A stretch of DNA of 64,000 nt from Fibrobacter sp. (GTDB taxonomy: Bacteria; Fibrobacterota; Fibrobacteria; Fibrobacterales; Fibrobacteraceae): positions 1-64,000 of the forward strand of contig JAKSIB010000010.1 in the NCBI GenBank assembly GCA_024399065.1, read 5' to 3'. Within the stretch, counting starts at the first letter, position 1; every line of letters starts with the position of its first letter. Shown here one piece after another: positions 1-64,000 of the stretch. Both the position numbers and the translations under genes were made by a program. The notes beneath the pieces are model-generated. The model worked only from the letters and a program-made list of their open reading frames with translations, was not told the origin of the DNA and made no database searches.

Positions 1-1781
1 ACACCCTTCAGGTCGAACACGCCGTTTTCCTTAGCGGTAGGCGGCTGATAGTACGGGAACTTGCTGAAGGTACGGAACGGAACGATCACAGTGGAACGAC
101 CGCGAGGTACACCAGTGTTGGAAACGAAGAGTTCGTTGCCAGCGTCGCCGATCTGGACGGTGATGGACTGCCATGCACGTTCAGAGTAGACGTCGAACAT
201 AATGCCCCAGTGGTTGGTCCAGTCACGAGCCTTAGCGTCGTGAGCAGCACCGTTCTTGGTGAAGTCGAGAACGAAGTCAACCCAGTCGGACATTTCGAAG
301 TGCTTGATGAAGAGAGAGTTGCCATCCAGCTTGGAAGTCTTGTACGGCATTTCAATTTCAGCCTTGGACTTCGGACCGAAGGACGGTTCCCACTTATCCT
401 TTGCAAACTTGCCTTCGAAGTCGGAGATAACCATGTCCGGAGCCTTAGACTTCCAGTTGTCCCACTTGATATCCGGGTCAACCCAGTCGATGGTTTCGGT
501 GAAGGTGATCTGGTCAACGAAGATGGTCACAGGAGCCGGCTTACCCGGTTCACCCTGGTTTTCACCCTTGCCAACAGAGAAACGGATTTCCTGAATCTTG
601 TTCCACTGGATATCCTTGGCGACTTCGGCCTGCTTGTTAGCATCCCAAGCCTTACCCTTGTCACCGAACTTCTTCAGAGGAATCTTAACGAGCTTCCAAT
701 CGGTGCCCACCTTGGAGCCTTCGATCCAGTCGTTAAGGCTAATCTTGGTCTGGCTCTTGATGTCGTTGCCCTGGTTGTCCAGGATACCAACGTATACCTT
801 TTCGCCACCGAGCTTACCCTTGATCCAGAAGTAGAGACCACCCTTGTTACGGACCTTGGACAAGTCAATGTACTTGCCTTCGCCCAGGGAGTAGGTCACA
901 CCGGACCAGTCGTTATTATCGATGTAGAGAGCGAGAACGTTCTTGTTACCCGGAGTCTTGGAGTCAGCTTCGCGCTGTGCGGAGAGACCACCGTAGCTAT
1001 AGCTGAAGCCCTTCAGGCCATCGGAGTAGAACACACCGTTAGCAACCGGCTTAACCTTACCGTCGAGCTTAGCAGCGTCCTTCGGGCCGTCGATAACGTC
1101 TTCGTTTTCGTCCCAGTAAACAATCTTCTTCTTCGGAGCAGCCTTCTTGTTGCCCTTCACGATTTCGATGTTGTCAACCCAGACTTCGAAATCCTTTTCA
1201 CCACTCTTGTCGATGGAGAAACGGATTTCAGCAATCTTGTCCCAGTCGATACGAGCCGGGAATTCAGACTTACGGGTGTTGTCCCAGTAGAGACCACGGT
1301 CCGGGAAGTCGACGAGAGGAATAGAGACCTTCTTCCAATCGGTGGTAACAGCACCACCCTGGATGTACTTGTTCATGGGGAGAACAACCTGGGTCTTCTT
1401 GCCGTCGGTAACTTCTTCGTCAATAAGACCGATCTTAACGGTTTCGCCGCCCTTCTTACCCTTGATCATGAATTCGAGCTTGGAGTCAAGCATGAACTTG
1501 TTGAGGTCGAAGGTTTCGTTGTAAAGGCAAACAGAAGCGCCGGAATATTCGCTGGGGTCCAGCTTGATATTCAAGGCAGACTTGGACTTATAGCCGCCGT
1601 CCTTAGTTACAGTGATACCCTTGCTCTTGCCGCCGTATGCGTAGTCAAAGCCACCCGGACGATATGAATCGTCGAAGAACTTGTAAGGAACTACGCGGGG
1701 TGCTTTCGGCTGAGCCATTGTAGCTGTGACACCAAAGCTGAGAGCAGCGATGGTAGCAGCAGTCAATGTACGCTTCATCAT
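1..1781 (-). CDS. Secreted protein with repeated carbohydrate-binding-like jelly-roll modules (3' end outside window)
   Basis: The frame is open from an ATG at 1781 to the left edge, giving about 593 residues without a stop, so the C-terminus is missing. The start is set by AAAGGA eight bases upstream. Residues 1-23 form a signal peptide ending ATMA before QPK. The rest is three related modules, roughly residues 30-210, 245-440 and 460 onward. Each has a strand pattern ending in a W-x-K-V/L-x-I-P-L segment and a closing F/W-V-D-x-I/Q motif. This resembles beta-sandwich families such as CBM11/CBM30/CIA30, common in fibrolytic bacteria. Carbohydrate binding is inferred; no catalytic domain is visible in this part. 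The antisense strand also stays open for long stretches, a codon-bias effect. Confidence 0.7.
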   Translation of the reverse strand, partial: MMKRTLTAATIAALSFGVTATMAQPKAPRVVPYKFFDDSYRPGGFDYAYGGKSKGITVTKDGGYKSKSALNIKLDPSEYSGASVCLYNETFDLNKFMLDSKLEFMIKGKKGGETVKIGLIDEEVTDGKKTQVVLPMNKYIQGGAVTTDWKKVSIPLVDFPDRGLYWDNTRKSEFPARIDWDKIAEIRFSIDKSGEKDFEVWVDNIEIVKGNKKAAPKKKIVYWDENEDVIDGPKDAAKLDGKVKPVANGVFYSDGLKGFSYSYGGLSAQREADSKTPGNKNVLALYIDNNDWSGVTYSLGEGKYIDLSKVRNKGGLYFWIKGKLGGEKVYVGILDNQGNDIKSQTKISLNDWIEGSKVGTDWKLVKIPLKKFGDKGKAWDANKQAEVAKDIQWNKIQEIRFSVGKGENQGEPGKPAPVTIFVDQITFTETIDWVDPDIKWDNWKSKAPDMVISDFEGKFAKDKWEPSFGPKSKAEIEMPYKTSKLDGNSLFIKHFEMSDWVDFVLDFTKNGAAHDAKARDWTNHWGIMFDVYSERAWQSITVQIGDAGNELFVSNTGVPRGRSTVIVPFRTFSKFPYYQPPTAKENGVFDLKG

Positions 1782-1882
1782 ATATCGCATCCTTTGTTTG
1801 TGTTTAGTTTGAGTTTAAATTAAATCTTTTCAGTGCAAAAAATGCGTACGCGAACAGGTTTCGCGTACACAGATTGAACCAA

Positions 1883-2617
1883 TTACTTGGCTTCCTTCAG
1901 GAGCTTTTCAACCAGATCCGGGCTGAAGCGATCCTGACGCTTGCCGTTGATGTAGAAGTTCGGAGTACCCTGAACGCCAACTTTGGCACCGAGGTCGAAG
2001 TCCTTCTGGATGCGAGCGTTCATTTCGTCGGTCATTTCGCGATCCTTGTTGAACTGTTCGATGTTCAGGCCAACTTCCTTAGCAACTTCCACGTAGATGG
2101 AGTCGCTGAGGCGGCTGCTGTGCGGTGCGAGGGCATAACGGAATTCCCAGAACTTGCCCTGCTTCTGAGCAGCGATGGAAGCTGCAGCTGCCGGACGTGC
2201 GTTGGGGTGGAAAGAAAGCGGGAAGTGCTTGTAAACGAACTTGATGTCGTTGGGGTACTTAGCCATGAGGTCCTTGACGGTCGGAGCGATACGGCTGCAG
2301 TACGGGCACTGGAATTCGGTAAATTCGACGATGGTGAGCTTCGGGTTTTCAGCACCAAAGACCGGAGAATCATCAACAGGAATATCCCAAACCTTGTTTG
2401 CTTCTTCCATTTCCTTCTTGGCATCTTCGATGCTCATGCCAGCGCGCTTTTCGAGAATGTAGGCGACAGCTTCGACGTTGGATTCCAGTTCGGCAACCTT
2501 CTTTTCGAGGGTTTCGATCTTAGCCTGCTGGTTGAAAGAACCACCGGCAGAAGCCTGGTTGCAAGCCATGAGGCCGGCAACGGAAATAGCCATAGCAACA
2601 ATAGAGAGACTTTTCAT
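1883..2617 (-). CDS. DsbA-family thioredoxin-fold lipoprotein
   Basis: The protein has about 244 residues. The signal peptide ends in a lipobox, GLMA followed by Cys, so it is likely anchored in a membrane facing the periplasm. A predicted coiled coil (about residues 28-60, rich in L, E and K) precedes a DsbA-like thioredoxin domain. The domain has the redox motif CPYC in the context FTEFQCPYCSR and a cis-proline region GVQGTPNFYINGK near the C-terminus. The likely role is thiol-disulfide exchange on exported proteins; oxidase versus isomerase cannot be told apart. An in-frame ATG at 2623 lies inside the AAAGGA ribosome site, so the ATG at 2617 is preferred. It stands alone, facing the same way as the partial gene at the left edge. 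Confidence 0.85.
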   Translation of the reverse strand: MKSLSIVAMAISVAGLMACNQASAGGSFNQQAKIETLEKKVAELESNVEAVAYILEKRAGMSIEDAKKEMEEANKVWDIPVDDSPVFGAENPKLTIVEFTEFQCPYCSRIAPTVKDLMAKYPNDIKFVYKHFPLSFHPNARPAAAASIAAQKQGKFWEFRYALAPHSSRLSDSIYVEVAKEVGLNIEQFNKDREMTDEMNARIQKDFDLGAKVGVQGTPNFYINGKRQDRFSPDLVEKLLKEAK

Positions 2618-2702
2618 GTTCATCCTTTGATTTTAACCGAGGGGTGCAGTTTGCCCCCAAAGTTTCGTTAGTTAAGTTGAAATATATATAATGGCGACTT
2701 CT

Positions 2703-4268
2703 TTAGCCCTGGGAAGTTTCTGCGAAGGTCAGGTTTTCGTAGTTCTTCATGGCCAAATTCAGGCGATATTCGTTGGGGAACAGGCAAACCAGGTTGCGTT
2801 CCTTGTCGAACATGCAGTCCATGGCGTATTCCTCGGCGAACTTGGACACATCCTTTTCGGGGCCGGAGACCCAGCGGATACCGTGGGCAGGAACGCGGTC
2901 CAGGGAGACGTCGGCGCCATATTCGCTCTGAAGGCGGAACTTGAGCACGTCGAACTGAAGTTCACCAACCACACCGATCACAGGAATAGCGGACTTCATG
3001 GGTTCGTAAAGCTGGGTTGCACCTTCTTCGGAAAGTTCAGCCAGGCCCTTGGCCATCTGCTTAGACTTCAGCGGGTTCAAGAGGGTTACGCGGGCGAAGT
3101 GTTCCGGAGCGAAGTCAGGAATGCCGGTGTAGTTCATCTTTTCGCCATCGGTAAGGGTATCGCCAATGCGGAACAGGCCCGGGTCGTTAATACCCACGAT
3201 ATCGCCAGCCCACGCGTGGTCGATGACTTCCTTATCCTTAGCGAGGAAGGCGGTCGGTGCAGCAAGGCGGATTTCACGGCCGGTACGCACATGGAAAACC
3301 TTTTCACCACGGGTAAAGCTTCCGGAGCAGATACGCAGGAAGGCGGTACGGTCGCGGTGCTTGGGGTCCATGTTGGCTTGGATCTTGAAGACGAAGGCGC
3401 TGAAAGGTTCTTCACCGGGGTCCACAGGGCGCTTGTCCGTATCACGGACCAGCGGCGGCGGGGCCAGGTTGGCAAAGGCGTTAAGCAGCTGACGCACACC
3501 GAAGTTGTTCACGGCAGAGCCAAAGAACACGGGGCACATCTCCCCCTTCAGGAACTTTTCGTGGTCGAAGGGATCCATGGCGCCAGTGACCATTTCATAT
3601 TCTTCCTTGAACTGTTCCACCCAGTTCTCGCCGCACATTTCCACCAGGCGGGGATCGTCGGGGCCGGTCATCTGGATGAGCTGCTGCTCCCCTTCTTCCT
3701 TGTTGAAGGTATGGAAAGTATTGTCGGCGATGGAGTACACACCCTTGAAAAGCTTACCTACGCCAATGGGCAAAGTGAAAGGCGCCACCTTGATCTTCAG
3801 GATGTTTTCAATTTCATCCAGCAGGTCCAGCACATGGCGGCCGTCCAGGTCCATCTTGTTAATGAAGGTAATGATGGGTGTGTGGCGCATACGGCAGACG
3901 TTCATCAAACGGATGGTCTGCTTTTCCACACCGTTCACGCTATCGATAAGAACGAGAGCGGCATCAACGGCGGTCAGGGCGCGGTAGGTGTCTTCGCAGA
4001 AGTCCTGATGCCCCGGGGTATCCACCAGGTTGAACATGCAACCTTCGAAGGGGAAGTTCAGCACGGAGCTGGAAACGGAAATACCGCGCTGCTGTTCGAT
4101 CTTCATCCAGTCGGAAACAGTGTAGCTGCGGTTGGACTTGGCGCGGACATGGCCCGCTTCGCGAATGACGTTACCGTACCACAGGAACTTTTCGGTAATG
4201 GTCGTCTTACCGGCGTCAGGATGGCTAACGATAGCGAAAGTACGGCGTTTTTCAATTTCCGGATTCAT
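2703..4268 (-). CDS. prfC: Peptide chain release factor 3
   Basis: RF3 is the cytosolic GTPase that recycles RF1/RF2 from the ribosome after termination. The 521-residue length fits the family (about 525). The GTPase motifs are clear: P-loop SHPDAGKTT near residue 14, RGISVSSS switch I, DTPGHQDF switch II and NKMD. The middle and C-terminal parts align with the beta-barrel and RF3 C-terminal domains, for example VGELQFDVLKFRLQSEYG. The start is the ATG at 4268 (MNPEIEKRRTF). An in-frame upstream extension would be encoded by heptamer repeats and is rejected. No operon partner is visible. Confidence 0.97.
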   Translation of the reverse strand: MNPEIEKRRTFAIVSHPDAGKTTITEKFLWYGNVIREAGHVRAKSNRSYTVSDWMKIEQQRGISVSSSVLNFPFEGCMFNLVDTPGHQDFCEDTYRALTAVDAALVLIDSVNGVEKQTIRLMNVCRMRHTPIITFINKMDLDGRHVLDLLDEIENILKIKVAPFTLPIGVGKLFKGVYSIADNTFHTFNKEEGEQQLIQMTGPDDPRLVEMCGENWVEQFKEEYEMVTGAMDPFDHEKFLKGEMCPVFFGSAVNNFGVRQLLNAFANLAPPPLVRDTDKRPVDPGEEPFSAFVFKIQANMDPKHRDRTAFLRICSGSFTRGEKVFHVRTGREIRLAAPTAFLAKDKEVIDHAWAGDIVGINDPGLFRIGDTLTDGEKMNYTGIPDFAPEHFARVTLLNPLKSKQMAKGLAELSEEGATQLYEPMKSAIPVIGVVGELQFDVLKFRLQSEYGADVSLDRVPAHGIRWVSGPEKDVSKFAEEYAMDCMFDKERNLVCLFPNEYRLNLAMKNYENLTFAETSQG

Positions 4269-4273
4269 ATATA

Positions 4274-4329
4274 GGCTCCAGGTTCGAGGCTCGAGGTTCC
4301 AGTTTCGAGGCACGAGGCTCGAGGTTCAA
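4274..4329. repeat. Heptamer tandem array, eight units (GGNTCGA type)
   Basis: Eight consecutive 7-bp units read GGCTCCA, GGTTCGA, GGCTCGA, GGTTCCA, GTTTCGA, GGCACGA, GGCTCGA, GGTTCAA. The period is exact while the sequence drifts. The array sits directly upstream of the prfC start codon. Confidence 0.85.
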
Positions 4330-4350
4330 TTTTTCGGGGCAAAAGATAGA

Positions 4351-4380
4351 AAAAGACCGCCGAGCATATCGGCAGTCTTC
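4351..4380 (-). terminator. Rho-independent terminator of the GGDEF gene
   Basis: Read leftward, a GC-rich hairpin (GACTGCCGA pairing with TCGGCGGTC around ATATGC) is followed by TTTTTC. It lies 40 bp past the stop codon of the GGDEF gene. Confidence 0.75.
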
Positions 4381-4420
4381 ACAAAATGCTGCGCCACATC
4401 AGGGCAAACCGTGAACCAAT

Positions 4421-5536
4421 CTAGGGATTTTCCGGCTCATCCACATAGATCTGGAATGCGTTTCTACCCGAGCGTTTTACCTGGAGCAAGGCCTTATCAG
4501 CGCGGTCAAAGACCTTTTCAAAGTTCACTTCCTCTTCCTTGACAAAGGCTGCACCAACGGATAGAGAAAGGACGCTGTACTTTGGATCCGAGGAGAACAA
4601 TTCATCCGCCTTGGCGAACAACTTGCTGATGCTCACAGACAGTTCGGAAAATGTCTGAACGCTGGGCAACAGGAGGACGAATTCATCACCACCAAAGCGG
4701 CAGATGGAAACATTGTCGCCGAAGAACGTATTGCGAAGTGTTTCACACAAGCGCTTGAGAATTTTATCGCCTTCCAAATGGCCGTAGTCATCATTGATTT
4801 TTTTGAAAAAATCAAGATCCACCACCATCATGGCACCAAGGTTCTTTTGCACAACAATGTACTTGTCGAAAGCCTTTTCCATGTAGCGGCGGTTCCAAAG
4901 GCCGGTAAGTTCATCGGTATACGAGGCGATCTCGTTCTTGTTGATTGTAAGTTCATTACTGTACATGGTGTGCAAGTATTCTTGCATTACTTTGTTAATA
5001 AACAAGCCACTGACCATCATTATCAGGAATTCAATGGTTTCACCACCTACGATACCAACAAACCAAGGAACGGCGTCAATATCTGAACGAAGTCCTGCCA
5101 TGTAGTCGGAAATCTGCCAGTTGCAAATCAGCAGCACTAAGTAGGAGACTCCACAAACAGAAAGGAATGTACGGCGACGGCAGTACAGCAAACTGGTCAT
5201 GGGAACAAAGAAGTAGGACAAGTAGATGCCAATGTGATCTATGCACATGGTATAGATGGTGAAAAGCGTTCCAAAAAGGCCCACATATTTGATTACAGCA
5301 CTTTCAGGAATCTTTTTATAAAGAATCGCATGCCCACCTGCAAAGGTAAGTGCGATCAGGAGCGTCTGCAGACACGAGGACAACGTTACATCAGGAAACG
5401 CGCCTAGCAAGACTCCTACGGCAATGGCGGGACCTACAAGGCAGCAAAACCAAAGAACGTACCCGAAGAAATGGTTAACCCTTTTTTCGTGGTTTCTGAG
5501 AAAGTACTCAAAGTGAAGTTTGCTAATATCATCCAT
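4421..5536 (-). CDS. Membrane-anchored GGDEF diguanylate cyclase
   Basis: The 371-residue protein starts with about six hydrophobic segments (residues 22-185), which make a membrane sensor region of unknown ligand. A linker then leads to a C-terminal GGDEF domain (about 205-365). The catalytic signature RFGGDEF is intact at 281-286, metal-binding D240 lies in MMVVDLDFFKKIND, and DELTGLWNRRY marks the domain start. Activity making cyclic di-GMP from two GTP is therefore expected. No RxxD inhibitory site is seen five residues before GGDEF, so product inhibition may be absent. A TTG codon nine bases upstream of the ATG is in frame but has no ribosome site. An HD-GYP protein lies 3 kb downstream in the window. 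Confidence 0.92.
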   Translation of the reverse strand: MDDISKLHFEYFLRNHEKRVNHFFGYVLWFCCLVGPAIAVGVLLGAFPDVTLSSCLQTLLIALTFAGGHAILYKKIPESAVIKYVGLFGTLFTIYTMCIDHIGIYLSYFFVPMTSLLYCRRRTFLSVCGVSYLVLLICNWQISDYMAGLRSDIDAVPWFVGIVGGETIEFLIMMVSGLFINKVMQEYLHTMYSNELTINKNEIASYTDELTGLWNRRYMEKAFDKYIVVQKNLGAMMVVDLDFFKKINDDYGHLEGDKILKRLCETLRNTFFGDNVSICRFGGDEFVLLLPSVQTFSELSVSISKLFAKADELFSSDPKYSVLSLSVGAAFVKEEEVNFEKVFDRADKALLQVKRSGRNAFQIYVDEPENP

Positions 5537-5657
5537 ACGCTTCAAGTATAGATATTTTTTTTCGCCGCGTTCAAACTTTTTTTGCCGACAAAACGATTGT
5601 GATTTTTATCAAAGCGAGCGTTTGTGCCTGCCAGATGAAACTAGCCCGAGTCTAGCA

Positions 5658-6119
5658 CTAACGGTGGTGATAAGGATGGTTTTGCATCACCATCTGCACG
5701 CGATAAAGCTGTTCCGCCGTAATAATGCGGGCATGGTCATGGGTGAAAGTCAAAGGAGACAGGCTCAAAAGCATGTCCGCAGACTTCTTCAAATTTTCAT
5801 CAATGCCGTAGGCGGAACCAATCAAGAAAACCACATTCCCAGGAAAGCGATCACGTAAGGTGTCGGACAGTTTTACCGTATCCATCAGTTTGCCTTCTTC
5901 AGACAAAATAACGCGTTTGAATTCACCCTTGGGGAACTTCTTCTCGAAGAGGGCCGCTTCCTGGGCCAGGGACTGCAGGCGGTCATCCAGCTTGGATTCC
6001 TTCAATTCCACAACTTCCAGAGGGATAGCTCCCCCACGGAGGCGCTTCACGTACTTGTCCACCTCGTCGGCAATGTACGGCGAACCAGCCTTACCAAAAA
6101 CTGCTAAAACCCATTTCAT
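5658..6119 (-). CDS. rlmH: 23S rRNA (pseudouridine1915-N3)-methyltransferase RlmH
   Basis: RlmH is a small SPOUT methyltransferase that modifies helix 69 of 23S rRNA. The 153-residue length matches the family. The C-terminal knot residues are present: the glycine-rich FLIGSAYGID loop, then LSLSPLTFTHDHARIITAEQLYR and a terminal NHPYHH. The N-terminus MKWVLAVFGK is typical. It follows the GGDEF gene with about 120 bp between them and is probably a separate transcription unit. Confidence 0.95.
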   Translation of the reverse strand: MKWVLAVFGKAGSPYIADEVDKYVKRLRGGAIPLEVVELKESKLDDRLQSLAQEAALFEKKFPKGEFKRVILSEEGKLMDTVKLSDTLRDRFPGNVVFLIGSAYGIDENLKKSADMLLSLSPLTFTHDHARIITAEQLYRVQMVMQNHPYHHR

Positions 6120-6130
6120 GATCTTCGATA

Positions 6131-6228
6131 ATTATGATTTATGAATTACGATTTACGAGATAAAAACTAGGCGGCTAAGCCGCGATTATAAATTTCATAC
6201 TTCATACTTCGTAATTCGTACTTTATAA
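6131..6228. repeat. Hairpin element: heptamer arms around a CGCGGC palindromic core
   Basis: The left arm (6131-6158) is ATTATGA, TTTATGA, ATTACGA, TTTACGA. The core (6167-6186) is CTAGGCGGCTAAGCCGCGAT. The right arm (6194-6228) is TTCATAC, TTCATAC, TTCGTAA, TTCGTAC, TTTATAA, which is complementary to the left arm. The core matches the reverse complement of the core at 10389-10408 at 18 of 20 positions. Confidence 0.85.
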
Positions 6229-6237
6229 CTGGTCGCG

Positions 6238-6966
6238 CTAGCGACCGACAGCCAGGCGGTCAATGAGGAAGTTGGGCATGTCCTGCTTACGCATGCGTTC
6301 CTGGGTTTCGTAAACATCGTAGTCCACACGGATCAGGCGGATGCACTTGGTTTCCGTATCCAGCAGGCACCAGCAGGAGCGAGGATCGCGGTCGCGGGGC
6401 TGACCCACGCTACCCACGTTCACCAGAAGACGCTCGGTGTCTTCGATGGTATATTCGTACTCGTCCAGAATCTTGGGAATGGCCATGGGGCGGCTTGCCA
6501 CGATAACGGGACTGTGGGTATGGCCCACAAAGCAATAACGGCCAGTAAAGTGGTCAAAGGCGTCCAGGGCGTCTTCAAGTTCAGTCACATAGACCCAGTC
6601 TGCCGGGCTCAAGGGAGACGCATGGACAAAGCAAATATCGTTTTCTTCGTGAATGTACGGCAAGGAACGCATGAATTCCACGGATTCCTTGGACAGATGA
6701 TTCTGAGTCCATTCAATGGCTTGCTTGGCATAGGGGTTGAAGCCAGCACTGGATTCGTACTTGATGGCAACGCTATCGTGGTTACCTATAATACATACAT
6801 CCATATTTTCACGGGCCAATCGAACACATTCGTCGGGATCTACACCATAGCCAACCAAATCACCAAGACAAATCCTACGGTCCACGTTGTTATCCTTCAT
6901 GGACTGCAAAACAGCCTCGAAGGCCACAGCGTTGGAGTGGATATCAGAACAAATTCCGTAAAGCAT
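6238..6966 (-). CDS. Calcineurin-like metallophosphoesterase
   Basis: The 242-residue cytosolic protein has the complete two-metal phosphoesterase motif set: CSDIHSN at residues 6-12, LGDLVGYG, IGNHD, a conserved His in FVHASP and GHTH near residue 148. The architecture fits the YfcE/MJ0936-like group that hydrolyses phosphodiesters or phosphomonoesters; the natural substrate cannot be read from sequence. Divergent from slyD-rpiA with a short shared upstream region that contains a heptamer array. A second, shorter relative is at 39538-40152. Confidence 0.88.
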   Translation of the reverse strand: MLYGICSDIHSNAVAFEAVLQSMKDNNVDRRICLGDLVGYGVDPDECVRLARENMDVCIIGNHDSVAIKYESSAGFNPYAKQAIEWTQNHLSKESVEFMRSLPYIHEENDICFVHASPLSPADWVYVTELEDALDAFDHFTGRYCFVGHTHSPVIVASRPMAIPKILDEYEYTIEDTERLLVNVGSVGQPRDRDPRSCWCLLDTETKCIRLIRVDYDVYETQERMRKQDMPNFLIDRLAVGR

Positions 6967-6985
6967 GGGCTTAATTTATATTATT

Positions 6986-7020
6986 AGACGAAAGACGAGA
7001 GACGAGAGACGAGAGATTTT
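6986..7020. repeat. Heptamer tandem array (AGACGAG type)
   Basis: Units are AGACGAA, AGACGAG three times, then AGATTTT. The array lies between two divergent genes and just upstream of a TATCTTTG promoter box. Confidence 0.8.
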
Positions 7021-7042
7021 TCATTTTTTTTCGTTTTTTTTC

Positions 7043-7050
7043 TATCTTTG
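7043..7050 (+). promoter_or_regulatory. TAnnTTTG promoter box for slyD-rpiA
   Basis: TATCTTTG matches the Bacteroidetes -7 consensus TAnnTTTG and lies eight bases before the slyD ATG, within a T-rich tract. The transcript would have a very short leader. This is an inference from the motif. Confidence 0.5.
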
Positions 7051-7057
7051 GGCCTGT

Positions 7058-7711
7058 ATGGAAACGATTCAAGACAAGCTGAAAGTCAGCATTGCCTATA
7101 CGCTCAAGGAAAAGACCGGGAAAATCCTGGAAGAAGTGCCCGCAACGCACCCTTTCACCTACATTCACGGTTTCAACAACATCATTCCTGGACTGGAAGA
7201 TGCCTTGAACGGTCGTCACCTCAACGAATTTTTCACTGTAGACATACCCTGCATGCTGGGCTATGGCCCCTATCGCGAAGACATGATTCTGGAAGTTCCC
7301 AAGGAGGAACTCAGCGACATTGGCGAAATCTGGCTGGGAATGGAGCTGGAAATGACCCAGGACGATGATATCCGCGAATTCCAGCTGCCCGACAACGCCG
7401 ACGACTTCATCGCAGGCCTTAACCTCGATAGCGACGACAGCGAAAGCGAAAACGAGGAATCCGACGGGGTCTATATCATCAAGGAAATCAAGAAGGATAC
7501 CGTCATTGTCGACGGCAACCACCCCTTTGCAGGCAAGGACCTCACTTTCGACGTGAAGGTCGTTGCCATCGAGGAACCTAGTTTCACGGAGCTGGAATCC
7601 GGATTCCCGGACAAGGAAGGCGACGAATTTGACGATCTTGAAGACGACGCCGACTCTTTCGGCAGCGACTTCGGACACAATCCCGATAATTTCAACAGGA
7701 GATGGCGCTAA
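7058..7711 (+). CDS. slyD: SlyD-like FKBP-type peptidyl-prolyl isomerase
   Basis: The 217-residue protein is a cytosolic prolyl isomerase and chaperone of the SlyD group. The N-terminal FKBP half includes the signature FTYIHGFNNIIPGLEDALNGR (about residues 27-47) and is followed by the insert-in-flap region. Unusually, that region is enriched in D/E/S (around residues 126-140). The C-terminal tail is acidic rather than the His/Cys-rich metal tail of enterobacterial SlyD, so nickel binding is doubtful. The ATG at 7058 is chosen because upstream codons are poly-T and repeat sequence. Its TAA overlaps the rpiA ATG in TAATG, implying translational coupling. Confidence 0.85.
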   Translation: METIQDKLKVSIAYTLKEKTGKILEEVPATHPFTYIHGFNNIIPGLEDALNGRHLNEFFTVDIPCMLGYGPYREDMILEVPKEELSDIGEIWLGMELEMTQDDDIREFQLPDNADDFIAGLNLDSDDSESENEESDGVYIIKEIKKDTVIVDGNHPFAGKDLTFDVKVVAIEEPSFTELESGFPDKEGDEFDDLEDDADSFGSDFGHNPDNFNRRWR

Positions 7712-8400
7712 TGGCATCCATGGACGAACTGAAGAAGGCTGCTGGCGTTAAGGCTGCGGACATGATCAAGGACGGTATGACCGTCGGTCTTGGTACAGGC
7801 AGCACCGCGGCCCACATGGTGAATCGTCTTGCAGAACGCATCAAGACCGAAGGCATCAAGGTCGTTGGCGTTTCCACCAGCTGGAGCACCACCCTTCAGT
7901 GCCGCGCCCTCGGTATTCCCCTGAAGGAAATGGGCGAAGTCTCCCATCTGGACATGGTCATTGACGGCGCCGACGAAATCGACAACAACCGCAACCTCAT
8001 CAAGGGCCGCGGTGCAGCACACCTGCTTGAAAAGATTGTCGCCTCCATGACCGACAACTACGTGATTATCGCAGACAGCGGCAAGAAGGTAGACGTCCTG
8101 GGCACCAAGTTCGCCGTTCCTCTGGAAATCATCCCGGGCGCCATCGCCGTTGTTACCGAAAAGGTGAAGCAGCTGGGTGGCGAGCTCAAGGTCCGTATGG
8201 GCGCCCCCGGCAAGGACGGCCCCGTCATCAGCGACTCCGGCAACCTCATCGCCGACGCCAAGTTCCCGCCCATCGCCGATGCCGACAAGTTGGCTCGCGA
8301 CCTGGAACACATCGTAGGTATCGTTGGCCACGGCCTCTTCATCGGCATGGCTACCAAGGTGATCCTTGCCGACGCCGAAAAGGGCCTCATCGAATTCTAA
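7711..8400 (+). CDS. rpiA: Ribose-5-phosphate isomerase A
   Basis: RpiA interconverts ribose 5-phosphate and ribulose 5-phosphate in the non-oxidative pentose phosphate pathway. The 229-residue protein shows the substrate loop VGLGTGSTA near residue 28, DGADEID (catalytic Asp) near 88, KGRGAAHLLEK and the terminal GHGLFIGMA. The start at 7711 is fixed by AGGAG nine bases upstream; an ATG at 7702 would abut that site. It forms a two-gene operon with slyD and ends at a strong terminator. Confidence 0.97.
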   Translation: MASMDELKKAAGVKAADMIKDGMTVGLGTGSTAAHMVNRLAERIKTEGIKVVGVSTSWSTTLQCRALGIPLKEMGEVSHLDMVIDGADEIDNNRNLIKGRGAAHLLEKIVASMTDNYVIIADSGKKVDVLGTKFAVPLEIIPGAIAVVTEKVKQLGGELKVRMGAPGKDGPVISDSGNLIADAKFPPIADADKLARDLEHIVGIVGHGLFIGMATKVILADAEKGLIEF

Positions 8401-8407
8401 AAATTGA

Positions 8408-8437
8408 GGGTGACCCGTCAAGGTCGCCCTTTTTGTT
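8408..8437 (+). terminator. Rho-independent terminator after rpiA
   Basis: The hairpin GGGTGACC / GGTCGCCC (one G-T pair) with a CGTCAA loop is followed by TTTTTG, eight bases after the stop codon. Confidence 0.88.
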
Positions 8438-8653
8438 TCAAAAAAGACACTTTCGTGTAAAAACTTTTCTTAAGTACCGCAAAAAACGGCACTGTTTATA
8501 CATTTACAACACATTGCGTGTAAAAAACATACATTTGAAAACAATTGTATACAGAATAATGTATCTTTTTTTTAATAATTGAAAAAATAATCTAAATTGG
8601 GTTCAGGTGGAAACAGGATTAGGCTAGATGAGGATTGATAAGGAGCATCAACG

Positions 8654-10354
8654 ATGGATCAGAATGTAATCAGTTATCTGATTATAATGGAGTTTCTGGC
8701 ATTAGTAAACTGTGGCCTGTTGCTTTACACCTATAAGAAGCCCACCAATTTTTACTACCCCGCAATATTCGTTACAATCCCCGTCGGCATTCTTGGCGAC
8801 CTGTTTCTCGCTTTGTCCACCAATGTAGAAGAAGCCCTCCTGGCAAACAAAATTTCCTACTTCGGCGCAAGCTACCTGCCCCTGTTCGTGTTCTTCGGGT
8901 TCCTCTCCATTTGCAACATCAAGTTGAGTTCCCGAATCAAGGCAATCCTCGCCGTTTTCTGTACCCTCATATTTATTCTCGCCTCCACCGCTGGCTTCAG
9001 CGACATCTACTATGTAAACCCTTTCTATAGAATGGTCATGGGTGTAGGCAACTTCGGTGTGGAAGCCTACGGCCCCGCCCACTTCCTGTTCAACATTTTC
9101 CTCGGCTTCTTCGTTGTGGCAGACATTTTCGTCATCATCTATTCCGCCACCACCAAGAAGAACGTTTCCATGAAGACCCTCCTGCTCCTGAGCCTTCTGG
9201 AAATCGTGGACATCATCTCCTTCTTTATTTCCAGAGCCATGGACAGCGACGCACTGGTGATGCCCGCCGTCTACATCATCTCTGAACTGATCTTCCTTAC
9301 CATCATTTCCCTAGGTGAAGAATACGACCTGGATAACGCTATCGTCAATTCCCTGCAGTCCAGCAACACCACAGGCTTCGTCTACGTATCCCAGCGCAAG
9401 AAGTTCCTGGGCGCAAACGACCAGGCCCTGGAAATGCTGCCGGAACTGAAGTCCCACCGTATCGACACCAAACTTACGGATTCCGATTACACCAGTCAGA
9501 CTATCCTGAAGTGGATCGATAAGATCAGCAAGGATCCGAACAAGAAAACCTTCTACATCAACGTGGGCGACAAGCACTTCAAGGCAAGCCTCCACAGCAT
9601 CGATTATTCCAGCATCAAGAATGGTTACCTCTTCGGTATCGAAGACGACACCAAGACCCAGGAATACATCAACCAGCTTGGCGTAAGCAACGACCAGTTG
9701 AAGGAAAGCCTGAATAACCAGAACATGCATATTCACGCCATCCAGGAACAGATGATCGTGAACATGGCTACCATGGTGGAAAGCCGAGACAGCAATACCG
9801 GCGGACACATCAGAAGATCCAGCGTGTGCGTGAAGATTCTCGTGGAAGAAATTCTCAGACAGAACACCATGGAACTGACCCCGGAATTCTGCGAAGCTAT
9901 TGTCAAGGCAGCCCCGATGCACGACCTGGGTAAGATCGCCATCGATGACTTGATTCTTCGTAAGCCAGGCCGTTTCAACCCGGACGAATTCAACACCATG
10001 AAGACCCACGCCGAAAAGGGCGCCGCCATCGTGGAGAACCTCCTCTCCACCATCGAAGATCCCTATTTCGTGAACATCGCAAAGAACGTGGCCAACTACC
10101 ACCACGAACGTTACGACGGTAGCGGCTATCCCAAGGGCCTCAAGGGCGACGAAATTCCGCTGGAAGCACGCATCATGGCCGTGGCCGACGTGTACGATGC
10201 ACTGGTGAGCCGCCGCTGCTACAAGGACAAGTTCTCCTTCGACGAAGCCTTCAAGATTATCATGGATTCCATGGGCTCCCACTTCGACCCCAAGCTGCAG
10301 GATGCTTTCATCAAGTGCAGCCCCCGCCTGGAACGCTTCTATACCCAGGAATAA
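8654..10354 (+). CDS. Membrane HD-GYP cyclic di-GMP phosphodiesterase
   Basis: The 566-residue protein begins with about seven hydrophobic helices (residues 5-225), like the 7TM sensor module of some histidine kinases. A PAS-like linker (about 230-340) and a short coiled segment follow, then an HD-GYP domain (about 365-560). HD is at 423-424 in MHDLGKIAIDDLILRKPGR. The extended HHERYDGSGYPKG motif spans 483-495, so the GYP signature is intact. It should degrade cyclic di-GMP, opposing the GGDEF protein at 4421-5536. AAGGAG lies 11 bases before the ATG. The upstream 250 bp is AT-rich with no other gene. Confidence 0.92.
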   Translation: MDQNVISYLIIMEFLALVNCGLLLYTYKKPTNFYYPAIFVTIPVGILGDLFLALSTNVEEALLANKISYFGASYLPLFVFFGFLSICNIKLSSRIKAILAVFCTLIFILASTAGFSDIYYVNPFYRMVMGVGNFGVEAYGPAHFLFNIFLGFFVVADIFVIIYSATTKKNVSMKTLLLLSLLEIVDIISFFISRAMDSDALVMPAVYIISELIFLTIISLGEEYDLDNAIVNSLQSSNTTGFVYVSQRKKFLGANDQALEMLPELKSHRIDTKLTDSDYTSQTILKWIDKISKDPNKKTFYINVGDKHFKASLHSIDYSSIKNGYLFGIEDDTKTQEYINQLGVSNDQLKESLNNQNMHIHAIQEQMIVNMATMVESRDSNTGGHIRRSSVCVKILVEEILRQNTMELTPEFCEAIVKAAPMHDLGKIAIDDLILRKPGRFNPDEFNTMKTHAEKGAAIVENLLSTIEDPYFVNIAKNVANYHHERYDGSGYPKGLKGDEIPLEARIMAVADVYDALVSRRCYKDKFSFDEAFKIIMDSMGSHFDPKLQDAFIKCSPRLERFYTQE

Positions 10355-10451
10355 TTATGAAGTATGATGTATGAAGTACGAAAAAAAAATCGCGGCAAAG
10401 CCGCCTAGCTTAGTCTAATAATTCATACTTCGTAATTCGTACCTCGTAATT
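10354..10451. repeat. Hairpin element: heptamer arms around a CGCGGC palindromic core
   Basis: The left arm (10354-10381) is ATTATGA, AGTATGA, TGTATGA, AGTACGA. The core (10389-10408) is ATCGCGGCAAAGCCGCCTAG. The right arm (10421-10448) is ATTCATA, CTTCGTA, ATTCGTA, CCTCGTA. This is the opposite orientation of the copy at 6131-6228. It begins at the last base of the HD-GYP stop codon. Confidence 0.85.
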
Positions 10452-10489
10452 AAAAAAAGCCCCCCGCATTTCTGCGAGGGACTTTTTTT
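10452..10489. terminator. Bidirectional terminator between convergent genes
   Basis: AAAAAAAG and CTTTTTTT flank a hairpin with CCCCGCA pairing to TGCGAGGG around TTTC. It has a T-run on both strands and serves both the HD-GYP gene and the leftward gene ending at 10508. Confidence 0.88.
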
Positions 10490-10507
10490 GCTTTAAGCTC
10501 TAAGCTA

Positions 10508-11164
10508 TTAAGCTTCTTCGTCGGAGAGTTCCGGAGCCTTCTTGATCACGTTGCGGCGGCCGTAGCGAACCTTGGACGGATCGAAAGTGGTTTCAACCGG
10601 GGCGACATCGTCTTCAGCGACAACCGGAGCAACAGGTGCTGCGGGTGCGGCGGCGGGAGCGGCCGGAGTTTCAACCGGAATACGCGGAGCCAGCGGGCGG
10701 CGTTCTGCTGCGGGTGCGGCAGGTGCTTCGGCGGCTGCGGGTGCTGCTGCAGGAGCGGCAGGTGCTGCGGGAGCTGCAGCCTGGGCTTCTACGTTGTTGT
10801 TTTCACGACGAGGACGTTCGGGACGGCCTTCGCGACGGTCGCGGCGGTTGCCACGATCCTGACGCTGTTCGTTGTTGCGATTTGCGGACTGCTGCTGAGC
10901 AGGAGCTGCCTTTTCGCGGTTTTCCTTTGCAGGACGATCCTTACCGTTGTTGTTCTGGCGATTTTCCTTGTTAGCCTTTTCACCGCGCTGAGCCATTTCC
11001 TGGCCGTTGATCGGGCGGCGGGAGTTCGGCTTCAAGTTCATGTCCGGTGTGAGCTTCTTGAAAATCGGGGTACGAAGCATAGTAAGGAGCTTGTTAACCT
11101 TAGAAAGGATAACAATGCACAGAATCACTGCTACGAGAGACAGTGCGATTGCGATGTATTCCAT
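10508..11164 (-). CDS. Membrane-anchored Ala/Pro-rich disordered protein
   Basis: I do not recognise this family. The 218-residue protein has one N-terminal transmembrane helix (residues 2-24). A basic polar segment rich in N, R, K and Q follows (about 45-125), then an Ala-Pro low-complexity stretch (about 128-190), and it ends with a short acidic tail. Such a layout suggests a membrane-tethered flexible linker. The basic Asn/Arg region could bind nucleic acid or acidic polymers, but that is only inference. GAGGTG lies seven bases before the ATG at 11164. A structured leader or RNA gene lies directly upstream on the same strand. Confidence 0.7.
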   Translation of the reverse strand: MEYIAIALSLVAVILCIVILSKVNKLLTMLRTPIFKKLTPDMNLKPNSRRPINGQEMAQRGEKANKENRQNNNGKDRPAKENREKAAPAQQQSANRNNEQRQDRGNRRDRREGRPERPRRENNNVEAQAAAPAAPAAPAAAPAAAEAPAAPAAERRPLAPRIPVETPAAPAAAPAAPVAPVVAEDDVAPVETTFDPSKVRYGRRNVIKKAPELSDEEA

Positions 11165-11199
11165 TCGGGGCACCTCATAAGTAAGGGTTAACCGTGCGT

Positions 11200-11378
11200 A
11201 CAGGCTGGAAATAAACCCATAGGCCGGTGTGACTTGCTGTGTTTAGTTAAGGGGCCATCTTAATTGCCTTGAACAAGGCTACGCCTCCTAGAGGCTTGAC
11301 GGCAAAGGGCTTCGGGCAATAATTGGGCCAGCGAAGCGGGTTTAGGGTCCCCACCGTAGCGGCGGACCTAGCAGTCAC
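11200..11378 (-). ncRNA. Candidate structured RNA or long 5' leader
   Basis: This GC-rich stretch is bounded by AT-rich DNA and holds no supported coding frame. Read leftward it can fold strongly: GGTCC...GGACC enclosing a UACG tetraloop (near 11345-11370), GCCTC/GAGGC, GCCTTG/CAAGGC and TTAAG/CTTAA hairpins. A closing stem pairs GTGACTGCT near the 5' end with AGCAAGTCAC near 11225. A promoter-like TTGGGA, 17 bp, TCTATATTTG precedes it. It could be a stand-alone RNA or the leader of the gene at 10508-11164. RNase P, tmRNA and SRP RNA signatures were not found. Confidence 0.45.
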
Positions 11379-11382
11379 GCGC

Positions 11383-11390
11383 CAAATATA
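11383..11390 (-). promoter_or_regulatory. TAnnTTTG promoter box before the candidate RNA
   Basis: Read leftward this is TATATTTG. A TTGGGA sits about 17 bp upstream of the overlapping TCTATA. It would start transcription just before the predicted closing stem. Confidence 0.5.
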
Positions 11391-11424
11391 GATAATTTTC
11401 GGGGTTTAATCCCAAGTTTATTCA

Positions 11425-11455
11425 CAAAAAATCCCCCAATCCGACGGACTGGGGG
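11425..11455 (-). terminator. Rho-independent terminator for the small lipoprotein operon
   Basis: Read leftward, CCCCCAGTCC pairs with GGATTGGGGG around GTC and is followed by ATTTTTTG. Confidence 0.9.
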
Positions 11456-11500
11456 TGGCGGTTTAAGTTAAATTCGCGAATTTCAGGTCGTTTTGGCCGA

Positions 11501-11734
11501 TTATCGACCCATATCCAGCTTGTCCAGGGACTTTTTCACTGAATCTGCGTAGGCGTTCAGGGAGTCCAAGGTGTGCTGGAGAGAATCGATGGAATGCTGC
11601 ATGGAGGCATTTTCCTGGGTCAGGCGACCAATTTCTGCCTCGGCTTCCTTATCGGAGCATCCCATGAAGGTGAAAGCGGAAAGGATAAAGGATAAAGTGA
11701 AAAGGGGGGCGCAGATTTTCTTCAACGTTTTCAT
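11501..11734 (-). CDS. Small coiled-coil lipoprotein
   Basis: The 77-residue protein has an N-terminal signal (KTLKK, then a hydrophobic run) ending in TFMGC, a plausible lipobox. A heptad-rich coiled coil follows (about residues 30-72, with spaced L and I), as in small murein-lipoprotein-like proteins. The function is otherwise unknown. An upstream in-frame ATG at 11758 overlaps the stop of the preceding gene (ATGA) and would add eight residues. It is less likely because the signal peptide fits MKTLKK, but coupling cannot be excluded. It is second in a two-gene leftward operon closed by a strong terminator. Confidence 0.7.
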   Translation of the reverse strand: MKTLKKICAPLFTLSFILSAFTFMGCSDKEAEAEIGRLTQENASMQHSIDSLQHTLDSLNAYADSVKKSLDKLDMGR

Positions 11735-11754
11735 AGGATCAATTTTAGTAAAAA

Positions 11755-12273
11755 TCATTGTTGATCACAATCGTCAATCATATTATTGTATTTCGTCAAT
11801 CCATCCCGAATGTTGTCCAAATATTTTTCATTCCATTCAAGAATTTCCTCCACAAGGTCCTCATCAATTGTTACATAGGGACCCCTACAAGGTATAACGC
11901 CGTACAAGGCATAAGTTGAACTCGTAAAAATATCATCCTCTCCTTCAAAGCAAGACTTTTCCTCTTTTGATAGATTGACGTAAGCGTAAGAATTACGGAA
12001 GGCTTCTTTTTTTTGAGAAATAATTCTGTCAACTTCTTCGCTAGACTTTGTATACTTCATTTTCCGCTTAATACTGCAATAACCATCGGCGGAAACCGTT
12101 TTTCCTAGAAGACCCGTTGTATCCATGAGCTGAACATCAGACAAAGCCTTATTCACATCCACCTTCGCACCCTGGAGTCCTTTTATTTCAGGATCATCAC
12201 TACATCCCGCCCAGAAAAAGGCAGCCAAGGACATCACAGCCTTACAAAAATATTGACTAAAAATATTCTTCAT
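11755..12273 (-). CDS. Hypothetical lipoprotein
   Basis: I do not recognise the family. The 172-residue protein has a signal peptide ending FFWAGC, a good lipobox, followed by SDDPE. The mature part is charged and contains three Cys (in GYCSIKRK, KSCFEGED and IPCRG) plus a C-terminal one, so disulfides are possible. The ribosome site AGGAGG is perfect, six bases before the ATG. It is first gene of a pair with the coiled-coil lipoprotein and is divergent from the U32 protein gene. Confidence 0.75.
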   Translation of the reverse strand: MKNIFSQYFCKAVMSLAAFFWAGCSDDPEIKGLQGAKVDVNKALSDVQLMDTTGLLGKTVSADGYCSIKRKMKYTKSSEEVDRIISQKKEAFRNSYAYVNLSKEEKSCFEGEDDIFTSSTYALYGVIPCRGPYVTIDEDLVEEILEWNEKYLDNIRDGLTKYNNMIDDCDQQ

Positions 12274-12382
12274 AAAAACCTCCTATATGCACAAGCAAGT
12301 GCAAGCCCTGATTTAGGAGATAAAATAGAATTTTTTATCTTTTGACGGAGAATAAAAATTGTGTTCTACAAAAATACGTGAT

Positions 12383-15019
12383 ATGAATAATCAAGAATTG
12401 CTACTTCCTGTGGGAACCTGGGACATGTTGGAAGCCGCCGTCAAGAACGGGGCCGATGCCGTTTACTTTGGTGTGCCCCACTGGAATGCCCGCGGCCGCA
12501 CCGAGGACTTCTCCTTCGAAGATGTGGGAGCAATGATCCGCTATGCACGCGCCCACGGAGTCCGTAGCTTTTTGGCAATGAACGTTCTCGTGTTTGAACG
12601 TGAACTTCAGCAGTTGCCGGAATTCTTGGAACAGATTATTGCGTTGGAACCGGATGCATTTATTATCCAGGACATCGGTCTTGCCCGATTGATCCGAGCC
12701 ATTTGTCCCAACCAGGAAATTCACGCCAGCACCCAAATGACCTTGGCCAGCGCCGAGGGCGTAAACCTGGTGAAGCCCATCGGATTTAACCGCGCCGTCT
12801 TGAGTCGTGAACTTTCTGCAAAGCAGATCGCCGCCGTAAAGGCAGGCACCGACTTGGAAATTGAAGTCTTTATACACGGTGCCTTGTGCGTCTCCTATTC
12901 GGGACAGTGCCTCACCAGCGAAAACTTCGGTGGACGTTCCGCAAACCGCGGGCAATGCGCCCAGAGTTGCCGCCTTCCCTACCGCATTTTCGTGGACGGA
13001 AAGGAATACACAGAAACCAATGCGCAGTACTTGTTCAGCACCCGGGATTTGTGCGCCTTGCCTAAATTGGCGGAACTGCGGGAGGCTGGGGTCGAGTCTT
13101 TGAAAGTGGAAGGCCGCTTGAAGAGCCCCGAATACGTGGCTGCAGTGACTAGGGCATATAGGAAAGCTTTGAATAACCTGGGCAACGCTAGTGACCGCGC
13201 GGACCTTGGTCTGGATTACAAGGACAAGGAACCGCTGGAAGTGTTGTTCTCCCGCGGTCTTTCCACTGGCTGGCTGGACGGCGACAACCATCAGGAACTT
13301 GTGAACGGAACCTTCAGCAATCACCACGGTATGTACCTGGGTAAGGTTGTTAAGGTGGAACGCGGTTCTGTTTTCGTTGCTCTGGACGACACCAAGGAAA
13401 TCGGCGTTCCCTGCGCAGGCGATGGCATCTTGTTTGAAGACGCCACCTTCGGCGTAAGCACTGGTAGCCGTTTGTACGGCGCCCAGATGGTGCAGAATCC
13501 CCACACGAAGCGTGGTGACGGAATGCGTGGGAAGGGACCCATGTTGCGCCTGGATTTCGGCAGGGACTTCGACATGCGAGACATCGGCCGCAATATGGAC
13601 GTGTTCCGCAACGACTCCCCTGCCCTAGAAAAAGAGCTGCGTAAGACGTTCACGGACCGCAGTCAAGAAACGAAGCGCCCCGTAAATATGGAATTGACGG
13701 GAGCGGTGGGTGAAAAACTGACCCTGAAGGTTTGGCTCGCTGGCGTTACCCTGATGCAGGGGGCGGACAAGGCAGCCATTGTGGAAAGCGAAAACGTTCT
13801 GGAAGCGGCGAAGAACGCGGCGGATCCCGCCGCAATCGAAGCGCTGGCCCGCAAGGAACTGGGCGGCCTCGCCTCCACGCCTTATGAACTTGGAACGCTG
13901 ATGGTCCGAGTGGACGGCGCACCTTTCGTTCCTGGAAAGGTGCTGCGCAACATGCGCCAGGCCGCCACCCAGCAGTTGGAAGAAGTCCAATTGCAGTGGA
14001 AGGAACTGAACCCAAGCGCCCGCGATGGCAAGAAGTTCCTGCAGAATATCACAATAAAGTTCAAGGCCGCGGCGGCCCTCGCCAAGAAGAACATTCAGAA
14101 CGCCTCCACCCAGAAGGCAGAAAACTTCGGCGTCACCGCAAACGTTGCAAAGCCGGTTATTTCTGTTCTGGTCCGTAATCCTGAACAGATTTCCGCCCTC
14201 AAGGGCCTCGCCATCGACAACGTCATTATGGATTTCGACTGGGGTGTTAAATACGACGAACCCCTCCAGCAGATTCGTGATCTCGGTTTCAAGGCGGGCA
14301 TGGCAACCCTTCGCGTCCACAAGCCCGGCGAAAACCATTACCTCCGAAAGATTCTGGAACTTTGCCCCGACTTCGCTTTGGTCCGTAACTTGGGCGCCCT
14401 CTCCGTTCTTAAGGACAGCGGAATCCCGCTCACAGGTGACTACAGCTTGAACGCAGCCAACTCCGCCAGCTATGAATGGCTCCTGGACCAAGGCCTCACA
14501 ACGCTTCACCCTTCCTGGGACTTGAACAGCACCCAGCTTTTCGACTTGCTGGATAGCATCGACGGAAGCCGCTTGGAACTGACACTTCACCAGTACATGC
14601 CCGCCTTCCATTCTGAATACTGCGCATTCGCACGCAGCCTCACCACGGGCCGCCGCTTCCCGGAATGCGGAAAGATCTGCACCCAGCACAAGGTTGAAAT
14701 TCAGGACCACAAGGGCGAACGCCACTTCCTGCAATCCGATGCAGAATGCCGCAACACTTTGTTCGTAGGCCATCCTCAGTCCGCACTGAAGCTCATGCCG
14801 CAGCTCCGTACCGCAGGCGTAAACCACTTCCGCCTGGAGATGTTGAACGAAGATCCAGAAACAGTCCGCCGCAAGGTGCTGATTTACACCCAGGCAATTC
14901 AGGGAAAGATTTCTATTGAAGACGCCATCCGCGAAGCGGGAATTCAGGAAAAGTACGGTTTAAGCGAAGGTCAGCTTTTCAACGAAAGCACCTGGCAGAA
15001 CCGCAAAAAATGTGATTAA
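12383..15019 (+). CDS. U32 peptidase-family protein (RlhA/YegQ-like), extended
   Basis: The N-terminal third is a U32 domain: ELLLPVGTWDMLEAAVKNGADAVYFG at the start and the signature EVFIHGALCVSYSGQC around residue 165, plus a Cys-rich GQCAQSC. A DUF3656-type middle region follows (about 420-540). E. coli RlhA, which is needed for a 23S rRNA cytidine hydroxylation, is about 650 residues. This protein has 878, with an extra C-terminal TIM-barrel-like part (about 590-830) containing FPECGKICTQHK. RNA modification is the likeliest role; proteolysis is unproven. A TTG at 12359 has a GGAG site, but homology favours the ATG at 12383. Confidence 0.85.
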   Translation: MNNQELLLPVGTWDMLEAAVKNGADAVYFGVPHWNARGRTEDFSFEDVGAMIRYARAHGVRSFLAMNVLVFERELQQLPEFLEQIIALEPDAFIIQDIGLARLIRAICPNQEIHASTQMTLASAEGVNLVKPIGFNRAVLSRELSAKQIAAVKAGTDLEIEVFIHGALCVSYSGQCLTSENFGGRSANRGQCAQSCRLPYRIFVDGKEYTETNAQYLFSTRDLCALPKLAELREAGVESLKVEGRLKSPEYVAAVTRAYRKALNNLGNASDRADLGLDYKDKEPLEVLFSRGLSTGWLDGDNHQELVNGTFSNHHGMYLGKVVKVERGSVFVALDDTKEIGVPCAGDGILFEDATFGVSTGSRLYGAQMVQNPHTKRGDGMRGKGPMLRLDFGRDFDMRDIGRNMDVFRNDSPALEKELRKTFTDRSQETKRPVNMELTGAVGEKLTLKVWLAGVTLMQGADKAAIVESENVLEAAKNAADPAAIEALARKELGGLASTPYELGTLMVRVDGAPFVPGKVLRNMRQAATQQLEEVQLQWKELNPSARDGKKFLQNITIKFKAAAALAKKNIQNASTQKAENFGVTANVAKPVISVLVRNPEQISALKGLAIDNVIMDFDWGVKYDEPLQQIRDLGFKAGMATLRVHKPGENHYLRKILELCPDFALVRNLGALSVLKDSGIPLTGDYSLNAANSASYEWLLDQGLTTLHPSWDLNSTQLFDLLDSIDGSRLELTLHQYMPAFHSEYCAFARSLTTGRRFPECGKICTQHKVEIQDHKGERHFLQSDAECRNTLFVGHPQSALKLMPQLRTAGVNHFRLEMLNEDPETVRRKVLIYTQAIQGKISIEDAIREAGIQEKYGLSEGQLFNESTWQNRKKCD

Positions 15020-15084
15020 GCGTTTGTTTTCCCATTTACACACAATCTTTTCTTTTTATATTGTACGTCTGTTAGGAGGAGTTA

Positions 15085-15486
15085 ATGAATACTAATATTA
15101 TCTTAGCAACCTTACTGATCACAAGCATCTTTTGGGGCTGTTCAGAAAACAAAGACGTCAAACAATTTGACCAAGCAAAAAAAAATGTTCACAAAATAAC
15201 ACAACAGAGTCTTCAAGACGAAACTCCACCAGAAAAATTGGTAGAGCGGTTTTGTGAACGAAAGAACAGTAATGCGGTTCATTCATGCATTGACTCATTA
15301 AATGCAACCATTCAGCACCAACTAGACAGCATATTTCAAACAGCAGACTACAAAGCCCAGAAGGATGAACATTCAAAAAAAATTGATTCACTAACAAAGA
15401 ATGCACTACCCCCAAAAGCACCTTTACCTCCAAGTCCGGAAGGTGTGATTAGAATACTATTAACAAAGAAGATTTTGGGGGGATAA
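15085..15486 (+). CDS. Small hypothetical lipoprotein
   Basis: The family is not recognised. The 133-residue protein has a signal peptide ending SIFWGC (lipobox), then a polar, helical, K/Q-rich mature part with two Cys in ERFCERKN and HSCIDS. Its base composition is clearly more AT-rich than the neighbouring U32 gene, as is the whole stretch to 16350, which hints at a different origin or relaxed selection. TAGGAGG lies seven bases before the ATG. It is followed four bases later by a decayed secreted-protein gene. Confidence 0.7.
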   Translation: MNTNIILATLLITSIFWGCSENKDVKQFDQAKKNVHKITQQSLQDETPPEKLVERFCERKNSNAVHSCIDSLNATIQHQLDSIFQTADYKAQKDEHSKKIDSLTKNALPPKAPLPPSPEGVIRILLTKKILGG

Positions 15487-15489
15487 AAA

Positions 15490-15820
15490 ATGAACAAAAT
15501 TATTTTCGGCATCCTTTTTCTCATCTTTTATACAGTAAGCTCAGCTACAATATTCTGTGAAGATCTTGATGATTACGCCATTTAGCTATACTGGAGAATG
15601 GGTAAAAACATGTAATGGAAATACCGGATCTAAAAAAGCTATATAAAATCCATTATTGGTTGCAACTTTTGCGAAGGAACTATCATAAAAAATCAACTCA
15701 TTAAACAAACAAAATCAATGGGATGACGAAGATTCAAATAACATCAGCCACGAAAGAATAGACGTCAACACTGCAATTGCTCAACAAAAGGTAATCTGGT
15801 TTGCCCAACAATGTCATTAA
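15490..15820 (+). pseudogene. Remnant of a small secreted protein gene
   Basis: An ATG at 15490 with a GGGGGG ribosome site opens a good signal peptide (MNKIIFGILFLIFYTVSSA), but the frame stops after 31 codons at 15583. Protein-like sequence continues in a second frame (ITPFSYTGEWVKTCNGN...) up to about 15646. It continues in yet another frame from about 15710 to a TAA at 15818 (DEDSNNISHERIDVNTAIAQ...). At least two frameshifts therefore break one former gene of about 110 codons. Family unknown. Confidence 0.6.
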
Positions 15821-16352
15821 AAAGGGATTAGTAATTATAACATTTCTAATCAATTTGACATATGCACAAAAGTCTGCCATAGAATTGTGCGTATCCTTTA
15901 AAAGTAATGTTTGCAAAGAGAATCAAAGTAACGAACCAACAGCTTACTCTATTCACATAAAGAATCTTGCACCTTCATACAATTTACCACACAGTTCATT
16001 GCCTGATTCGATATTTTGCGAATGTTCATCTTGGACAACTCCGACTTACCAACTACAAGGTCTACCTGGAGAGTCTCTTCCATTCTTTTCATTTGCAGTT
16101 TGTTCATCCGTCGGAGAAACCGGTATTCAAAAAAAAGTTATGCCCACACCCCCAACATTTGAAACAGAGTCTTCTATTGGAAAACAAATTCATTATGCAA
16201 CGGGTATATCCTCAAAAAAGGAGATTATTCAATTTTTTGGAAAACCGATTATATTGGAATGGAGAACGTCGTTTAATTGCCAAGGCGATAGCCTTCAAAA
16301 CCAAATTTTAACACATAAATTAGATGCGGTAATCGTTAGCGAATGCGATTAA
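15801..16352 (+). CDS. Hypothetical secreted cysteine-containing protein
   Basis: The family is not recognised. The 183-residue frame starts with TTG at 15801, nine bases after an AAAAGG ribosome-site match; no ATG is available. An N-terminal hydrophobic stretch (VIITFLINLTYA) looks like a signal peptide. The mature part has seven Cys, which suggests a periplasmic or surface disulfide-bonded protein. The start overlaps the end of the upstream pseudogene, so the N-terminus may itself be a product of decay. AT-rich relative to neighbours. Confidence 0.55.
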   Translation: MPNNVIKKGLVIITFLINLTYAQKSAIELCVSFKSNVCKENQSNEPTAYSIHIKNLAPSYNLPHSSLPDSIFCECSSWTTPTYQLQGLPGESLPFFSFAVCSSVGETGIQKKVMPTPPTFETESSIGKQIHYATGISSKKEIIQFFGKPIILEWRTSFNCQGDSLQNQILTHKLDAVIVSECD

Positions 16353-16356
16353 AGGA

Positions 16357-16492
16357 GATCCCGTCCCCATTCGGGGATCATGACCACGTAAATGCTTCCC
16401 CAAAGAGGATAACTCAACTAAGAAACTAAAGTTTCAAGTTTCGTATAAAAGCACTAAGTGGTCAAAGTTGTCAAAGCACGGGATGACAGTTG
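16357..16492. repeat. GGGATGAC-type palindromic repeat
   Basis: GATCCCGTCCCCATTCGGGG begins the element at 16357 and folds as a hairpin (CCCC/GGGG). The matching end CACGGGATGACA lies near 16477-16489. The same sequence type occurs at 53516-53575. The stretch between has no gene. Confidence 0.55.
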
Positions 16493-16502
16493 AAACAGAG
16501 CG

Positions 16503-17111
16503 TTACTTTTCTTCTGCCTTTTCTTTAGCTTGGGCTTTACCGGCGGCAATGGCTTCCTTAGCCAACTGGTCCACAAGTTCATTCCACTTGACGCCAGTGT
16601 GTGCAGCCACCTTTTCAAATTTCACACGGTGCAGATAGGGCTGAGCAGCGCTTACATAGCGCTTGGCAATATTGCTCTTAGCCTGCCATTCGCCCTTGGC
16701 CCAGCGGGCAATGCCTTCGTAGTCATGGCAAATCACGCCATTCTTGTTGTTGGCATCTAGCCAACGCATAGCCTGGTAGCTAGCCATTACTTCACCGTCG
16801 ATATTACGGCTCTCGGCTTCAAAGGCGGTCAGACCATTTCCTCGGGCGATTTCCTTGTCATCTTCTGTCACAACAAAAGCCCAGCCGGAATAGGGAAATC
16901 CCGGAGAGAACGACCCGTCCACAAACACGCGGATTCCACCAGGAGCGGGAACGGCCATGCCGGAAATCCAAGCCTCCGCCTCAGCCTTCGTTCCAAAGGA
17001 TTTGAACAGAACACCCTTCACACCGTGGGTCAGTTTTTCACACTCGTCCCAGGTGGTAACGATTTTACTTTCGGTAGGGGTCTTGATCGCGTAGAACTTC
17101 TGCTTTGCCAT
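16503..17111 (-). CDS. rnhA: Ribonuclease H1 with N-terminal hybrid-binding domain
   Basis: The enzyme cleaves the RNA strand of RNA-DNA hybrids. Residues 3-50 form the viroplasmin-like hybrid-binding domain (KFYAIKTPTESKIVTTWDECEKLTHGVKG...), typical of eukaryotic-type and many FCB RNases H. The catalytic domain shows the acidic set: VDGSFSP (first Asp), NIDGEVMA (Glu), CHDYEGI (Asp), and AAHTGVKWNELVDQLA (His and last Asp). The 202-residue length fits. A TAAATTTG box five bases upstream of the ATG suggests a nearly leaderless transcript. Confidence 0.93.
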   Translation of the reverse strand: MAKQKFYAIKTPTESKIVTTWDECEKLTHGVKGVLFKSFGTKAEAEAWISGMAVPAPGGIRVFVDGSFSPGFPYSGWAFVVTEDDKEIARGNGLTAFEAESRNIDGEVMASYQAMRWLDANNKNGVICHDYEGIARWAKGEWQAKSNIAKRYVSAAQPYLHRVKFEKVAAHTGVKWNELVDQLAKEAIAAGKAQAKEKAEEK

Positions 17112-17115
17112 ATTT

Positions 17116-17123
17116 CAAATTTA
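17116..17123 (-). promoter_or_regulatory. TAnnTTTG promoter box for rnhA
   Basis: Read leftward TAAATTTG; the rnhA ATG begins at 17111, so the box nearly touches the start codon. Confidence 0.45.
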
Positions 17124-17157
17124 GTATATTTTGCCCATATTTGCCCGCGGAGTCATA

Positions 17158-17706
17158 GTGAAGCCATCACCGTATTTTACAGACCGTTTCAAGTACTTTT
17201 TCAAGCGATTCAGCAAAGAGGAATCGCTGTTCAAGTGGTTTGCAGAAAAAGCCGGTGACGATTCCGCCCCCTTCAATTTTCCAGAAGCGCTGAAGGGTAA
17301 CCCCAAGACCTTGGTGATCCTCCCCCGGGAAATGGAACACGTGGCCACATTTACCCACGCCATGCCCGACGCATTCTTCAAGAATGCCCTGCTCCTCGCC
17401 CACGAATCCATGCACGCATTGGTTTCTGCCAAGCGCGCCCAGGCCATCTACTACAGCGACCTGGAATGCCGCTACGGCGAACAGGTTTTCGAGGAAATGG
17501 AACAGAAGATCAAGGATTACGCACCCCAGGTGGTCATCTACCTGGGCAACAGCTTCCTTCCTAGACTTTACCTGGCCAAGGTCAGTGGCGCTCCCTGCAG
17601 AATCGGATTCTGCAGCGAGAACAACTATCCGTTCCTTAACCTGAGTCTCCACCCCGACAAGTCTTCCGAAGCAGCCTTGATCACCCAGTATTACGGAGTC
17701 AAGTAA
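17158..17706 (+). CDS. Hypothetical protein, possible glycosyltransferase family 9-like half
   Basis: The 182-residue protein is not confidently assigned. It alternates hydrophobic strands and helices in a Rossmann-like pattern (TLVILPRE, ALVSAKRAQAIYYS, VVIYLGNSFLPRLYLAKVSGAPCRIGFCSE). The last segment resembles the N-terminal half of ADP-heptose-type glycosyltransferases (GT9), but the usual C-terminal half is absent. The GTG start at 17158 has GGAG five bases upstream; an in-frame TTG at 17131 does not. Its TAA overlaps the ATG of the PHP gene (TAATG), so the two are translationally coupled. Confidence 0.6.
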   Translation: MKPSPYFTDRFKYFFKRFSKEESLFKWFAEKAGDDSAPFNFPEALKGNPKTLVILPREMEHVATFTHAMPDAFFKNALLLAHESMHALVSAKRAQAIYYSDLECRYGEQVFEEMEQKIKDYAPQVVIYLGNSFLPRLYLAKVSGAPCRIGFCSENNYPFLNLSLHPDKSSEAALITQYYGVK

Positions 17707-18578
17707 TGCAGAAAGGTTTCTCCACAATCATCACCGAAAACGGAGGTTATGCAGACTTGCATCTGCATACCAAGCTTTCCGATGGTTCCCTTGAAGTGGA
17801 AGAACTCCTCACCCTTTGCAAGCGCAAGGGCCTTCGCTGCATTTCCATTACGGACCACGACAACCTGGACAGCTATAACCTGGCCGTGGAACCCGCCAAG
17901 GCCTTGGGCCTTGAAATCCTTCCCGGCATCGAGATTTCCTCCGTTTGGCAGGGCAAGGACATCCACATTCTGGGCTACTACTGCGACCCCACCAACCTGG
18001 CCCTGAACATGGAACTTCAGGACTTTACCAAGCAGCGCATTACCCGCGTAAAGGCCATCATCAAGAAGCTGAACGCCCTAGGTATCGACATCACCTTCGA
18101 AAAGGTGCTGAGCTACTGCAAGGGTAAAGTCATCGGCCGCCCCCACATCGCCATGTCCCTGGTGGACGAAGAATACATCGGAAGTTTCTCCGAGGCATTC
18201 ACCAAGTACCTGGGCGACGGCTGCGTAGCCTTCGTGGAAAAGAAGGGCCTCAACCCCCAGCAGACCATCCGTCTCATCGAAAACGCAGGCGGCATTGCCG
18301 TACTCGCCCACCCCTACAAGTCCGGGGTCAGCGACGAGTTCATCGAACAAATGGTGGAATGGGGCGTGCAGGGCATGGAAATCTACACCCCGTCCCAGAA
18401 GGGCGCCGTGGGCCGCAAGTACAAGGAAATGGCCCAGCACTACGGCCTGGTGGGCACCGGCGGTTCCGACTTCCACACCGAGAGCGGCACCTACCCTCCC
18501 AACTGCACCAAGATGCCCTACACCGTGGTACAGGCACTTCGCGAACGTCGCGAGAAGTCCCGCGCAGAATGGTACTAA
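17706..18578 (+). CDS. PHP-domain phosphoesterase (YciV/RNase AM-like)
   Basis: The 290-residue protein has the PHP metal-binding motifs in order: YADLHLHTKLSDGS (residues 15-28), ITDHDN, PGIEISS, GRPHIA, LAHPYKS and a final GTGGSDFH. This layout matches E. coli YciV (RnaM), a 5'-3' exonuclease and 3',5'-nucleotide bisphosphate phosphatase. Role in RNA end processing or nucleotide salvage is inferred from family. Coupled to the upstream gene by TAATG; the barrel protein gene follows after six bases. Confidence 0.85.
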   Translation: MQKGFSTIITENGGYADLHLHTKLSDGSLEVEELLTLCKRKGLRCISITDHDNLDSYNLAVEPAKALGLEILPGIEISSVWQGKDIHILGYYCDPTNLALNMELQDFTKQRITRVKAIIKKLNALGIDITFEKVLSYCKGKVIGRPHIAMSLVDEEYIGSFSEAFTKYLGDGCVAFVEKKGLNPQQTIRLIENAGGIAVLAHPYKSGVSDEFIEQMVEWGVQGMEIYTPSQKGAVGRKYKEMAQHYGLVGTGGSDFHTESGTYPPNCTKMPYTVVQALRERREKSRAEWY

Positions 18579-18584
18579 CCGCCA

Positions 18585-20639
18585 ATGAACGTCGCTTCTG
18601 AAAAGAATCCCCTGATGTTCGTCGTCATGGCCATTAGCTTGTTTTTAGCAACAAGCGTTTTCGCAGATATCCAAAAGCCCAACAAGTACGAGCTGCCGGC
18701 GGCACAGGATTCCGTTTTCCAGTCCCCCTGGACCATCGACCCCGCCCCCCGGGAAACCGACGCCGGCCGTTGGGTGCTCCCCCTCCACGAGGTCATGCAG
18801 CGCACCTACGACATCTCCGGCCAGAAATCCGAATGGCTTTTGGGAACATCGATTCTGGGAAACCCGGAACTGGATCCCTTCGTCATGGGAATCAGCCAGC
18901 TCACCCGCCGCTATCCCAGCAAGCTGGCCGGGCTTTACACCACCCGCCTGGGCTATGACGGTAGCACCCTCACCCTGAACGGCGAGAACGGGATTCTTTT
19001 TGAAGAACGTAAGGGCGTTGCTGTAGACACCCCCGTGGTAGACATAAACTGGGAACGGCCCGCCTTCAGCGGAAATGCCTTGCGCCTGGACTTTCGCAGA
19101 CTGATTACGGACTCTGTGACCTTGGACCTGGGAGTCTCCAGCCATTCCACCATCAACTCCAAGGAGTACAGCTACGTCAATGTGGCCCACTCCCCCTACT
19201 TCGCCTTAGGTCGTGACTCCACCCAGATTCCTTTTGGCGGTAGAAACATCGCCATGAACAGCATGCATATTCAGCCCATGCTCACCTGGCGTTTCGGATT
19301 CGGTAAGGCCTACGCCAAGATGAACTACATGGACCTGAGGAATGCCGACGAGACCAACCACAAGGTTATCATCGACTCCCTAGATCTTTCCATCCGTAAA
19401 TTCCAGACAAACTACTACGTCATCGACATGAAAACCCGTACCTACGGCGCAGGGGCTGAATTCTACCCCATCAAGAACTTGACCTTGAGCACCGACATTT
19501 CCTACGGCAATCATGAAATCAAGGAAGATTCCCTGCCCAAGTTCACCAAGAGCGTGAACAATTATACTGATACAAACGGCATAGCCCATTCCGACTATAC
19601 TTACCAAGACACAATTCTGAAGACAAACTACGAAACAATTCTTGGAAGTTTCGGAGCCCGTTACAACACCTTCCTGAACCCCGCACTGAAATTCAATTAC
19701 GAATTCCTGAACACCGAAAAAATCGGTAACGACAAACGCAAGAGCAAATATTTCCAGGACCGCGAAGTTGGTTACGCAGAAGTTTCTGACACTTTGTTCG
19801 GAGCACTGATGTTCCGCGCCCAGGGCGGTATGCAGCGTAACAGTTCCCTATTGAACATTGTGGACTTCGCCCCGGCTTTCTCTGCTGACGTGTTGGCCTT
19901 GCTGCCTTATAGCTTGCGCCTTAGCGGATCCTACCGCCACGACAACAAGTTCCCTGACGCAAACCAGCTGAAGATTTACGAAACCGGCCGTCTGGCAGTT
20001 CCTAACAAGGAGCTGAATTTCGAAGAGCGTGACCGAGCCACCATGAACTTGGGTTGGCAAAAACGCGACGTTTTCTACGGTCTCGGATTCCGCTTCGAAA
20101 ACGCAGACAACCTGATTAAGCCCAACTGGGTCAAGGTGGGCAGACAGTGGCTGTACAACGGTTTCGTCGACGCAGAAACCACCATCGACGAAGCATTCAA
20201 ATGGCAGAATATCGACAACGTCAAATCCATTGACTGGATGTTCCAAGTAGGTTTCCGCCTGGGCAACTGGAAGTTCTATCTGGAACGCGGCGAAACCTTG
20301 GAACGCAGCAAGAAACTCATCGACACTCCGGAACTTTACTACAAGGGAAGCATCCACTGGCAGAATCGATTCGTGTTCGACCGCCTTGGCGTAAGCGTAC
20401 GTGTGGATTGGCAATGGTTCGGCGACCGCTACGACTGCACTATCAACAATGGTTTCGTAGAACTTGAAAAGATGGAACATTACCTGGCATTGGATTTCGA
20501 AGCCAGAATGCAGATCCTCCAATTCGAACTTTACAGCCGAATCGAGAACTTCAATCACAGCATCTATATGCCTGAATCCGGCTACACCCCGGAAGGCCTC
20601 CGCTTCGCCTATGGCATCGTCTGGACCTTCGGCAACTAA
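18585..20639 (+). CDS. Outer-membrane beta-barrel protein
   Basis: The 684-residue protein has a signal peptide ending SVFA before DIQKPN. The mature part alternates amphipathic strands with aromatic ends (for example VSVRVDWQWFGDRY, QFELYSRIENFN) and closes with an aromatic-rich strand FAYGIVWTFGN, as in TonB-dependent-receptor or porin-like barrels. No TonB plug domain is recognised. Substrate unknown. It follows the PHP gene closely, so it may be in the same transcript. Confidence 0.7.
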   Translation: MNVASEKNPLMFVVMAISLFLATSVFADIQKPNKYELPAAQDSVFQSPWTIDPAPRETDAGRWVLPLHEVMQRTYDISGQKSEWLLGTSILGNPELDPFVMGISQLTRRYPSKLAGLYTTRLGYDGSTLTLNGENGILFEERKGVAVDTPVVDINWERPAFSGNALRLDFRRLITDSVTLDLGVSSHSTINSKEYSYVNVAHSPYFALGRDSTQIPFGGRNIAMNSMHIQPMLTWRFGFGKAYAKMNYMDLRNADETNHKVIIDSLDLSIRKFQTNYYVIDMKTRTYGAGAEFYPIKNLTLSTDISYGNHEIKEDSLPKFTKSVNNYTDTNGIAHSDYTYQDTILKTNYETILGSFGARYNTFLNPALKFNYEFLNTEKIGNDKRKSKYFQDREVGYAEVSDTLFGALMFRAQGGMQRNSSLLNIVDFAPAFSADVLALLPYSLRLSGSYRHDNKFPDANQLKIYETGRLAVPNKELNFEERDRATMNLGWQKRDVFYGLGFRFENADNLIKPNWVKVGRQWLYNGFVDAETTIDEAFKWQNIDNVKSIDWMFQVGFRLGNWKFYLERGETLERSKKLIDTPELYYKGSIHWQNRFVFDRLGVSVRVDWQWFGDRYDCTINNGFVELEKMEHYLALDFEARMQILQFELYSRIENFNHSIYMPESGYTPEGLRFAYGIVWTFGN

Positions 20640-20700
20640 ATAACTTCGGCCTACGTCCTAACGTACAACAATTGAAACCTTCCTAACCATCTTTTTTCCG

Positions 20701-21456
20701 CTAATTTTTCAGCTTATAAATCCAGGGCCAGAGTTTTCCTGTAACCCACAGGTTCTTGCCATCGTAGGCAATGCCGTTCAGTACGTCCATATCGGGATAC
20801 TTGCGAAGCAGTTCAGAAACCTTCTTGGAAAAATCAAGGTACTTGACCACCTTGCCAGAAGGCAGGGAAATGACGGCAATCAAGCCGGTCTGCCAAATGT
20901 TTGCATAAAGGGTGTCGCCAACCACCTCAAGTTCGTTCAGCATGTTCACTGGGCGATCCCCATCACGAACTGGAATGGTTCCCACCACATAGAAGCCGCC
21001 CATGGCCAGCTGCAAAAGTTCGCTACTGCCGTTACTCATGAGCAAAGCGCTGCGCCAATAGGTAAGCCCCCAGCCTTCCGTAGGAATACGGAATTCACTC
21101 TTCCACTTAAAGGTTCTGCGGTCATAGATAAATGCCTTGTGTGCCTTCCAAGTCAGGTAGAAAATATCGTCGCCCACCGCAATGGAGCCCTCGCCAAAAT
21201 AGCGGTCAGCCAAGCGGGTGGAATCCAAAACCTTGCCATCCAAGGTACGGCGGTACAAACCGGACTTTCCGTAAAGTCCCGTAGTTTCAATCAAATCCTT
21301 ACCATCAAAGAACAAACCCTGGGTAAAATGGCTCTGGTCATGAGGAATGGAATCCACAATCACAGGCACCTCTCGGGGAGCCTCTGCAAACAATGCAGAC
21401 GCCAAAGCCAGAGACAAACCAAAAATCGTTTTCAAAAAAGACATTTCTTTCGCCAT
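20701..21456 (-). CDS. Secreted glutaminyl-peptide cyclotransferase (plant/bacterial type)
   Basis: The enzyme cyclises N-terminal Gln of proteins to pyroglutamate. The 251-residue protein has a signal peptide ending LFA before EAPREV and a five-bladed propeller sequence. The family motifs are present: PHDQSHFTQGLFFDG, ETTGLYGKSGLYR, GEGSIAVGDDIFYLTWK, EGWGLTYW and LMSNGSSEL, then DVLNGIAYD. An in-frame ATG at 21444 (MSFLKT) is an alternative start. Probably acts in the periplasm on exported proteins. Single gene. Confidence 0.9.
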   Translation of the reverse strand: MAKEMSFLKTIFGLSLALASALFAEAPREVPVIVDSIPHDQSHFTQGLFFDGKDLIETTGLYGKSGLYRRTLDGKVLDSTRLADRYFGEGSIAVGDDIFYLTWKAHKAFIYDRRTFKWKSEFRIPTEGWGLTYWRSALLMSNGSSELLQLAMGGFYVVGTIPVRDGDRPVNMLNELEVVGDTLYANIWQTGLIAVISLPSGKVVKYLDFSKKVSELLRKYPDMDVLNGIAYDGKNLWVTGKLWPWIYKLKN

Positions 21457-21607
21457 TGGTACATCAATATCTATTATAAATATAGCATCTTAGAGATTTA
21501 TTAACCAAGGAAAGGCCCCCACAAAACTTACGCATTTCTTACACGCTAAATGTTCGTAAATCGTTGAGTATTTAGGACTTACGTGTATCATTTCGGGAAA
21601 ATTATAC

Positions 21608-21615
21608 TAGATTTG
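21608..21615 (+). promoter_or_regulatory. TAnnTTTG promoter box for the DUF4416 gene
   Basis: TAGATTTG lies five bases before the ATG at 21621, leaving no room for a ribosome site; the leader would be extremely short. Confidence 0.45.
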
Positions 21616-21620
21616 CCCCC

Positions 21621-22214
21621 ATGGGCGAATTACGCACTCCAGCTAAGGTTAAAATCATTGTCGGCATCCTGGCCAAGGACGCCGAGGCTGTGGAGTCTGT
21701 GCGCGAAACCCTGAAAAACCGTTTCGGCGAAGAAGACCTGAACCTCGCCCCCTTCTCCTTCACATTCACCAACTACTACAAGGAAGAAATCGGCGACGCT
21801 CCCGTGCGCGCGTTCTTCAGCTATGAAACTTTGGTGGACCGTGAGGAAATCGTGGATATCAAGCTCTGGACCAACGACGTGGAACTTTCCATCGCCGAAG
21901 CCGCGGGCACCCCGGGACTACGCCCCGTGAACCTGGATCCGGGCTACATGACCTTGGGCCAGTTCTTTTTGGCCACCACCAAGGACCAGCGCCAGCGCGT
22001 GTACATGCAGCGGGGCATCTTTGTGGAACCCACCCTGTATTTCCAGGACGGACATTTCCACGCCTTCGACTGGACCTACCGAGATTACCAAAGCGAGCCC
22101 TACGTGAAATATCTTGAACAAGTCCGCGCACGACTGGCCTACCAGCACAGCACCGGACGTCCCTACAATAAGAGGTGCGAGGTTCGAGGCGCGAGGTTCG
22201 AGGCGCGAGATTAA
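21621..22214 (+). CDS. DUF4416 family protein
   Basis: The 197-residue cytosolic protein starts MGELRTPAKVKIIVGILAKD and carries the conserved core features of DUF4416 (FTFTNYYKEEIG, VNLDPGYMTL, YMQRGIFVEPTLYF, FDWTYRDYQS). The biochemical function is unknown. The last residues (about 185-197) are encoded by the heptamer array at 22172-22213, so the C-terminal tail is repeat-derived and probably not functional. The original stop was likely upstream. Confidence 0.8.
   Translation: MGELRTPAKVKIIVGILAKDAEAVESVRETLKNRFGEEDLNLAPFSFTFTNYYKEEIGDAPVRAFFSYETLVDREEIVDIKLWTNDVELSIAEAAGTPGLRPVNLDPGYMTLGQFFLATTKDQRQRVYMQRGIFVEPTLYFQDGHFHAFDWTYRDYQSEPYVKYLEQVRARLAYQHSTGRPYNKRCEVRGARFEARD
22172..22213. repeat. 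Heptamer tandem array (GAGGTTC/GAGGCGC)
   Basis: Units GAGGTGC, GAGGTTC, GAGGCGC, GAGGTTC, GAGGCGC, GAGATTA. It overlaps the 3' end of the DUF4416 gene. Confidence 0.85.
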
Positions 22215-22230
22215 AGGTTAAAGACATTTC

Positions 22231-22272
22231 TTCACTATTCACTATTCACTCTTCACTATTCACTATTCACTA
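22231..22272. repeat. Heptamer tandem array (TTCACTA), six units
   Basis: Five perfect TTCACTA units and one TTCACTC, ending two bases before the DUF486 start codon. The region normally holding a ribosome site is made only of this repeat. Confidence 0.92.
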
Positions 22273-22274
22273 TT

Positions 22275-22646
22275 ATGCATGCCGGAATTTTTACAATTTT
22301 ACTTCTTTGCATCTCCAACATCTTTATGACATTTGCCTGGTACGGCAACCTGAAGCTGAAGGAAATGCACATCAGCACCGACTGGCCGCTGATTCTCGTG
22401 ATTCTTGCCAGCTGGGGCCTGGCACTTCTGGAATACTGCTTCATGATTCCCGCCAACTCCATCGGCAGCCGCATCAATGGCGGACCCTTCAGCCTGATGC
22501 AGCTGAAGATTATCCAGGAAGCCATTTCCCTGACAGTCTTCACCACCATTGCCGTGACGGTTTTCCACACGGAGACCTTGCAATGGAACCACATCGTGGC
22601 CTTCATCTGCATTATCGCCGCGGTATTCTTTGCATTCCTGAAGTAG
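22275..22646 (+). CDS. DUF486 family small membrane protein
   Basis: The 123-residue protein has four predicted transmembrane helices and the DUF486 hallmarks (SNIFMTFAWYGNLK, FMIPANSIGS, LQWNHIVAFICIIAAVFFAF). The family is related to drug/metabolite transporters, but its role is unknown. The start codon is preceded by TTCACTA repeats and lacks any purine-rich ribosome site, so translation may depend on the repeat or on an unstructured leader. Confidence 0.85.
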   Translation: MHAGIFTILLLCISNIFMTFAWYGNLKLKEMHISTDWPLILVILASWGLALLEYCFMIPANSIGSRINGGPFSLMQLKIIQEAISLTVFTTIAVTVFHTETLQWNHIVAFICIIAAVFFAFLK

Positions 22647-22661
22647 GTTATTCAATTTCGC

Positions 22662-23858
22662 ATGAGTTTGTTTGGGCAAAATAAATGGAGGTTCGTCCTC
22701 GCAGCCATTGTTGCAGCACTGTTGTGTTGCAGCAGTCCTGTACTCGCCGCAAGCAGCTCTACCGCAAAGTCAAAGCCCGCCAAGGAAAAAACAGTAAAGG
22801 AAAAGCCGGCCAAGGACACCAAGGCCGACAAGAAAAAAGCGGAGTCCAAGAAGGCTGAAACGAAAAAGCCGGAATCCAAGAAGGCTGACGACAAGAAGAA
22901 AGAAACTAAAAAGGCCGAGCCCAAGAAGACCGAGAAAAAGGTTCAAGACAAAAAGAAGCCCGTCAAAAAGGCCAAGTTCAAACACAAGTCCAGTTACGAT
23001 GATACAGCCTCCGACGAAATTGACGTAGAGGACGTGGCACCGGCACAAACAGACGACACCGCAACAGAAGCCGTCCCAGCAGATTCTACAACAAAGAAAG
23101 TTACCATCCAGTCCGACGACCCCAAGGCATTCACCAAGGCACTACTTTACGAAAAAGAAGGTGTCGAGGTGGAGATTGTCGACGCCAAGGCCGCCAAGAA
23201 GGAAATTCCCAAGATCGGTTTTGACAAGGGCGACTACTTCGACTTTTCCACCATGCTTGTTCCTGTGACCCACGAATCCCGCTTGGGCTCCCCCTACGGA
23301 ATCCGCGACCACCGTCTGCACCGCGGCGTAGACATTCACGTGGAGAAGGGAGAACCAATGCTTGCCGCCTACCCCGGAAAGGTGGTGGTGTCCAAGTACA
23401 ACAAGGGCGGATACGGCCATTACGTTGTTGTGGAACACGAAGGCGGGTTACAGACTTTGTATGGACACCTGGCGGAACGCGCCGTCCGTGTGGGAGACAT
23501 TGTTTTCCCAGGCGATATCGTTGGCCTTGCCGGCAACACCGGCAAATCCTCCGGCGCCCACCTGCATTTTGAAATCCGCTACAAGGACATCAACATCAAC
23601 CCGGCCTCTGTAGTAAACTTCCCCAAGTGGGAACTTCAGCCCGGCGTAGAACGCATGTCCAAGAAAAAGATTGTCTCCGCCCACTATAACATGCAGAACA
23701 AACTAAAGAAAGAAAATCTCTACATTGTAAAGGCCGGCGACACCCTTAAGGACGTGGCCAACTACTTCTACATTTCCGAAGACGCCGTCTGCAGAATCAA
23801 CGGATTGAAAAAAGACCAACCCTTGCGAGTTGGTCACAGATTAAAAGGAAGTAAATAG
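22662..23858 (+). CDS. Exported M23 metallopeptidase with C-terminal LysM domain
   Basis: The 398-residue protein has a signal peptide ending VLAA. A long Lys/Ala/Glu-rich linker follows (about residues 34-110), then a LytM/M23 domain with Zn ligands in RLHRGVDIHV and GAHLHFEIRY. A C-terminal LysM-like repeat (LYIVKAGDTLKDVANYFYISEDAVCRINGL) completes it. It should cut peptidoglycan cross-links or activate amidases in the periplasm. The basic linker probably spans or binds the wall. Its stop lies three bases from the convergent thiE stop. Confidence 0.92.
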   Translation: MSLFGQNKWRFVLAAIVAALLCCSSPVLAASSSTAKSKPAKEKTVKEKPAKDTKADKKKAESKKAETKKPESKKADDKKKETKKAEPKKTEKKVQDKKKPVKKAKFKHKSSYDDTASDEIDVEDVAPAQTDDTATEAVPADSTTKKVTIQSDDPKAFTKALLYEKEGVEVEIVDAKAAKKEIPKIGFDKGDYFDFSTMLVPVTHESRLGSPYGIRDHRLHRGVDIHVEKGEPMLAAYPGKVVVSKYNKGGYGHYVVVEHEGGLQTLYGHLAERAVRVGDIVFPGDIVGLAGNTGKSSGAHLHFEIRYKDININPASVVNFPKWELQPGVERMSKKKIVSAHYNMQNKLKKENLYIVKAGDTLKDVANYFYISEDAVCRINGLKKDQPLRVGHRLKGSK

Positions 23859-23861
23859 TTT

Positions 23862-24485
23862 TTACAGCGCCAGGAAGGCTGCCTTCAGTTCGCGGGTGGC
23901 GGCTTCGGGATCCGCGGCCTTCTGGATGGCGGACACGGCGCAAATCCCCTTGATGCCGGAACCAGCCAGAACATGGATGTTGTCCTTGTTCAACCCGCCG
24001 ATGGCATTCACGGGAATAGGAACTGCCTTTACGATTTCCTTCAAGGTATCCACGCTGGTGAGGATGGTGACCACCTTGGTGGTGGTGGGATAAATGGCAC
24101 CGACACCGCAGTAGTCCGCGCCCTGTTCGTAGGCTTCCAGAGCCTGGGGCACCGTCTTTGTGGTAGCGCCAATAATCTTATCCGGTCCCATGAGCTTGCG
24201 GGCCATGGCAACGGGCATGTCGCTCTGCCCCACATGGACACCTTCGGCACCAATGGCGAGGGCAACGTCTACACGGTCATCGATAATCAGAGGCACGTTG
24301 TAGCGGCTAGTGATTTCGTGGACACTTGCGGCAAGTTCCATGTACTCGCGGGTAGACTTGTTCTTTTCGCGAAGCTGGATAATGGTGGCGCCACCTTTGC
24401 AGGCAGCCTCCACAGAAGGCAGGAACTTTTCGGCAGGAACCGTAGAACTATCAGTGATAAAGTAAAGTGTTGTATCTAACTGCAT
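23862..24485 (-). CDS. thiE: Thiamine phosphate synthase
   Basis: ThiE couples HMP-pyrophosphate and thiazole phosphate to give thiamine phosphate. The 207-residue TIM-barrel protein shows the family motifs TIIQLREKNKSTREY, LIIDDRVDVALAIGAEGVHVGQSDMP and GATTKT. It continues with YCGVGAIYPTTTK and AIGGLNKDNI near the C-terminus. The ATG at 24485 (MQLDTTLYFIT) is preferred over an upstream in-frame start within repeat DNA. It is the last gene of the leftward thi run, separated from thiH by a repeat element. Confidence 0.95.
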   Translation of the reverse strand: MQLDTTLYFITDSSTVPAEKFLPSVEAACKGGATIIQLREKNKSTREYMELAASVHEITSRYNVPLIIDDRVDVALAIGAEGVHVGQSDMPVAMARKLMGPDKIIGATTKTVPQALEAYEQGADYCGVGAIYPTTTKVVTILTSVDTLKEIVKAVPIPVNAIGGLNKDNIHVLAGSGIKGICAVSAIQKAADPEAATRELKAAFLAL

Positions 24486-24511
24486 AAAAACTCTAAGCTT
24501 AAGAAATACAA

Positions 24512-24608
24512 TGTCTTTGCGAGGAGAGAATCGACGAAGCAAACGAAGCTTTTATTTTCAGGCATTTTCTGCTTCGATTGCCACGCCCTTCCGGGCTCGC
24601 AATGACAT
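24512..24608. repeat. TGTCATTGCGAG-ended inverted repeat element (complete)
   Basis: The left end is TGTCTTTGCGAGGAGAGAAT and continues with CGACGAAGC. The right end starts GCTTCGATTGCCACG at 24571 and finishes CTCGCAATGACAT. The ends are inverted and enclose about 30 bp. It is MITE-like in form, with no coding capacity. Confidence 0.75.
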
Positions 24609-24609
24609 A

Positions 24610-25899
24610 CTAAACGTAAAGGTAATCGTTCAGAACAGGCTGAAGGCCTTCGTCGCTGATGTCCTTGTACATGGTGTTGAAACTGCGGGCGTCGTTGATT
24701 TCGAACTGTTCATCACCGCCGGCACTTTCATCCACTTCGGAATTCTTCGTGACCTGACCGTCGTCCTTCTTGTACTTTTCTTCGTGGTCGCCAACGCCAG
24801 TAGACACGCCTGCAGAAACCTTGGTAGCAGCAATCTTTACGATGCCGTTACGGAATTCCTTGCTTTCGCGGCTGGAGACGGTAATGCCAACGAAGGGCAT
24901 AAAGATACGGTAGGCGCAAAGCACCTGGCACAATTCCTTTTCGTGAACGTCCAGAGGATTGATCTTGTCGTTATTCACAATGGGACGGAGGCGGGGGCAA
25001 GAAAGGCTCATTTCAGCATGGGGGTACTTCTTCTGCAGATAGAACACGTGAAGTGCGCTGGCCAGGGCATCCTTGCGGAAGTCGGAAAGGCCAAGCAGTG
25101 CGGAGAAACCGCAGCCACGCATGCCACCCATGAGGGCGCGTTCCTGGGAATCAAAACGGTACGGATAAATTCTCTTATGGCCCAGCAAATGGAGCTGTTC
25201 GTAACGAACCTTGTCGTAGGTTTCCTGGAACACCGTCACATAGTCTACCCCGCATTCGTGGAGGTACTTGTATTCGTCAGTGTTCATGGGGTAAACTTCA
25301 ACACCCACCATACGGAAATACTTGTGAGCAATCTTGCAGGCTTCGCCGATGTATTCCACACTGCTCTTGGCGCGGGACTCACCGGTAAGGATCAGCACTT
25401 CTTCCATGCCGCTGTCGGCGATGACCTTCATCTCGTGCTCGATCTGCTCCATGGTCAGCTGCATGCGCTTGATTTTGTTGTAGCAGTTGAATCCGCAATA
25501 GACGCAGTAGTTTTCGCAGTAGTTGGCGATGTACAGCGGAGTAAAGAAATACACCGTATTGCCAAAGTGCTTGCTGGTTTCCAGCTTTGCCTTCTGGGCC
25601 ATCTTTTCCAAGTAGGGAGTGGCTGCCGGGGAAAGGAGCGCCTTGAAATCTTCTACAGTACAGGTGTGGTGGTCCAGAGCGGCCAGCACATCGCGGGCGG
25701 TGTACTTGCTAAAGTCCACGGAATCCACATGGCTCATCACCTTGTCGTGAATGTCGGACTTGATGATTTCCATGCCCTTCATGTACTCCATATGGTTGGA
25801 ACGGGCAGAAGGATCAGTCTCGATGCGGTGCTTGCGTTCCAAGGCCTCGGGAGACAAAGTGTCGGAATCAATAAAATATCGTTCGTCGTTGTAGTTCAT
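24610..25899 (-). CDS. thiH: 2-iminoacetate synthase ThiH
   Basis: ThiH is a radical SAM enzyme that cleaves tyrosine to dehydroglycine for thiazole synthesis in the anaerobic pathway. The 429-residue protein has the CxxxCxxC cluster motif in ANYCENYCVYCGFNCYN (about residues 128-144). ThiH-type C-terminal sequences follow (EMSLSCPRLRPI, ITVSSRESKEFRNGI). It is slightly longer than E. coli ThiH, with a charged segment GDHEEKYKKDDGQVTKNSEVDE near 370-390. It lies in thiS-F-G-H-E order; the gap to thiG holds heptamer arrays. Confidence 0.95.
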   Translation of the reverse strand: MNYNDERYFIDSDTLSPEALERKHRIETDPSARSNHMEYMKGMEIIKSDIHDKVMSHVDSVDFSKYTARDVLAALDHHTCTVEDFKALLSPAATPYLEKMAQKAKLETSKHFGNTVYFFTPLYIANYCENYCVYCGFNCYNKIKRMQLTMEQIEHEMKVIADSGMEEVLILTGESRAKSSVEYIGEACKIAHKYFRMVGVEVYPMNTDEYKYLHECGVDYVTVFQETYDKVRYEQLHLLGHKRIYPYRFDSQERALMGGMRGCGFSALLGLSDFRKDALASALHVFYLQKKYPHAEMSLSCPRLRPIVNNDKINPLDVHEKELCQVLCAYRIFMPFVGITVSSRESKEFRNGIVKIAATKVSAGVSTGVGDHEEKYKKDDGQVTKNSEVDESAGGDEQFEINDARSFNTMYKDISDEGLQPVLNDYLYV

Positions 25900-25901
25900 A
25901 A

Positions 25902-26025
25902 TAGTGGCTAGTGGTTAGTGGCTAGTGGTTAGAGATTTGTGATTGACGGTTAGTGATGTCGGAAACGTTCTTTACCTGCATCCCCTGTTTACTAACCACT
26001 AATCACTGTCTACTAAAAACTAATC
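25902..26025. repeat. Paired heptamer arrays (TAGTGGT and ACTAACC)
   Basis: The left array (25902-25957) has eight units beginning TAGTGGC, TAGTGGT, TAGTGGC, TAGTGGT. The right array (25991-26025) is ACTAACC, ACTAATC, ACTGTCT, ACTAAAA, ACTAATC. The two are roughly complementary and can fold as a hairpin. The right array overlaps the thiG stop codon. Confidence 0.85.
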
Positions 26026-26790
26026 TCGCAGGAATCCTGTAAGGGGATCGCTGGCGGCGGCACCACGAACCAGCACGCGGCCCATACCGGAGAGGTAAGC
26101 GTTGCGGCCAGCTTCAATGGCGGACTTGAAGGCGGCGGCCATGCGAGGCAAGTCACCGGCGGTAGCAAGGGCGGTGTTTGCCATAACAGCGGCGGCACCC
26201 ATTTCCATGGCTTCGCAAGCCTGAGACGGCTTACCGATACCAGCATCTACGATAATGGGAAGTTCGATTTCGTCGATGAGAATCTGGATGAAATCCTTGG
26301 CAGAGAGACCGCGGTTAGAACCGATGGGAGCCGCCAAAGGCATTACGGCAGCGGCACCTGCGTTTACCAAGTCGCGGGCAACGTTCAGGTCGGCGTGCAT
26401 GTAAGGTAGCACCACGAAACCTTCCTTGGCAAGAATCTCGGTAGCCTTGATGGTTTCGTAGTTATCCGGCAGCAGGTACTTGGAGTCGCGCATGATTTCG
26501 ATCTTTACGAAATCGCCGCAGCCCAGTTCGCGGGCAAGGCGTGCAATACGGACCGCTTCGTCGGCGTTGCGGGCGCCAGAAGTATTGGGCAGCAGGGTTG
26601 CACTCTTGGGAATGTAATCCAGGATGTTTTCATGTTCCTTGGTATTGGCACGGCGAACGGCGCAGGTAATAATTTCTGCACCGGCATACTGCACCGCAGC
26701 TTCAATCAGCTTCAGGGAGTACTTGCCAGAACCGAGAATAAAGCGGGAGTTGAACTCATGACCGCCAAGAACAAGTTTATCGTTTTCCAT
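26020..26790 (-). CDS. thiG: Thiazole synthase ThiG
   Basis: ThiG assembles thiazole phosphate from deoxyxylulose phosphate, dehydroglycine and ThiS-thiocarboxylate. The 256-residue TIM barrel has the usual features: [12 protein letters not shown] at the start, ITCAVRR with the Schiff-base region, [47 protein letters not shown] and [11 protein letters not shown]. Third gene of the thi run; heptamer arrays lie on both sides. Confidence 0.96.
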
Positions 26791-26813
26791 ATCTTAGGGC
26801 GCGCCAAAGGCGC

Positions 26814-26848
26814 TTTGAGGTTTGAGGTTCGAGGTCCGAGGCTAAAGC
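26814..26848. repeat. Heptamer tandem array (TTTGAGG/TTCGAGG)
   Basis: Units TTTGAGG, TTTGAGG, TTCGAGG, TCCGAGG, CTAAAGC. Lies between thiF and thiG; related in sequence to the arrays at 4274 and 22172. Confidence 0.75.
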
Positions 26849-26873
26849 CTCAAGACGAACAATTATTTTACAA

Positions 26874-27509
26874 TTACGTTACCATTCCACAGATCAAGCG
26901 CACTACAGTTTGGGCTTCGTGGGCGGCGCAAGCCATGACGCGAGGGGCCACCAGCCCGATTCCAGCATTCACGTCGCTGACGCCATCGCCGCACAAATAA
27001 AAATTCTTTGACACGCGGCGGGTCTGGATGGAATTTGCATCACCGAAGCCAGCCATCCCGGAGGCCGCCACCAGCACCTTGCCATTTTCCAAGGCGGCAT
27101 TCACCAGCATAGCCTTGGCTTCTGCATTATCAAAAGCCTCGCAAACTACGTCGGCCTTCCCTACCAGTTCCATAACATTTTCTTCTGTCACGCGAACCTG
27201 ATGGGATTCCAGTTCGATGTAGGGCGCAATCTCCCGTAGATTCTCAGGCAGCGCAACAGCCTTGGGCATTCCCACCTGGCAGGCCTTGTACTGCTGACGA
27301 TGCAAGTTGGTCACGTCCACGCAGTCAAAATCAATGAGAATAAGCTTACCTACGCCGGCACGAGCCAGCGCAATGGCCACGTTGGAGCCAAGCCCACCCA
27401 AACCGCAAACAGCAACAGTCGCACCCTGCAACTTTGCAACGTTTTCAGCACCCTGGCGAGTTTCCAGGGCTGAGAGCATTTCCTCTTTGGATGGAATTTG
27501 CGGTTCCAA
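26874..27509 (-). CDS. thiF: ThiS adenylyltransferase ThiF (short form)
   Basis: ThiF adenylates the C-terminal Gly of ThiS before sulfur transfer. The 211-residue protein has the nucleotide loop VCGLGGLGSNVA, the catalytic-site region IDFDCVDVTNLHRQQY and CEAFDNAEAKAML. It is the compact form lacking the two Zn-binding CxxC pairs of E. coli ThiF, as in many anaerobes. One base separates its start from the thiS stop. A truncated copy lies at 31951-32269. Confidence 0.93.
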   Translation of the reverse strand: MEPQIPSKEEMLSALETRQGAENVAKLQGATVAVCGLGGLGSNVAIALARAGVGKLILIDFDCVDVTNLHRQQYKACQVGMPKAVALPENLREIAPYIELESHQVRVTEENVMELVGKADVVCEAFDNAEAKAMLVNAALENGKVLVAASGMAGFGDANSIQTRRVSKNFYLCGDGVSDVNAGIGLVAPRVMACAAHEAQTVVRLICGMVT

Positions 27510-27510
27510 G

Positions 27511-27720
27511 TTAACCGCCTCCTACAAAGCTGACCACTTCCAGGGAGTCCCCATCGGAAAGCATGGTTTCGGCGTACTTGGCCTTGGGCACAATGTTTTC
27601 GTTTAATTCTACAGCGATACGCTTGCAGTCATAATTTGTAGTAGCCAAGTAATCCGCTACGGACTTACCCGCAAACACGGTTCCATCGGCTTCGATGTCA
27701 ATGCCATTGACTTTAATCAT
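27511..27720 (-). CDS. thiS: Sulfur carrier protein ThiS
   Basis: The 69-residue ubiquitin-like protein ends in Gly-Gly-Gly (SFVGGG), the site of adenylation and thiocarboxylation. Length and the EVVSFVGGG tail fit ThiS. First gene of the thi operon. A TAATTTTG box four bases upstream of the ATG suggests a very short leader, and no TPP riboswitch is seen upstream. A deleted and frameshifted relative lies at 32269-32395. Confidence 0.95.
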
Positions 27721-27724
27721 GGCA

Positions 27725-27732
27725 CAAAATTA
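27725..27732 (-). promoter_or_regulatory. TAnnTTTG promoter box for the thi operon
   Basis: Read leftward TAATTTTG, four bases before the thiS ATG. Confidence 0.45.
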
Positions 27733-27878
27733 AAAAATTTGATTTTTGACGGCAACCAAACTTAAACCAACAGACCCATTCAGCATACCCCGCTCCAAAG
27801 TTAGCCTTTTTTAACTTTTTTCTCGCAAACCCCTTTAAAAGTTAGCCATAACTTATTATATTAGCTTAGTCTAAAATT

Positions 27879-28937
27879 ATGATTCCAGCAAGATTCCTTT
27901 TTATAAGCCTTTGTTTCTTGATTTTCATCGCCTGTCAAAAAGACGATTCTGCCAACACACCAAAATCAACGGAATCCGCAAAATCCTTTGAGGCCATGAA
28001 CACATTCATGTCGCTAAAAAGTTTCGGTACAGACCCAGAAAAAGCCAACGATGCCGTAGAGGCCCTGATCGCAAACATAGAAACGCAAATATCCACCACA
28101 AAAGAGGGCAGCTACATCTATAAACTCAATCACCTTAACGAAGGCGAAGAAAAATCCGTAGAAACACCCGCGCAGATCGCCAACCTGATTTCTTTTTCTT
28201 TAAGCATTGCCAAAGAAACGGACGGGGCCTTCAATCCAACACTATTCCCCATCATCCATTTATGGGGATTCACCACCGAAAAATATAGAGTTCCTTCGGA
28301 TACGGAAATCAAGGAAGCCCTTACCGCCACCGATTTCAACAAGGTCTCCCTTTCATATCAAAACAACAACTCGGCAATCGTGACCATGAAAAACGGAATG
28401 ATGATGGACATGGGAGCCATAGGCAAAGGCTTCGCAGGAGACCAGGCCATTCAATTATTGAAGGAAAAGGAAATAACATCCGCCATAATGGACCTAGGCG
28501 GAAACGTTCAGACTTTAGGCTGCAAGCCTGATGGAAGCCCTTGGAAAGTAGGCATTACCAATCCCTGGGGAGATGCCCCTATTGGCGGAATCGCCATTTG
28601 CAACAAGGCTGTCATAACCAGCGGTGGATACGAGCGTTATTTCGAGGAAAACGGGAAAAGATACATCCATATTTTTGACAGCAAAACTGGCAAGCCTGTA
28701 GATAACGATCTTGCCTCCGTTACCATAATCGCAGAATCCGGCATGTACGCCGACGCCTTATCTACGACCCTGTTTGTAATGGGTAAAGAAAAGGCCATTG
28801 ACTTTTATAAAAAGAATCATGAAAAATTCCAGATGATTCTTGTAATGAATGATAAAACCCTGGTCTACACAGAAGGACTCCAAGACATTTTGACCATAAC
28901 CTATCCCGTCAAAAAGAAAGCAATTATCAAAAACTAA
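27879..28937 (+). CDS. apbE: FAD:protein FMN transferase (ApbE), lipoprotein
   Basis: ApbE attaches FMN from FAD covalently to a Thr/Ser in exported or membrane proteins. The 352-residue protein has a lipobox FIAC near residue 19. Its family motifs are: AMNTFMSL, LNHLNEGE, ETDGAFNPTLFPIIHLWGF, MDMGAIGKGFAGDQA (flavin and Mg site), DLGGNVQTLG, SGGYERYF and HIFDSKTGKPV. It is followed 29 bp later, with CAGGAG before the next ATG, by a Tp47-like lipoprotein that carries a candidate flavinylation site, so that protein is the likely substrate. Confidence 0.95.
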   Translation: MIPARFLFISLCFLIFIACQKDDSANTPKSTESAKSFEAMNTFMSLKSFGTDPEKANDAVEALIANIETQISTTKEGSYIYKLNHLNEGEEKSVETPAQIANLISFSLSIAKETDGAFNPTLFPIIHLWGFTTEKYRVPSDTEIKEALTATDFNKVSLSYQNNNSAIVTMKNGMMMDMGAIGKGFAGDQAIQLLKEKEITSAIMDLGGNVQTLGCKPDGSPWKVGITNPWGDAPIGGIAICNKAVITSGGYERYFEENGKRYIHIFDSKTGKPVDNDLASVTIIAESGMYADALSTTLFVMGKEKAIDFYKKNHEKFQMILVMNDKTLVYTEGLQDILTITYPVKKKAIIKN

Positions 28938-28966
28938 CAATCAAAAAAAACACATCAGGAGAAAAA

Positions 28967-30472
28967 ATGAAAAAGAGCCATCTATCCCTTAGAATGGCAG
29001 GCTTTGCTGCTGCCATTACATTCGGTCTTACTGCTTGCGGTGACGAAGTTACCAAGTACTATGATTCCGATGGACATGAAATTTCCGTAATCGACACTTT
29101 GCTTGTAACGGAAGTTGTGAAGGAACAGGACACCATTAAAGTTTCCGAAGTCATCAAGGTCCCAGACACCGTCAAGGTTACCGAAGTGGTAACCGTCTAT
29201 GACACCGTTTCCGCAACTGAAGTGATCAAGACTATTGATACCGTCAAGACAACCATCGTTGTCAAGGACACCATCCACGACACCATCAGCGTGGAAGTCA
29301 TTAGGGAAGCTCCCGTTGAAGACTTGATGTACGGTACTGTCGCCCTTAGCTACGCCCAATATTTCTATGGTGAAATCAATGACGTGGCAGGCGAAAAGAA
29401 TGCGGTCAAGGGCGTTTACGCTTCCCCCAGTGCATCCGCTGTAATGGAAGGCTACGACGCATTCACCAGTGCCACCACCAGCAAGTACGCCAACTTCAAG
29501 CAGCTTGATGCCGAAGTCGCCGACGGTAAGGCAATTTACAAGGGCGTCGCCAATGTAGACGTGGCCATCAACAAGGCTCTTTACGAAGACGCCATCGCCA
29601 ACGGTTCCGAAAGCGACGCCAGCGATCTTTACAAGTTGATCAAGGCAGCAACCTGGTCTGAATCCGCAAGCGCTCCCGTAAACTACAAGGTCATCAATGC
29701 CGACGGCTCCGTCAGTAAGACCTACGGCTCGGTAGCAAACCGTACTCCCGCCACCGCAAGCATCAGCACCACTTCCAACTGGGGTAACTACATGGTGGAC
29801 TTCACCGCCACAGACATTTTCGAAGTTACCGCAGCCAACCTTCAGGCCGTCGTGATCGAAGATGAATTCGGTGACAAGTACGGTTTGATTCCCAATGCAC
29901 ACGTTTGGATGCAACCCCGCGAATTTGCATTCAGCGTCCAAAAGCACACCGAATCCCACGGCAACACTTCTCCCTACGAGCAGTTCGAAGGCATTGGAGG
30001 CAAGCGTATTACCAAGGTTACCTACTTCGTAAAGGATAACCACAACGTCGCCCTGAATACCGACTTGTTCCTCCCCTTCCGCGCAAACATTACTGCAGGC
30101 AAGGCTAAGGTCACCGTCACCGCAGGCGCACGCGGCAACACCACAACCATCAGCGACTTTACCACTGAAGATGTAACATTCACTGTCGGCGACACCGTAG
30201 TCTTCAACGCCGATGCAATCAGCAACGCCTCATCTCTGAAGCTTACCGCCTATGGCGTAGCATCGGGCCGTAACGTTACCTACACCGACATCAGCAATGG
30301 CGGTACATTCTCCACCTCTTCACTCTACGTTGTATTCGACTCCAGCATTCTCCCGGCAGCTGGTGGCGAATTCACCTTCAAGTTTGAAGATGCAAGTGGC
30401 TTACAGGCAACCGTAACTACAAAGGTCAAATTCGAAGCCGCACCGGCAGCACCCTCCACCGGCGAAGAATAA
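28967..30472 (+). CDS. Tp47-like lipoprotein, candidate ApbE substrate
   Basis: The 501-residue protein has a lipobox with Cys24 (GLTAC). A repetitive linker follows (about residues 40-112, recurring D-T-V/I and V-T/S-E-V). The mature region resembles the N-terminal domain of treponemal Tp47: MYGTVALSYAQYFYGEI corresponds to its YGYATLSYADYWAGEL, recalled from memory. Residues 164-172 read DAFTSATTS, close to the flavinylation consensus D-x-x-[ST]-G-A-T, with Ser in place of Gly; Thr170 would be the acceptor. The C-terminal half is strand-rich and resembles Ig-like domains. Likely an extracytoplasmic redox or binding protein; the flavin link is inferred. Confidence 0.7.
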   Translation: MKKSHLSLRMAGFAAAITFGLTACGDEVTKYYDSDGHEISVIDTLLVTEVVKEQDTIKVSEVIKVPDTVKVTEVVTVYDTVSATEVIKTIDTVKTTIVVKDTIHDTISVEVIREAPVEDLMYGTVALSYAQYFYGEINDVAGEKNAVKGVYASPSASAVMEGYDAFTSATTSKYANFKQLDAEVADGKAIYKGVANVDVAINKALYEDAIANGSESDASDLYKLIKAATWSESASAPVNYKVINADGSVSKTYGSVANRTPATASISTTSNWGNYMVDFTATDIFEVTAANLQAVVIEDEFGDKYGLIPNAHVWMQPREFAFSVQKHTESHGNTSPYEQFEGIGGKRITKVTYFVKDNHNVALNTDLFLPFRANITAGKAKVTVTAGARGNTTTISDFTTEDVTFTVGDTVVFNADAISNASSLKLTAYGVASGRNVTYTDISNGGTFSTSSLYVVFDSSILPAAGGEFTFKFEDASGLQATVTTKVKFEAAPAAPSTGEE

Positions 30473-30498
30473 ACTCTAATACATTACGAATCGAGAAC

Positions 30499-30549
30499 AG
30501 AACCTCCTGCCAACTTAAAGAGTACTCCTGGCGGGAGGTTCTTTTTATT
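30499..30549. terminator. Bidirectional terminator between convergent genes
   Basis: A 14-base stem starts AGAACCTCC at 30499-30512 and pairs with TGGCGGGAGGTTCT at 30529-30542. TTTTTATTT follows rightward. Confidence 0.88.
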
Positions 30550-30559
30550 TCTGATTTAT

Positions 30560-31546
30560 CTAATCCGTAATTTCAGTGGTAGCCAAAGCTGTACGAATCT
30601 TCTTGAAAATATTGCCAGAGGAATTGCGCAAGACATTACTTAATCCTCTGAAATATTTAAGCGACAAGGCAATCAAGGAATTTCCCTGAGGTCGCAAGTT
30701 TGCAGCACATTGCGACAAGGCAGAAACTGCAGAAAGTTTCATGGCCTGACAAACACCATTTACCAGAGAACCTTCCGTCAAGTTAAATTCCCCGACAGAA
30801 TAAAGAACCAGCCCCGATGGGGAAAGGACGTTTGCAATCAACACAAAAATCCATAAAGTCACATGAGGCATCAAGAGAATGCGACGACCGGAAATCTTTT
30901 GCGCTACAAAACTCAAAACAAGGCAAACACCAAGTACCTTCAAATCACTTTGCATCAGGGTAAATACCGCCATGGCGCAAATAGCAAAAACAATCCCCCA
31001 GATCCGATAGGGCGAACTAGTTTTCAGTTCAGCTTTGGAGCTTTGAATAATGGGAGCCTGTTCAGGAATATGCAAATGCAACGCCAAGAACGCCGTAAGG
31101 ATGCTAGCAAAGAGGGAGAATAGCATCATGGGACCAAGCAAGGCGAAAGATCCCTGCCCCAAAAACAAACTTGCCAAAAGAATCTGTACCATAGTGCTTA
31201 CCACCGCACCCACCATGGAAATTCCATACAGACCAATAAGTTTTTGAATTCGTCTTGTTCCGTAGAAAAGTCCATACATTACAATGCCAGAGGCCACCGA
31301 CTGGGCCAAAGACATTACAAAGAAGGGAGAGAACAAGGTGCCAGCCATTAAGGACGATGCAATCGCCTTGATCAAAAGCAAGACAACAAACGCCGGGAAA
31401 TCAAGACCGAACGCCAGCAAGACCACCGTATTTCCAAGGCCCAGCCTAAAGAAAGGGACCGTTCGAGGCAGGAACATTTCTGCATACGAAAACAGAAGAG
31501 TCAACGCCCCAAGATAGGCGATATAGTTTCTATCGCGCAACCGCAT
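30560..31546 (-). CDS. Gx transporter family membrane protein, possible EcfT-like C-terminal half
   Basis: The 328-residue protein has about ten hydrophobic segments. The N-terminal half matches the Gx-transporter family (older name: heptaprenyl diphosphate synthase component I): MFLPRTVPFFRLGLGNTVVLLAF and LMAGTLFSPFFVMSLA. The C-terminal half (about 205-320), with LSPSGLVLYSVGEFNLTEGSL and LRPQGNSLIALSLKYF, resembles transmembrane EcfT/CbiQ-type proteins. Two normally separate modules may therefore be fused. The ATG at 31546 has CGGAGG six bases upstream and overlaps the NusG-II gene by 17 bases. The substrate is unknown, perhaps a flavin or redox precursor by context. Confidence 0.7.
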   Translation of the reverse strand: MRLRDRNYIAYLGALTLLFSYAEMFLPRTVPFFRLGLGNTVVLLAFGLDFPAFVVLLLIKAIASSLMAGTLFSPFFVMSLAQSVASGIVMYGLFYGTRRIQKLIGLYGISMVGAVVSTMVQILLASLFLGQGSFALLGPMMLFSLFASILTAFLALHLHIPEQAPIIQSSKAELKTSSPYRIWGIVFAICAMAVFTLMQSDLKVLGVCLVLSFVAQKISGRRILLMPHVTLWIFVLIANVLSPSGLVLYSVGEFNLTEGSLVNGVCQAMKLSAVSALSQCAANLRPQGNSLIALSLKYFRGLSNVLRNSSGNIFKKIRTALATTEITD

Positions 31547-31868
31547 CAAAGCCCTCCGAATCTTCAACGTCTACGATGATTTTATTGGGAAGGCACACAA
31601 GAGGCTTTGCAAAACCTTGACGAATACAGATTTTGTTCGGACAAGGAGATTCTACAATGCGGGCGCGACCATTCTTGACCTGTACGGTGGTTTCACCTAA
31701 AGGTCCCGGGATCTTGTAGGATCCATCTTCTTTCAGGCTAAATTCATACATCCGGTCGGCAGCATGAACCACAATTCTATCCCCAGAAGCGGACATGGAA
31801 CGAAAAATCATCCAAATGGAAACGGCAAGAATAACCAACAATAGAACAACATCAATGACTTTCATCAT
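31530..31868 (-). CDS. NusG domain II-containing small membrane protein
   Basis: The 112-residue protein has one N-terminal transmembrane helix (KVIDVVLLLVILAVSIWMIF) and then an extracytoplasmic NusG-domain-II fold. The conserved core is ARIVESPCPNKICIRQG...LVCLPNKIIV with two Cys. Such proteins commonly sit beside Gx transporters, ApbE and FMN-binding proteins. It overlaps the downstream Gx gene, implying translational coupling. A TATATTTG box lies four bases before the ATG at 31868. Confidence 0.85.
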   Translation of the reverse strand: MMKVIDVVLLLVILAVSIWMIFRSMSASGDRIVVHAADRMYEFSLKEDGSYKIPGPLGETTVQVKNGRARIVESPCPNKICIRQGFAKPLVCLPNKIIVDVEDSEGFDAVAR

Positions 31869-31871
31869 AAC

Positions 31872-31879
31872 CAAATATA
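31872..31879 (-). promoter_or_regulatory. TAnnTTTG promoter box for the NusG-II/Gx operon
   Basis: Read leftward TATATTTG, ending four bases before the start codon at 31868. Confidence 0.45.
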
Positions 31880-31913
31880 GCAAAAGTTAGCCTAAAACAA
31901 CTTTTTCAAAACA

Positions 31914-31947
31914 ACAAAAAAGAGCCTGCATTTTTCAGCAGGCTCTT
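31914..31947 (-). terminator. Terminator downstream of the thiF remnant
   Basis: Read leftward, AAGAGCCTGC pairs with GCAGGCTCTT around TGAAAAAT, followed by a T-run. Confidence 0.85.
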
Positions 31948-31950
31948 ATA

Positions 31951-32269
31951 TTACCAATTCAAAAGCAAGTTTTCAGGCAGGGCAACAGCCTTCGCCTCAC
32001 CCACCTGACTTGCCTTGTACTGCTGTCGATGCAAATTGGTAACGTCGACGCAGTCAAAGTCAATGAGAATGAGCTTGCCTACGCCGGCCCGAGCCAAAGC
32101 GATAGCCACATTGGACCCAAAGACCATCCAGACCACAGACAGCCACCGTGGCAGCCTGCAATTTCTGGACGTTCTCAGCACCTTGTCGTTCCACAAGGGC
32201 GGCAAGCATCTCTTCCCGAGAGGGAGTGCGCAGTTCACCAACTGCAGAACTTTCGCACCCAGCGGACAT
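31951..32269 (-). pseudogene. Truncated, frameshifted duplicate of thiF
   Basis: Read leftward from ATG 32269, the frame gives ELRTPSREEMLAALVERQGAENVQKLQAATVAVCGL and then shifts. The adjacent frame continues SNVAIALARAGVGKLILIDF with DCVDVTNLHRQQYKASQV and ALPENL, then stops. It covers only the first 40 percent of ThiF. The start overlaps the stop of the thiS remnant, as in an operon. Confidence 0.88.
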
Positions 32270-32395
32270 TAGCCGCCTCCCACAAAACTGACTACTTCCA
32301 GAGAGTCCCCTTCAGCAAGAAGGGTTTCGCCATACTTGGCCTTAGGCACAATTTCGCCGTTCTTTTCGATGGCGATGCCATTGACTTTAATCATG
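32269..32395 (-). pseudogene. Deleted, frameshifted duplicate of thiS
   Basis: The 127-base remnant starts [18 protein letters not shown] and ends in the ThiS tail [11 protein letters not shown]. About 28 internal codons are missing compared with the intact gene, and an extra G after the K codon breaks the frame. Together with the thiF remnant it marks a decayed thiS-thiF duplication. Confidence 0.85.
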
Positions 32396-32441
32396 ACCCA
32401 AAATTAAAAATTCTACAACCTCTCGGCAATACATCTACAAG

Positions 32442-33215
32442 CTACTTATGCCTGTACCCGCTCAAAGCCAACAGCACCAAAGCCGGGGTATAGAAGTACC
32501 ACACAAAATTGTTGGCAACCGTAGCCACAATCTCCTGGGTGCTGTGATCCGGGCCCGTAGCCAGGGAAATTCCCACGCAGGCATCACAGCAAAAGAACAA
32601 GATCATCCCCCGCTTGATATCCTTGGCGTTTTCCGCCGGGAAATAGCCTTTCTTCGGAGCCTGCCAAGCCACCACCACAGAGCAAATCAAGAAGGTCGCA
32701 TAGGTGCCCACAATGGGAATGGTGGGGCTTTCGAAAATACCGAACAGGTGAAGTGCGTTGCAAATGAACATGACCACGAAGGGGATGCAAATGATCCAAG
32801 GAACGCTATTGTCGGTATCGCTTATACGGGAGTGCCTAAAAATAAAAAGAGCCTGCACCACCATAAAGAAACAAATGCCTAACAAGGTGTAATCGGAGCT
32901 ATGCTCAAAAAGGCTTGTGGCGTTATGCAAAATCTTTAGGCAGAAATCCGCACACAACGCCATAATGAACCCGGCCTGCAAAAAGCGTTTGTCCCGTTTA
33001 CAAAGGGCTGATTTGCCGATGATCAAAGCCACAATGGTTACAATGGTGGTCACCGCAAACTTGGCGTAATTTTGAAAGTGGCTTGAATCTACAAGGCACT
33101 GCTCTACGGCTCCGCACTTGTAAAAAACGTACCAGTCGCGAATAAAAAATGCAACCGCAAGAACACCTACGATTGATAATGCTAAAACAACTTTTGTTCT
33201 CTTTTCCATGTCCAT
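32442..33215 (-). CDS. YhhN-like multi-pass membrane protein
   Basis: The 257-residue protein has about eight hydrophobic helices. The pattern ALCADFCLKI...LLGICFFMVVQALFIFRHSR...GMILFFCCDACVGISLA...FYTPALVLLALS resembles the YhhN (lysoplasmalogenase-like) family. The resemblance is moderate and the substrate unknown. Starts at 33215 or 33209 are equally possible; neither has a strong ribosome site. It is separated from upstream dcuA by a terminator hairpin. Confidence 0.6.
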   Translation of the reverse strand: MDMEKRTKVVLALSIVGVLAVAFFIRDWYVFYKCGAVEQCLVDSSHFQNYAKFAVTTIVTIVALIIGKSALCKRDKRFLQAGFIMALCADFCLKILHNATSLFEHSSDYTLLGICFFMVVQALFIFRHSRISDTDNSVPWIICIPFVVMFICNALHLFGIFESPTIPIVGTYATFLICSVVVAWQAPKKGYFPAENAKDIKRGMILFFCCDACVGISLATGPDHSTQEIVATVANNFVWYFYTPALVLLALSGYRHK

Positions 33216-33226
33216 ATAATAAATAA

Positions 33227-33256
33227 AATCCCTCGGAATGACCAAGGGATTTTTTG
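33227..33256 (-). terminator. Terminator of dcuA
   Basis: AATCCCTCGG and CCAAGGGATT form a stem around AATGA, 20 bp past the dcuA stop. A/T runs lie on both sides, best on the rightward strand. Confidence 0.65.
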
Positions 33257-33276
33257 AAAATTTCCGTAAATGTTTT

Positions 33277-34650
33277 TTAGAAGAAAACCTTCACGATGAG
33301 GCTACCCACGATGGTAGAAACAATGACGCTGGTAAGGCCTGGCAACATAAAACTGTGGTTCAGCAGGTACTTACCAATCACCGTTGTACCGGAGCGGTCG
33401 AAGTTCACAGTTGCAATGTCAGACGGGTAGTTGGGAATGAAGAAGTAACCGTAGACACTGGGAAGCACACCCAGAAGCACAGCGCCTTCGATACCCAGAC
33501 TGTAAGCCAGCGGAAGCATGGCCACCACTACGGCACCCTGGGAGTTAATCAGCACAGAAACTGCGAAGAAGGCAAAGGCAATAGCCCAGGGATAATGCTG
33601 CACAATATCCTTCAGACCACCCTGCATCACATCCATGTAGTTGGCGAAGTAGGTATCGGCAAGCCAGGCGATACCGTAGATAGCCACAACAGCCACCATA
33701 CCGGACTGCCAAACAGCCCCTGCCACAGCCTTCTTGGGCTGAGCCTTGCAGAATATAATCATGAAGGCGGCTGCAGAAATCATCACAATCTGGATGATGA
33801 TGTTCATGCCGATGGGCTTCATCTGGGCAACACCATCTACAATCTTACCTGTAGGAACAACAGGGCGAATATCATGGCCCGCAATCTGGAACAGAGAGAA
33901 CATCACAATCACAGCAAGGGCTGCAAGGAAGATGTACACGGAGCGTTTTGCTTCCTTGGAGACCTTCATGTCCAGCACAGAGGCGGTGTTACCGTACATG
34001 TATTCGCGCTGCTGCGGGTCCTTCAGCTTTGCCTGGAACACAGGGTCCTTCTCCAGATCGAGACCGCGCTTGTAGCTGACGCCGGCGGCAGCCATCAGGC
34101 CACAAAGGCAAGCAGGAATGGTCACCGCAATCACCTGCAGGTTGTTGATTTCAAAACCATTGGCATTGGAAATCACCACGAAGGAAGCCACCGCAGCCGC
34201 AATGGGAGAACAAGTGATACCCACCTGGGAAGCAACAGATGCCACGGCGCAGGGGCGTTCCGGACGGATGCCCTTCTTCAAAGAAATGTCACAGATAATG
34301 GGCATGAGAGTGTAGACCACATGGCCGGTACCCACAAGAACCGTAAGGAAGAAAGTGCAAAGCGGAGCCAGGAAAATAATCTGGTTGGGGTGCTTACGCA
34401 AAAGCCTTTCCGCAATCTGGATCAGCCAATCCATACCGCCCGCAGCCTGCATAATACCGGCGCAGGTGACGGCAGCGATAATGATGTAGATAACATCGGT
34501 AGGCGGCTTACCCGGAGCCATGCCAAAGCCCAGCACCAAGATGGCAAGGCCAATACCAGAAATTGCACCCAAGGCAAGACTGCCGTAACGTGAACCCACG
34601 TAAAGGGCAGCAAGCACAATCAACAGCTGAATAATCATCACAGCAGTCAT
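33277..34650 (-). CDS. dcuA: Anaerobic C4-dicarboxylate transporter (DcuA/DcuB family)
   Basis: The 457-residue inner-membrane protein has about twelve transmembrane helices. It carries Dcu signatures: AAGGMDWLIQIAERLLRKHPNQI, VGTGHVVYTLMPII, ASVASQVGITCSPIAAAVAS and VLPSVYGYFFIPNYPSDIATV. Dcu carriers exchange fumarate, malate, aspartate or succinate. In a succinate-forming fermenter it would export succinate. AAGGAG lies six bases before the ATG. It lies downstream of mdh on the same strand, but terminators and a large palindrome separate them, so it has its own promoter. DcuA versus DcuB is not resolved. Confidence 0.93.
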   Translation of the reverse strand: MTAVMIIQLLIVLAALYVGSRYGSLALGAISGIGLAILVLGFGMAPGKPPTDVIYIIIAAVTCAGIMQAAGGMDWLIQIAERLLRKHPNQIIFLAPLCTFFLTVLVGTGHVVYTLMPIICDISLKKGIRPERPCAVASVASQVGITCSPIAAAVASFVVISNANGFEINNLQVIAVTIPACLCGLMAAAGVSYKRGLDLEKDPVFQAKLKDPQQREYMYGNTASVLDMKVSKEAKRSVYIFLAALAVIVMFSLFQIAGHDIRPVVPTGKIVDGVAQMKPIGMNIIIQIVMISAAAFMIIFCKAQPKKAVAGAVWQSGMVAVVAIYGIAWLADTYFANYMDVMQGGLKDIVQHYPWAIAFAFFAVSVLINSQGAVVVAMLPLAYSLGIEGAVLLGVLPSVYGYFFIPNYPSDIATVNFDRSGTTVIGKYLLNHSFMLPGLTSVIVSTIVGSLIVKVFF

Positions 34651-34783
34651 AAGAACTCCTTTTTAAGGAAATCTATCTCAAGATTTTTCAAAAGGGAAAC
34701 TTTCATAAAAAAATATGATGATTTTTTAGATACAACAAAAGCGTTTCTAATTCTAGGAGTCGGTTCAGAAAACTTCTTTCAGC

Positions 34784-34863
34784 ACTTGTTAACGATTTGG
34801 TTAACTAATGATGGCGTTTATCCGCTAAAATCAATGATATTAGTTAACACTTTGGTTAACAAG
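34784..34863. promoter_or_regulatory. 80-bp inverted repeat with four GTTAAC sites
   Basis: The left arm starts CTTGTTAACGATTTGGTTAA at 34785; the right arm ends TTAACACTTTGGTTAACAAG at 34863. The arms are near-complementary over about 27 bp around a 25-bp centre. The four GTTAAC palindromes are paired at 15-16 bp spacing. It is 134 bp upstream of dcuA and may be an operator for a dimeric or tetrameric regulator. Confidence 0.6.
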
Positions 34864-34882
34864 CAAAAAAAATAAATACCAT

Positions 34883-34899
34883 AAGGGGCGAAACCCCTT
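34883..34899. other. Small hairpin AAGGGG/CCCCTT
   Basis: A six-base stem with a CGAAA loop lies between the mdh terminator and the GTTAAC palindrome. It has no T-run; role unknown. Confidence 0.4.
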
Positions 34900-34969
34900 C
34901 CATCGTCTAATTGTGAGCAAAAAGGAGTAACGTCGTAGGTTATTTAGTTTTTGCGTAAGCCATTATAGC

Positions 34970-35001
34970 GAAAAAGACCAGTCTTGCGACAGGTCTTTTT
35001 C
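34970..35001 (-). terminator. Terminator downstream of mdh
   Basis: GAAAAAGACC pairs with GGTCTTTTTC, giving a T-run on both strands. A further GGAAGGGC/GCCCTCC hairpin lies at 35012-35036 just after the mdh stop. Confidence 0.8.
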
Positions 35002-35042
35002 TAAGGAGAGTTTTAGGGAGGGCGTAGCCCTTCCTAATCTGA

Positions 35043-36023
<981 letters not shown>

Positions 36024-36090
36024 TTACGTCCTAAATATAGCACATTTAGACGAAACTGAAAAGGGGGCAAACTGCCCCTGGAGGCTCAAT

Positions 36091-38490
36091 TTACTCATCC
36101 TTGACGCATCGAATAGAGTAGCCATACGTCTTATACTCTTCCGTATCAAGAATTACGTCCGAATAATTAGAGAAATACATAGTCTTGGCTGTAGTCGAAG
36201 AGGCATCTTCATCCAGCCAGAAATACGCACGCTCGCCCTTGCCTTTAAAATCTGATGAACTGGAATAATACCCTATGGGGAAAACGCCAAAGCCCCAGCG
36301 GTCCTTGCCACTTTCTACGCCTGCATAATAGGTCCATCCATCGGATGTCTTCAGGAGAGATGGCGTTGAACCATATTCCGAGAAACCACTCACAAAACCA
36401 AAAAGGGTTTTGAACTCATCCAGACTCGGCAAATGCCAACCAGAAGGGCAAGCACCCTTATACGGACGTTTTATTTTACAACGACTCACCCCACAAATCG
36501 CTTCTGCAGTATCTAAAGCCTGCGCCCAGGTGTAAAGCTTTCCGTAAGAACTGTACCTGATAGAATCGTTATCGTAGAATTTTCCATCTCCGTACGCAAG
36601 GTTTTCTGCCATCCACACCTGGTCTCCCATGGTAACGAATTTATAGGCTCTGCCATCACGCTTGTCTATAAAGCACGTATTCTTGTCGGCCCAGAAGGCC
36701 TTAGCCTCAAACCACTTGGTCGAGGAAGCCAATCGATTGGTGGAATAGGACGCACGGAGAGTTTCCTTATCCTTCACAAAGACTTTCTTCTCGAAGTTCT
36801 CTACATTTACAACCTCGGGATCCTTCGTGAATTCAACGTAACCGATACGCTCCGTACCATCTCCACCAGGAACCGTGTACATATCAACCAGTACACCATA
36901 AAAATCAGATTCTGACGAAACCCGGATGGTCACCGCATCGTTTTCGGTAAGGCTCTCATCCACCAGTTTCAAGACGGCCTTGTCAGTAACATCCATATAC
37001 AAGGAATCACCGAAAGATACCGTTGCGTAAAGAGCAAATCCAGCCTTGGCCATATCCTTTGATACAGTCCCTAACGTTGCGTCTTTATACTGGATAAGAA
37101 TGGTGTCCTTTTCATCAATGGCCAGAACACCATCATTCTTGAGGCCATTCATAAGGAATTCTCCATAGAAGTAATCCTTATATCTGTAAGCAACAGCGCG
37201 GATTTCATCGCCTTTTACCTTACTGGAGATCGTCACCTCTACGGAGTCCTTACCGCAACCTTCGTCATAGACATAGAAATGTCCCTTGGAGGCTTGGTTA
37301 TATCGATCCGCATCAAACTCCACTCGGCTATCGGCATTTTTCTTCCAGTAGACAGTTACGTTTTCAAATGTCTTTTTTTCATCTTTAAAGGTATATCGCA
37401 CATCAACTGTCAAAATTTTCGCAGGATCAGAATAGAAGTAGTTATCGTGATTCTTACCTTCATTCACAATAAAGAAACTTCCTTTATAAAGGCCACCTGC
37501 ACCAGCAAGCTTGAGATGGGCGTCATAGGTACCGAAGCCGCCCTCATTTTCTGTATAATGACATTCATAGCCGTCGTTATAGCACAAAATCATGGATACC
37601 TGTATGGAATCTCCTTCGGCATTCTTATCATTAACGGTAACAACCACTTCGGCGCTGTCCCCGTAATACCAAGGTTTATCCAGGGAGATAAAGTCTCGTT
37701 CACCCTTGGAAGCTAGGATAAAGGCTACATTGCGTTTAATGACTCTTTCAGGGTTTTCATCCTTGTAGCTGACTACCACGTTATCCCCATCCTGCACCTT
37801 GATTGCCTGAGCGACAGAACTCTTTTCTGTGAAGAACAGCGTGGTATAGTAGTAACCATCCCTGAGTTTTGCTGTCAGGACAATACCCTTAGAATCAGAG
37901 GTACTGGTTACCGAAACTTCAACGGTATCCTTTTTAGCCAGGATATCGTTATCGCTAATACGGATGAGCAGGGAATCGGAATAGCTCCATACGGTATCTC
38001 CAATTTCCACATATTCAGCCGTATTGAATTCAATATCCGCCGTGGTTCCGCCATTGCCACCGGACAGGCCATTGGACCCATTCATAATGGTTCCTACAAG
38101 TTTTCCACCACAGTAAAGGTTTATGCCGGAACTATCAGGCAGGTATTCCCCAGTACAGCTTGTACCGTCCTTACCGTCAACCCCGTCTTTCCCGTCAGAA
38201 CCGTTGCTACCATCAATTCCATCCGCACCATCGCTGCCTTCGTAAACGGGAATGTCGCCTACGCCATAGGCCTGCCATTCCTTATCCAGACAGAACATCA
38301 ATTCGCCAGTACCTGTAATATAAGCGATGGCTCCTTCCTTGGACTTGTCACATTTTTTCAAGTCACTTTTAGAAGAAACCACCGTAAGAGTTGCATTTTC
38401 CTTAGCACTAGAGGAGTCTTCTCCGCAAGCGGTCATCAAAAGAGCACATGTGGAGAACAGGGCTACAAAAAACTTGCTGTATAATTTCAT
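36091..38490 (-). CDS. Large lipoprotein with FISUMP domain and collagen-like segment
   Basis: The 799-residue protein has a lipobox LLMTAC near residue 22. A Gly-rich collagen-like stretch (DGADGIDGSNGSDGKDGVDG, about 88-110) follows, then several Ig-like repeats (about 145-590). The C-terminal FISUMP domain (about 605-799) has GRAYKFVTMGDQVWMAENLAY, YGKLYTWAQA, CPSGWHLPSLDEF and a closing GYSIRCVKDE. This domain is a large paralogous family in Fibrobacter, of unknown function and surface-located by inference. GAGGG lies five bases before the ATG. Divergent from the TSUP gene. Confidence 0.9.
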   Translation of the reverse strand: MKLYSKFFVALFSTCALLMTACGEDSSSAKENATLTVVSSKSDLKKCDKSKEGAIAYITGTGELMFCLDKEWQAYGVGDIPVYEGSDGADGIDGSNGSDGKDGVDGKDGTSCTGEYLPDSSGINLYCGGKLVGTIMNGSNGLSGGNGGTTADIEFNTAEYVEIGDTVWSYSDSLLIRISDNDILAKKDTVEVSVTSTSDSKGIVLTAKLRDGYYYTTLFFTEKSSVAQAIKVQDGDNVVVSYKDENPERVIKRNVAFILASKGERDFISLDKPWYYGDSAEVVVTVNDKNAEGDSIQVSMILCYNDGYECHYTENEGGFGTYDAHLKLAGAGGLYKGSFFIVNEGKNHDNYFYSDPAKILTVDVRYTFKDEKKTFENVTVYWKKNADSRVEFDADRYNQASKGHFYVYDEGCGKDSVEVTISSKVKGDEIRAVAYRYKDYFYGEFLMNGLKNDGVLAIDEKDTILIQYKDATLGTVSKDMAKAGFALYATVSFGDSLYMDVTDKAVLKLVDESLTENDAVTIRVSSESDFYGVLVDMYTVPGGDGTERIGYVEFTKDPEVVNVENFEKKVFVKDKETLRASYSTNRLASSTKWFEAKAFWADKNTCFIDKRDGRAYKFVTMGDQVWMAENLAYGDGKFYDNDSIRYSSYGKLYTWAQALDTAEAICGVSRCKIKRPYKGACPSGWHLPSLDEFKTLFGFVSGFSEYGSTPSLLKTSDGWTYYAGVESGKDRWGFGVFPIGYYSSSSDFKGKGERAYFWLDEDASSTTAKTMYFSNYSDVILDTEEYKTYGYSIRCVKDE

Positions 38491-38611
38491 TTTTCCCTCT
38501 TGAATTTATTCAATGTCAAGTATAACAAACAAAAGGATACCGTTTGGAGGACGATTAGCTAAATTTGTGGTGCAAAGGGGTCCCGGCACGAATACCGAGA
38601 TAACACAAGGA

Positions 38612-39340
38612 ATGGAATTTACAGTAATTGACATACTTTTTGGAATGAGCTGCATGGGCAGTTTTATCCAGCGGGTCAGCGGATTCGGGTTCGGCATCTT
38701 TGTCATGACCGTTTTCCCCCACATTTTGCCTAGCTACGGCGAAGCAACCGCCCTTTCGGGAATGCTGGCCTGTTCCATGTCCCTGGTGGTGGCCTACCGC
38801 ATGCGAAAGCACATCGTCTGGAAGGAAGTTTTACCTATCCTCGCCGTCTTTACGGTGGTCAGTTTCTTTGCTGTAGGGGCCGTGGCAAGTTTCGATGACA
38901 AGTTCCTGAAGCATATCCTTGGGGCAATCCTCATTGCCATCAGCATCTACTTCTTCTTTATCAGCGAAAAGATCAAGCTGAAACCGACCCTCCTTGCGCA
39001 GGTCGGGCTGGGAACATTGTCCGGCATCATGGGAGGGCTTTTCGCCATGCAGGGGCCGCCCTCGGTGCTCTACTTCTTGGCTTCCTGCGAAACCAAGGAG
39101 AAGTACATCGCCCACAGCCAGGTGTACTTCGCCCTAGGAAACCTGATGATGACATTCTTCAGAGCCGGAAACGGATTCGTGACAACTTCTGTGGGAATCG
39201 CCTACGGCTGCGGCATCGTTGGGGTAATCATCGGGACGGCAATCGGCGGAAAGGTGTTCAAGAAGATTTCCCACAAGGTTTTGAAGAAAATCGTGTACGT
39301 GTATATGGCTATTAGCGGCGTCGTAGCACTCTGCGCATAA
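38612..39340 (+). CDS. TSUP (TauE/SafE) family permease
   Basis: The 242-residue inner-membrane protein has about seven to eight helices and the TSUP pattern: IQRVSGFGFGIFVMTVFPHI at the start and GTLSGIMGGLFAMQGPP in the middle. Members export sulfite, sulfonates or organic acids; the substrate here is unknown. The ATG at 38612 begins the first hydrophobic helix; an in-frame ATG at 38513 would add 33 residues not typical of the family and lie next to the divergent FISUMP gene start. The start choice is uncertain because AAGGA abuts the ATG. Confidence 0.8.
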   Translation: MEFTVIDILFGMSCMGSFIQRVSGFGFGIFVMTVFPHILPSYGEATALSGMLACSMSLVVAYRMRKHIVWKEVLPILAVFTVVSFFAVGAVASFDDKFLKHILGAILIAISIYFFFISEKIKLKPTLLAQVGLGTLSGIMGGLFAMQGPPSVLYFLASCETKEKYIAHSQVYFALGNLMMTFFRAGNGFVTTSVGIAYGCGIVGVIIGTAIGGKVFKKISHKVLKKIVYVYMAISGVVALCA

Positions 39341-39357
39341 AATTTCTACAATTTCAA

Positions 39358-39512
39358 TGTCACTGCGAGACCTTTAGGTCGAAGCAGTCCAAGAAGATCC
39401 TTTCACACGTTCACAAGGTTTTGCTTTGATTGCTTCGTTTCCACAAAGTGGATAACTCCCACTAAGAGGCAAAGCCTCAAGTGTCGTATAACTACGTTCC
39501 TCGCAATGACAT
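39358..39512. repeat. TGTCATTGCGAG-ended inverted repeat element (long copy)
   Basis: The left end is TGTCACTGCGAGACCTTTAG and continues GTCGAAGCAGTCC. The right end is CCTCGCAATGACAT (39499-39512). The interior includes TTGATTGCTTCG. It fills the gap between the TSUP and yfcE genes, with no coding content. Confidence 0.7.
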
Positions 39513-39537
39513 AAAAAAATACTTCTTACAACATTCT

Positions 39538-40152
39538 ATGAGAGCTTTAATTCTTTCTGATATTCATGGTTCTGCTGCCGCAGCCCGAGCTGCCCTCGCC
39601 TACTTCGAGAAGTTCCACTGCGACAAGATTTTCCTGCTGGGAGACACCCTCTACCACGGCCCCCGTAATCCGCTTCCCGCGGGGCACGGCCCTATGGGCG
39701 TCGTAGAGGCGCTCACGCCTTACAAGGACAAGATCATCGCCGCCCGCGGCAACTGCGACGCCGATGTGGACCTGATGATGCTGGATTTCCTTATCGAGAA
39801 CGAATACGCCTTGGTTGAAGACGCCATTGTGAACGCCGCGGGCGAGCAAAGAATCGTCCGCATGTTCCTGAGCCACGGGCACATCTTTATGCCGGAATGC
39901 TTCCCCGCCAATGCAATGAGCCAGCTGGAGCCCGGCATCAAGGAAGAACGCCCCATCGATGCCTACCTTTACGGCCACACCCACATTTACGACCTGAAGA
40001 AAAACTTCAAAGGCGTGCTCATGGTGAATCCCGGATCCACCAGCCTGCCCAAGGGCGGCAACCCGCCTACCTTCGGCCTCTATGACAACGGCAAGTTCAG
40101 CATCCACCATCTGGACACCGGCGAAGAACTGGCCTCTGCAAGCCTAATTTAG
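39538..40152 (+). CDS. yfcE: YfcE-like phosphodiesterase
   Basis: The 204-residue cytosolic metallophosphoesterase has LSDIHGS at residues 6-12, FLLGDTLYHGPRN, ARGNCDADVDLMML, FLSHGHIF and YGHTHIYDL, then NPGSTSLPKGG. The NCDADVD motif and length are typical of E. coli YfcE, which hydrolyses phosphodiester model substrates; the natural substrate is unknown. ATG 39538 is chosen because upstream in-frame codons lie in repeat DNA. The radical SAM gene follows 48 bp later. Confidence 0.9.
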   Translation: MRALILSDIHGSAAAARAALAYFEKFHCDKIFLLGDTLYHGPRNPLPAGHGPMGVVEALTPYKDKIIAARGNCDADVDLMMLDFLIENEYALVEDAIVNAAGEQRIVRMFLSHGHIFMPECFPANAMSQLEPGIKEERPIDAYLYGHTHIYDLKKNFKGVLMVNPGSTSLPKGGNPPTFGLYDNGKFSIHHLDTGEELASASLI

Positions 40153-40200
40153 CGCAATTCACTATTTTGACTTTTAAGCAAACGATTATATATTAAAGCT

Positions 40201-41085
40201 ATGCATTATACACCTTATCGCGATTTATTGCTTAAAGTTTTCCCGAACTACCTGAAGGTTCGTAAGCTTCCGTTGAACGGAGGCATGAGCTGCCCCAACC
40301 TGGATGGAACCAAAAGCTACTCTGGCTGCAGCTACTGCAACAACCGCAGTTTCAGCCCGGTGTACGACTTGGCAAAGGTCAGCATCCAGGAACAGTTGGA
40401 CGAATTCGTACCCAAGCTTCGCGACAAGTATCCTAACGCAGGCATCTTGGCCTACTTGCAGCCCTATACCAACACCCACGCACCGCTGGAACACCTGATG
40501 GGCATCATCAACCCCATCATCAGGCACAAGGAAATTGCCGGCCTTGCCATCGGCACCCGCCCGGACTGTCTTGAAAGCGACAAGGTGGCCTACCTTGGCG
40601 AAGTAAACCAGGAAAAGCCGGTGATTGTGGAAATCGGTTTGCAAACCGCCAACGACATGACCTTGGCAGCCATCAACCGCCGTCACACTCTGGCAGAATT
40701 CGAAGATGCCGTAAAGCGTTGCCAGTCCGTAGGCCTCACCGTCACCACACACGTGATCGTGGGCCTCCCCGGTGAAACCATGGAAGATTTCAAGCGCACC
40801 GCCCAGGTGGTCCGCGACCTGAATCTGGCCGCCGTCAAGATTCACCCGCTGCACATTGTGACAGGCACCGCCATGGCCCAGGACTTTATCGCAGGCGAAT
40901 TCAAGCTTTTGGAATTTGAGCAATACTGCGAAGCCGTCGCCGAAATGATCAAGATTATCGGCACAGAAACCGCCATCGAACGCTTCAGTGGAGAAAGCCC
41001 CAGCGACATGCTCATCGCGCCCAACTGGTGCGGCGAACGAGACAAGATTATCGCCACCGTGGAAGAACTTCTCAGCAAAGCATAA
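40201..41085 (+). CDS. TIGR01212-type radical SAM protein (YhcC-like)
   Basis: The 294-residue protein carries the family's unusual cluster motif in SCPNLDGTKSYSGCSYCNN (about residues 31-49, C-x11-C-x2-C). It then has YLQPYTNTHAP, GTRPDCLE, VIVEIGLQTAND and THVIVGLPGETMEDF, and ends with ERFSGESPSD. The family is related to the Elp3-like group and is thought to act on RNA or small metabolites; the reaction is unknown. It ends at a bidirectional terminator facing the barrel genes. Confidence 0.92.
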   Translation: MHYTPYRDLLLKVFPNYLKVRKLPLNGGMSCPNLDGTKSYSGCSYCNNRSFSPVYDLAKVSIQEQLDEFVPKLRDKYPNAGILAYLQPYTNTHAPLEHLMGIINPIIRHKEIAGLAIGTRPDCLESDKVAYLGEVNQEKPVIVEIGLQTANDMTLAAINRRHTLAEFEDAVKRCQSVGLTVTTHVIVGLPGETMEDFKRTAQVVRDLNLAAVKIHPLHIVTGTAMAQDFIAGEFKLLEFEQYCEAVAEMIKIIGTETAIERFSGESPSDMLIAPNWCGERDKIIATVEELLSKA

Positions 41086-41129
41086 AAAAATTACGAGACA
41101 ATCTCCACGAAAGCCTCGACTAAAAATTA

Positions 41130-41158
41130 AAAGCTCTGCAACCGCAGAGCTTTCCTTT
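41130..41158. terminator. Bidirectional terminator between convergent genes
   Basis: AAAGCTCTGC and GCAGAGCTTT form a ten-base perfect stem with an AACC loop, followed by CCTTTT rightward and TTTTAATTTTTA leftward. Confidence 0.88.
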
Positions 41159-41832
41159 TATCTCTTTAAAGCAATGGACAGCTGAATGCCCGCCGACATT
41201 CCCACACGCCCTTTGACCTCGTAGGTTTCATTGGCATCCACACCACTTAAATTCTTGAAAGTAACGAAACCCGCAACACCAACATCTACACTTTGTGTAG
41301 AAATGAAATCATCACCGAATTCAATTTTCCAGGTAAAGACTTCATCGTCTGCAAGCCCTTCACATCCTAAGTAGCCAATACCAAGCTGAGCAGCAAGGAA
41401 CAAGCCTTCCAAGGCAGGTTTCTGGGTCAAGGGATAGAATTTAGCACCAGCATGAATGCCTAGTTCCAAGTAAGTCGCCGTACCATTCTTTTTGCGAGAA
41501 TCTTCAAAGTGCCAGTCACCGGAACCAAACACAATGTCTATGCCAGCAAAATAGGCAACCCAGCCCTTCGGGATAATTCTTCCCAAGTCAACGGAAAACC
41601 TGGACACTTTTCCACTGAAGTAAAGATCCTGGTAATCCTCTAAATCTTTAAAATATTCATATCCGCTAATTCGCGGAAGTTCTACTGCAAAAGAACCTTG
41701 AACAAAGGATTTCGCCCTTGGTTCTCGATCTTCTGCAGCCTTGATTTCCACATCTACATCTGCATAACGAATTCCAGCAAACGCAAACTGGCTCAAGACC
41801 GCAACAAGAACAGGGAACAGGCACTTTTTCAT
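41158..41832 (-). CDS. Small outer-membrane barrel-like protein, paralog 4
   Basis: The 224-residue protein has a signal peptide ending FAFAG. Amphipathic strands follow; the conserved block VAYFAGIDIVFGSGDWHFED and a later AKFYPLTQKPALEGLFLA match the other three paralogs. It ends GIQLSIALKR (basic end instead of Phe). It is most divergent of the four. Likely an eight-stranded barrel; function unknown. Last gene of the array, nine bases after paralog 3. Confidence 0.65.
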   Translation of the reverse strand: MKKCLFPVLVAVLSQFAFAGIRYADVDVEIKAAEDREPRAKSFVQGSFAVELPRISGYEYFKDLEDYQDLYFSGKVSRFSVDLGRIIPKGWVAYFAGIDIVFGSGDWHFEDSRKKNGTATYLELGIHAGAKFYPLTQKPALEGLFLAAQLGIGYLGCEGLADDEVFTWKIEFGDDFISTQSVDVGVAGFVTFKNLSGVDANETYEVKGRVGMSAGIQLSIALKR

Positions 41833-41841
41833 GACTATAAA

Positions 41842-42552
41842 CTATCGACGAATTAAATTCACAGCAAAGCCAACTGCAGTACCGGAAATACCGCCCAGTC
41901 GTCTACTGCTGTAGTAATCGTAATATTCGTCATCAAAGCTTTGGAACAAAACAAAGGCCTTTACACCGGCGCCCCAGCGGTCGTTAAGCCTCCAGATATT
42001 ACCAACCATGACCTTTACACTGACAAAGTCTTCGGTGTAGTAGTAGTTGTAATCTTCATGATCTGCATCAGATGAACCAATGCCAAGTTCCATACCAAAG
42101 AACATACCGTCGAGGTTCGGAGTATTTCTGAGGGGGAAGACCTTGAAGCCCACATTGAAATCAAAGGTATAGGAATCAAAATCCTTGATTTTATCACGAG
42201 AACCGCTAAAGGACATGCGGCTGCTACCACCAGCGTAGTCGAAGCCAATGTATGTAGCGAACCACCTCCTGAAATTCATGCCAAGGTCAAGGGAAAGCAA
42301 AAGTCCCGTTCCGCTAAAGGAGGCTCTGGAAATTTCATCGCTGCTTCCAGAAAAAGATCCGCTGACAGATTGAGCCAAGGCACCAACAGAGGCTTCCACA
42401 TAGAAGCTGTTTCGAGTCAACAAATGTTCGGGAAGAGTGGATTGCACTTCCTCGGGTGCAGTTTCATCGTAGTAAGTCTTATACTCAAGGGCAAGAGCCG
42501 ACTGAGCAAAGGCGAAAGATGCGAGAATCAAAGCTAAAAATGATTTTTTCAT
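41842..42552 (-). CDS. Small outer-membrane barrel-like protein, paralog 3
   Basis: The 236-residue protein has a signal peptide ending QSALA. It has the family blocks LGMNFRRWFATYIGFDYAGG, VFPLRNTPNLDGMFFGMELG and NIWRLNDRWGAGVKAF, and ends AVGFAVNLIRR. The pattern GMD/GFD + GSG/GSS + FPxR.TP + W.V..R.S.G recurs in all four. Role unknown; position 3 in the leftward array. Confidence 0.68.
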   Translation of the reverse strand: MKKSFLALILASFAFAQSALALEYKTYYDETAPEEVQSTLPEHLLTRNSFYVEASVGALAQSVSGSFSGSSDEISRASFSGTGLLLSLDLGMNFRRWFATYIGFDYAGGSSRMSFSGSRDKIKDFDSYTFDFNVGFKVFPLRNTPNLDGMFFGMELGIGSSDADHEDYNYYYTEDFVSVKVMVGNIWRLNDRWGAGVKAFVLFQSFDDEYYDYYSSRRLGGISGTAVGFAVNLIRR

Positions 42553-42635
42553 ATAGTCCCCCTATTTTAGCAAAAGATTTATTTTGCGAATAACTTACAA
42601 AATTACTACACGCAAAACAAAGCTTTTAAAGAAAA

Positions 42636-43334
42636 TTATCGTCTCATGACGGTAAACAGAAGGCCTACAGTGGCGCCACTGCTTTCTTCGTATTCGTAAT
42701 AATCGTAATCTTCTGTGGAGAACATCGCGTTAATGGTATAATAGAATTCAACACCAAGGCTGATGCGACGAGTAACATCCCATACATAGCCAACTTCAAA
42801 CTTAAGGCTTATACCCGGTTCATCGGCAACATTCTCGTTATCTCTGTCCAAGGTGATAAATTCACCCACAAAGCCAATGGTCGAACCGAAATTCAGGCCC
42901 TTTAATGCGGAAGAACTTCTAAAGGGATAAAAAAGTGTACCCAAGTTGATATCAAACTTTGATAACGACGCGTCGTAGCAACTAGAGCGAACACAGAAAT
43001 CACCGCTACCAATAGTGAAATCCATGCCAAAAAAGACAGCAAACAATCTCTTGAAGTTAACACCAAATTCGGCAGAAACATACTCGCCAATGCCAGAAAA
43101 TTCACCTGTATAACTAGAGCTATTGGTTTCATGATAGATTTCAAAGAATTCGGAACTGAAACCTGTATTGGCTCTCCAGAAGAAACTGCTGCGGAAGCCG
43201 TTGTCAGACTTGTTATCAACATAGGATGCATTTTCCGCAGTTCCTGCACTTTCAAAAACACTGTAAGTGGTTTTTGCAAAGGACTGGGACACAGCCACTG
43301 CAGCCAAAAGGACTGCCATCATCAACTTTTTCAT
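42636..43334 (-). CDS. Small outer-membrane barrel-like protein, paralog 2
   Basis: The 232-residue protein has a signal peptide ending QSFA before KTTYSV. Family blocks: FGVNFKRLFAVFFGMDFTIG, FYPFRSSSALKGLNFG, KFEVGYVWDVTRRISLGVEF, ending TVGLLFTVMRR, nearly the same C-terminus as paralog 1. Function unknown. The 83-bp gap to paralog 3 holds no terminator. Confidence 0.7.
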   Translation of the reverse strand: MKKLMMAVLLAAVAVSQSFAKTTYSVFESAGTAENASYVDNKSDNGFRSSFFWRANTGFSSEFFEIYHETNSSSYTGEFSGIGEYVSAEFGVNFKRLFAVFFGMDFTIGSGDFCVRSSCYDASLSKFDINLGTLFYPFRSSSALKGLNFGSTIGFVGEFITLDRDNENVADEPGISLKFEVGYVWDVTRRISLGVEFYYTINAMFSTEDYDYYEYEESSGATVGLLFTVMRR

Positions 43335-43365
43335 TTTTGTTTTCCTTTAATTCCCTTTTTTCAAA

Positions 43366-44070
43366 TTAACGTCTCATAACGGTAAATGCCAAGCCGAAAG
43401 ACGAAACATCATAGGTACCACCCATCCAGCCATATTTCCAATGGGCAACCAAACCTAAACTGGTATGTTTGGAAACATCCCAAACATATCCAACCTCAAC
43501 CTTAGTGCCAATGAACAGCATATTGATAACGTCGTAGTAATCTTCATTATCGTCTATAGTACCATACTCAATACCAATAGAATTTTCAAAGCCAATGAAG
43601 AGTTCCTTCAAATGCGGAGTCTCTCTAAACGGGTAGAACAGGACTCCTATGTCAAAGTAGAATTCCTCAAGCCCAGCCACCAAGGTAACGTCGTCACGAG
43701 AACCCTCGGCATCATGAGTCCAGTCACCATCACCAGCAGCGGCGCTTATACCTACATAAAAGGCGCAGAATCTTTTGAAGCTGATACCAAGGCTCAAGTC
43801 CATGTCATAGACAATGCCAGACCAATTTTCCATGGCTCCATCTGTGAAGTTTCTGGAATCATGATCAATATCTACAAGGGACATGCCAGATGTTGCCCTC
43901 ATGAAGAACGCATTACGGAAACCCTTCCTTTCGACCTCTTCCCACTTTTTCTCCGACTGCTTCGTGGCGACGCTAGTTTCCACTTCTGCGCCTTCGTAGT
44001 TCACGGTGTAGGATGTCGCAGCAGAGGTAAATCCTACCAACGCTAAAAGAACAACAATCAGTTTTTTCAT
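43366..44070 (-). CDS. Small outer-membrane barrel-like protein, paralog 1
   Basis: The 234-residue protein has a signal peptide ending TSAA. Family blocks: LGISFKRFCAFYVGISAAAG, LFYPFRETPHLKELFIGFE, VEVGYVWDVSKHTSLGLVAH, ending FGLAFTVMRR. AGGAAA lies just before the ATG. The start is only 31 nt beyond the apeR stop, with no terminator, so the four barrel genes could be the tail of the APE transcript. Function unknown. Confidence 0.7.
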   Translation of the reverse strand: MKKLIVVLLALVGFTSAATSYTVNYEGAEVETSVATKQSEKKWEEVERKGFRNAFFMRATSGMSLVDIDHDSRNFTDGAMENWSGIVYDMDLSLGISFKRFCAFYVGISAAAGDGDWTHDAEGSRDDVTLVAGLEEFYFDIGVLFYPFRETPHLKELFIGFENSIGIEYGTIDDNEDYYDVINMLFIGTKVEVGYVWDVSKHTSLGLVAHWKYGWMGGTYDVSSFGLAFTVMRR

Positions 44071-44101
44071 TTTCCTAACCTCATTGCTTTTGAATGAAAA
44101 A

Positions 44102-45331
44102 CTAGACTTTCTTGAAGATCAAAGACGTATTGATTCCACCGAAGGCGAAGTTGTTGGACATGATGTATTCCACATCCATTTCGCGACCGGAGCCCGTGAT
44201 GTAGTCCAGAGGAGCACATTCCGGATCAACGTTTTTCAAGTTCAGGTTCGGACTAAACCAGCCCTTGTTCATCATGTGGATGGCAAGCCATGCTTCGATG
44301 CCACCGCAAGCGCCCAAGGTATGACCGATGTAGCTCTTGAGGCTGGACAGGGGAACGGCGCGACCCTGCAAGGCATTGTAGGTTGCCCAGCTTTCGGCAA
44401 CATCGCCATGATGGGTTGCAGTGCCGTGACCATTGACGTAACCGATAGCTTCGGGAGAAAGACCGGAATCCTTCAAGGCCAGTTCCAAGGCAACCTGCAT
44501 GGTTTCCTTCTTGGGCTGGGTAATGTGGTCACCATCGGTATTGTGGCCAAAGCCAACCAGTTCTGCATAAATCTTTGCGCCACGGGCCTTGGCATGTTCA
44601 TATTCTTCCAGAACCAGGGTGCCGGCACCTTCGCCAATCACGAGGCCGTCGCGGTTCTTGTCGTAGGCGGCAGGTGTGAGTTCCGGGGTATCGTTCTTGA
44701 CGCTGGTTGCGAACAAGGTATCAAACACAGCGGATTCCGTGGGATCCAGTTCATCGGCACCACCAGCCACCATCACATCCTGCATGCCGTACTTAATGGC
44801 TTCATAAGCATAACCGATGGAAAGGCTGCCGCTGGTACAGGCTGTATTCGTTGTAATCAGTCGGCCGGTCATGCCAAAGAACACACTGATGTTCACGGCG
44901 CAAGTCTGGGGCATGGAACGGATATAAGTAGTTGCGGTAATCTTGGAGCAATCGTAGGGCGGATTCAACATGGAGAAGAAATCCATCAAGGGATTTACGC
45001 TACCCATGGAAGAGCCGTAGGCCACGCCCACGCGACCGGACTTCAAAAGTGCAGGATCCTCAGTAAGGCCCGCAACCTGCATTGCCTTGTCGGCAGAAGC
45101 CAGGGCCAAAACACCTACGCGACCAGCACCGCGAATTTTCTTGCGGGGATATTCAGGCAAATCGTAAAGAATTGGACCGGCAAGGCGAGTGTTCATCTGG
45201 GTAAACTTGTCCCAGTCACTCATGCGGACAATACGATTCTTCAAGGAATGAAGACTTTCAAAGACTTCATCGATTTCTGAGCCAAGAGAGGAAATACAGG
45301 ATCCGCCTGTAACTACGACTCTACGGTTCAT
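44102..45331 (-). CDS. apeR: APE ketosynthase (ApeR-like)
   Basis: The 409-residue type II beta-ketoacyl-ACP synthase has an intact Cys-His-His triad: TNTACTSGS (Cys), NGHGTATHHGD (first His) and YIGHTLGACGG (second His). The tail NNFAFGGINTSL is FabF-like. In aryl polyene clusters ApeR is the last gene and extends the polyketide chain on ACP. Start ATG 45331 overlaps the apeQ stop (ATGA). Assignment to ApeR rests on order in the cluster. Confidence 0.9.
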   Translation of the reverse strand: MNRRVVVTGGSCISSLGSEIDEVFESLHSLKNRIVRMSDWDKFTQMNTRLAGPILYDLPEYPRKKIRGAGRVGVLALASADKAMQVAGLTEDPALLKSGRVGVAYGSSMGSVNPLMDFFSMLNPPYDCSKITATTYIRSMPQTCAVNISVFFGMTGRLITTNTACTSGSLSIGYAYEAIKYGMQDVMVAGGADELDPTESAVFDTLFATSVKNDTPELTPAAYDKNRDGLVIGEGAGTLVLEEYEHAKARGAKIYAELVGFGHNTDGDHITQPKKETMQVALELALKDSGLSPEAIGYVNGHGTATHHGDVAESWATYNALQGRAVPLSSLKSYIGHTLGACGGIEAWLAIHMMNKGWFSPNLNLKNVDPECAPLDYITGSGREMDVEYIMSNNFAFGGINTSLIFKKV

Positions 45332-46050
45332 GCCAAACCTCCATTTACAGAAATTACCTGACGAGTAATATAAGCAGCGCCCTCAGACAGCAAGAACACG
45401 ACTGTGGCGGCAACTTCTTCGGGCTTACCCACGCGCTTCATGGGAATTGCAGGCAGAATCATATCCAGGGGAGCATCCTTGATCATCTCGGTCTCGATGA
45501 CACCGGGTGCAATGCTGTTCACGGTAATATTTCTGCTGGCAAGTTCCGTAGCCAAAGCCTTGGTTGCACCAATGAGGCCTGCCTTGGAAGCACTATAGTT
45601 CACCTGGCCACGGTTACCGATAACACCAGAAACAGATGAAATGGTAATGATGCGACCGCGCTTCTTGCGGCAAAGGGGCATTACCAGGGGATGAACTACA
45701 TTAAAAAATCCATTCAGGTTTGTATCGATAACCTTGTCCCAGTATTCGTCGGTCATGGCCGGGAAAGCGGCATCGGCGCAGACACCGGCGTTGGTGACAA
45801 TACCATAGTAGGTGCCGTTTTCTGCAATATCCTTTTCAAGGACTTCACGGCACTGTTCGCGGTCACGAATATTGAACTGCAGGGTACGAATGCTTCCACC
45901 AGCTGCACGAATTTCTTCAGCAAGGGCTTCCACCGGAGCAGCGTTCTTGTTATAGTGAGCAACAACAGTATAGCCAGCCTGGGCAACAGCCTTGGCAATA
46001 GCTTGTCCAATGCCACCACTGGCACCTGTAATTAAAACCTGATTTTCCAT
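45328..46050 (-). CDS. apeQ: APE ketoreductase (ApeQ, FabG-like)
   Basis: The 240-residue short-chain dehydrogenase has the NADPH loop TGASGGIGQAIA at residue 8, NAG, and the catalytic Ser-Tyr-Lys set in ISSVSGVIG...VNYSASKAG. It reduces beta-ketoacyl-ACP during polyene assembly. It overlaps apeR by four bases and follows apeP by 45 bp on the same transcript. Confidence 0.93.
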   Translation of the reverse strand: MENQVLITGASGGIGQAIAKAVAQAGYTVVAHYNKNAAPVEALAEEIRAAGGSIRTLQFNIRDREQCREVLEKDIAENGTYYGIVTNAGVCADAAFPAMTDEYWDKVIDTNLNGFFNVVHPLVMPLCRKKRGRIITISSVSGVIGNRGQVNYSASKAGLIGATKALATELASRNITVNSIAPGVIETEMIKDAPLDMILPAIPMKRVGKPEEVAATVVFLLSEGAAYITRQVISVNGGLA

Positions 46051-46095
46051 ATAGGCGGAAATTTAGAATTATTTAAGTAAACGCAGGGAAAAGAA

Positions 46096-46581
46096 CTACA
46101 AACCCAGGGATTGTTTTGGGTCAGGAACTTCCACTGTATTTAGAACACCATCTGCAGCAAGAACGCCATTTTCAGGGGTTCCTACAAAAGCCTGACCTTC
46201 AAACGTCACAGCCATGTCCATACGGATGGTCTGGTGCACTCTGAGGGTAACCACATCGCCCTTCTTGAATACCGGCACATGGGAATTGAAACTGGACACA
46301 CTCATGATGAAGCCCACCTTGGGAGCCTCATTGTGGGCACGGCCAAAAATACCGGACATCAGGGAAATGCTCTGAGCCATGTACTCGAAGGAAATCCACA
46401 CCGGCACGCCACCCAGGTTCTCGTCATAGAACAGGTTGGACTCGTTTATATCCACCTGGGTTTCTATGGTAATGGTTTCCAGATCGTAGTTCTTGACACG
46501 ATCCAAAAGGAACATCTTCCCCTTATGGGGAACAAGCTGTTCCAGGTCGCTTTTCTTGTTCAGGTCCAAATCAATTTCCAT
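46096..46581 (-). CDS. apeP: APE 3-hydroxyacyl-ACP dehydratase (ApeP-like)
   Basis: The 161-residue hot-dog-fold protein has LVPHKGKMFLLDRV (active-site His) and GGVPVWISFEYMAQSISLMSG with the second catalytic acidic residue. This matches the ApeP type of dehydratase rather than FabZ. It should dehydrate 3-hydroxyacyl-ACP to form the conjugated double bonds. One base separates it from apeO. Confidence 0.88.
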   Translation of the reverse strand: MEIDLDLNKKSDLEQLVPHKGKMFLLDRVKNYDLETITIETQVDINESNLFYDENLGGVPVWISFEYMAQSISLMSGIFGRAHNEAPKVGFIMSVSSFNSHVPVFKKGDVVTLRVHQTIRMDMAVTFEGQAFVGTPENGVLAADGVLNTVEVPDPKQSLGL

Positions 46582-46582
46582 A

Positions 46583-47782
46583 TTACTTTTCCAAACTATC
46601 GGTAATCACCAAACTTGCATTGCAGCCGCCAAAGGCAAAGGAATTGCTGAGGCAGCGCTTGAGGCGGGCAGGTTTTTCACCAGGTGTAACCAAGTGAACC
46701 TTGGGTATTTCAGGATCGACAACGCCATCGTTGAGGTGGGCCGGCAAAACCTGGTTCTTGAGAGCCAGGCAGCAGAAAGCCGTTTCCAGGGCGCCAGATG
46801 CGCCCAGGGTGTGGCCGGTCAAAGCCTTGGTGGAACTGATGGGAACGTTCTCCCCTAGGAGGCGATTGACTGCAAGGCCTTCCATGGCGTCGTTCAACTT
46901 TGTACCTGTTCCGTGGAGGTTCACATAGTCAATCTGGGACGGTTCCAGTTCCGCATCTTCTAGGGCGGCCTTCATGGCCTGGTAGGCACCTTCCCCATCG
47001 GCACGGGGCGCAGTAATATGGTCGGCATCGGCGCTTTCACCAAAGCCTTCCACCACCAAGCCCCGGCATTCTTCCTTACAAAGGGCTTCGCATGATTCTC
47101 GGGTGATCACGAAATAGGCTGCAGCGTCACCCAAGGTAAGGCCAGAGCGGTTGGCGCTAAACGGATTGGTGGGTTTGTCGCTCATGGCTTCCAGAGAAGC
47201 AAAGCCTAAAATCACAGGCAGAGCGGCAATGTCAACGCCACCTACGATGGCAGCGTCGCAGTTACCAGCATAAAGGTTGTTGCGGGCAGAGACAAAGGCG
47301 CTGACGCTGGAGGCGCAGGCCGTTGAATGCACTTCCATCATGCCCTTGATGCCATAACGTTCCGCCACGTACTGGGCAGGAAACTCTACGCTCTGGAATT
47401 CAAGGGAATAACCTTCCGGATAGGAGCCAGTTTCCTTGAGACATCTTAAGGCCTGCAGGGAAGCTTCGGAGCCATTGTCGCAAGAACCCAGGAAAATGCC
47501 AACGCGGTCTGCACCGAACTTATCCACCATCTTGCGGACAGAATCATCGATCTGATTAAGGGCAGCATTGCTCAAGCGATTAATGCGATAGTCAAACTTG
47601 GGATTTTCCACCTTGGGCAAAGTGTTCATATCAATGATTGCCGCAGGGCGCATCACGCCATCCACATCCAGCAGGCTAAACTCCCCACGTTCTCCGTGGG
47701 CTAGCTTTTCAAGAACAGTATTCTTGTCGCCACCTAAAATGCAATGGAAGCCAAAGTCGTTTATGTACAAAGGTCGTTTCAT
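46583..47782 (-). CDS. apeO: APE ketosynthase (ApeO-like)
   Basis: The 399-residue beta-ketoacyl synthase has active-site Cys in HSTACASSVS and His residues in NLHGTGTKLND and LTGHTLGASGA; tail NSFAFGGCNASL. It is the second complete ketosynthase of the cluster and is assigned by position as ApeO, the chain-elongating partner that pairs with the ApeC-type chain-length factor. ATG 47782 overlaps the apeN stop (TGATG). Confidence 0.9.
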   Translation of the reverse strand: MKRPLYINDFGFHCILGGDKNTVLEKLAHGERGEFSLLDVDGVMRPAAIIDMNTLPKVENPKFDYRINRLSNAALNQIDDSVRKMVDKFGADRVGIFLGSCDNGSEASLQALRCLKETGSYPEGYSLEFQSVEFPAQYVAERYGIKGMMEVHSTACASSVSAFVSARNNLYAGNCDAAIVGGVDIAALPVILGFASLEAMSDKPTNPFSANRSGLTLGDAAAYFVITRESCEALCKEECRGLVVEGFGESADADHITAPRADGEGAYQAMKAALEDAELEPSQIDYVNLHGTGTKLNDAMEGLAVNRLLGENVPISSTKALTGHTLGASGALETAFCCLALKNQVLPAHLNDGVVDPEIPKVHLVTPGEKPARLKRCLSNSFAFGGCNASLVITDSLEK

Positions 47783-48390
47783 CAATTGGATCCTAACGTG
47801 ATGTGATACTTGTAGCGTCGTAGTTCATTGACCAGGTTGATTTCGGAACCTTTCTTTTCCACCTTCAAAATGGTCTTTCCATTTTCAGAAAGGGTTCTGA
47901 CAAAACCATTCACGTTCAGTTCTTCGCTAAATTCAAAACCGGAGCGTTCAAAATTTTCCTTCAAGGCGTCAAAGGGGTAAAAGCAAATCTGAAAATCCGC
48001 CAGTACGTACTCGGCCTTCATCTTGTTCACATCCATTACAGAACTTTCAAAGGACACACTGTCCCCCACGTAGGTCAGTTCCGCAAGGGTGGTTCCAAAT
48101 CCGCCAAACAAGAAAACCGACAAAATGGAATCATTGGCTCGTACCCAGGTATCCCCATCAAAACTGGTTTCGGAACCATCTTCCTTAATAAACGTCCCTT
48201 CCAGATGCTGGGGCATATCCATGGGGGTCTTCATGGCGCTCGTAGGCAAAAGAGCAATAGAGTGAGTATCCGAATAGAACACCGGAGCTGAACCGGGCTT
48301 TACCAAGGACTTATGGCACGCTGCCATAAACATGCTTACCCCAAGGCAAGCAAGTAAGGTAAAGAATGATTTCAGGGAGCGATACTTCAC
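47782..48390 (-). CDS. apeN: DUF3261-type lipoprotein (ApeN-like)
   Basis: The 202-residue protein starts with GTG at 48390, has a signal peptide and lipobox FMAAC near residue 25, and matches the DUF3261 lipoproteins found in APE clusters by position, size and topology. Probably an outer-membrane accessory for polyene export; the molecular role is unknown. There is no good ribosome site; translation may be coupled to apeM ending 18 bases upstream. Confidence 0.78.
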   Translation of the reverse strand: MKYRSLKSFFTLLACLGVSMFMAACHKSLVKPGSAPVFYSDTHSIALLPTSAMKTPMDMPQHLEGTFIKEDGSETSFDGDTWVRANDSILSVFLFGGFGTTLAELTYVGDSVSFESSVMDVNKMKAEYVLADFQICFYPFDALKENFERSGFEFSEELNVNGFVRTLSENGKTILKVEKKGSEINLVNELRRYKYHITLGSN

Positions 48391-48408
48391 GAATCAAAAG
48401 GTAGAAAA

Positions 48409-50751
48409 CTATGGGCTACCTTTTTTCGAGGGCAACGCAGAAAGGGGCGATAAAGCAAAGCAACAAAGAATTCCCAAAAGGGTTGCCAGGCCAAAAGTGG
48501 CCACAGGAGTAAAACTACTGAAGGAAAGGCTACCAAAGGAGATTACCGTGGTTGCCGCAGAAAGCATTACCGCCAAAGCCGTGGTCAAATTATTGCGTCC
48601 GCCTTCCTTAAAGAATAACGCATAGTCAATGCCGATTCCAAGAGTAAGGATAATGCCCACGATGGCAAAAAAGTTAAATGGAATTCCTGCATAGCCAAAG
48701 ACAGAAGCCAGGAATAGGCATGCAATGACCGGAGCGCGAATCACACGGACTGCCTCGCGGAACCGATACACGCAAACAAGAATCACAAAGACAATTGCAT
48801 AGGCGACGGCCACCAGAAACAACGCAACTCGGGAAAGATTAGTCAGCGTGTCGTTGATGTTTCCCATCTTATTGACGGCGTACACCTGATCCATACCGCC
48901 GGCTACATTCGCAATGTCAAAATTCTTGGAAGCGTGTAAGGGCAGAACGGCGCTGTAGAACTTGCCGTTCACTTCACCAATCCAAAGCATGTTCAATAGC
49001 GACTTGAAGGACTGGGGATATTCATTTTCGACAGTCAGAAATTCCGGCGTTTTTAAGGAGCTATCCTTCGCAAACAACGTACTGTCCTTCGTTACCGCAG
49101 CGATGCCTTCGAATGTTTCCCTTTGAGTTTTGATGGAAGGCAGGAAAGAACTTGCGGCAAGATAATTCTTGATCAGGGAATCATTCTTTGAAGCGTCCAG
49201 ACGTTCACAAAGGGATTCTTCCCGTTGCAAGACATCCTCGGCAGATTCTCCTTCCACAATAAAGTAGTTTGCAGAAATGCCCAGGTTGTTCAGCCTTGCG
49301 CTAAGCATTTCAGAAGCCTTCAATTCGTCACTCATGGTATACATGGTGCGCATATCAGTTTGCACATTCAACAAGTAAAGGCCAGGCAGGAGGGCAACAA
49401 CGAAAAACACGATGACAATGTTTTGCAACTTGGCTCCAGTCCCCTTCGCAAATACATTGTACAATGAAATGAATTTCTCCGGAACAATTGTGGGGAGCTT
49501 CACCCCACCCTTATTTACTGGCAGACAGGGGAACAAAAGAAGGATGGTGGTAAAGGAGCTGGCGAGGCCCGCCAAGGAGAACACAGCCATTTGTTTGAGC
49601 AACGGGAAGTCCGCAAAAGTCAAGGCTATATAGCTCAGCTCCGTCGTCATGAAACCAAGAATAAGCCCCTTCAATATATGGCTTCGAACATCAAAGCCGG
49701 AACCGCCCTTTTTCCAATCCGTAAAGAAATGGATGGCATAGTCAATGCTTACGCCAATGACACTGGTTCCAAAGACGAAGGTGAAGATATGGATGCTTCC
49801 AAAAAGAAGCCAAGTCGTAGCCAAGGCAGCAGCGGCAGCAACACCAATAGATCCGATAGTACAAAGGATGGGCAAAGGAGAGCGATATACCGACAGCAGC
49901 AAGATCAAAATCAACACCATGGAAATCCCGGAAATCCAAGCAATTTCGCTTTGTGCATTTTTGGAACTTTCGTAGCTATGGAAGGGGACTCCGGACTTTG
50001 CAATTTTCAGCCCGGGTACAGCCGAGCTGAGGGAATCCAAAGTTTTATACAGGCGGCCCAGCACATGTTCATCGTTTGCCATGGCGGAAGTGCTATTGGA
50101 AATCACGGCACTCCACATCACATACGTTACATTGGAATCTGTAGCCGCAAGAACTCCATCACGGAGAGAAAACTTGCCGCTCATCAAGGGCGATTCCAAT
50201 GTGAAGTAGTCAAAGCTCTGCTCGCCCAGCAAAAGGGGATCTTCATCCAGTTTGCTTAAGTCGGCCATGCTGAAAACACCGTAAATTTTCTGGTCTGCGG
50301 CGTTTTGCAAACTTTGGAGATCGCCTTTCTTCAAGGCCTCCCGAACAAAGGGGCTCTGCAACACATAACGATGTTCAAAAAGGAAATTTTTCATTTCCTT
50401 CATGGCGTTTGCATCTACATGAAGGCGGGTTTCTTCAAAGCCAGCGTCATTGACAAATGCGCCATCGAGAACAATCGCGGCATTCTTTGCCACTTCAAAA
50501 TTTTCGTGACCAAACAGCACAGAAATGTTTCGCATGGAGCGGGCGCTCAGGGCCTTTTCCGCTTCACTCACATTTTTGAATTCGCTGGAATCCGGCAAGA
50601 CTGAATAAAGGTCCGTTTCCACATTCCAAGGGCACAACAAACCAAGCACCAAAAGGATGGCATGGAGAGCCACCCAAATCCCGATGCAGATGGGCTTGCG
50701 CTTAATGGCTGTGATTACTGAATTCATAAACCGTGGAATTGCCTTCCCCAT
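48409..50751 (-). CDS. apeM: MMPL/RND-type exporter (ApeM-like)
   Basis: The 780-residue inner-membrane protein has twelve predicted helices in two halves. A helix (about 24-44), a large periplasmic loop and five helices (about 280-440) are followed by the second set (about 640-770). VSIDYAIHFFTDWKKG and LGIGIDYALFFKEG are the paired proton-relay motifs of MMPL transporters. It probably moves the polyene lipid outward. The start may also be ATG 50727. It overlaps the apeL 3' end by up to 50 bases. Confidence 0.9.
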   Translation of the reverse strand: MGKAIPRFMNSVITAIKRKPICIGIWVALHAILLVLGLLCPWNVETDLYSVLPDSSEFKNVSEAEKALSARSMRNISVLFGHENFEVAKNAAIVLDGAFVNDAGFEETRLHVDANAMKEMKNFLFEHRYVLQSPFVREALKKGDLQSLQNAADQKIYGVFSMADLSKLDEDPLLLGEQSFDYFTLESPLMSGKFSLRDGVLAATDSNVTYVMWSAVISNSTSAMANDEHVLGRLYKTLDSLSSAVPGLKIAKSGVPFHSYESSKNAQSEIAWISGISMVLILILLLSVYRSPLPILCTIGSIGVAAAAALATTWLLFGSIHIFTFVFGTSVIGVSIDYAIHFFTDWKKGGSGFDVRSHILKGLILGFMTTELSYIALTFADFPLLKQMAVFSLAGLASSFTTILLLFPCLPVNKGGVKLPTIVPEKFISLYNVFAKGTGAKLQNIVIVFFVVALLPGLYLLNVQTDMRTMYTMSDELKASEMLSARLNNLGISANYFIVEGESAEDVLQREESLCERLDASKNDSLIKNYLAASSFLPSIKTQRETFEGIAAVTKDSTLFAKDSSLKTPEFLTVENEYPQSFKSLLNMLWIGEVNGKFYSAVLPLHASKNFDIANVAGGMDQVYAVNKMGNINDTLTNLSRVALFLVAVAYAIVFVILVCVYRFREAVRVIRAPVIACLFLASVFGYAGIPFNFFAIVGIILTLGIGIDYALFFKEGGRNNLTTALAVMLSAATTVISFGSLSFSSFTPVATFGLATLLGILCCFALSPLSALPSKKGSP

Positions 50752-51301
50752 CCATCAAGGTAACCTTGTCCAATTCGGCGGAAGCTTCCAGCACCATGCT
50801 AGCAATCACAGCACGAACCGCATCTTCCTTAGGAACAAGATTCACCATATAGGACTTGCCTGACTTTTTGAAGGTCACGTCAAAATGCATTTCAAGTTCA
50901 TCCACCTTGCCCGAAAAAACAGACTGGATGGTCTTGGAAAATTCGGCAAAAACGGCATTGTCCTTGGCTGCCATTTCCATCTTCTTTCCGTTAGCGGATT
51001 CCTGGATCATCTTGTCGCCGGAAATGGTCAATTTGCTGGGGAACGGTTTTTCAACGTTCCACAAGATGCCTTCGCCGTTAGTAATCTTGAAGGTGCCTGT
51101 AGAGACAAATTCGCGGTTCAGTTTCTTGATGGTCTTGATCTGCTTGAAATTTCCCTGGGTCACCTTATGTGCGGTCATGGCGGACATGGCTTTGACCAGT
51201 TCTGCCTTGGAGCCAGCATTAACAGGAGCCGCATTTGGTGCAGCGAAGCCCACTGTGGCGAACAAGCTCACCAAAAGAATGACGCAAATTCTCTTAAGCA
51301 T
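50702..51301 (-). CDS. apeL: LolA-like outer-membrane lipoprotein carrier (ApeL-like)
   Basis: The 199-residue protein has a signal peptide (MLKRICVILLVSLFATVGFA) and a LolA-type beta-barrel pattern: VTQGNFKQIKTIKKLNREFVSTGTF, GILWNVEKPFPSKLTIS. Ape clusters carry such a periplasmic carrier, which probably ferries the lipid-linked product. The ATG at 51301 overlaps the apeK stop by eight bases; the longer in-frame upstream start is rejected. Confidence 0.85.
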   Translation of the reverse strand: MLKRICVILLVSLFATVGFAAPNAAPVNAGSKAELVKAMSAMTAHKVTQGNFKQIKTIKKLNREFVSTGTFKITNGEGILWNVEKPFPSKLTISGDKMIQESANGKKMEMAAKDNAVFAEFSKTIQSVFSGKVDELEMHFDVTFKKSGKSYMVNLVPKEDAVRAVIASMVLEASAELDKVTLMDGEGNSTVYEFSNHSH

Positions 51302-51746
51302 TTTCGCGGCCGTTGCTTTCGGAGGTTTCTTTTTCACGGGCCTCGCATTCACGGACCTTTTCCACAAAACACATGGGGCTTCCCACCTGGGATTCCTTGG
51401 TCTTCAAGTCCACAGCCATCTGGGTGCTTTCGGCCTTGGTCAGCAACTGACCTGTGGCGGCATCGGTAAACTTGTAGGAAAGTTTCAAGCAAATTTCGTA
51501 TTCCTGCAAAGTCACTTCACAGCGGACCTTCTGCATAAAGAACATGGGACGCAAATACTTGACGTGCATGTCCACCACAGGCCACACGTAACCGCTCTTG
51601 GTCATTTCGTTATAGTCGTAGCCAATCTTTCGGAGCAAAGCACAGCGAGCCACCTCCATGTACTTTACGTAATTTCCGTGCCAGGCAACCTGCATGGAAT
51701 CTACATCATAAAACTCGACCTGAAACTCGACACATTCCTTAATCAT
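51294..51746 (-). CDS. apeK: Acyl-CoA/ACP thioesterase, 4HBT type (ApeK-like)
   Basis: The 150-residue hot-dog thioesterase has the YbgC-like core EFYDVDSMQVAWHGNYVKYMEVARCALL with the catalytic Asp, and VDMHVKYLRPMFF. It likely releases or edits acyl chains in polyene synthesis. Sits between the acyltransferase and apeL genes with overlaps, in a tight operon. Confidence 0.88.
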   Translation of the reverse strand: MIKECVEFQVEFYDVDSMQVAWHGNYVKYMEVARCALLRKIGYDYNEMTKSGYVWPVVDMHVKYLRPMFFMQKVRCEVTLQEYEICLKLSYKFTDAATGQLLTKAESTQMAVDLKTKESQVGSPMCFVEKVRECEAREKETSESNGRENA

Positions 51747-51759
51747 AATCTTAGCTCAA

Positions 51760-52755
51760 CTAGTCTACGGACTTTTCCCAAAAATTGTAGAAATTATACC
51801 ACTGGTACGGATGCCTGAGGCAATGCTTTTCCAATAAACCTGTGTATTCCTGCAGCAACATCTTGATCTTTGCAGGACGCTCCTTGCGAGGGCCGCTTAA
51901 ATCGGTCTTGGCGCGGACCACATGCATTTCGTAAGGAGACTGAATGTCGAAATCCTTCTTGCGGATGGCAAATACGAAATAGATGGGAGCGTTTAGCACC
52001 CCAGCCAGCGTAAAGGAACCTTCTGGGAAGCTTGCAGTTTCGCCCAGAAATTCCGTTTCCACGTTTCTATTTCTGGAATTGGCAGAAGTTCTATCGCCAG
52101 CGATCACCACAAGATTACCTTCGGCAATACGCTCCTTCATCCATACAGCAGAATCCACACCGATGGAATTGGCGTCCACCACCTGGTCCATCAATTCCGG
52201 GTTCAGTTCACGAAGCAAGGCATTGAACTTGGAAGTGCCCGAGAAATCCACCACCGGGAAAACCTTGAAATCATTCTTGGTATGTCTTTCACCATAGCCC
52301 GTCAGGGAGCGTAGCATTTCCATATTGCCCAAGTGAGAACAAAGGAGGAATGCACCTTCCCCATTTTCAAGCTGGTTCACCAGCATGTCCAAATCATCGT
52401 TCTGGGTTTCCAGCTGATTCAACTTGATGGAGCCGCGGAAGCCGCGGAGTTTTTCCATCATGGAAAGGGCAAAGGAGAGAATATGCTTGTAGGTTCCCAA
52501 AAAATCCGGACGCTTCTGCTGAACTTTCGCCAAATGATCCAGGTAGACACGGGAACGTTTGCGCACAGGCATTGCCCCGATCCAGAAGAAAAAGCAAATC
52601 AACGCCGTAAGGATTTCCACCAGGAATAAAGGCAGGTGGCACACAATCCAAAGCATGAAACGGAAATGCCAAAGGCTTCCGCCCACTTCCTTCACTTCGG
52701 ACCAGTGTTCGTCCTTTGTCGAAGTTTCACTCTGCTTTTCAGACGTTTCGATCAT
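51760..52755 (-). CDS. LpxL/HtrB-type lipid acyltransferase (part of ApeJ in other clusters)
   Basis: The 331-residue protein has one N-terminal membrane helix (about 38-60) and the acyltransferase HX4E motif in LLCSHLGNMEML (His and Glu), followed by VVIAGDRTS. The C-terminal YQWYNFYNFW is typical of lauroyl transferases. In many APE clusters this activity is fused to a glycosyltransferase (ApeJ); here it is a separate gene three bases after the glycosyltransferase gene. Confidence 0.88.
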   Translation of the reverse strand: MIETSEKQSETSTKDEHWSEVKEVGGSLWHFRFMLWIVCHLPLFLVEILTALICFFFWIGAMPVRKRSRVYLDHLAKVQQKRPDFLGTYKHILSFALSMMEKLRGFRGSIKLNQLETQNDDLDMLVNQLENGEGAFLLCSHLGNMEMLRSLTGYGERHTKNDFKVFPVVDFSGTSKFNALLRELNPELMDQVVDANSIGVDSAVWMKERIAEGNLVVIAGDRTSANSRNRNVETEFLGETASFPEGSFTLAGVLNAPIYFVFAIRKKDFDIQSPYEMHVVRAKTDLSGPRKERPAKIKMLLQEYTGLLEKHCLRHPYQWYNFYNFWEKSVD

Positions 52756-52758
52756 TCC

Positions 52759-53514
52759 CTACTTCTTCTTGAACAACTTGCGGGCAATAAGCATCGGGCT
52801 ACGGATAATCATGCCAAAGCACAACTTGGTGTGGGTTGCAGAAATGGCAATGTTATCGTGCAGGGCTCGGAAATTGGAAACGCCGTCTTCCGGATAGGTC
52901 ACGTGAATCGGATAGAAATTCATCTTGATTCCCGCCCAAGACATGCGGACCATAATTTCGATATCAAAACCCATGCGCAAATTGGTCATCTTCTTTGCGA
53001 TGGGAACTACCTTGTCCAATGGATAGACTCGGCAGCCGCACATGGTGTCGGGAATGGACATGGACAACGTTTCGACGCAAACCCAGAAATTGGTAATCTT
53101 GCGCCCCTGTTCACGAGCCTTGGGCACGGTACCATCGTACTGCGGGAAAGCAGAAATCAGATTCTGGGGGTGCTTTTTGGAAGCCTTGATAAAGAAGGGA
53201 ATGGCGTTTACATCGTGCTGGCCGTCGGCATCGATTTGCAAGGCGTGGGTAAAACCCAGGCGGGCAGCTTCAACCAAGCCGGACACTACAGCACCGCCCT
53301 TTCCTTTGTTCACTTCGTGAGTGACCAAGTAGGTGTTCGGAACTTCCTTAGCGATGGTTTCCAGAATGGCATGGCCTTCGGGTGCATTGCCGTCGTCCAC
53401 CAAAATCACAGCCAGGCCTTCCTTGGAAAGGGCCTCAGCTACATGGCGGGAAGCAGCCTCGTGACGATACACAGGGACTACAGCACAAAACTTTTGTTCA
53501 GACATTTTTTCCAT
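52759..53514 (-). CDS. Family 2 glycosyltransferase (other half of ApeJ)
   Basis: The 251-residue GT-A fold protein has VVPVYRHE, AVILVDDGN, NKGKGGAVVSG, and the DXD-like QIDADGQHD motif. It resembles dolichol-phosphate mannosyltransferase-type GT2s, with no clear membrane anchor. It may add a sugar to the polyene lipid or its carrier; the substrate is not determined. It is separated from apeGHI by a GGGATGAC repeat. Confidence 0.85.
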   Translation of the reverse strand: MEKMSEQKFCAVVPVYRHEAASRHVAEALSKEGLAVILVDDGNAPEGHAILETIAKEVPNTYLVTHEVNKGKGGAVVSGLVEAARLGFTHALQIDADGQHDVNAIPFFIKASKKHPQNLISAFPQYDGTVPKAREQGRKITNFWVCVETLSMSIPDTMCGCRVYPLDKVVPIAKKMTNLRMGFDIEIMVRMSWAGIKMNFYPIHVTYPEDGVSNFRALHDNIAISATHTKLCFGMIIRSPMLIARKLFKKK

Positions 53515-53515
53515 A

Positions 53516-53575
53516 ATCAGGGGGATCCCGGGTCATCCCCGTCAAGCGAGGACAAGCGCCCGGGATGACATGTTG
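53516..53575. repeat. GGGATGAC-type palindrome intruding into a gene
   Basis: Long inverted repeats (GATCCCGGGTCATCCCCG against CGCCCGGGATGACATG). It covers the last ten codons and stop of the adjacent APE fusion gene. Related to the element at 16357-16492. Confidence 0.8.
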
Positions 53576-55875
53576 GAGGCGGAATCATCTACAAGCTTCA
53601 TAAGAATGGAACCGGAAGAAAGGGACTTCGTTCCTGTTTCATCCACAAAGCTGAAGGTCAGTTTACCCTTTTCCTCATCGTAGTTCAACTGGAGTTCCAC
53701 AGGGGTATCCGGGAAAATGGGGCTGGTAAACTTGGTGCGGTTGATCTTTACGATTTCTGAAGGAACCTTCAAGAAGGTACGGGCCAGCAACAAGACCATG
53801 TTCACCTGGACCACGGCGGGCAACAGCTTGAATTCCGGGAAATGACCATCGTAGAAATCGCTGGTGATGGGGAACAAAAGCTTCGCTCTAAAGGAGCTTA
53901 CGTCCCTCTGCATTTTCAGAATCTTGAAGTTGGGGCTTTCAGGCAGGCTAAAGAGGTCCTGGATATCGCTCATCTTGATTTTTCCCATAAGGTCCTGGGG
54001 CAGTTCCTCCAGGTAGCGCCACTTCTTGGGCGTTACCGTATTTTCCAGATACTGACACAGGTAATTCCTAAAGAATTCGTTGATTTTAAGTTTTGCACAG
54101 TTGGCAAATTTTTCACGGCCGGCTTCGTTCAGCACGATAGCTGCAGCAAGGAACTGGCGCTTGCTTACCATAGGCACAACACGGACATCGTGTACAAGGC
54201 CAGTAGACTTGAGACGTATTTCCACTTCGGGCAAGGAAATTCTCTTTTCCTCAATTTTTACGATGGAATCAGCACGGCCCTTCAGCACAAAGCTCCCGTC
54301 GGCCTGAAGTTCCGCCAGGTCGCCGGAGGTAAAACCTTCGGGTTCCAAGACCGCAGCGGACTTGATGTTGAGGCAGCCATTTTCAGCAAGACTCATCTTG
54401 CAAAATTCAAAAGGAGTCCACAGGTTACCGGAGCCGCTTTGCCTATGGGCAATAATTCCTGTTTCTGAGCTTCCGTAGATTTCGGTAGTCCAGCATCCGG
54501 TCAGTTCATGAGTCTTCTGGGCCACATCTTCGGGCAGAACGCCGCCCGCAGAAAGGATCACGGGCACAGTCTTGAAATCAAGGGGCTTTTCCAGATCCAC
54601 CACCAGACGCTTCAAAAACGCTGGGCTAGAAACGACTACAGCCTGCGCGTCAGTAAGCTTTGTCAATTCCGTGGGGAAATCAAACCGACGCCTGCGGAAA
54701 GGAATGCCTGCAGCCAGCGGGAAAATCACCGCAAAGGGCAGGCCAAACATGTGGTGATGATTCACGGTACTGTAAATTTCACGACTCATCCACTGGTCGC
54801 CAAAATACTTCACCTGCTGTTCAACTTCTTTTTCCAGCTGGGAGAACATCTTGAAAACAGCCTTGGGCTTGCCTGTGGTACCGGAAGTGTACACCACCAT
54901 CTCGGCCTTGTCCATATCAAACTTGCCAAATCGTATTTCGTTAGTTTCCTGTTTAAGCAAGTCCTGGATCATGGTGGCACCACCAGGCGCAAAAGGCTCG
55001 TCGGTAATGAACCCGCAGTTTTCTTTCTGGATTTCCTTGATAAAGGCGTCCTGGCGGTTGGCAGAAACCAAGGCCTTACGACAGCTCTGGAGCATAGCCA
55101 CCAAGGCCACTAAAAAGTAGTAGACATCGTCGCAGTGAAGAATCCAGGGAATGTTCTCCTGGGATTCCAAGAAGATTCGAACCTTGGATACGTCAGAGAC
55201 AAAATCCTTCCACGTTGTAACCGAGGAGTCATCGAAGCAGAACTTCGCACCTTCGGGGCGGGAGTTCACTTCCAACTCGCTTACGGGAACATAGGACTGT
55301 AACTTTCTCTGCATCACTTTTCGAACCACAAACTCAATTGCAAAAAATAATCCGATTAAAATGTAGGAAATTAGCCCGTTGTACAAGGACCAAAGCCTGT
55401 CGGAACCCACGAACACAGTGAGGGCAGCAACACTTGCGTTTGCAACAAAGAAAATGCACCAACAAAAAGTCACCTTGTCGCAGTAATTTTCCACGTAGTT
55501 ACGGCTGGGGGAATTTTTAATGCTTTTGTCCCCAAGGTTTGCCATGCGAAAAACAAAACTGGGCTTTTTCCAGAGGGTAACGCCAAAGAACAGAAGCAGG
55601 CTCAAGTTTACAAGGACCGGGTAGAACTTGAGGAACAGCAAACTGTCCGCGAAGAGCGCCACCGTTCCGCAGACCAACATCAAAAGGACCAGGATTCCAT
55701 TCTTGGCCTTGCCACCGTCGGCATTCTTGGAGCGAGTGAAATTCAGGAACTGATAAAAAGCAAGCGCCAAAAGCAAAATGCTCAGGCGCCTAGGCGAAAG
55801 GTCCCACATGGTGAGACCACAATATACAAGAACCGGATAAAGTACGCTCAGCGCGGTAAAGAAAACCTTTCCCGC
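53542..55875 (-). CDS. Fused APE membrane protein, adenylation enzyme and dehydratase (ApeG-ApeH-ApeI)
   Basis: The 777-residue protein joins three parts found as separate ApeG, ApeH and ApeI in gammaproteobacterial clusters. Residues 1-190 have about six membrane helices (COG4648-like). About 195-640 is an AMP-forming ligase with VVYTSGTTGKPKAVF, EIYGSSETG, TSGDLAEL and a final GKIKMSDI lysine. About 650-777 is a hot-dog dehydratase with DFYDGHFPEFKLLPAVVQ. The ligase should activate the aryl starter for ACP. The last ten residues (NMSSRALVLA) are repeat-encoded. Start ATG 55875 follows the ACP stop by ten bases. Confidence 0.88.
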   Translation of the reverse strand, partial: AGKVFFTALSVLYPVLVYCGLTMWDLSPRRLSILLLALAFYQFLNFTRSKNADGGKAKNGILVLLMLVCGTVALFADSLLFLKFYPVLVNLSLLLFFGVTLWKKPSFVFRMANLGDKSIKNSPSRNYVENYCDKVTFCWCIFFVANASVAALTVFVGSDRLWSLYNGLISYILIGLFFAIEFVVRKVMQRKLQSYVPVSELEVNSRPEGAKFCFDDSSVTTWKDFVSDVSKVRIFLESQENIPWILHCDDVYYFLVALVAMLQSCRKALVSANRQDAFIKEIQKENCGFITDEPFAPGGATMIQDLLKQETNEIRFGKFDMDKAEMVVYTSGTTGKPKAVFKMFSQLEKEVEQQVKYFGDQWMSREIYSTVNHHHMFGLPFAVIFPLAAGIPFRRRRFDFPTELTKLTDAQAVVVSSPAFLKRLVVDLEKPLDFKTVPVILSAGGVLPEDVAQKTHELTGCWTTEIYGSSETGIIAHRQSGSGNLWTPFEFCKMSLAENGCLNIKSAAVLEPEGFTSGDLAELQADGSFVLKGRADSIVKIEEKRISLPEVEIRLKSTGLVHDVRVVPMVSKRQFLAAAIVLNEAGREKFANCAKLKINEFFRNYLCQYLENTVTPKKWRYLEELPQDLMGKIKMSDIQDLFSLPESPNFKILKMQRDVSSFRAKLLFPITSDFYDGHFPEFKLLPAVVQVNMVLLLARTFLKVPSEIVKINRTKFTSPIFPDTPVELQLNYDEEKGKLTFSFVDETGTKSLSSGSILMKLVDDSASNMSSRALVLA

Positions 55876-55885
55876 CATAGGACTC

Positions 55886-56143
55886 TTACTTAGCTTCCGA
55901 ATCCTGGATGAGGTTGTAGATAGCATCTACCACGTCCTGCATGGTGCGGACGGTCTTGAAAACCTCAGGATCGATGTTACGGGGAAGAATAGACTTCAGC
56001 TTCACAATCAAGTCGACAGCGTCAATGCTATCCAGTTCCAGATCTTCGTAAAGACGGGCTTCGGGGGTGATCTTGGCTTCGTCCATTTCGAAGTCTTCCA
56101 CCAAGGCAGACTTCATCTTTTCAAAAATTTGCTGTTTATCCAT
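55886..56143 (-). CDS. apeF: APE acyl carrier protein (ApeF-like)
   Basis: The 85-residue four-helix ACP has the phosphopantetheine site LELDSIDAVDL with Ser41. It is second of two ACPs; by order it matches ApeF. GATAA-type spacing and a short gap of 23 bp to the upstream ACP show an operon. It carries the growing polyene or aryl starter. Confidence 0.9.
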   Translation of the reverse strand: MDKQQIFEKMKSALVEDFEMDEAKITPEARLYEDLELDSIDAVDLIVKLKSILPRNIDPEVFKTVRTMQDVVDAIYNLIQDSEAK

Positions 56144-56166
56144 GGTAATGTTCCAAATAACCCGAT

Positions 56167-56439
56167 TTACTTTTGATTAGCGGCAACGTAGGCAGCGAGG
56201 GCGCTTACAGAGGCAAAATGTTTCTTGGTTTCTTCGTTCTGCACGGCAAAGGATACGCCAAAGGCATCCTTGATGGCAATGCCAAGTTCCAGTGCGTCGA
56301 TGGAATCGAGACCCAGACCTTCACCCTGAGCATTTGTACCGAAAATAGGTGCATCATCAATGATATCAGCGGGGGTGATATCTTCCAGTTCCAAAGACTT
56401 AATCAAAAGTTCTTTAATCTTGTTATTCAAATCGGACAT
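56167..56439 (-). CDS. apeE: APE acyl carrier protein (ApeE-like)
   Basis: The 90-residue ACP has the phosphopantetheine site GLGLDSIDALELG (Ser near residue 45) preceded by an unusual NAQGEG loop. It is first gene of the thirteen-gene leftward APE run. Together with the second ACP it probably divides starter loading and chain extension, as in other aryl polyene systems. Confidence 0.9.
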   Translation of the reverse strand: MSDLNNKIKELLIKSLELEDITPADIIDDAPIFGTNAQGEGLGLDSIDALELGIAIKDAFGVSFAVQNEETKKHFASVSALAAYVAANQK

Positions 56440-56445
56440 TATATA

Positions 56446-56498
56446 CCTTTACAAACTGTTTTACAAAAAAATAACAAAATCTCCCTTTATTGTAAAGG
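56446..56498. promoter_or_regulatory. Inverted repeat in the divergent APE promoter
   Basis: CCTTTACAA (56446-56454) and TTGTAAAGG (56490-56498) are perfect 9-bp inverted copies 35 bp apart in the 131-bp gap between the ACP and methyltransferase genes. A repressor or activator binding pair is plausible. Confidence 0.5.
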
Positions 56499-56570
56499 AA
56501 CCCCTAAATTCTTGCGTTTTGGACGGATATAAAAAACTATATTTTCACCAAAATTTAACCAGAGTCTTTC

Positions 56571-57662
56571 ATGTTCGACTTTTATATCAACGACAATATT
56601 TCCGCTATTGACGCCAAATTCGAAGCCCAGAAGATAGCCTTCGCCCCCCTCAGTTTTCAGGCAGCCCGCGCTCTTCGCGACATGGGCATTCTTGAACTGA
56701 TCAGCGAATCCCGCAAAAAGGGCATCACCATCTCCGAAATTTCCAAGAAGTTGAATATTTCCCTGTACGGCGTAGGCGTCCTTACTGAAATGGGTCTTGG
56801 CATGGGCGCCCTTAAGGTTCATCCGGATTCTGCCGAAGACGACCTCCGCCTGACTCTCGGCAAGGTAGGCTTCTTCCTTCTGAAAGACGAAATGACCCAG
56901 GTGAACATGGACTTTTCCCAGGACATCTGCTACCGCGGTGCCGAGAACCTCGAAGAATCCATCCGCGAAGGAAAGCCCGCCGGTCTCCCCCATCTGGGCA
57001 ACTGGAAAACCGTTTACCAAGGATTGTCCCAGCTTACCGACCAGCAGAAGAAGAGCTGGTTCGGCTTTGACCATTTCTATTCCGACCTGGCCTTCCCCGA
57101 AGCACTGCCTATCGTTTTCGAAAAGTCCGTAGGTCGCCTCTTTGACATTGGCGGCAACACTGCAAAGTGGGCCATCGCCTGCTGCAAGTACAATCCCAAC
57201 GTAAAGGTTTCCATCATCGACCTGCCGGGCCAGACTGCCGTTGCCGAAAAGAACGCTGCCGCTGCCGGTTTCGCAGATCGCATCGACACTATTCCCTGCA
57301 ATGTGCTAGACGAAACCACCAGTTTCCCGGAAGGAGCCAACGCTGTTTGGATGAGCCAGTTCCTGGACTGCTTCTCCCTGGAAGAAATCACAAAAATTTT
57401 GACCAAGATCCGTACTGCAGCCTCCCCCGAAACCGACGTGTACGTTCTTGAACCCCTGTGGGACAAGCAACGTTTCGAAGCCGCCGCCTACTCCCTGCAG
57501 GCAACCTCTTTGTACTTTACCTGCATTGCCAACGGTAACAGCAAGATGTACCGTTTCGAAGAACTGAAGAAGGCAATCGAAATTGCAGGCTTCGAGCTGA
57601 AGGAAGCCCACCACAATGTAGGCATCAACAGCTACTCCCTGCTGCGTTTCCGCACAAAGTAA
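56571..57662 (+). CDS. apeB: SAM-dependent O-methyltransferase (ApeB-like)
   Basis: The 363-residue protein has an N-terminal winged-helix dimerisation domain (about 20-100) and a class I methyltransferase domain. LFDIGGNTAKWAIACCKYNPNV is the SAM loop, with VSIIDLPGQ and IPCNVLDE after it and VWMSQFLDCF marking the acetylserotonin-methyltransferase-like subgroup. It may methylate the aryl head group, as seen for APE pigments. First gene of the rightward part of the cluster. Confidence 0.85.
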   Translation: MFDFYINDNISAIDAKFEAQKIAFAPLSFQAARALRDMGILELISESRKKGITISEISKKLNISLYGVGVLTEMGLGMGALKVHPDSAEDDLRLTLGKVGFFLLKDEMTQVNMDFSQDICYRGAENLEESIREGKPAGLPHLGNWKTVYQGLSQLTDQQKKSWFGFDHFYSDLAFPEALPIVFEKSVGRLFDIGGNTAKWAIACCKYNPNVKVSIIDLPGQTAVAEKNAAAAGFADRIDTIPCNVLDETTSFPEGANAVWMSQFLDCFSLEEITKILTKIRTAASPETDVYVLEPLWDKQRFEAAAYSLQATSLYFTCIANGNSKMYRFEELKKAIEIAGFELKEAHHNVGINSYSLLRFRTK

Positions 57663-57682
57663 GAACAGCCCCATCGCAGTTT

Positions 57683-58351
57683 ATGGAAAAAGTTTATATA
57701 GAACGATTCGCAAGTTTCGTGCCAACCGAGGCGATGCCCAAGCCGGACGTTTCCTTCGTACCCATGCTTACCCGCAGACGTCTAAGCAACCTGTCCCGTA
57801 TGGTGGTCTACACTAGCGAAAAGATTTCCAAGGACGAAAACGGCAACGTCCTTCCCCCCTGCAAAATTACATTTGCATCCCAGTATGGCGAAATTACGCA
57901 ACAGCTGAAGATTGCAGAAATTCTGATTGACACAGGCAAGGTTTCTCCATCCCATTTTAGTTCGTCTGTATTCAACACCCCGGTGGCAAACGCAACAATT
58001 CTCGAAAAGAATACCGCCGGATACTCCGCTGTTTACGGTGGCAAGAACGCTTTTTCCGACGGTCTTGCCGATTGTCTCGCCGCCATGGAAATCGAGTCCG
58101 CCGAAGATCGCAGTTTTATTTTTGCCGAAGAACTCATTCCAGAAAAGTACGCACCCATCGCTGGAGTTCCCTACCCCAACGTAGTCTGCGCCGTAGCCCT
58201 TCGCCTTACCAAGGACGAATCCAAGGCAGACAAGCGCTACAAGGATTTCGATTTGAACCTAGCTTTGCAAAACCTCAAGTTTTTGCAAGCTAATTTCAAC
58301 ACCGCTTCCGACCAGGCCCTGGCATTTATCATGTCCGTTCTCGAGTTATGA
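57683..58351 (+). CDS. apeC: Ketosynthase-like chain-length factor (ApeC-like)
   Basis: The 222-residue protein matches the N-terminal ketosynthase-like family found in APE clusters: FASQYGEITQQLKIAEIL and FSSSVFNTPVANATILEKNTAGYSA. The active-site Cys of true ketosynthases is absent, so it is likely a chain-length factor partner for ApeO. About half the size of a full ketosynthase, as is usual for ApeC. Its TGA overlaps the apeD ATG. Confidence 0.85.
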   Translation: MEKVYIERFASFVPTEAMPKPDVSFVPMLTRRRLSNLSRMVVYTSEKISKDENGNVLPPCKITFASQYGEITQQLKIAEILIDTGKVSPSHFSSSVFNTPVANATILEKNTAGYSAVYGGKNAFSDGLADCLAAMEIESAEDRSFIFAEELIPEKYAPIAGVPYPNVVCAVALRLTKDESKADKRYKDFDLNLALQNLKFLQANFNTASDQALAFIMSVLEL

Positions 58352-59127
58352 TTTTCGCAAAAATCAAGTATATTTGGAGAATCGTCGGCAAACTCAGTTC
58401 CTTTGCTGTTTTTGGCATAGGAAGTTTCATTCTTGGTTCGACGATTTTTCCAGTCCTTCACTTGATTTCCGGTTTTTCAGCAGTTCGCTTCCGCCGCATT
58501 ACCCGAAAGTTTATTTCAAGATCCTTTGTGGTTTTTGTCAAGTACATGGAGTTCGTTGGGACAATCAAGGTTTCCGTCCAGGAACGAGATCTTTTAAAAG
58601 GAGCCAAGTCCAAGGTCATCATCGCAAACCATCCATCCCTTTTGGATGTGGTGATTTTGATTTCCCTTGTGCCCAATGCAGACTGCATCGTCAAGGGAGC
58701 CTTAATTGACAATAAGTTTATCTCAGCAATCATACGAAACCTGTACATACCCAATACGTTGCCCTTTGAGGAACAGTTGGAGATGGCAGCAAAATCCATG
58801 GCCGAGGGCAACAACTTGATCATCTTCCCCGAGGGAACTCGTTCAAGAACTGGAGAGCCATGGCATTTCAAGAAAGGTGCCGCACGTTTTGCCATCTACA
58901 CCAAGAGCGACGTGGTGCCGGTTTATTTTGGTGGCAACGAAAAAATTGGTCTTAGAAAGTACGACAAGATGCTATCCCATAATCCCACGAATCCGTACAT
59001 ATACGAGTTGGAGGTACTCCCCCAGATTTCCGTAGCGGAGTACTTGAACATGCCCGCATCAAAAAGTGCAATTCTATTGACAGACGCAATGAAAAACGTC
59101 CTTGAACAAAAGCATCTAAATAGTTAA
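58348..59127 (+). CDS. apeD: PlsC-type acyltransferase (ApeD-like)
   Basis: The 259-residue membrane-associated protein has one or two N-terminal helices and the 1-acylglycerol-phosphate acyltransferase motifs: NHPSLLD (HX4D) near residue 93 and FPEGTRSRTGEPW. It may link the polyene carboxyl to the lipid anchor. Translationally coupled to apeC by ATGA. Last gene of the rightward APE part. Confidence 0.88.
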   Translation: MIFAKIKYIWRIVGKLSSFAVFGIGSFILGSTIFPVLHLISGFSAVRFRRITRKFISRSFVVFVKYMEFVGTIKVSVQERDLLKGAKSKVIIANHPSLLDVVILISLVPNADCIVKGALIDNKFISAIIRNLYIPNTLPFEEQLEMAAKSMAEGNNLIIFPEGTRSRTGEPWHFKKGAARFAIYTKSDVVPVYFGGNEKIGLRKYDKMLSHNPTNPYIYELEVLPQISVAEYLNMPASKSAILLTDAMKNVLEQKHLNS

Positions 59128-59137
59128 ATTGAATAGC

Positions 59138-59512
59138 ATGAAAAAGACTTTTATTCTTATCGCCATCTCTAGCGTTGCAGCTTTTTTCTCTGCTTGCGGA
59201 GGTAGCTACAGCAACCACCAAACCGTAGAACAAATGAGTCAGCCTTTCGTCTGCGAAGGTCTTCATATGAAGAACGCTAAGTGGGATTTCGTGGATGACT
59301 ACGGCATGAAAATCCATGTTGATGGTCGCTGCCATGCAGGTCGCAGACACGGTCAGTTCAATTTCTACTCAAACAACGAGATGCTTGCCAAGACCAAGTT
59401 TGTAAAGGGCGAAGAAGTCAAGACCGCCTGCATGATCAAGGGTAAGCAGATGAGAACCACTTTGGAAAAATGCATGAACATTCACGCTAACGAAAAGAAT
59501 AGAGCCAAGTAA
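59138..59512 (+). CDS. Small hypothetical lipoprotein
   Basis: The 124-residue protein has a lipobox FFSAC at residue 19. The mature part has MORN-like turns (DDYGMKIHVDGRCHAGRRHGQFNFY) and a basic C-terminus. Function unknown. It follows apeD after ten bases, so it may be co-transcribed with the APE genes, but the family is not a known APE component. The ATG at 59138 is preferred over an upstream TTG. Confidence 0.7.
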   Translation: MKKTFILIAISSVAAFFSACGGSYSNHQTVEQMSQPFVCEGLHMKNAKWDFVDDYGMKIHVDGRCHAGRRHGQFNFYSNNEMLAKTKFVKGEEVKTACMIKGKQMRTTLEKCMNIHANEKNRAK

Positions 59513-59526
59513 TTTTTGAGGTTAAT

Positions 59527-61017
59527 ATGTCCAAGAATACCAAGACCGTTAAGGCTGCAGCTAAGGCTAGCAAGACCGTTCCCGCCGCAAAGGCTGAAAA
59601 GAAATCCGCCGGCAAGTCCGGTACCCAGACCAACATGTGGACCGGCCGTTTCGCTAGCGGTATGGCTCAGTCCATGGTGGACCTCTCCTTCAGCCTTCAC
59701 TTCGACTCTGAACTCATCGAAGAAGATATCGAAGGCAGCATCGGTCACGGCAAGGGCCTGGTAGAATCCGGCGTCTTGACCAAGGCAGAATACAAGAAGA
59801 TTTGCGACGGTCTCAAGACCATTCTCGACGATTACCATGCAGGCAAGAACCTGTGGCAGCCTTCCGACGAAGACATCCACATGGCCGTAGAACGCGTGCT
59901 TACCGAACGCATCGGCGCTTTGGGCAAGAAGATCCACACAGGCCGTAGCCGCAATGACCAGGTCTGCACCGACTTCAAGCTTTACATGCGTCACCGCGCA
60001 GCAGAAATCCGCGCTCTTGAAATTGAATTGATGGAAGTGGTCCTGGACCTTTCCAAGAAGTACTTCGGCAAGCTGATGCCGGGCTACACCCACCTGCAGC
60101 AGGCACAGCCCATCTACTTCAGCCACTACCTCATGAGCATGTTCTTCGCAGTGAGCCGCGACGTGAAGCGTCTGGACAACTTCCTGGAACTCCACTCTCA
60201 GCTGCCTCTTGGTAGCGGCGCTATGGCTGGTTCTGCATTCCCCTACCAGCGCGCCCTGGTTGCTGCAGAACTCGGCTTCAAGGACGTGAGCCCCAACTCC
60301 ATCGACGCCGTGAGCCACCGCGACATGATGCTGGAATTCAACGCCGACCTCGCCATCATCGCAAACACCATGAGCCGTTACGCCGAAGATTTCGTGAACT
60401 GGAGCACCAGCGAATTCGGATTCCTCACCTTGCACGATGCCTTCAGCAGCGGTTCCTCCATGATGCCCCAGAAGAAGAACCCGGACTCCATGGAACTCAT
60501 CCGCGGCAAGTCTGGCCGTATGCTGGGTAACTTCAGCGCTATGTACACTTTGGTGAAGGGCGCTCCCCTCTCCTACAGCCGCGACCTGCAGGAAGACAAG
60601 GAACCGGTATTCGACAGCGTTCACAACGTGAAGGTCATCCTCCGCGTCATGAAGGAAGCTCTGGAAACTGCACGTTTCAACTTTGACAAGATGGAAGCAA
60701 AGATGTTGCCGGCCCTGTTGGCAACTGACCTGGCCGACCTTCTGGTGGAAGCTGGCGTTCCCTTCCGCGATGCTCACCACGTTGTGGGTAGCCTGGTTGG
60801 CGAAGCCGCTCGCAGCGGTAAGGAATTCACCGACCTGTCCGACGAAGCTTGGGCAGCCGCCGGCGTTCCCGATGTGCAGAAGATGAAGAAGACCCTGACT
60901 TTCGAATACAGCGTTGGTCGCCGTAACATCGAAGGCGGTACCGGTCCTAAGTCTGTAAAGCAACAGTTCGGTAAGGCCGAAGCTCTCTTGAAAAAGTTCA
61001 AGGTCGTTAAGAAGTAA
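59527..61017 (+). CDS. argH: Argininosuccinate lyase with a basic N-terminal extension
   Basis: ArgH splits argininosuccinate into arginine and fumarate. The enzyme core starts near residue 36 (MWTGRFASG) and has all key regions: HTGRSRNDQVCTDF, YTHLQQAQPIYFSHYL, and the signature GSSMMPQKKNPDSMEL with the catalytic Ser loop. A 35-residue Lys/Ala-rich extension precedes the core. GAGG five bases before ATG 59527 supports that start. The extension is not typical of ArgH. A repeat and a convergent terminator follow. Confidence 0.96.
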   Translation: MSKNTKTVKAAAKASKTVPAAKAEKKSAGKSGTQTNMWTGRFASGMAQSMVDLSFSLHFDSELIEEDIEGSIGHGKGLVESGVLTKAEYKKICDGLKTILDDYHAGKNLWQPSDEDIHMAVERVLTERIGALGKKIHTGRSRNDQVCTDFKLYMRHRAAEIRALEIELMEVVLDLSKKYFGKLMPGYTHLQQAQPIYFSHYLMSMFFAVSRDVKRLDNFLELHSQLPLGSGAMAGSAFPYQRALVAAELGFKDVSPNSIDAVSHRDMMLEFNADLAIIANTMSRYAEDFVNWSTSEFGFLTLHDAFSSGSSMMPQKKNPDSMELIRGKSGRMLGNFSAMYTLVKGAPLSYSRDLQEDKEPVFDSVHNVKVILRVMKEALETARFNFDKMEAKMLPALLATDLADLLVEAGVPFRDAHHVVGSLVGEAARSGKEFTDLSDEAWAAAGVPDVQKMKKTLTFEYSVGRRNIEGGTGPKSVKQQFGKAEALLKKFKVVKK

Positions 61018-61036
61018 CTTCTATAGAGGATGCTTA

Positions 61037-61070
61037 GATTGCCACGGCCCTTTGGGCCTCGCAATGACAT
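61037..61070. repeat. GCAATGACA-type half element
   Basis: GATTGCCACGGCCCTTTGGG at the left, CTCGCAATGACAT at the right end. It matches the right half of the longer elements at 24512 and 39358. Confidence 0.75.
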
Positions 61071-61090
61071 TCCTCGAAATTTGAACAAAA

Positions 61091-61127
61091 AAGAAACCGC
61101 AGCCTCAAGGTTGCGGTTCTTTTTTTA
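61091..61127. terminator. Bidirectional terminator between argH and the motor operon
   Basis: GAAACCGCAGCC and GGTTGCGGTTC form a stem around TCAA, with A6 on the left and T7 on the right. Confidence 0.85.
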
Positions 61128-61784
61128 TTTCTTGTCTTGGGGTACGAGGCGTTCCACAATGCGGAACAGATCATTATAGATTTCCAGGAAGTCTTCGATC
61201 CAAATGGGGTCGCGTTCGCCCACCACATGGAAGGTTTCTTCCAAAGTGTGGCGTGCGTTATAGGGACCCACCAAGGTACCTTCGGGCTGGGTAAAGCCCC
61301 CCTGCTGGTATGCGGTTACTGCAGCCTGGCGGGCACGATAACTACGGCGGAGTCGAGCAATCAAGGCGCCACGCAAAGAAAGCAATTCTTCGTGGGCGGC
61401 AATGGCGTTACCATCCTTGACCCAGGATTCAACCACATTCAAGCGACGGAGAATGGTGTCCCTTTCTGTATTAGGAATAAGCATTCGCTTATCAGCAAGA
61501 GTCTTCTTGATCTGTTCAGAAATTCCACCCAGGATTTGTTCATTCCAGAACACCATGGGATTTTCTGCAAAGCGGCTAGAATCGTCGGCCTTAGGCGTGT
61601 GAGTTGCAATCCAGCGATCAAGCTTATCAGCCACCATGCCAGCTTCGGGCAAACGGTCCACAGCCACATATTCGCCGGCGCGGTTCAGCAGGTTGTCCGC
61701 ATAGACCATACGCCAGTGCGGCAGCTTTCCGGTCTTACGGATAGCGTCGATATTCTGGCGAAGATTTTCTAAACGTTCCTGCAT
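61125..61784 (-). CDS. Helical protein of unknown function in the motor operon
   Basis: The family is not recognised. The 219-residue protein has no signal or membrane segment; it is rich in Glu, Arg and Leu and predicted to be mostly helical. It contains RRSYRARQAAVTAYQQGGF in the middle and a conserved-looking GERDPIWIEDFLEIYNDLFRIVERL near the end. It is third gene of the MotA-like, MotB-like run and probably interacts with the motor in the cytosol. No ribosome site is clear. Confidence 0.6.
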   Translation of the reverse strand: MQERLENLRQNIDAIRKTGKLPHWRMVYADNLLNRAGEYVAVDRLPEAGMVADKLDRWIATHTPKADDSSRFAENPMVFWNEQILGGISEQIKKTLADKRMLIPNTERDTILRRLNVVESWVKDGNAIAAHEELLSLRGALIARLRRSYRARQAAVTAYQQGGFTQPEGTLVGPYNARHTLEETFHVVGERDPIWIEDFLEIYNDLFRIVERLVPQDKK

Positions 61785-61805
61785 TTTATAACCTTCAGTT
61801 TAACT

Positions 61806-61840
61806 CTGCTTCGATTGCCACGCGTTGCTCGCAATGACAG
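61806..61840. repeat. GCAATGACA-type half element
   Basis: CTGCTTCGATTGCCACGCGT at the left and TTGCTCGCAATGACAG at the right. It separates the OmpA-like gene from the helical protein gene. Confidence 0.72.
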
Positions 61841-61845
61841 CCCTA

Positions 61846-62481
61846 CTATTTCTTGTCCTTCATCTGGAGCGGGGTCACACCGATTTCCACGCGACGGTTC
61901 AAACGACGGTGTTCTTCGCTGTCGTTGGGATACTTGGGCTGATGTTCGCCAAAACCAGCAGCAAAAAGACGTTCCGGCGGGAAACCTTCCTTGATCAAGG
62001 TCTTCACCACGTTCACTGCACGTTCCGTAGAAAGGTTCCAGTTGGTATATGTCTTGGACTTCACCGGAGTATCATCGGTAAAGCCACTGACCATGATTAC
62101 GTCGGTAGAATCCAAGGCTTCAAGCAAGCCCTTGCTGATGCCCCTGATAACACCGACGCCTTCGGGAGTCAAGTCGGCTCCGTTAATGGGGAAAAGGAAA
62201 CTTGCCTGGATCTGGATCTTGCCATCTTCCAAGGCAATAAGGCCTGCTTCGATGGAAGTCTGCAAGCTCTTGGAGAGAAGGGCGTTTCGCTCTGCGGCAA
62301 TCTTGCGCATTTCTTCCTGACAGCTCAGCACTTCTTCTTCGGTACGGGTAAGGTCTTCGGCCTTCTGTTCCTTGAGGGTAGCCATGGCGACAAACGCCAA
62401 GATGAACAATGACACCAATGCGATGCCAAGGTCCGTGTAGGCCATCCAAGGATTGTTGTTTTCGTCCTTGCGGAACCGCAT
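61846..62481 (-). CDS. MotB/OmpA-type stator protein
   Basis: The 211-residue protein has a short basic N-terminus and one transmembrane helix (about residues 15-38). In it, MAYTDLGIALVSLFILAFVA places an Asp (D17) like the proton-carrying Asp of MotB (IAYADF). A short linker precedes a C-terminal OmpA-like peptidoglycan-binding domain: GFTDDTPV, NWNLSTERAVNVVKTL, GFGEHQPKYPND and LNRRVEIGV. It should anchor an ion-driven complex to the wall. GGAGGG lies eight bases before the ATG, inside the end of the MotA-like gene. Confidence 0.9.
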   Translation of the reverse strand: MRFRKDENNNPWMAYTDLGIALVSLFILAFVAMATLKEQKAEDLTRTEEEVLSCQEEMRKIAAERNALLSKSLQTSIEAGLIALEDGKIQIQASFLFPINGADLTPEGVGVIRGISKGLLEALDSTDVIMVSGFTDDTPVKSKTYTNWNLSTERAVNVVKTLIKEGFPPERLFAAGFGEHQPKYPNDSEEHRRLNRRVEIGVTPLQMKDKK

Positions 62482-62484
62482 GGA

Positions 62485-64000
62485 TTATCCCTCCACCTTG
62501 TCTGCGGATGCGGCCGGAGCCATGGCGGTACCGCGCTGAGTCTGTTCCAGGACTTCCAGGAGGATTTCCTGGGTCTTGACGGCGTTTTCCATAAGCACTT
62601 CGCTGGCGCGTTCGTGGAAGGCTTCCAGAGACTGGTTGAGGTGTTCCACAAAGTTTTCTTCTTCTTCGTGTTCAGCAGTATCGCCGCTGAGCTTTTCAAG
62701 AATGGTTTCCAGACCGGCGCGAAGCATTTCAAGGTTGGCGCTAAGTTCGGACTGGTTCACGCGCATAAGTTCTGCGGTTTCCACGATGTTTCCGCCAAGA
62801 GCGTCGGTAGCTTCCTTTTCCTTGACCACGCGGTTGTCGATGCTTTCAGTGAGAGCCTTCTGGGCTTCAAGCAGCACCGCGGATGTTTCGGAAAGTTTCT
62901 GGAAAGCTGCCAGAATATCGTTGGAAAGAGTTCCAAGCTTTTCGGACACGGAAGCAGAAAGTTCTGCAGAACCGGCCTGAGCCTTTTCTGCAACCTGAAG
63001 GGCAACGTTCTTGAGAGTTTCCAGACCTTCGCGCTGGGCATCCACATTGGCAGTAGTCTTTTCTTCAAGACGCTGCATGAATTCGTTCCACTGAACGTTG
63101 GACTGCTTGACCTGATCGGCAACGGAAGCGCCGATGGTTTCAGTAGTGCCGGACATTGCTGCAGCGGAAGCAGATGCAACACCATCAAGGCCAGCCTTCA
63201 CATCGGAAGCAACCTTAGCCAAGGCATTTTCCACATTGCCGGAAACGCCCTGCAGGCCTTCCTTCACGCCACCAGCGATATCGCCGAGGCCAGCGTTCAA
63301 AGCAGAAGACAAACCGTTCAGCTTGTCGTCCAGCTTTGCCGGGATGGATTCCACAGAAGTGGACAAAGCCTTCACGCTCTGTTCCATAGGAGCAAAGGCG
63401 CCATTAAGAGAAGAACTGACGGAATCGCCAAGATTCTGGACAGCACCGTTCATGCCGCTCACCACAGTTGCGAGAGAATCGCTGAAGGACTTTGTGGTAT
63501 TGGACATTTCAGCAGAAATCTTTGCAGTAGCAGAAGTGAGTTCCTCGCCCACCATTGCCACTACGCCGCTGAGGCCCTCCTGCACAGCGGAAGCAACCTT
63601 TGCCAAGTTTTCTTCGACGGAATCAAAGAGGCGGCCAAGTTCATCCTTGCTCTGTTCCACTTCATCGTCAGAACCCTGGAGGTTCAAGGTCAATGCATCA
63701 AGGCGAGCCATGAAACCGTTAAGGCTTGCGTTCAGCAAAGTACGGCTAGCATTCAAAATCAAGGCAGCGAACAAACCGCAAAGAGATGTTCCGAAGATTC
63801 CCTTCATACCCTGGAAGAGAAGTTGGATGGTATCCAAGGTTCCCTGGGTGGTAGAATTGTCGATGGCGCCACCGGCTGTAGCAACGGAGTACATCAAGCC
63901 GAAGAAGGTTCCCATGAGGCCCAGAAGAATCACGGTGCTACCGGCGCTGCGGGGAACGGAGATTCCCACGTTGCTGTTCAACACTTCGTAAGCGATGGGA
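62485..64000 (-). CDS. MotA/TolQ/ExbB-type channel with a long helical tail (5' end outside window)
   Basis: The frame is open to the right edge, so the N-terminus is missing. Visible residues include two membrane helices of a proton channel (GSTVILLGLMGTFFGLMYSV and MKGIFGTSLCGLFAALILNA). They are followed by about 400 residues of coiled-coil and apolipoprotein-like helical tail (repeated EELTSATAKISAEMS..., ASAVQEGLSG, SGNVENALAKVASDVKAGLD). The TolQ/ExbB class fits the channel; the very long cytosolic tail recalls ZorA rather than MotA. It is first visible gene of the motor operon. Confidence 0.88.
   Translation of the reverse strand, partial: PIAYEVLNSNVGISVPRSAGSTVILLGLMGTFFGLMYSVATAGGAIDNSTTQGTLDTIQLLFQGMKGIFGTSLCGLFAALILNASRTLLNASLNGFMARLDALTLNLQGSDDEVEQSKDELGRLFDSVEENLAKVASAVQEGLSGVVAMVGEELTSATAKISAEMSNTTKSFSDSLATVVSGMNGAVQNLGDSVSSSLNGAFAPMEQSVKALSTSVESIPAKLDDKLNGLSSALNAGLGDIAGGVKEGLQGVSGNVENALAKVASDVKAGLDGVASASAAAMSGTTETIGASVADQVKQSNVQWNEFMQRLEEKTTANVDAQREGLETLKNVALQVAEKAQAGSAELSASVSEKLGTLSNDILAAFQKLSETSAVLLEAQKALTESIDNRVVKEKEATDALGGNIVETAELMRVNQSELSANLEMLRAGLETILEKLSGDTAEHEEEENFVEHLNQSLEAFHERASEVLMENAVKTQEILLEVLEQTQRGTAMAPAASADKVEG

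What the first reader, a model, noticed from the sequence alone, without database searches (positions are those of the whole stretch)
61125..64000. Ion-driven motor module with a very long channel tail
The operon encodes a TolQ/MotA-like channel with about 400 residues of coiled tail, a MotB-like stator with the key Asp and OmpA domain, and an unknown helical protein. The pairing of long-tailed channel with OmpA stator resembles ZorAB of Zorya defence, yet the third gene is not a helicase or nuclease. It may be a separate motor type with a cytosolic output protein.
Basis: inference. Interest (0 to 1): 0.58.

Follow-up and report, generated by a model that had tools for sequence, protein, structure and literature searches.

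The report
Core Fibrobacter motor with detachable engine
Fibrobacter bacteria carry an ion-driven motor related to the anti-virus Zorya machines, but here it is a fixed, inherited part of the chromosome, and related bacteria keep its working end while having no motor at all, which suggests that the engine is an add-on to an older unknown cell machine.

Summary
The truncated gene is a 604-residue ZorA-like channel with conserved Thr131/Ser172 and a ~400-residue tail; a 211-residue ZorB (Asp17, OmpA domain) and a 219-residue helical protein (Y) follow. Upstream, outside the window, lies a helical gene X. The order X-ZorA-ZorB-Y equals Zorya type III (DUF3348-ZorA-ZorB-DUF2894). ZorB fits the ZorB3 model best; Y's C-terminus matches DUF2894 by profile (E 1.5e-5; 0 of 100 shuffles as good); X has no demonstrated match to DUF3348. 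It does not look like mobile defence: 75 of 80 genomes of the genus carry it, and those without are 62-88% complete. Unexpectedly, X is present in 120 of 126 genomes of the class and in 0 of 41 outside it. In the 19 motorless loci read (families f3-f5 and two genera of the window's family) the gene between X and Y is a membrane-tethered spacer ending in the same tip as ZorA, with no channel and no ZorB. So X, tip and Y look like the core, and the motor a detachable drive. What X and Y do is unknown. The Zorya comparison is right; 'separate motor type' is only partly supported.

The parts
61095..61118 (.). strong stem-loop with T-run, transcription end of the operon (shared with convergent argH)
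   Evidence: 10-pair stem, (L002 596-619); sequence
61125..61784 (-). Y: 219-aa helical protein, last gene of the operon; C-terminal domain related to DUF2894
61164..61268 (-). Y C-terminal motif GPYN...RDPIW.EDFLE.Y (residues 173-207), the part shared with all motorless relatives and with DUF2894
   Evidence: position coordinates
61846..62481 (-). ZorB: 211 aa, one membrane helix, OmpA peptidoglycan-binding domain
62431..62433 (-). codon of ZorB Asp17, the presumed ion-carrying aspartate
62485..64000 (-). ZorA: channel plus long tail; its start lies at contig position 64299, outside the window (604 aa in all)
62530..62787 (-). ZorA tail tip, about residues 505-590 (RVNQSE...LMENAVKTQEILLEVLEQ), shared with motorless relatives
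63784..63786 (-). codon of ZorA Ser172 in the channel
63907..63909 (-). codon of ZorA Thr131 (GTFFG) in the channel

Best explanation
A vertically inherited, chromosomal ZorAB-type ion motor, related to Zorya type III, that drives or gates a conserved cytosolic module made of X, the ZorA tail tip and Y. Proposed working: two ZorB anchor to peptidoglycan; ions pass between ZorB Asp17 and the ZorA Thr131/Ser172 ring; the ZorA pentamer turns with its ~400-residue rod; the rod's conserved tip holds X and Y in the cytoplasm. In relatives without a motor the same tip is merely tethered to the inner membrane by one or two helices and a coiled or proline-rich spacer, so tethering X and Y at a distance from the membrane is the basic function and rotation a later add-on or a lost extra. 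Shown: genes, order, conserved residues, distribution, presence and absence of the motor. Inferred: 5:2 assembly, rotation, binding of X and Y to the tip, a housekeeping rather than antiviral role.
For: ZorB3 best model at 148.7 bits against 71.6 for ZorB1, while three MotB-type proteins from the same class score 62-79 for ZorB3, never better than for ZorB1. The ZorA channel aligns to solved ZorA with Thr131/Ser172 on its T147/S184; both invariant also in two Proteobacterial ZorA3. Locus in 75 of 80 genomes of the genus, the 5 lacking it being 62-88% complete; same neighbours across genera. X in 120 of 126 genomes of the class, 0 of 41 outside. Motorless X-spacer-Y in 19 of 19 motorless loci read, from 6 genera; the spacers match only the tail part of the ZorA profile. 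The motor label needs 2 changes on the X tree.
Against: Binding of X and Y to the tip rests on gene order and co-conservation only. Genes adjacent in an operon can be lost separately for trivial reasons. Zorya III of Stenotrophomonas protects E. coli from phage (PMC8565338, passages), so a relative could still be defensive even if core. Models of X and Y are of modest or low confidence and match no solved fold.
Confidence: 0.6

Rival explanations
1. A diverged Zorya type III anti-phage system fixed in the chromosome: ZorAB senses envelope damage, and X and Y (counterparts of the DUF3348 and DUF2894 proteins) carry out or regulate the response.
For: Same gene order and similar sizes as DUF3348-DUF802-OmpA-DUF2894; ZorB3 and ZorA3 are the best models; Y C-terminus related to DUF2894; Zorya III from Stenotrophomonas protects E. 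coli.
Against: Present in nearly every genome of the genus at one place between housekeeping genes; relatives keep X and Y without a motor; viral contigs gave only partial, generic OmpA-end hits; X and Y hit none of the PADLOC accessory models, which do ring on a Proteobacterial control.
Confidence: 0.25
2. An envelope or surface-movement motor: the drive serves adhesion, secretion or crawling on fibres, with the lipoprotein and beta-helix protein as its outer parts.
For: A lipoprotein gene and a beta-helix gene with a signal-like N-terminus sit in the operon, present with it in 15 and 14 of the 15 other motored family loci read; a lipoprotein match is also found beside some motorless loci.
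Against: Motility in F. succinogenes has not been demonstrated and no known motility genes were found (PMC3079729, passages); motorless lineages keep X, Y and tip; the tail is expected to point into the cytoplasm.
Confidence: 0.1
3. A Tol-Pal or ExbBD relative energising the outer membrane.
For: MotA/ExbB superfamily channel (below the curated cut-off).
Against: The genome has 6 MotA_ExbB matches; those listed lie on other contigs. Here the B subunit has an OmpA domain and the A subunit a long tail, with no TolA/TonB-like gene seen in the operon.
Confidence: 0.03

Closest known systems
Zorya type III (ZorA-ZorB with DUF3348 and DUF2894 proteins)
   Same: gene order, similar sizes, ZorB3 as best model, channel residues, remote match of Y to DUF2894
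   Different: X has no demonstrated DUF3348 match; fixed and class-wide in inheritance; relatives without a motor; extra lipoprotein and beta-helix genes
ZorAB of Zorya types I and II
   Same: channel with long cytoplasmic tail, ZorB with Asp and OmpA domain; a solved ZorA is the best PDB match to the ZorA profile
   Different: no ZorC/ZorD or ZorE; ZorB scores half as well with ZorB1 as with ZorB3
Flagellar MotAB
   Same: superfamily, Asp and Ser/Thr ring, OmpA domain
   Different: no flagellar genes here; long tail; MotB-type proteins of the class show no preference for ZorB3
TolQR / ExbBD
   Same: channel superfamily
   Different: other family members exist in the genome; their B subunits lack an OmpA domain (recalled)

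Membership tests
Zorya type III | ZorA3-type channel with long cytoplasmic tail | tested here: met
   (E 1.7e-12 profile to profile); but PADLOC scores are weak (about 31 bits against up to 978 for a true member)
Zorya type III | ZorB3-type stator with Asp and OmpA domain | tested here: met
Zorya type III | DUF3348 gene before zorA | tested here: inconclusive
   a helical gene X sits there, but no Pfam or PADLOC match, 0 of 21 genomes with PF11828 (no control genome rang), hhalign score 20.6 against best shuffle 20.4
Zorya type III | DUF2894 gene after zorB | tested here: inconclusive
   no Pfam or PADLOC match; C-terminal 40 columns match DUF2894 at E 1.5e-5, 0 of 100 column shuffles as good
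Zorya type III | protection against phages | not testable with these tools
   needs plating assays
Anti-phage defence system in general | patchy, mobile distribution (recalled expectation) | tested here: not met
Flagellar MotAB | flagellar gene context | tested here: not met
   no flagellar genes among the neighbours read; only one ZorB/MotB-type match in the genome at E <= 1e-20
Tol-Pal | TolR/TolA/Pal genes beside the channel | tested here: not met

The most novel reading that the evidence does not exclude
X, the coiled tip and Y form an undescribed class-wide bacterial machine hung from the inner membrane; an ion motor was plugged into it or unplugged from it at least twice, and Zorya type III is a redeployed branch of such a housekeeping motor rather than the other way round.
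Probability: 0.35. Interest if true: 0.8.

Novelty: new variant of a known kind. Interest (0 to 1): 0.55.

Why it matters
What a ZorAB motor turns inside the cell is unclear. Here nature has run the deletion: the same tip and partners exist with and without the engine, so the parts that belong to the output can be told from the parts that belong to the drive, and counterparts of the type III accessory proteins can be studied in a setting that looks like housekeeping.

Tried and rejected
Homology of X to DUF3348: hhalign with 15 rows (E 0.17) and 35 rows (E 0.053; 0 of 100 shuffles reached it, but the best shuffle was 20.4 against 20.6) - left open. Tail tip against the DUF802 tip: E 0.012, score 21.8 against best shuffle 18.9 and reversed 19.1, in register but weak. 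Matches of the ZorA profile to apolipoproteins, in Pfam and in solved structures, I take as helical-repeat composition, not kinship. Viral contigs: 39 loci, all partial matches at the OmpA end. Genome scan with the f3/f4 form of X: 78 stretches matched a pattern, 8 encoded a relative; 7 of the 8 titles name Fibrobacteria or Fibrobacteres and one only 'bacterium'; the patterns were narrow, so absence from other phyla is not shown. Fold searches of X and Y: nothing at E <= 0.001. ZorB tree: ZorB3 and the Fibrobacter ZorB lie apart from three MotB, but long branches meet and the Fibrobacter group has support 63/48 only. P0005 alone found no solved structure. One search missed X in one genome (G125) that later calls found (62, 105).

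Full report
Observation. On the minus strand the genes run tadA, lipoprotein (298 aa), beta-helix protein (239 aa), X (303 aa, TTG start), ZorA (604 aa), ZorB (211 aa), Y (219 aa), then a bidirectional stem-loop terminator and convergent argH. ZorA and ZorB are 3 bases apart; X and ZorA 17.

The motor parts. ZorB: OmpA domain E 6.6e-16; best PADLOC model ZorB3, 148.7 bits, against 71.6 for the best ZorB1. A true Proteobacterial ZorB3 scores 379.5, so this is a distant relative. Control: ZorB from two other Fibrobacterales loci score 132.9 and 147.1 with ZorB3 and 70.7 and 78.0 with ZorB1; three other MotB-type proteins from the class score 62-79 with ZorB3 and 73-82 with ZorB1. ZorA: a profile of 13 relatives finds solved ZorA 8qyd first (E 3.5e-12) and places Thr131 and Ser172 on its Thr147 and Ser184 (that those two line the channel of E. 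coli ZorA is recalled, while a Ser/Thr ring facing the ZorB aspartate is stated in PMC11890865, passages). Both residues are invariant in 8 of 8 aligned channels including two Proteobacterial ZorA3.

Link to Zorya type III. PMC8565338 (passages) defines it as the motor pair flanked by DUF3348 and DUF2894 genes and reports that the Stenotrophomonas system protects E. coli. In four annotated plasmid records the order is DUF3348, DUF802, OmpA, DUF2894; a fifth record carries no annotation. The 27 plasmid records that match DUF2894 are the same as the first 27 of the 30 listed ZorB hits (130 further ZorB records were not listed). Position for position, X stands where DUF3348 stands and Y where DUF2894 stands. 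Neither is recognised by Pfam or PADLOC, although PADLOC recognises both in a control. Profile to profile, the last part of Y matches DUF2894: probability 79.5, E 1.5e-5, score 34.2 against a best of 18.4 in 100 column shuffles, aligned over GPYN / GPLN. X to DUF3348 stays open.

Not a mobile defence locus. With ZorB as query, 104 of 126 genomes of the class match at E <= 1e-15, which includes weaker MotB-type hits. In the window's genus 75 of 80 have it; the 5 without are 62, 65, 71, 71 and 88% complete, and the same 5 lack X. In the 15 other motored family loci read, X, ZorA, ZorB and Y are found in all 15 (one Y cut at a contig end), the lipoprotein in 15, the beta-helix in 14, tadA in 13 and argH within reach in 6.

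The unexpected part. X was found in 120 of 126 genomes of the class, all 16 genera, and in 0 of 41 genomes of the phylum outside it; the six misses are 62-88% complete. Y, less conserved, was found in 114 of 167. The ZorA channel was found at E <= 1.6e-58 in 93 of 126 genomes. One further genome, G113, has a match at 1.9e-6, on another contig than its X. The 26 genomes of genera g2, g4 and g13-g16 have X but no such channel and no full ZorB: their best ZorB-query hits are 1.6e-18 or weaker, over the OmpA part, against 2.1e-40 or better for complete motored copies; two fragments, G084 and G109, lie at 8.0e-42 and 3.6e-29.

I read 20 loci chosen by X or Y, of which one (L114, family f2) is motored. 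In the other 19, X, a middle gene and Y stand in the same order. In 17 the middle gene matches the ZorA profile only from position 208 on, strongly at the C-terminal tip (domain E 9.1e-12 to 8.5e-31); in the two f5 loci the tip match is weak (1.4e-6 and 2.1e-6). No ORF of the motorless loci matched the ZorB profile. None of 17 spacers has the GTF[FY]G or FG[TS]S channel motifs that all 7 tested ZorA have; each has one or two membrane-helix-like stretches (three windows in one, two of them overlapping) near its N-terminus. In g2 and g4 the spacer is only 180-258 residues, with PKIE-type repeats instead of a coiled coil in the sequences printed. The tip reads RVNQxEF ... ENAxKTQEIL in the motored family and in close variants elsewhere. 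So the tip, X and Y stay together while channel, ZorB and rod length come and go.

Direction of change. On a tree of 35 X proteins motored rows are family f2 plus most of f1; the g2/g4 rows sit inside this group as sister to the motored f1 rows; f3-f5 form the other side. Two changes are the least. Either the motor was gained once in the order and lost once, or lost twice. Two long branches (f3, f2) make details unsure. If Y really is a DUF2894 relative, an old motored state is more likely; this is not settled.

Mechanism. Shown: genes, residues, order, distribution. From published work: ZorA5B2 assembly, and the need for peptidoglycan binding, ion flow and the tail, in types I and II (PMC11890865, passages). 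Inferred here: the rod tip is the docking site for X and Y; the membrane-bound spacer suffices for their basic job; the motor adds rotation or gating. X and Y are predicted mostly or wholly helical (pLDDT 68.4 and 76.7, pTM 0.60 and 0.41; the X modelled is that of L124) and match no solved fold. I cannot say what X and Y do.

Literature. Searches for Zorya with Fibrobacter (one paper with one mention of each, not read), DUF3348/DUF2894/DUF802/PRK09040 (three papers), Zorya type III/ZorF/ZorG, ZorA/ZorB and rotary-motor phylogeny showed no description of this operon or of its motorless relatives in the listings. PMC12505986 (passages) treats MotAB evolution and does not mention Fibrobacter in the text held. 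PMC3079729 (passages) reports no known motility genes in F. succinogenes.

Verdict. It works like a ZorAB motor and is a relative of Zorya type III; I do not file it as a member because the DUF3348 feature is not shown and the distribution is not that expected of a defence system. The new element is the motorless form of the same module.

Noticed in passing
window 61037-61065, 61813-61835, 24576-24603: REP-like palindromic repeat ATTGCGAG...GTGGCAATC, 3 copies in the window against 0.00 expected; two of them flank gene Y.
   Followed up: partly
window 53542-59127: AMP-binding enzyme, two acyl carrier proteins, a methyltransferase, a ketosynthase-like and an acyltransferase-like gene in a row; looks like an aryl-polyene-type cluster (recalled likeness, not tested).
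   Followed up: no
PADLOC-DB models PDLC00652-PDLC00658: PADLOC-DB labels DUF3348 as ZorG and DUF2894 as ZorF, the reverse of the PADLOC paper and of PMC11890865.
   Followed up: no
L101, L103, L107, L110, L111: In families f3 and f4 the motorless locus sits among housekeeping-looking genes that recur (an RluA-like gene on one side in some; DNA polymerase III delta-like, GreA-like and ArgJ-like genes on the other); names by eye.
   Followed up: no
L097, L098, L100, L116: In genera g2 and g4 the gene before X encodes a secreted thioredoxin-like protein (CPHC motif, by eye) instead of the beta-helix protein.
   Followed up: no
PMC6851124, table 4: FSU_0286, a 'Fimbriae-associated domain protein' flagged ExbB/MotA, is slightly less abundant on cellulose; it might be the F. 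succinogenes ortholog of this ZorA. Not checked.
   Followed up: no
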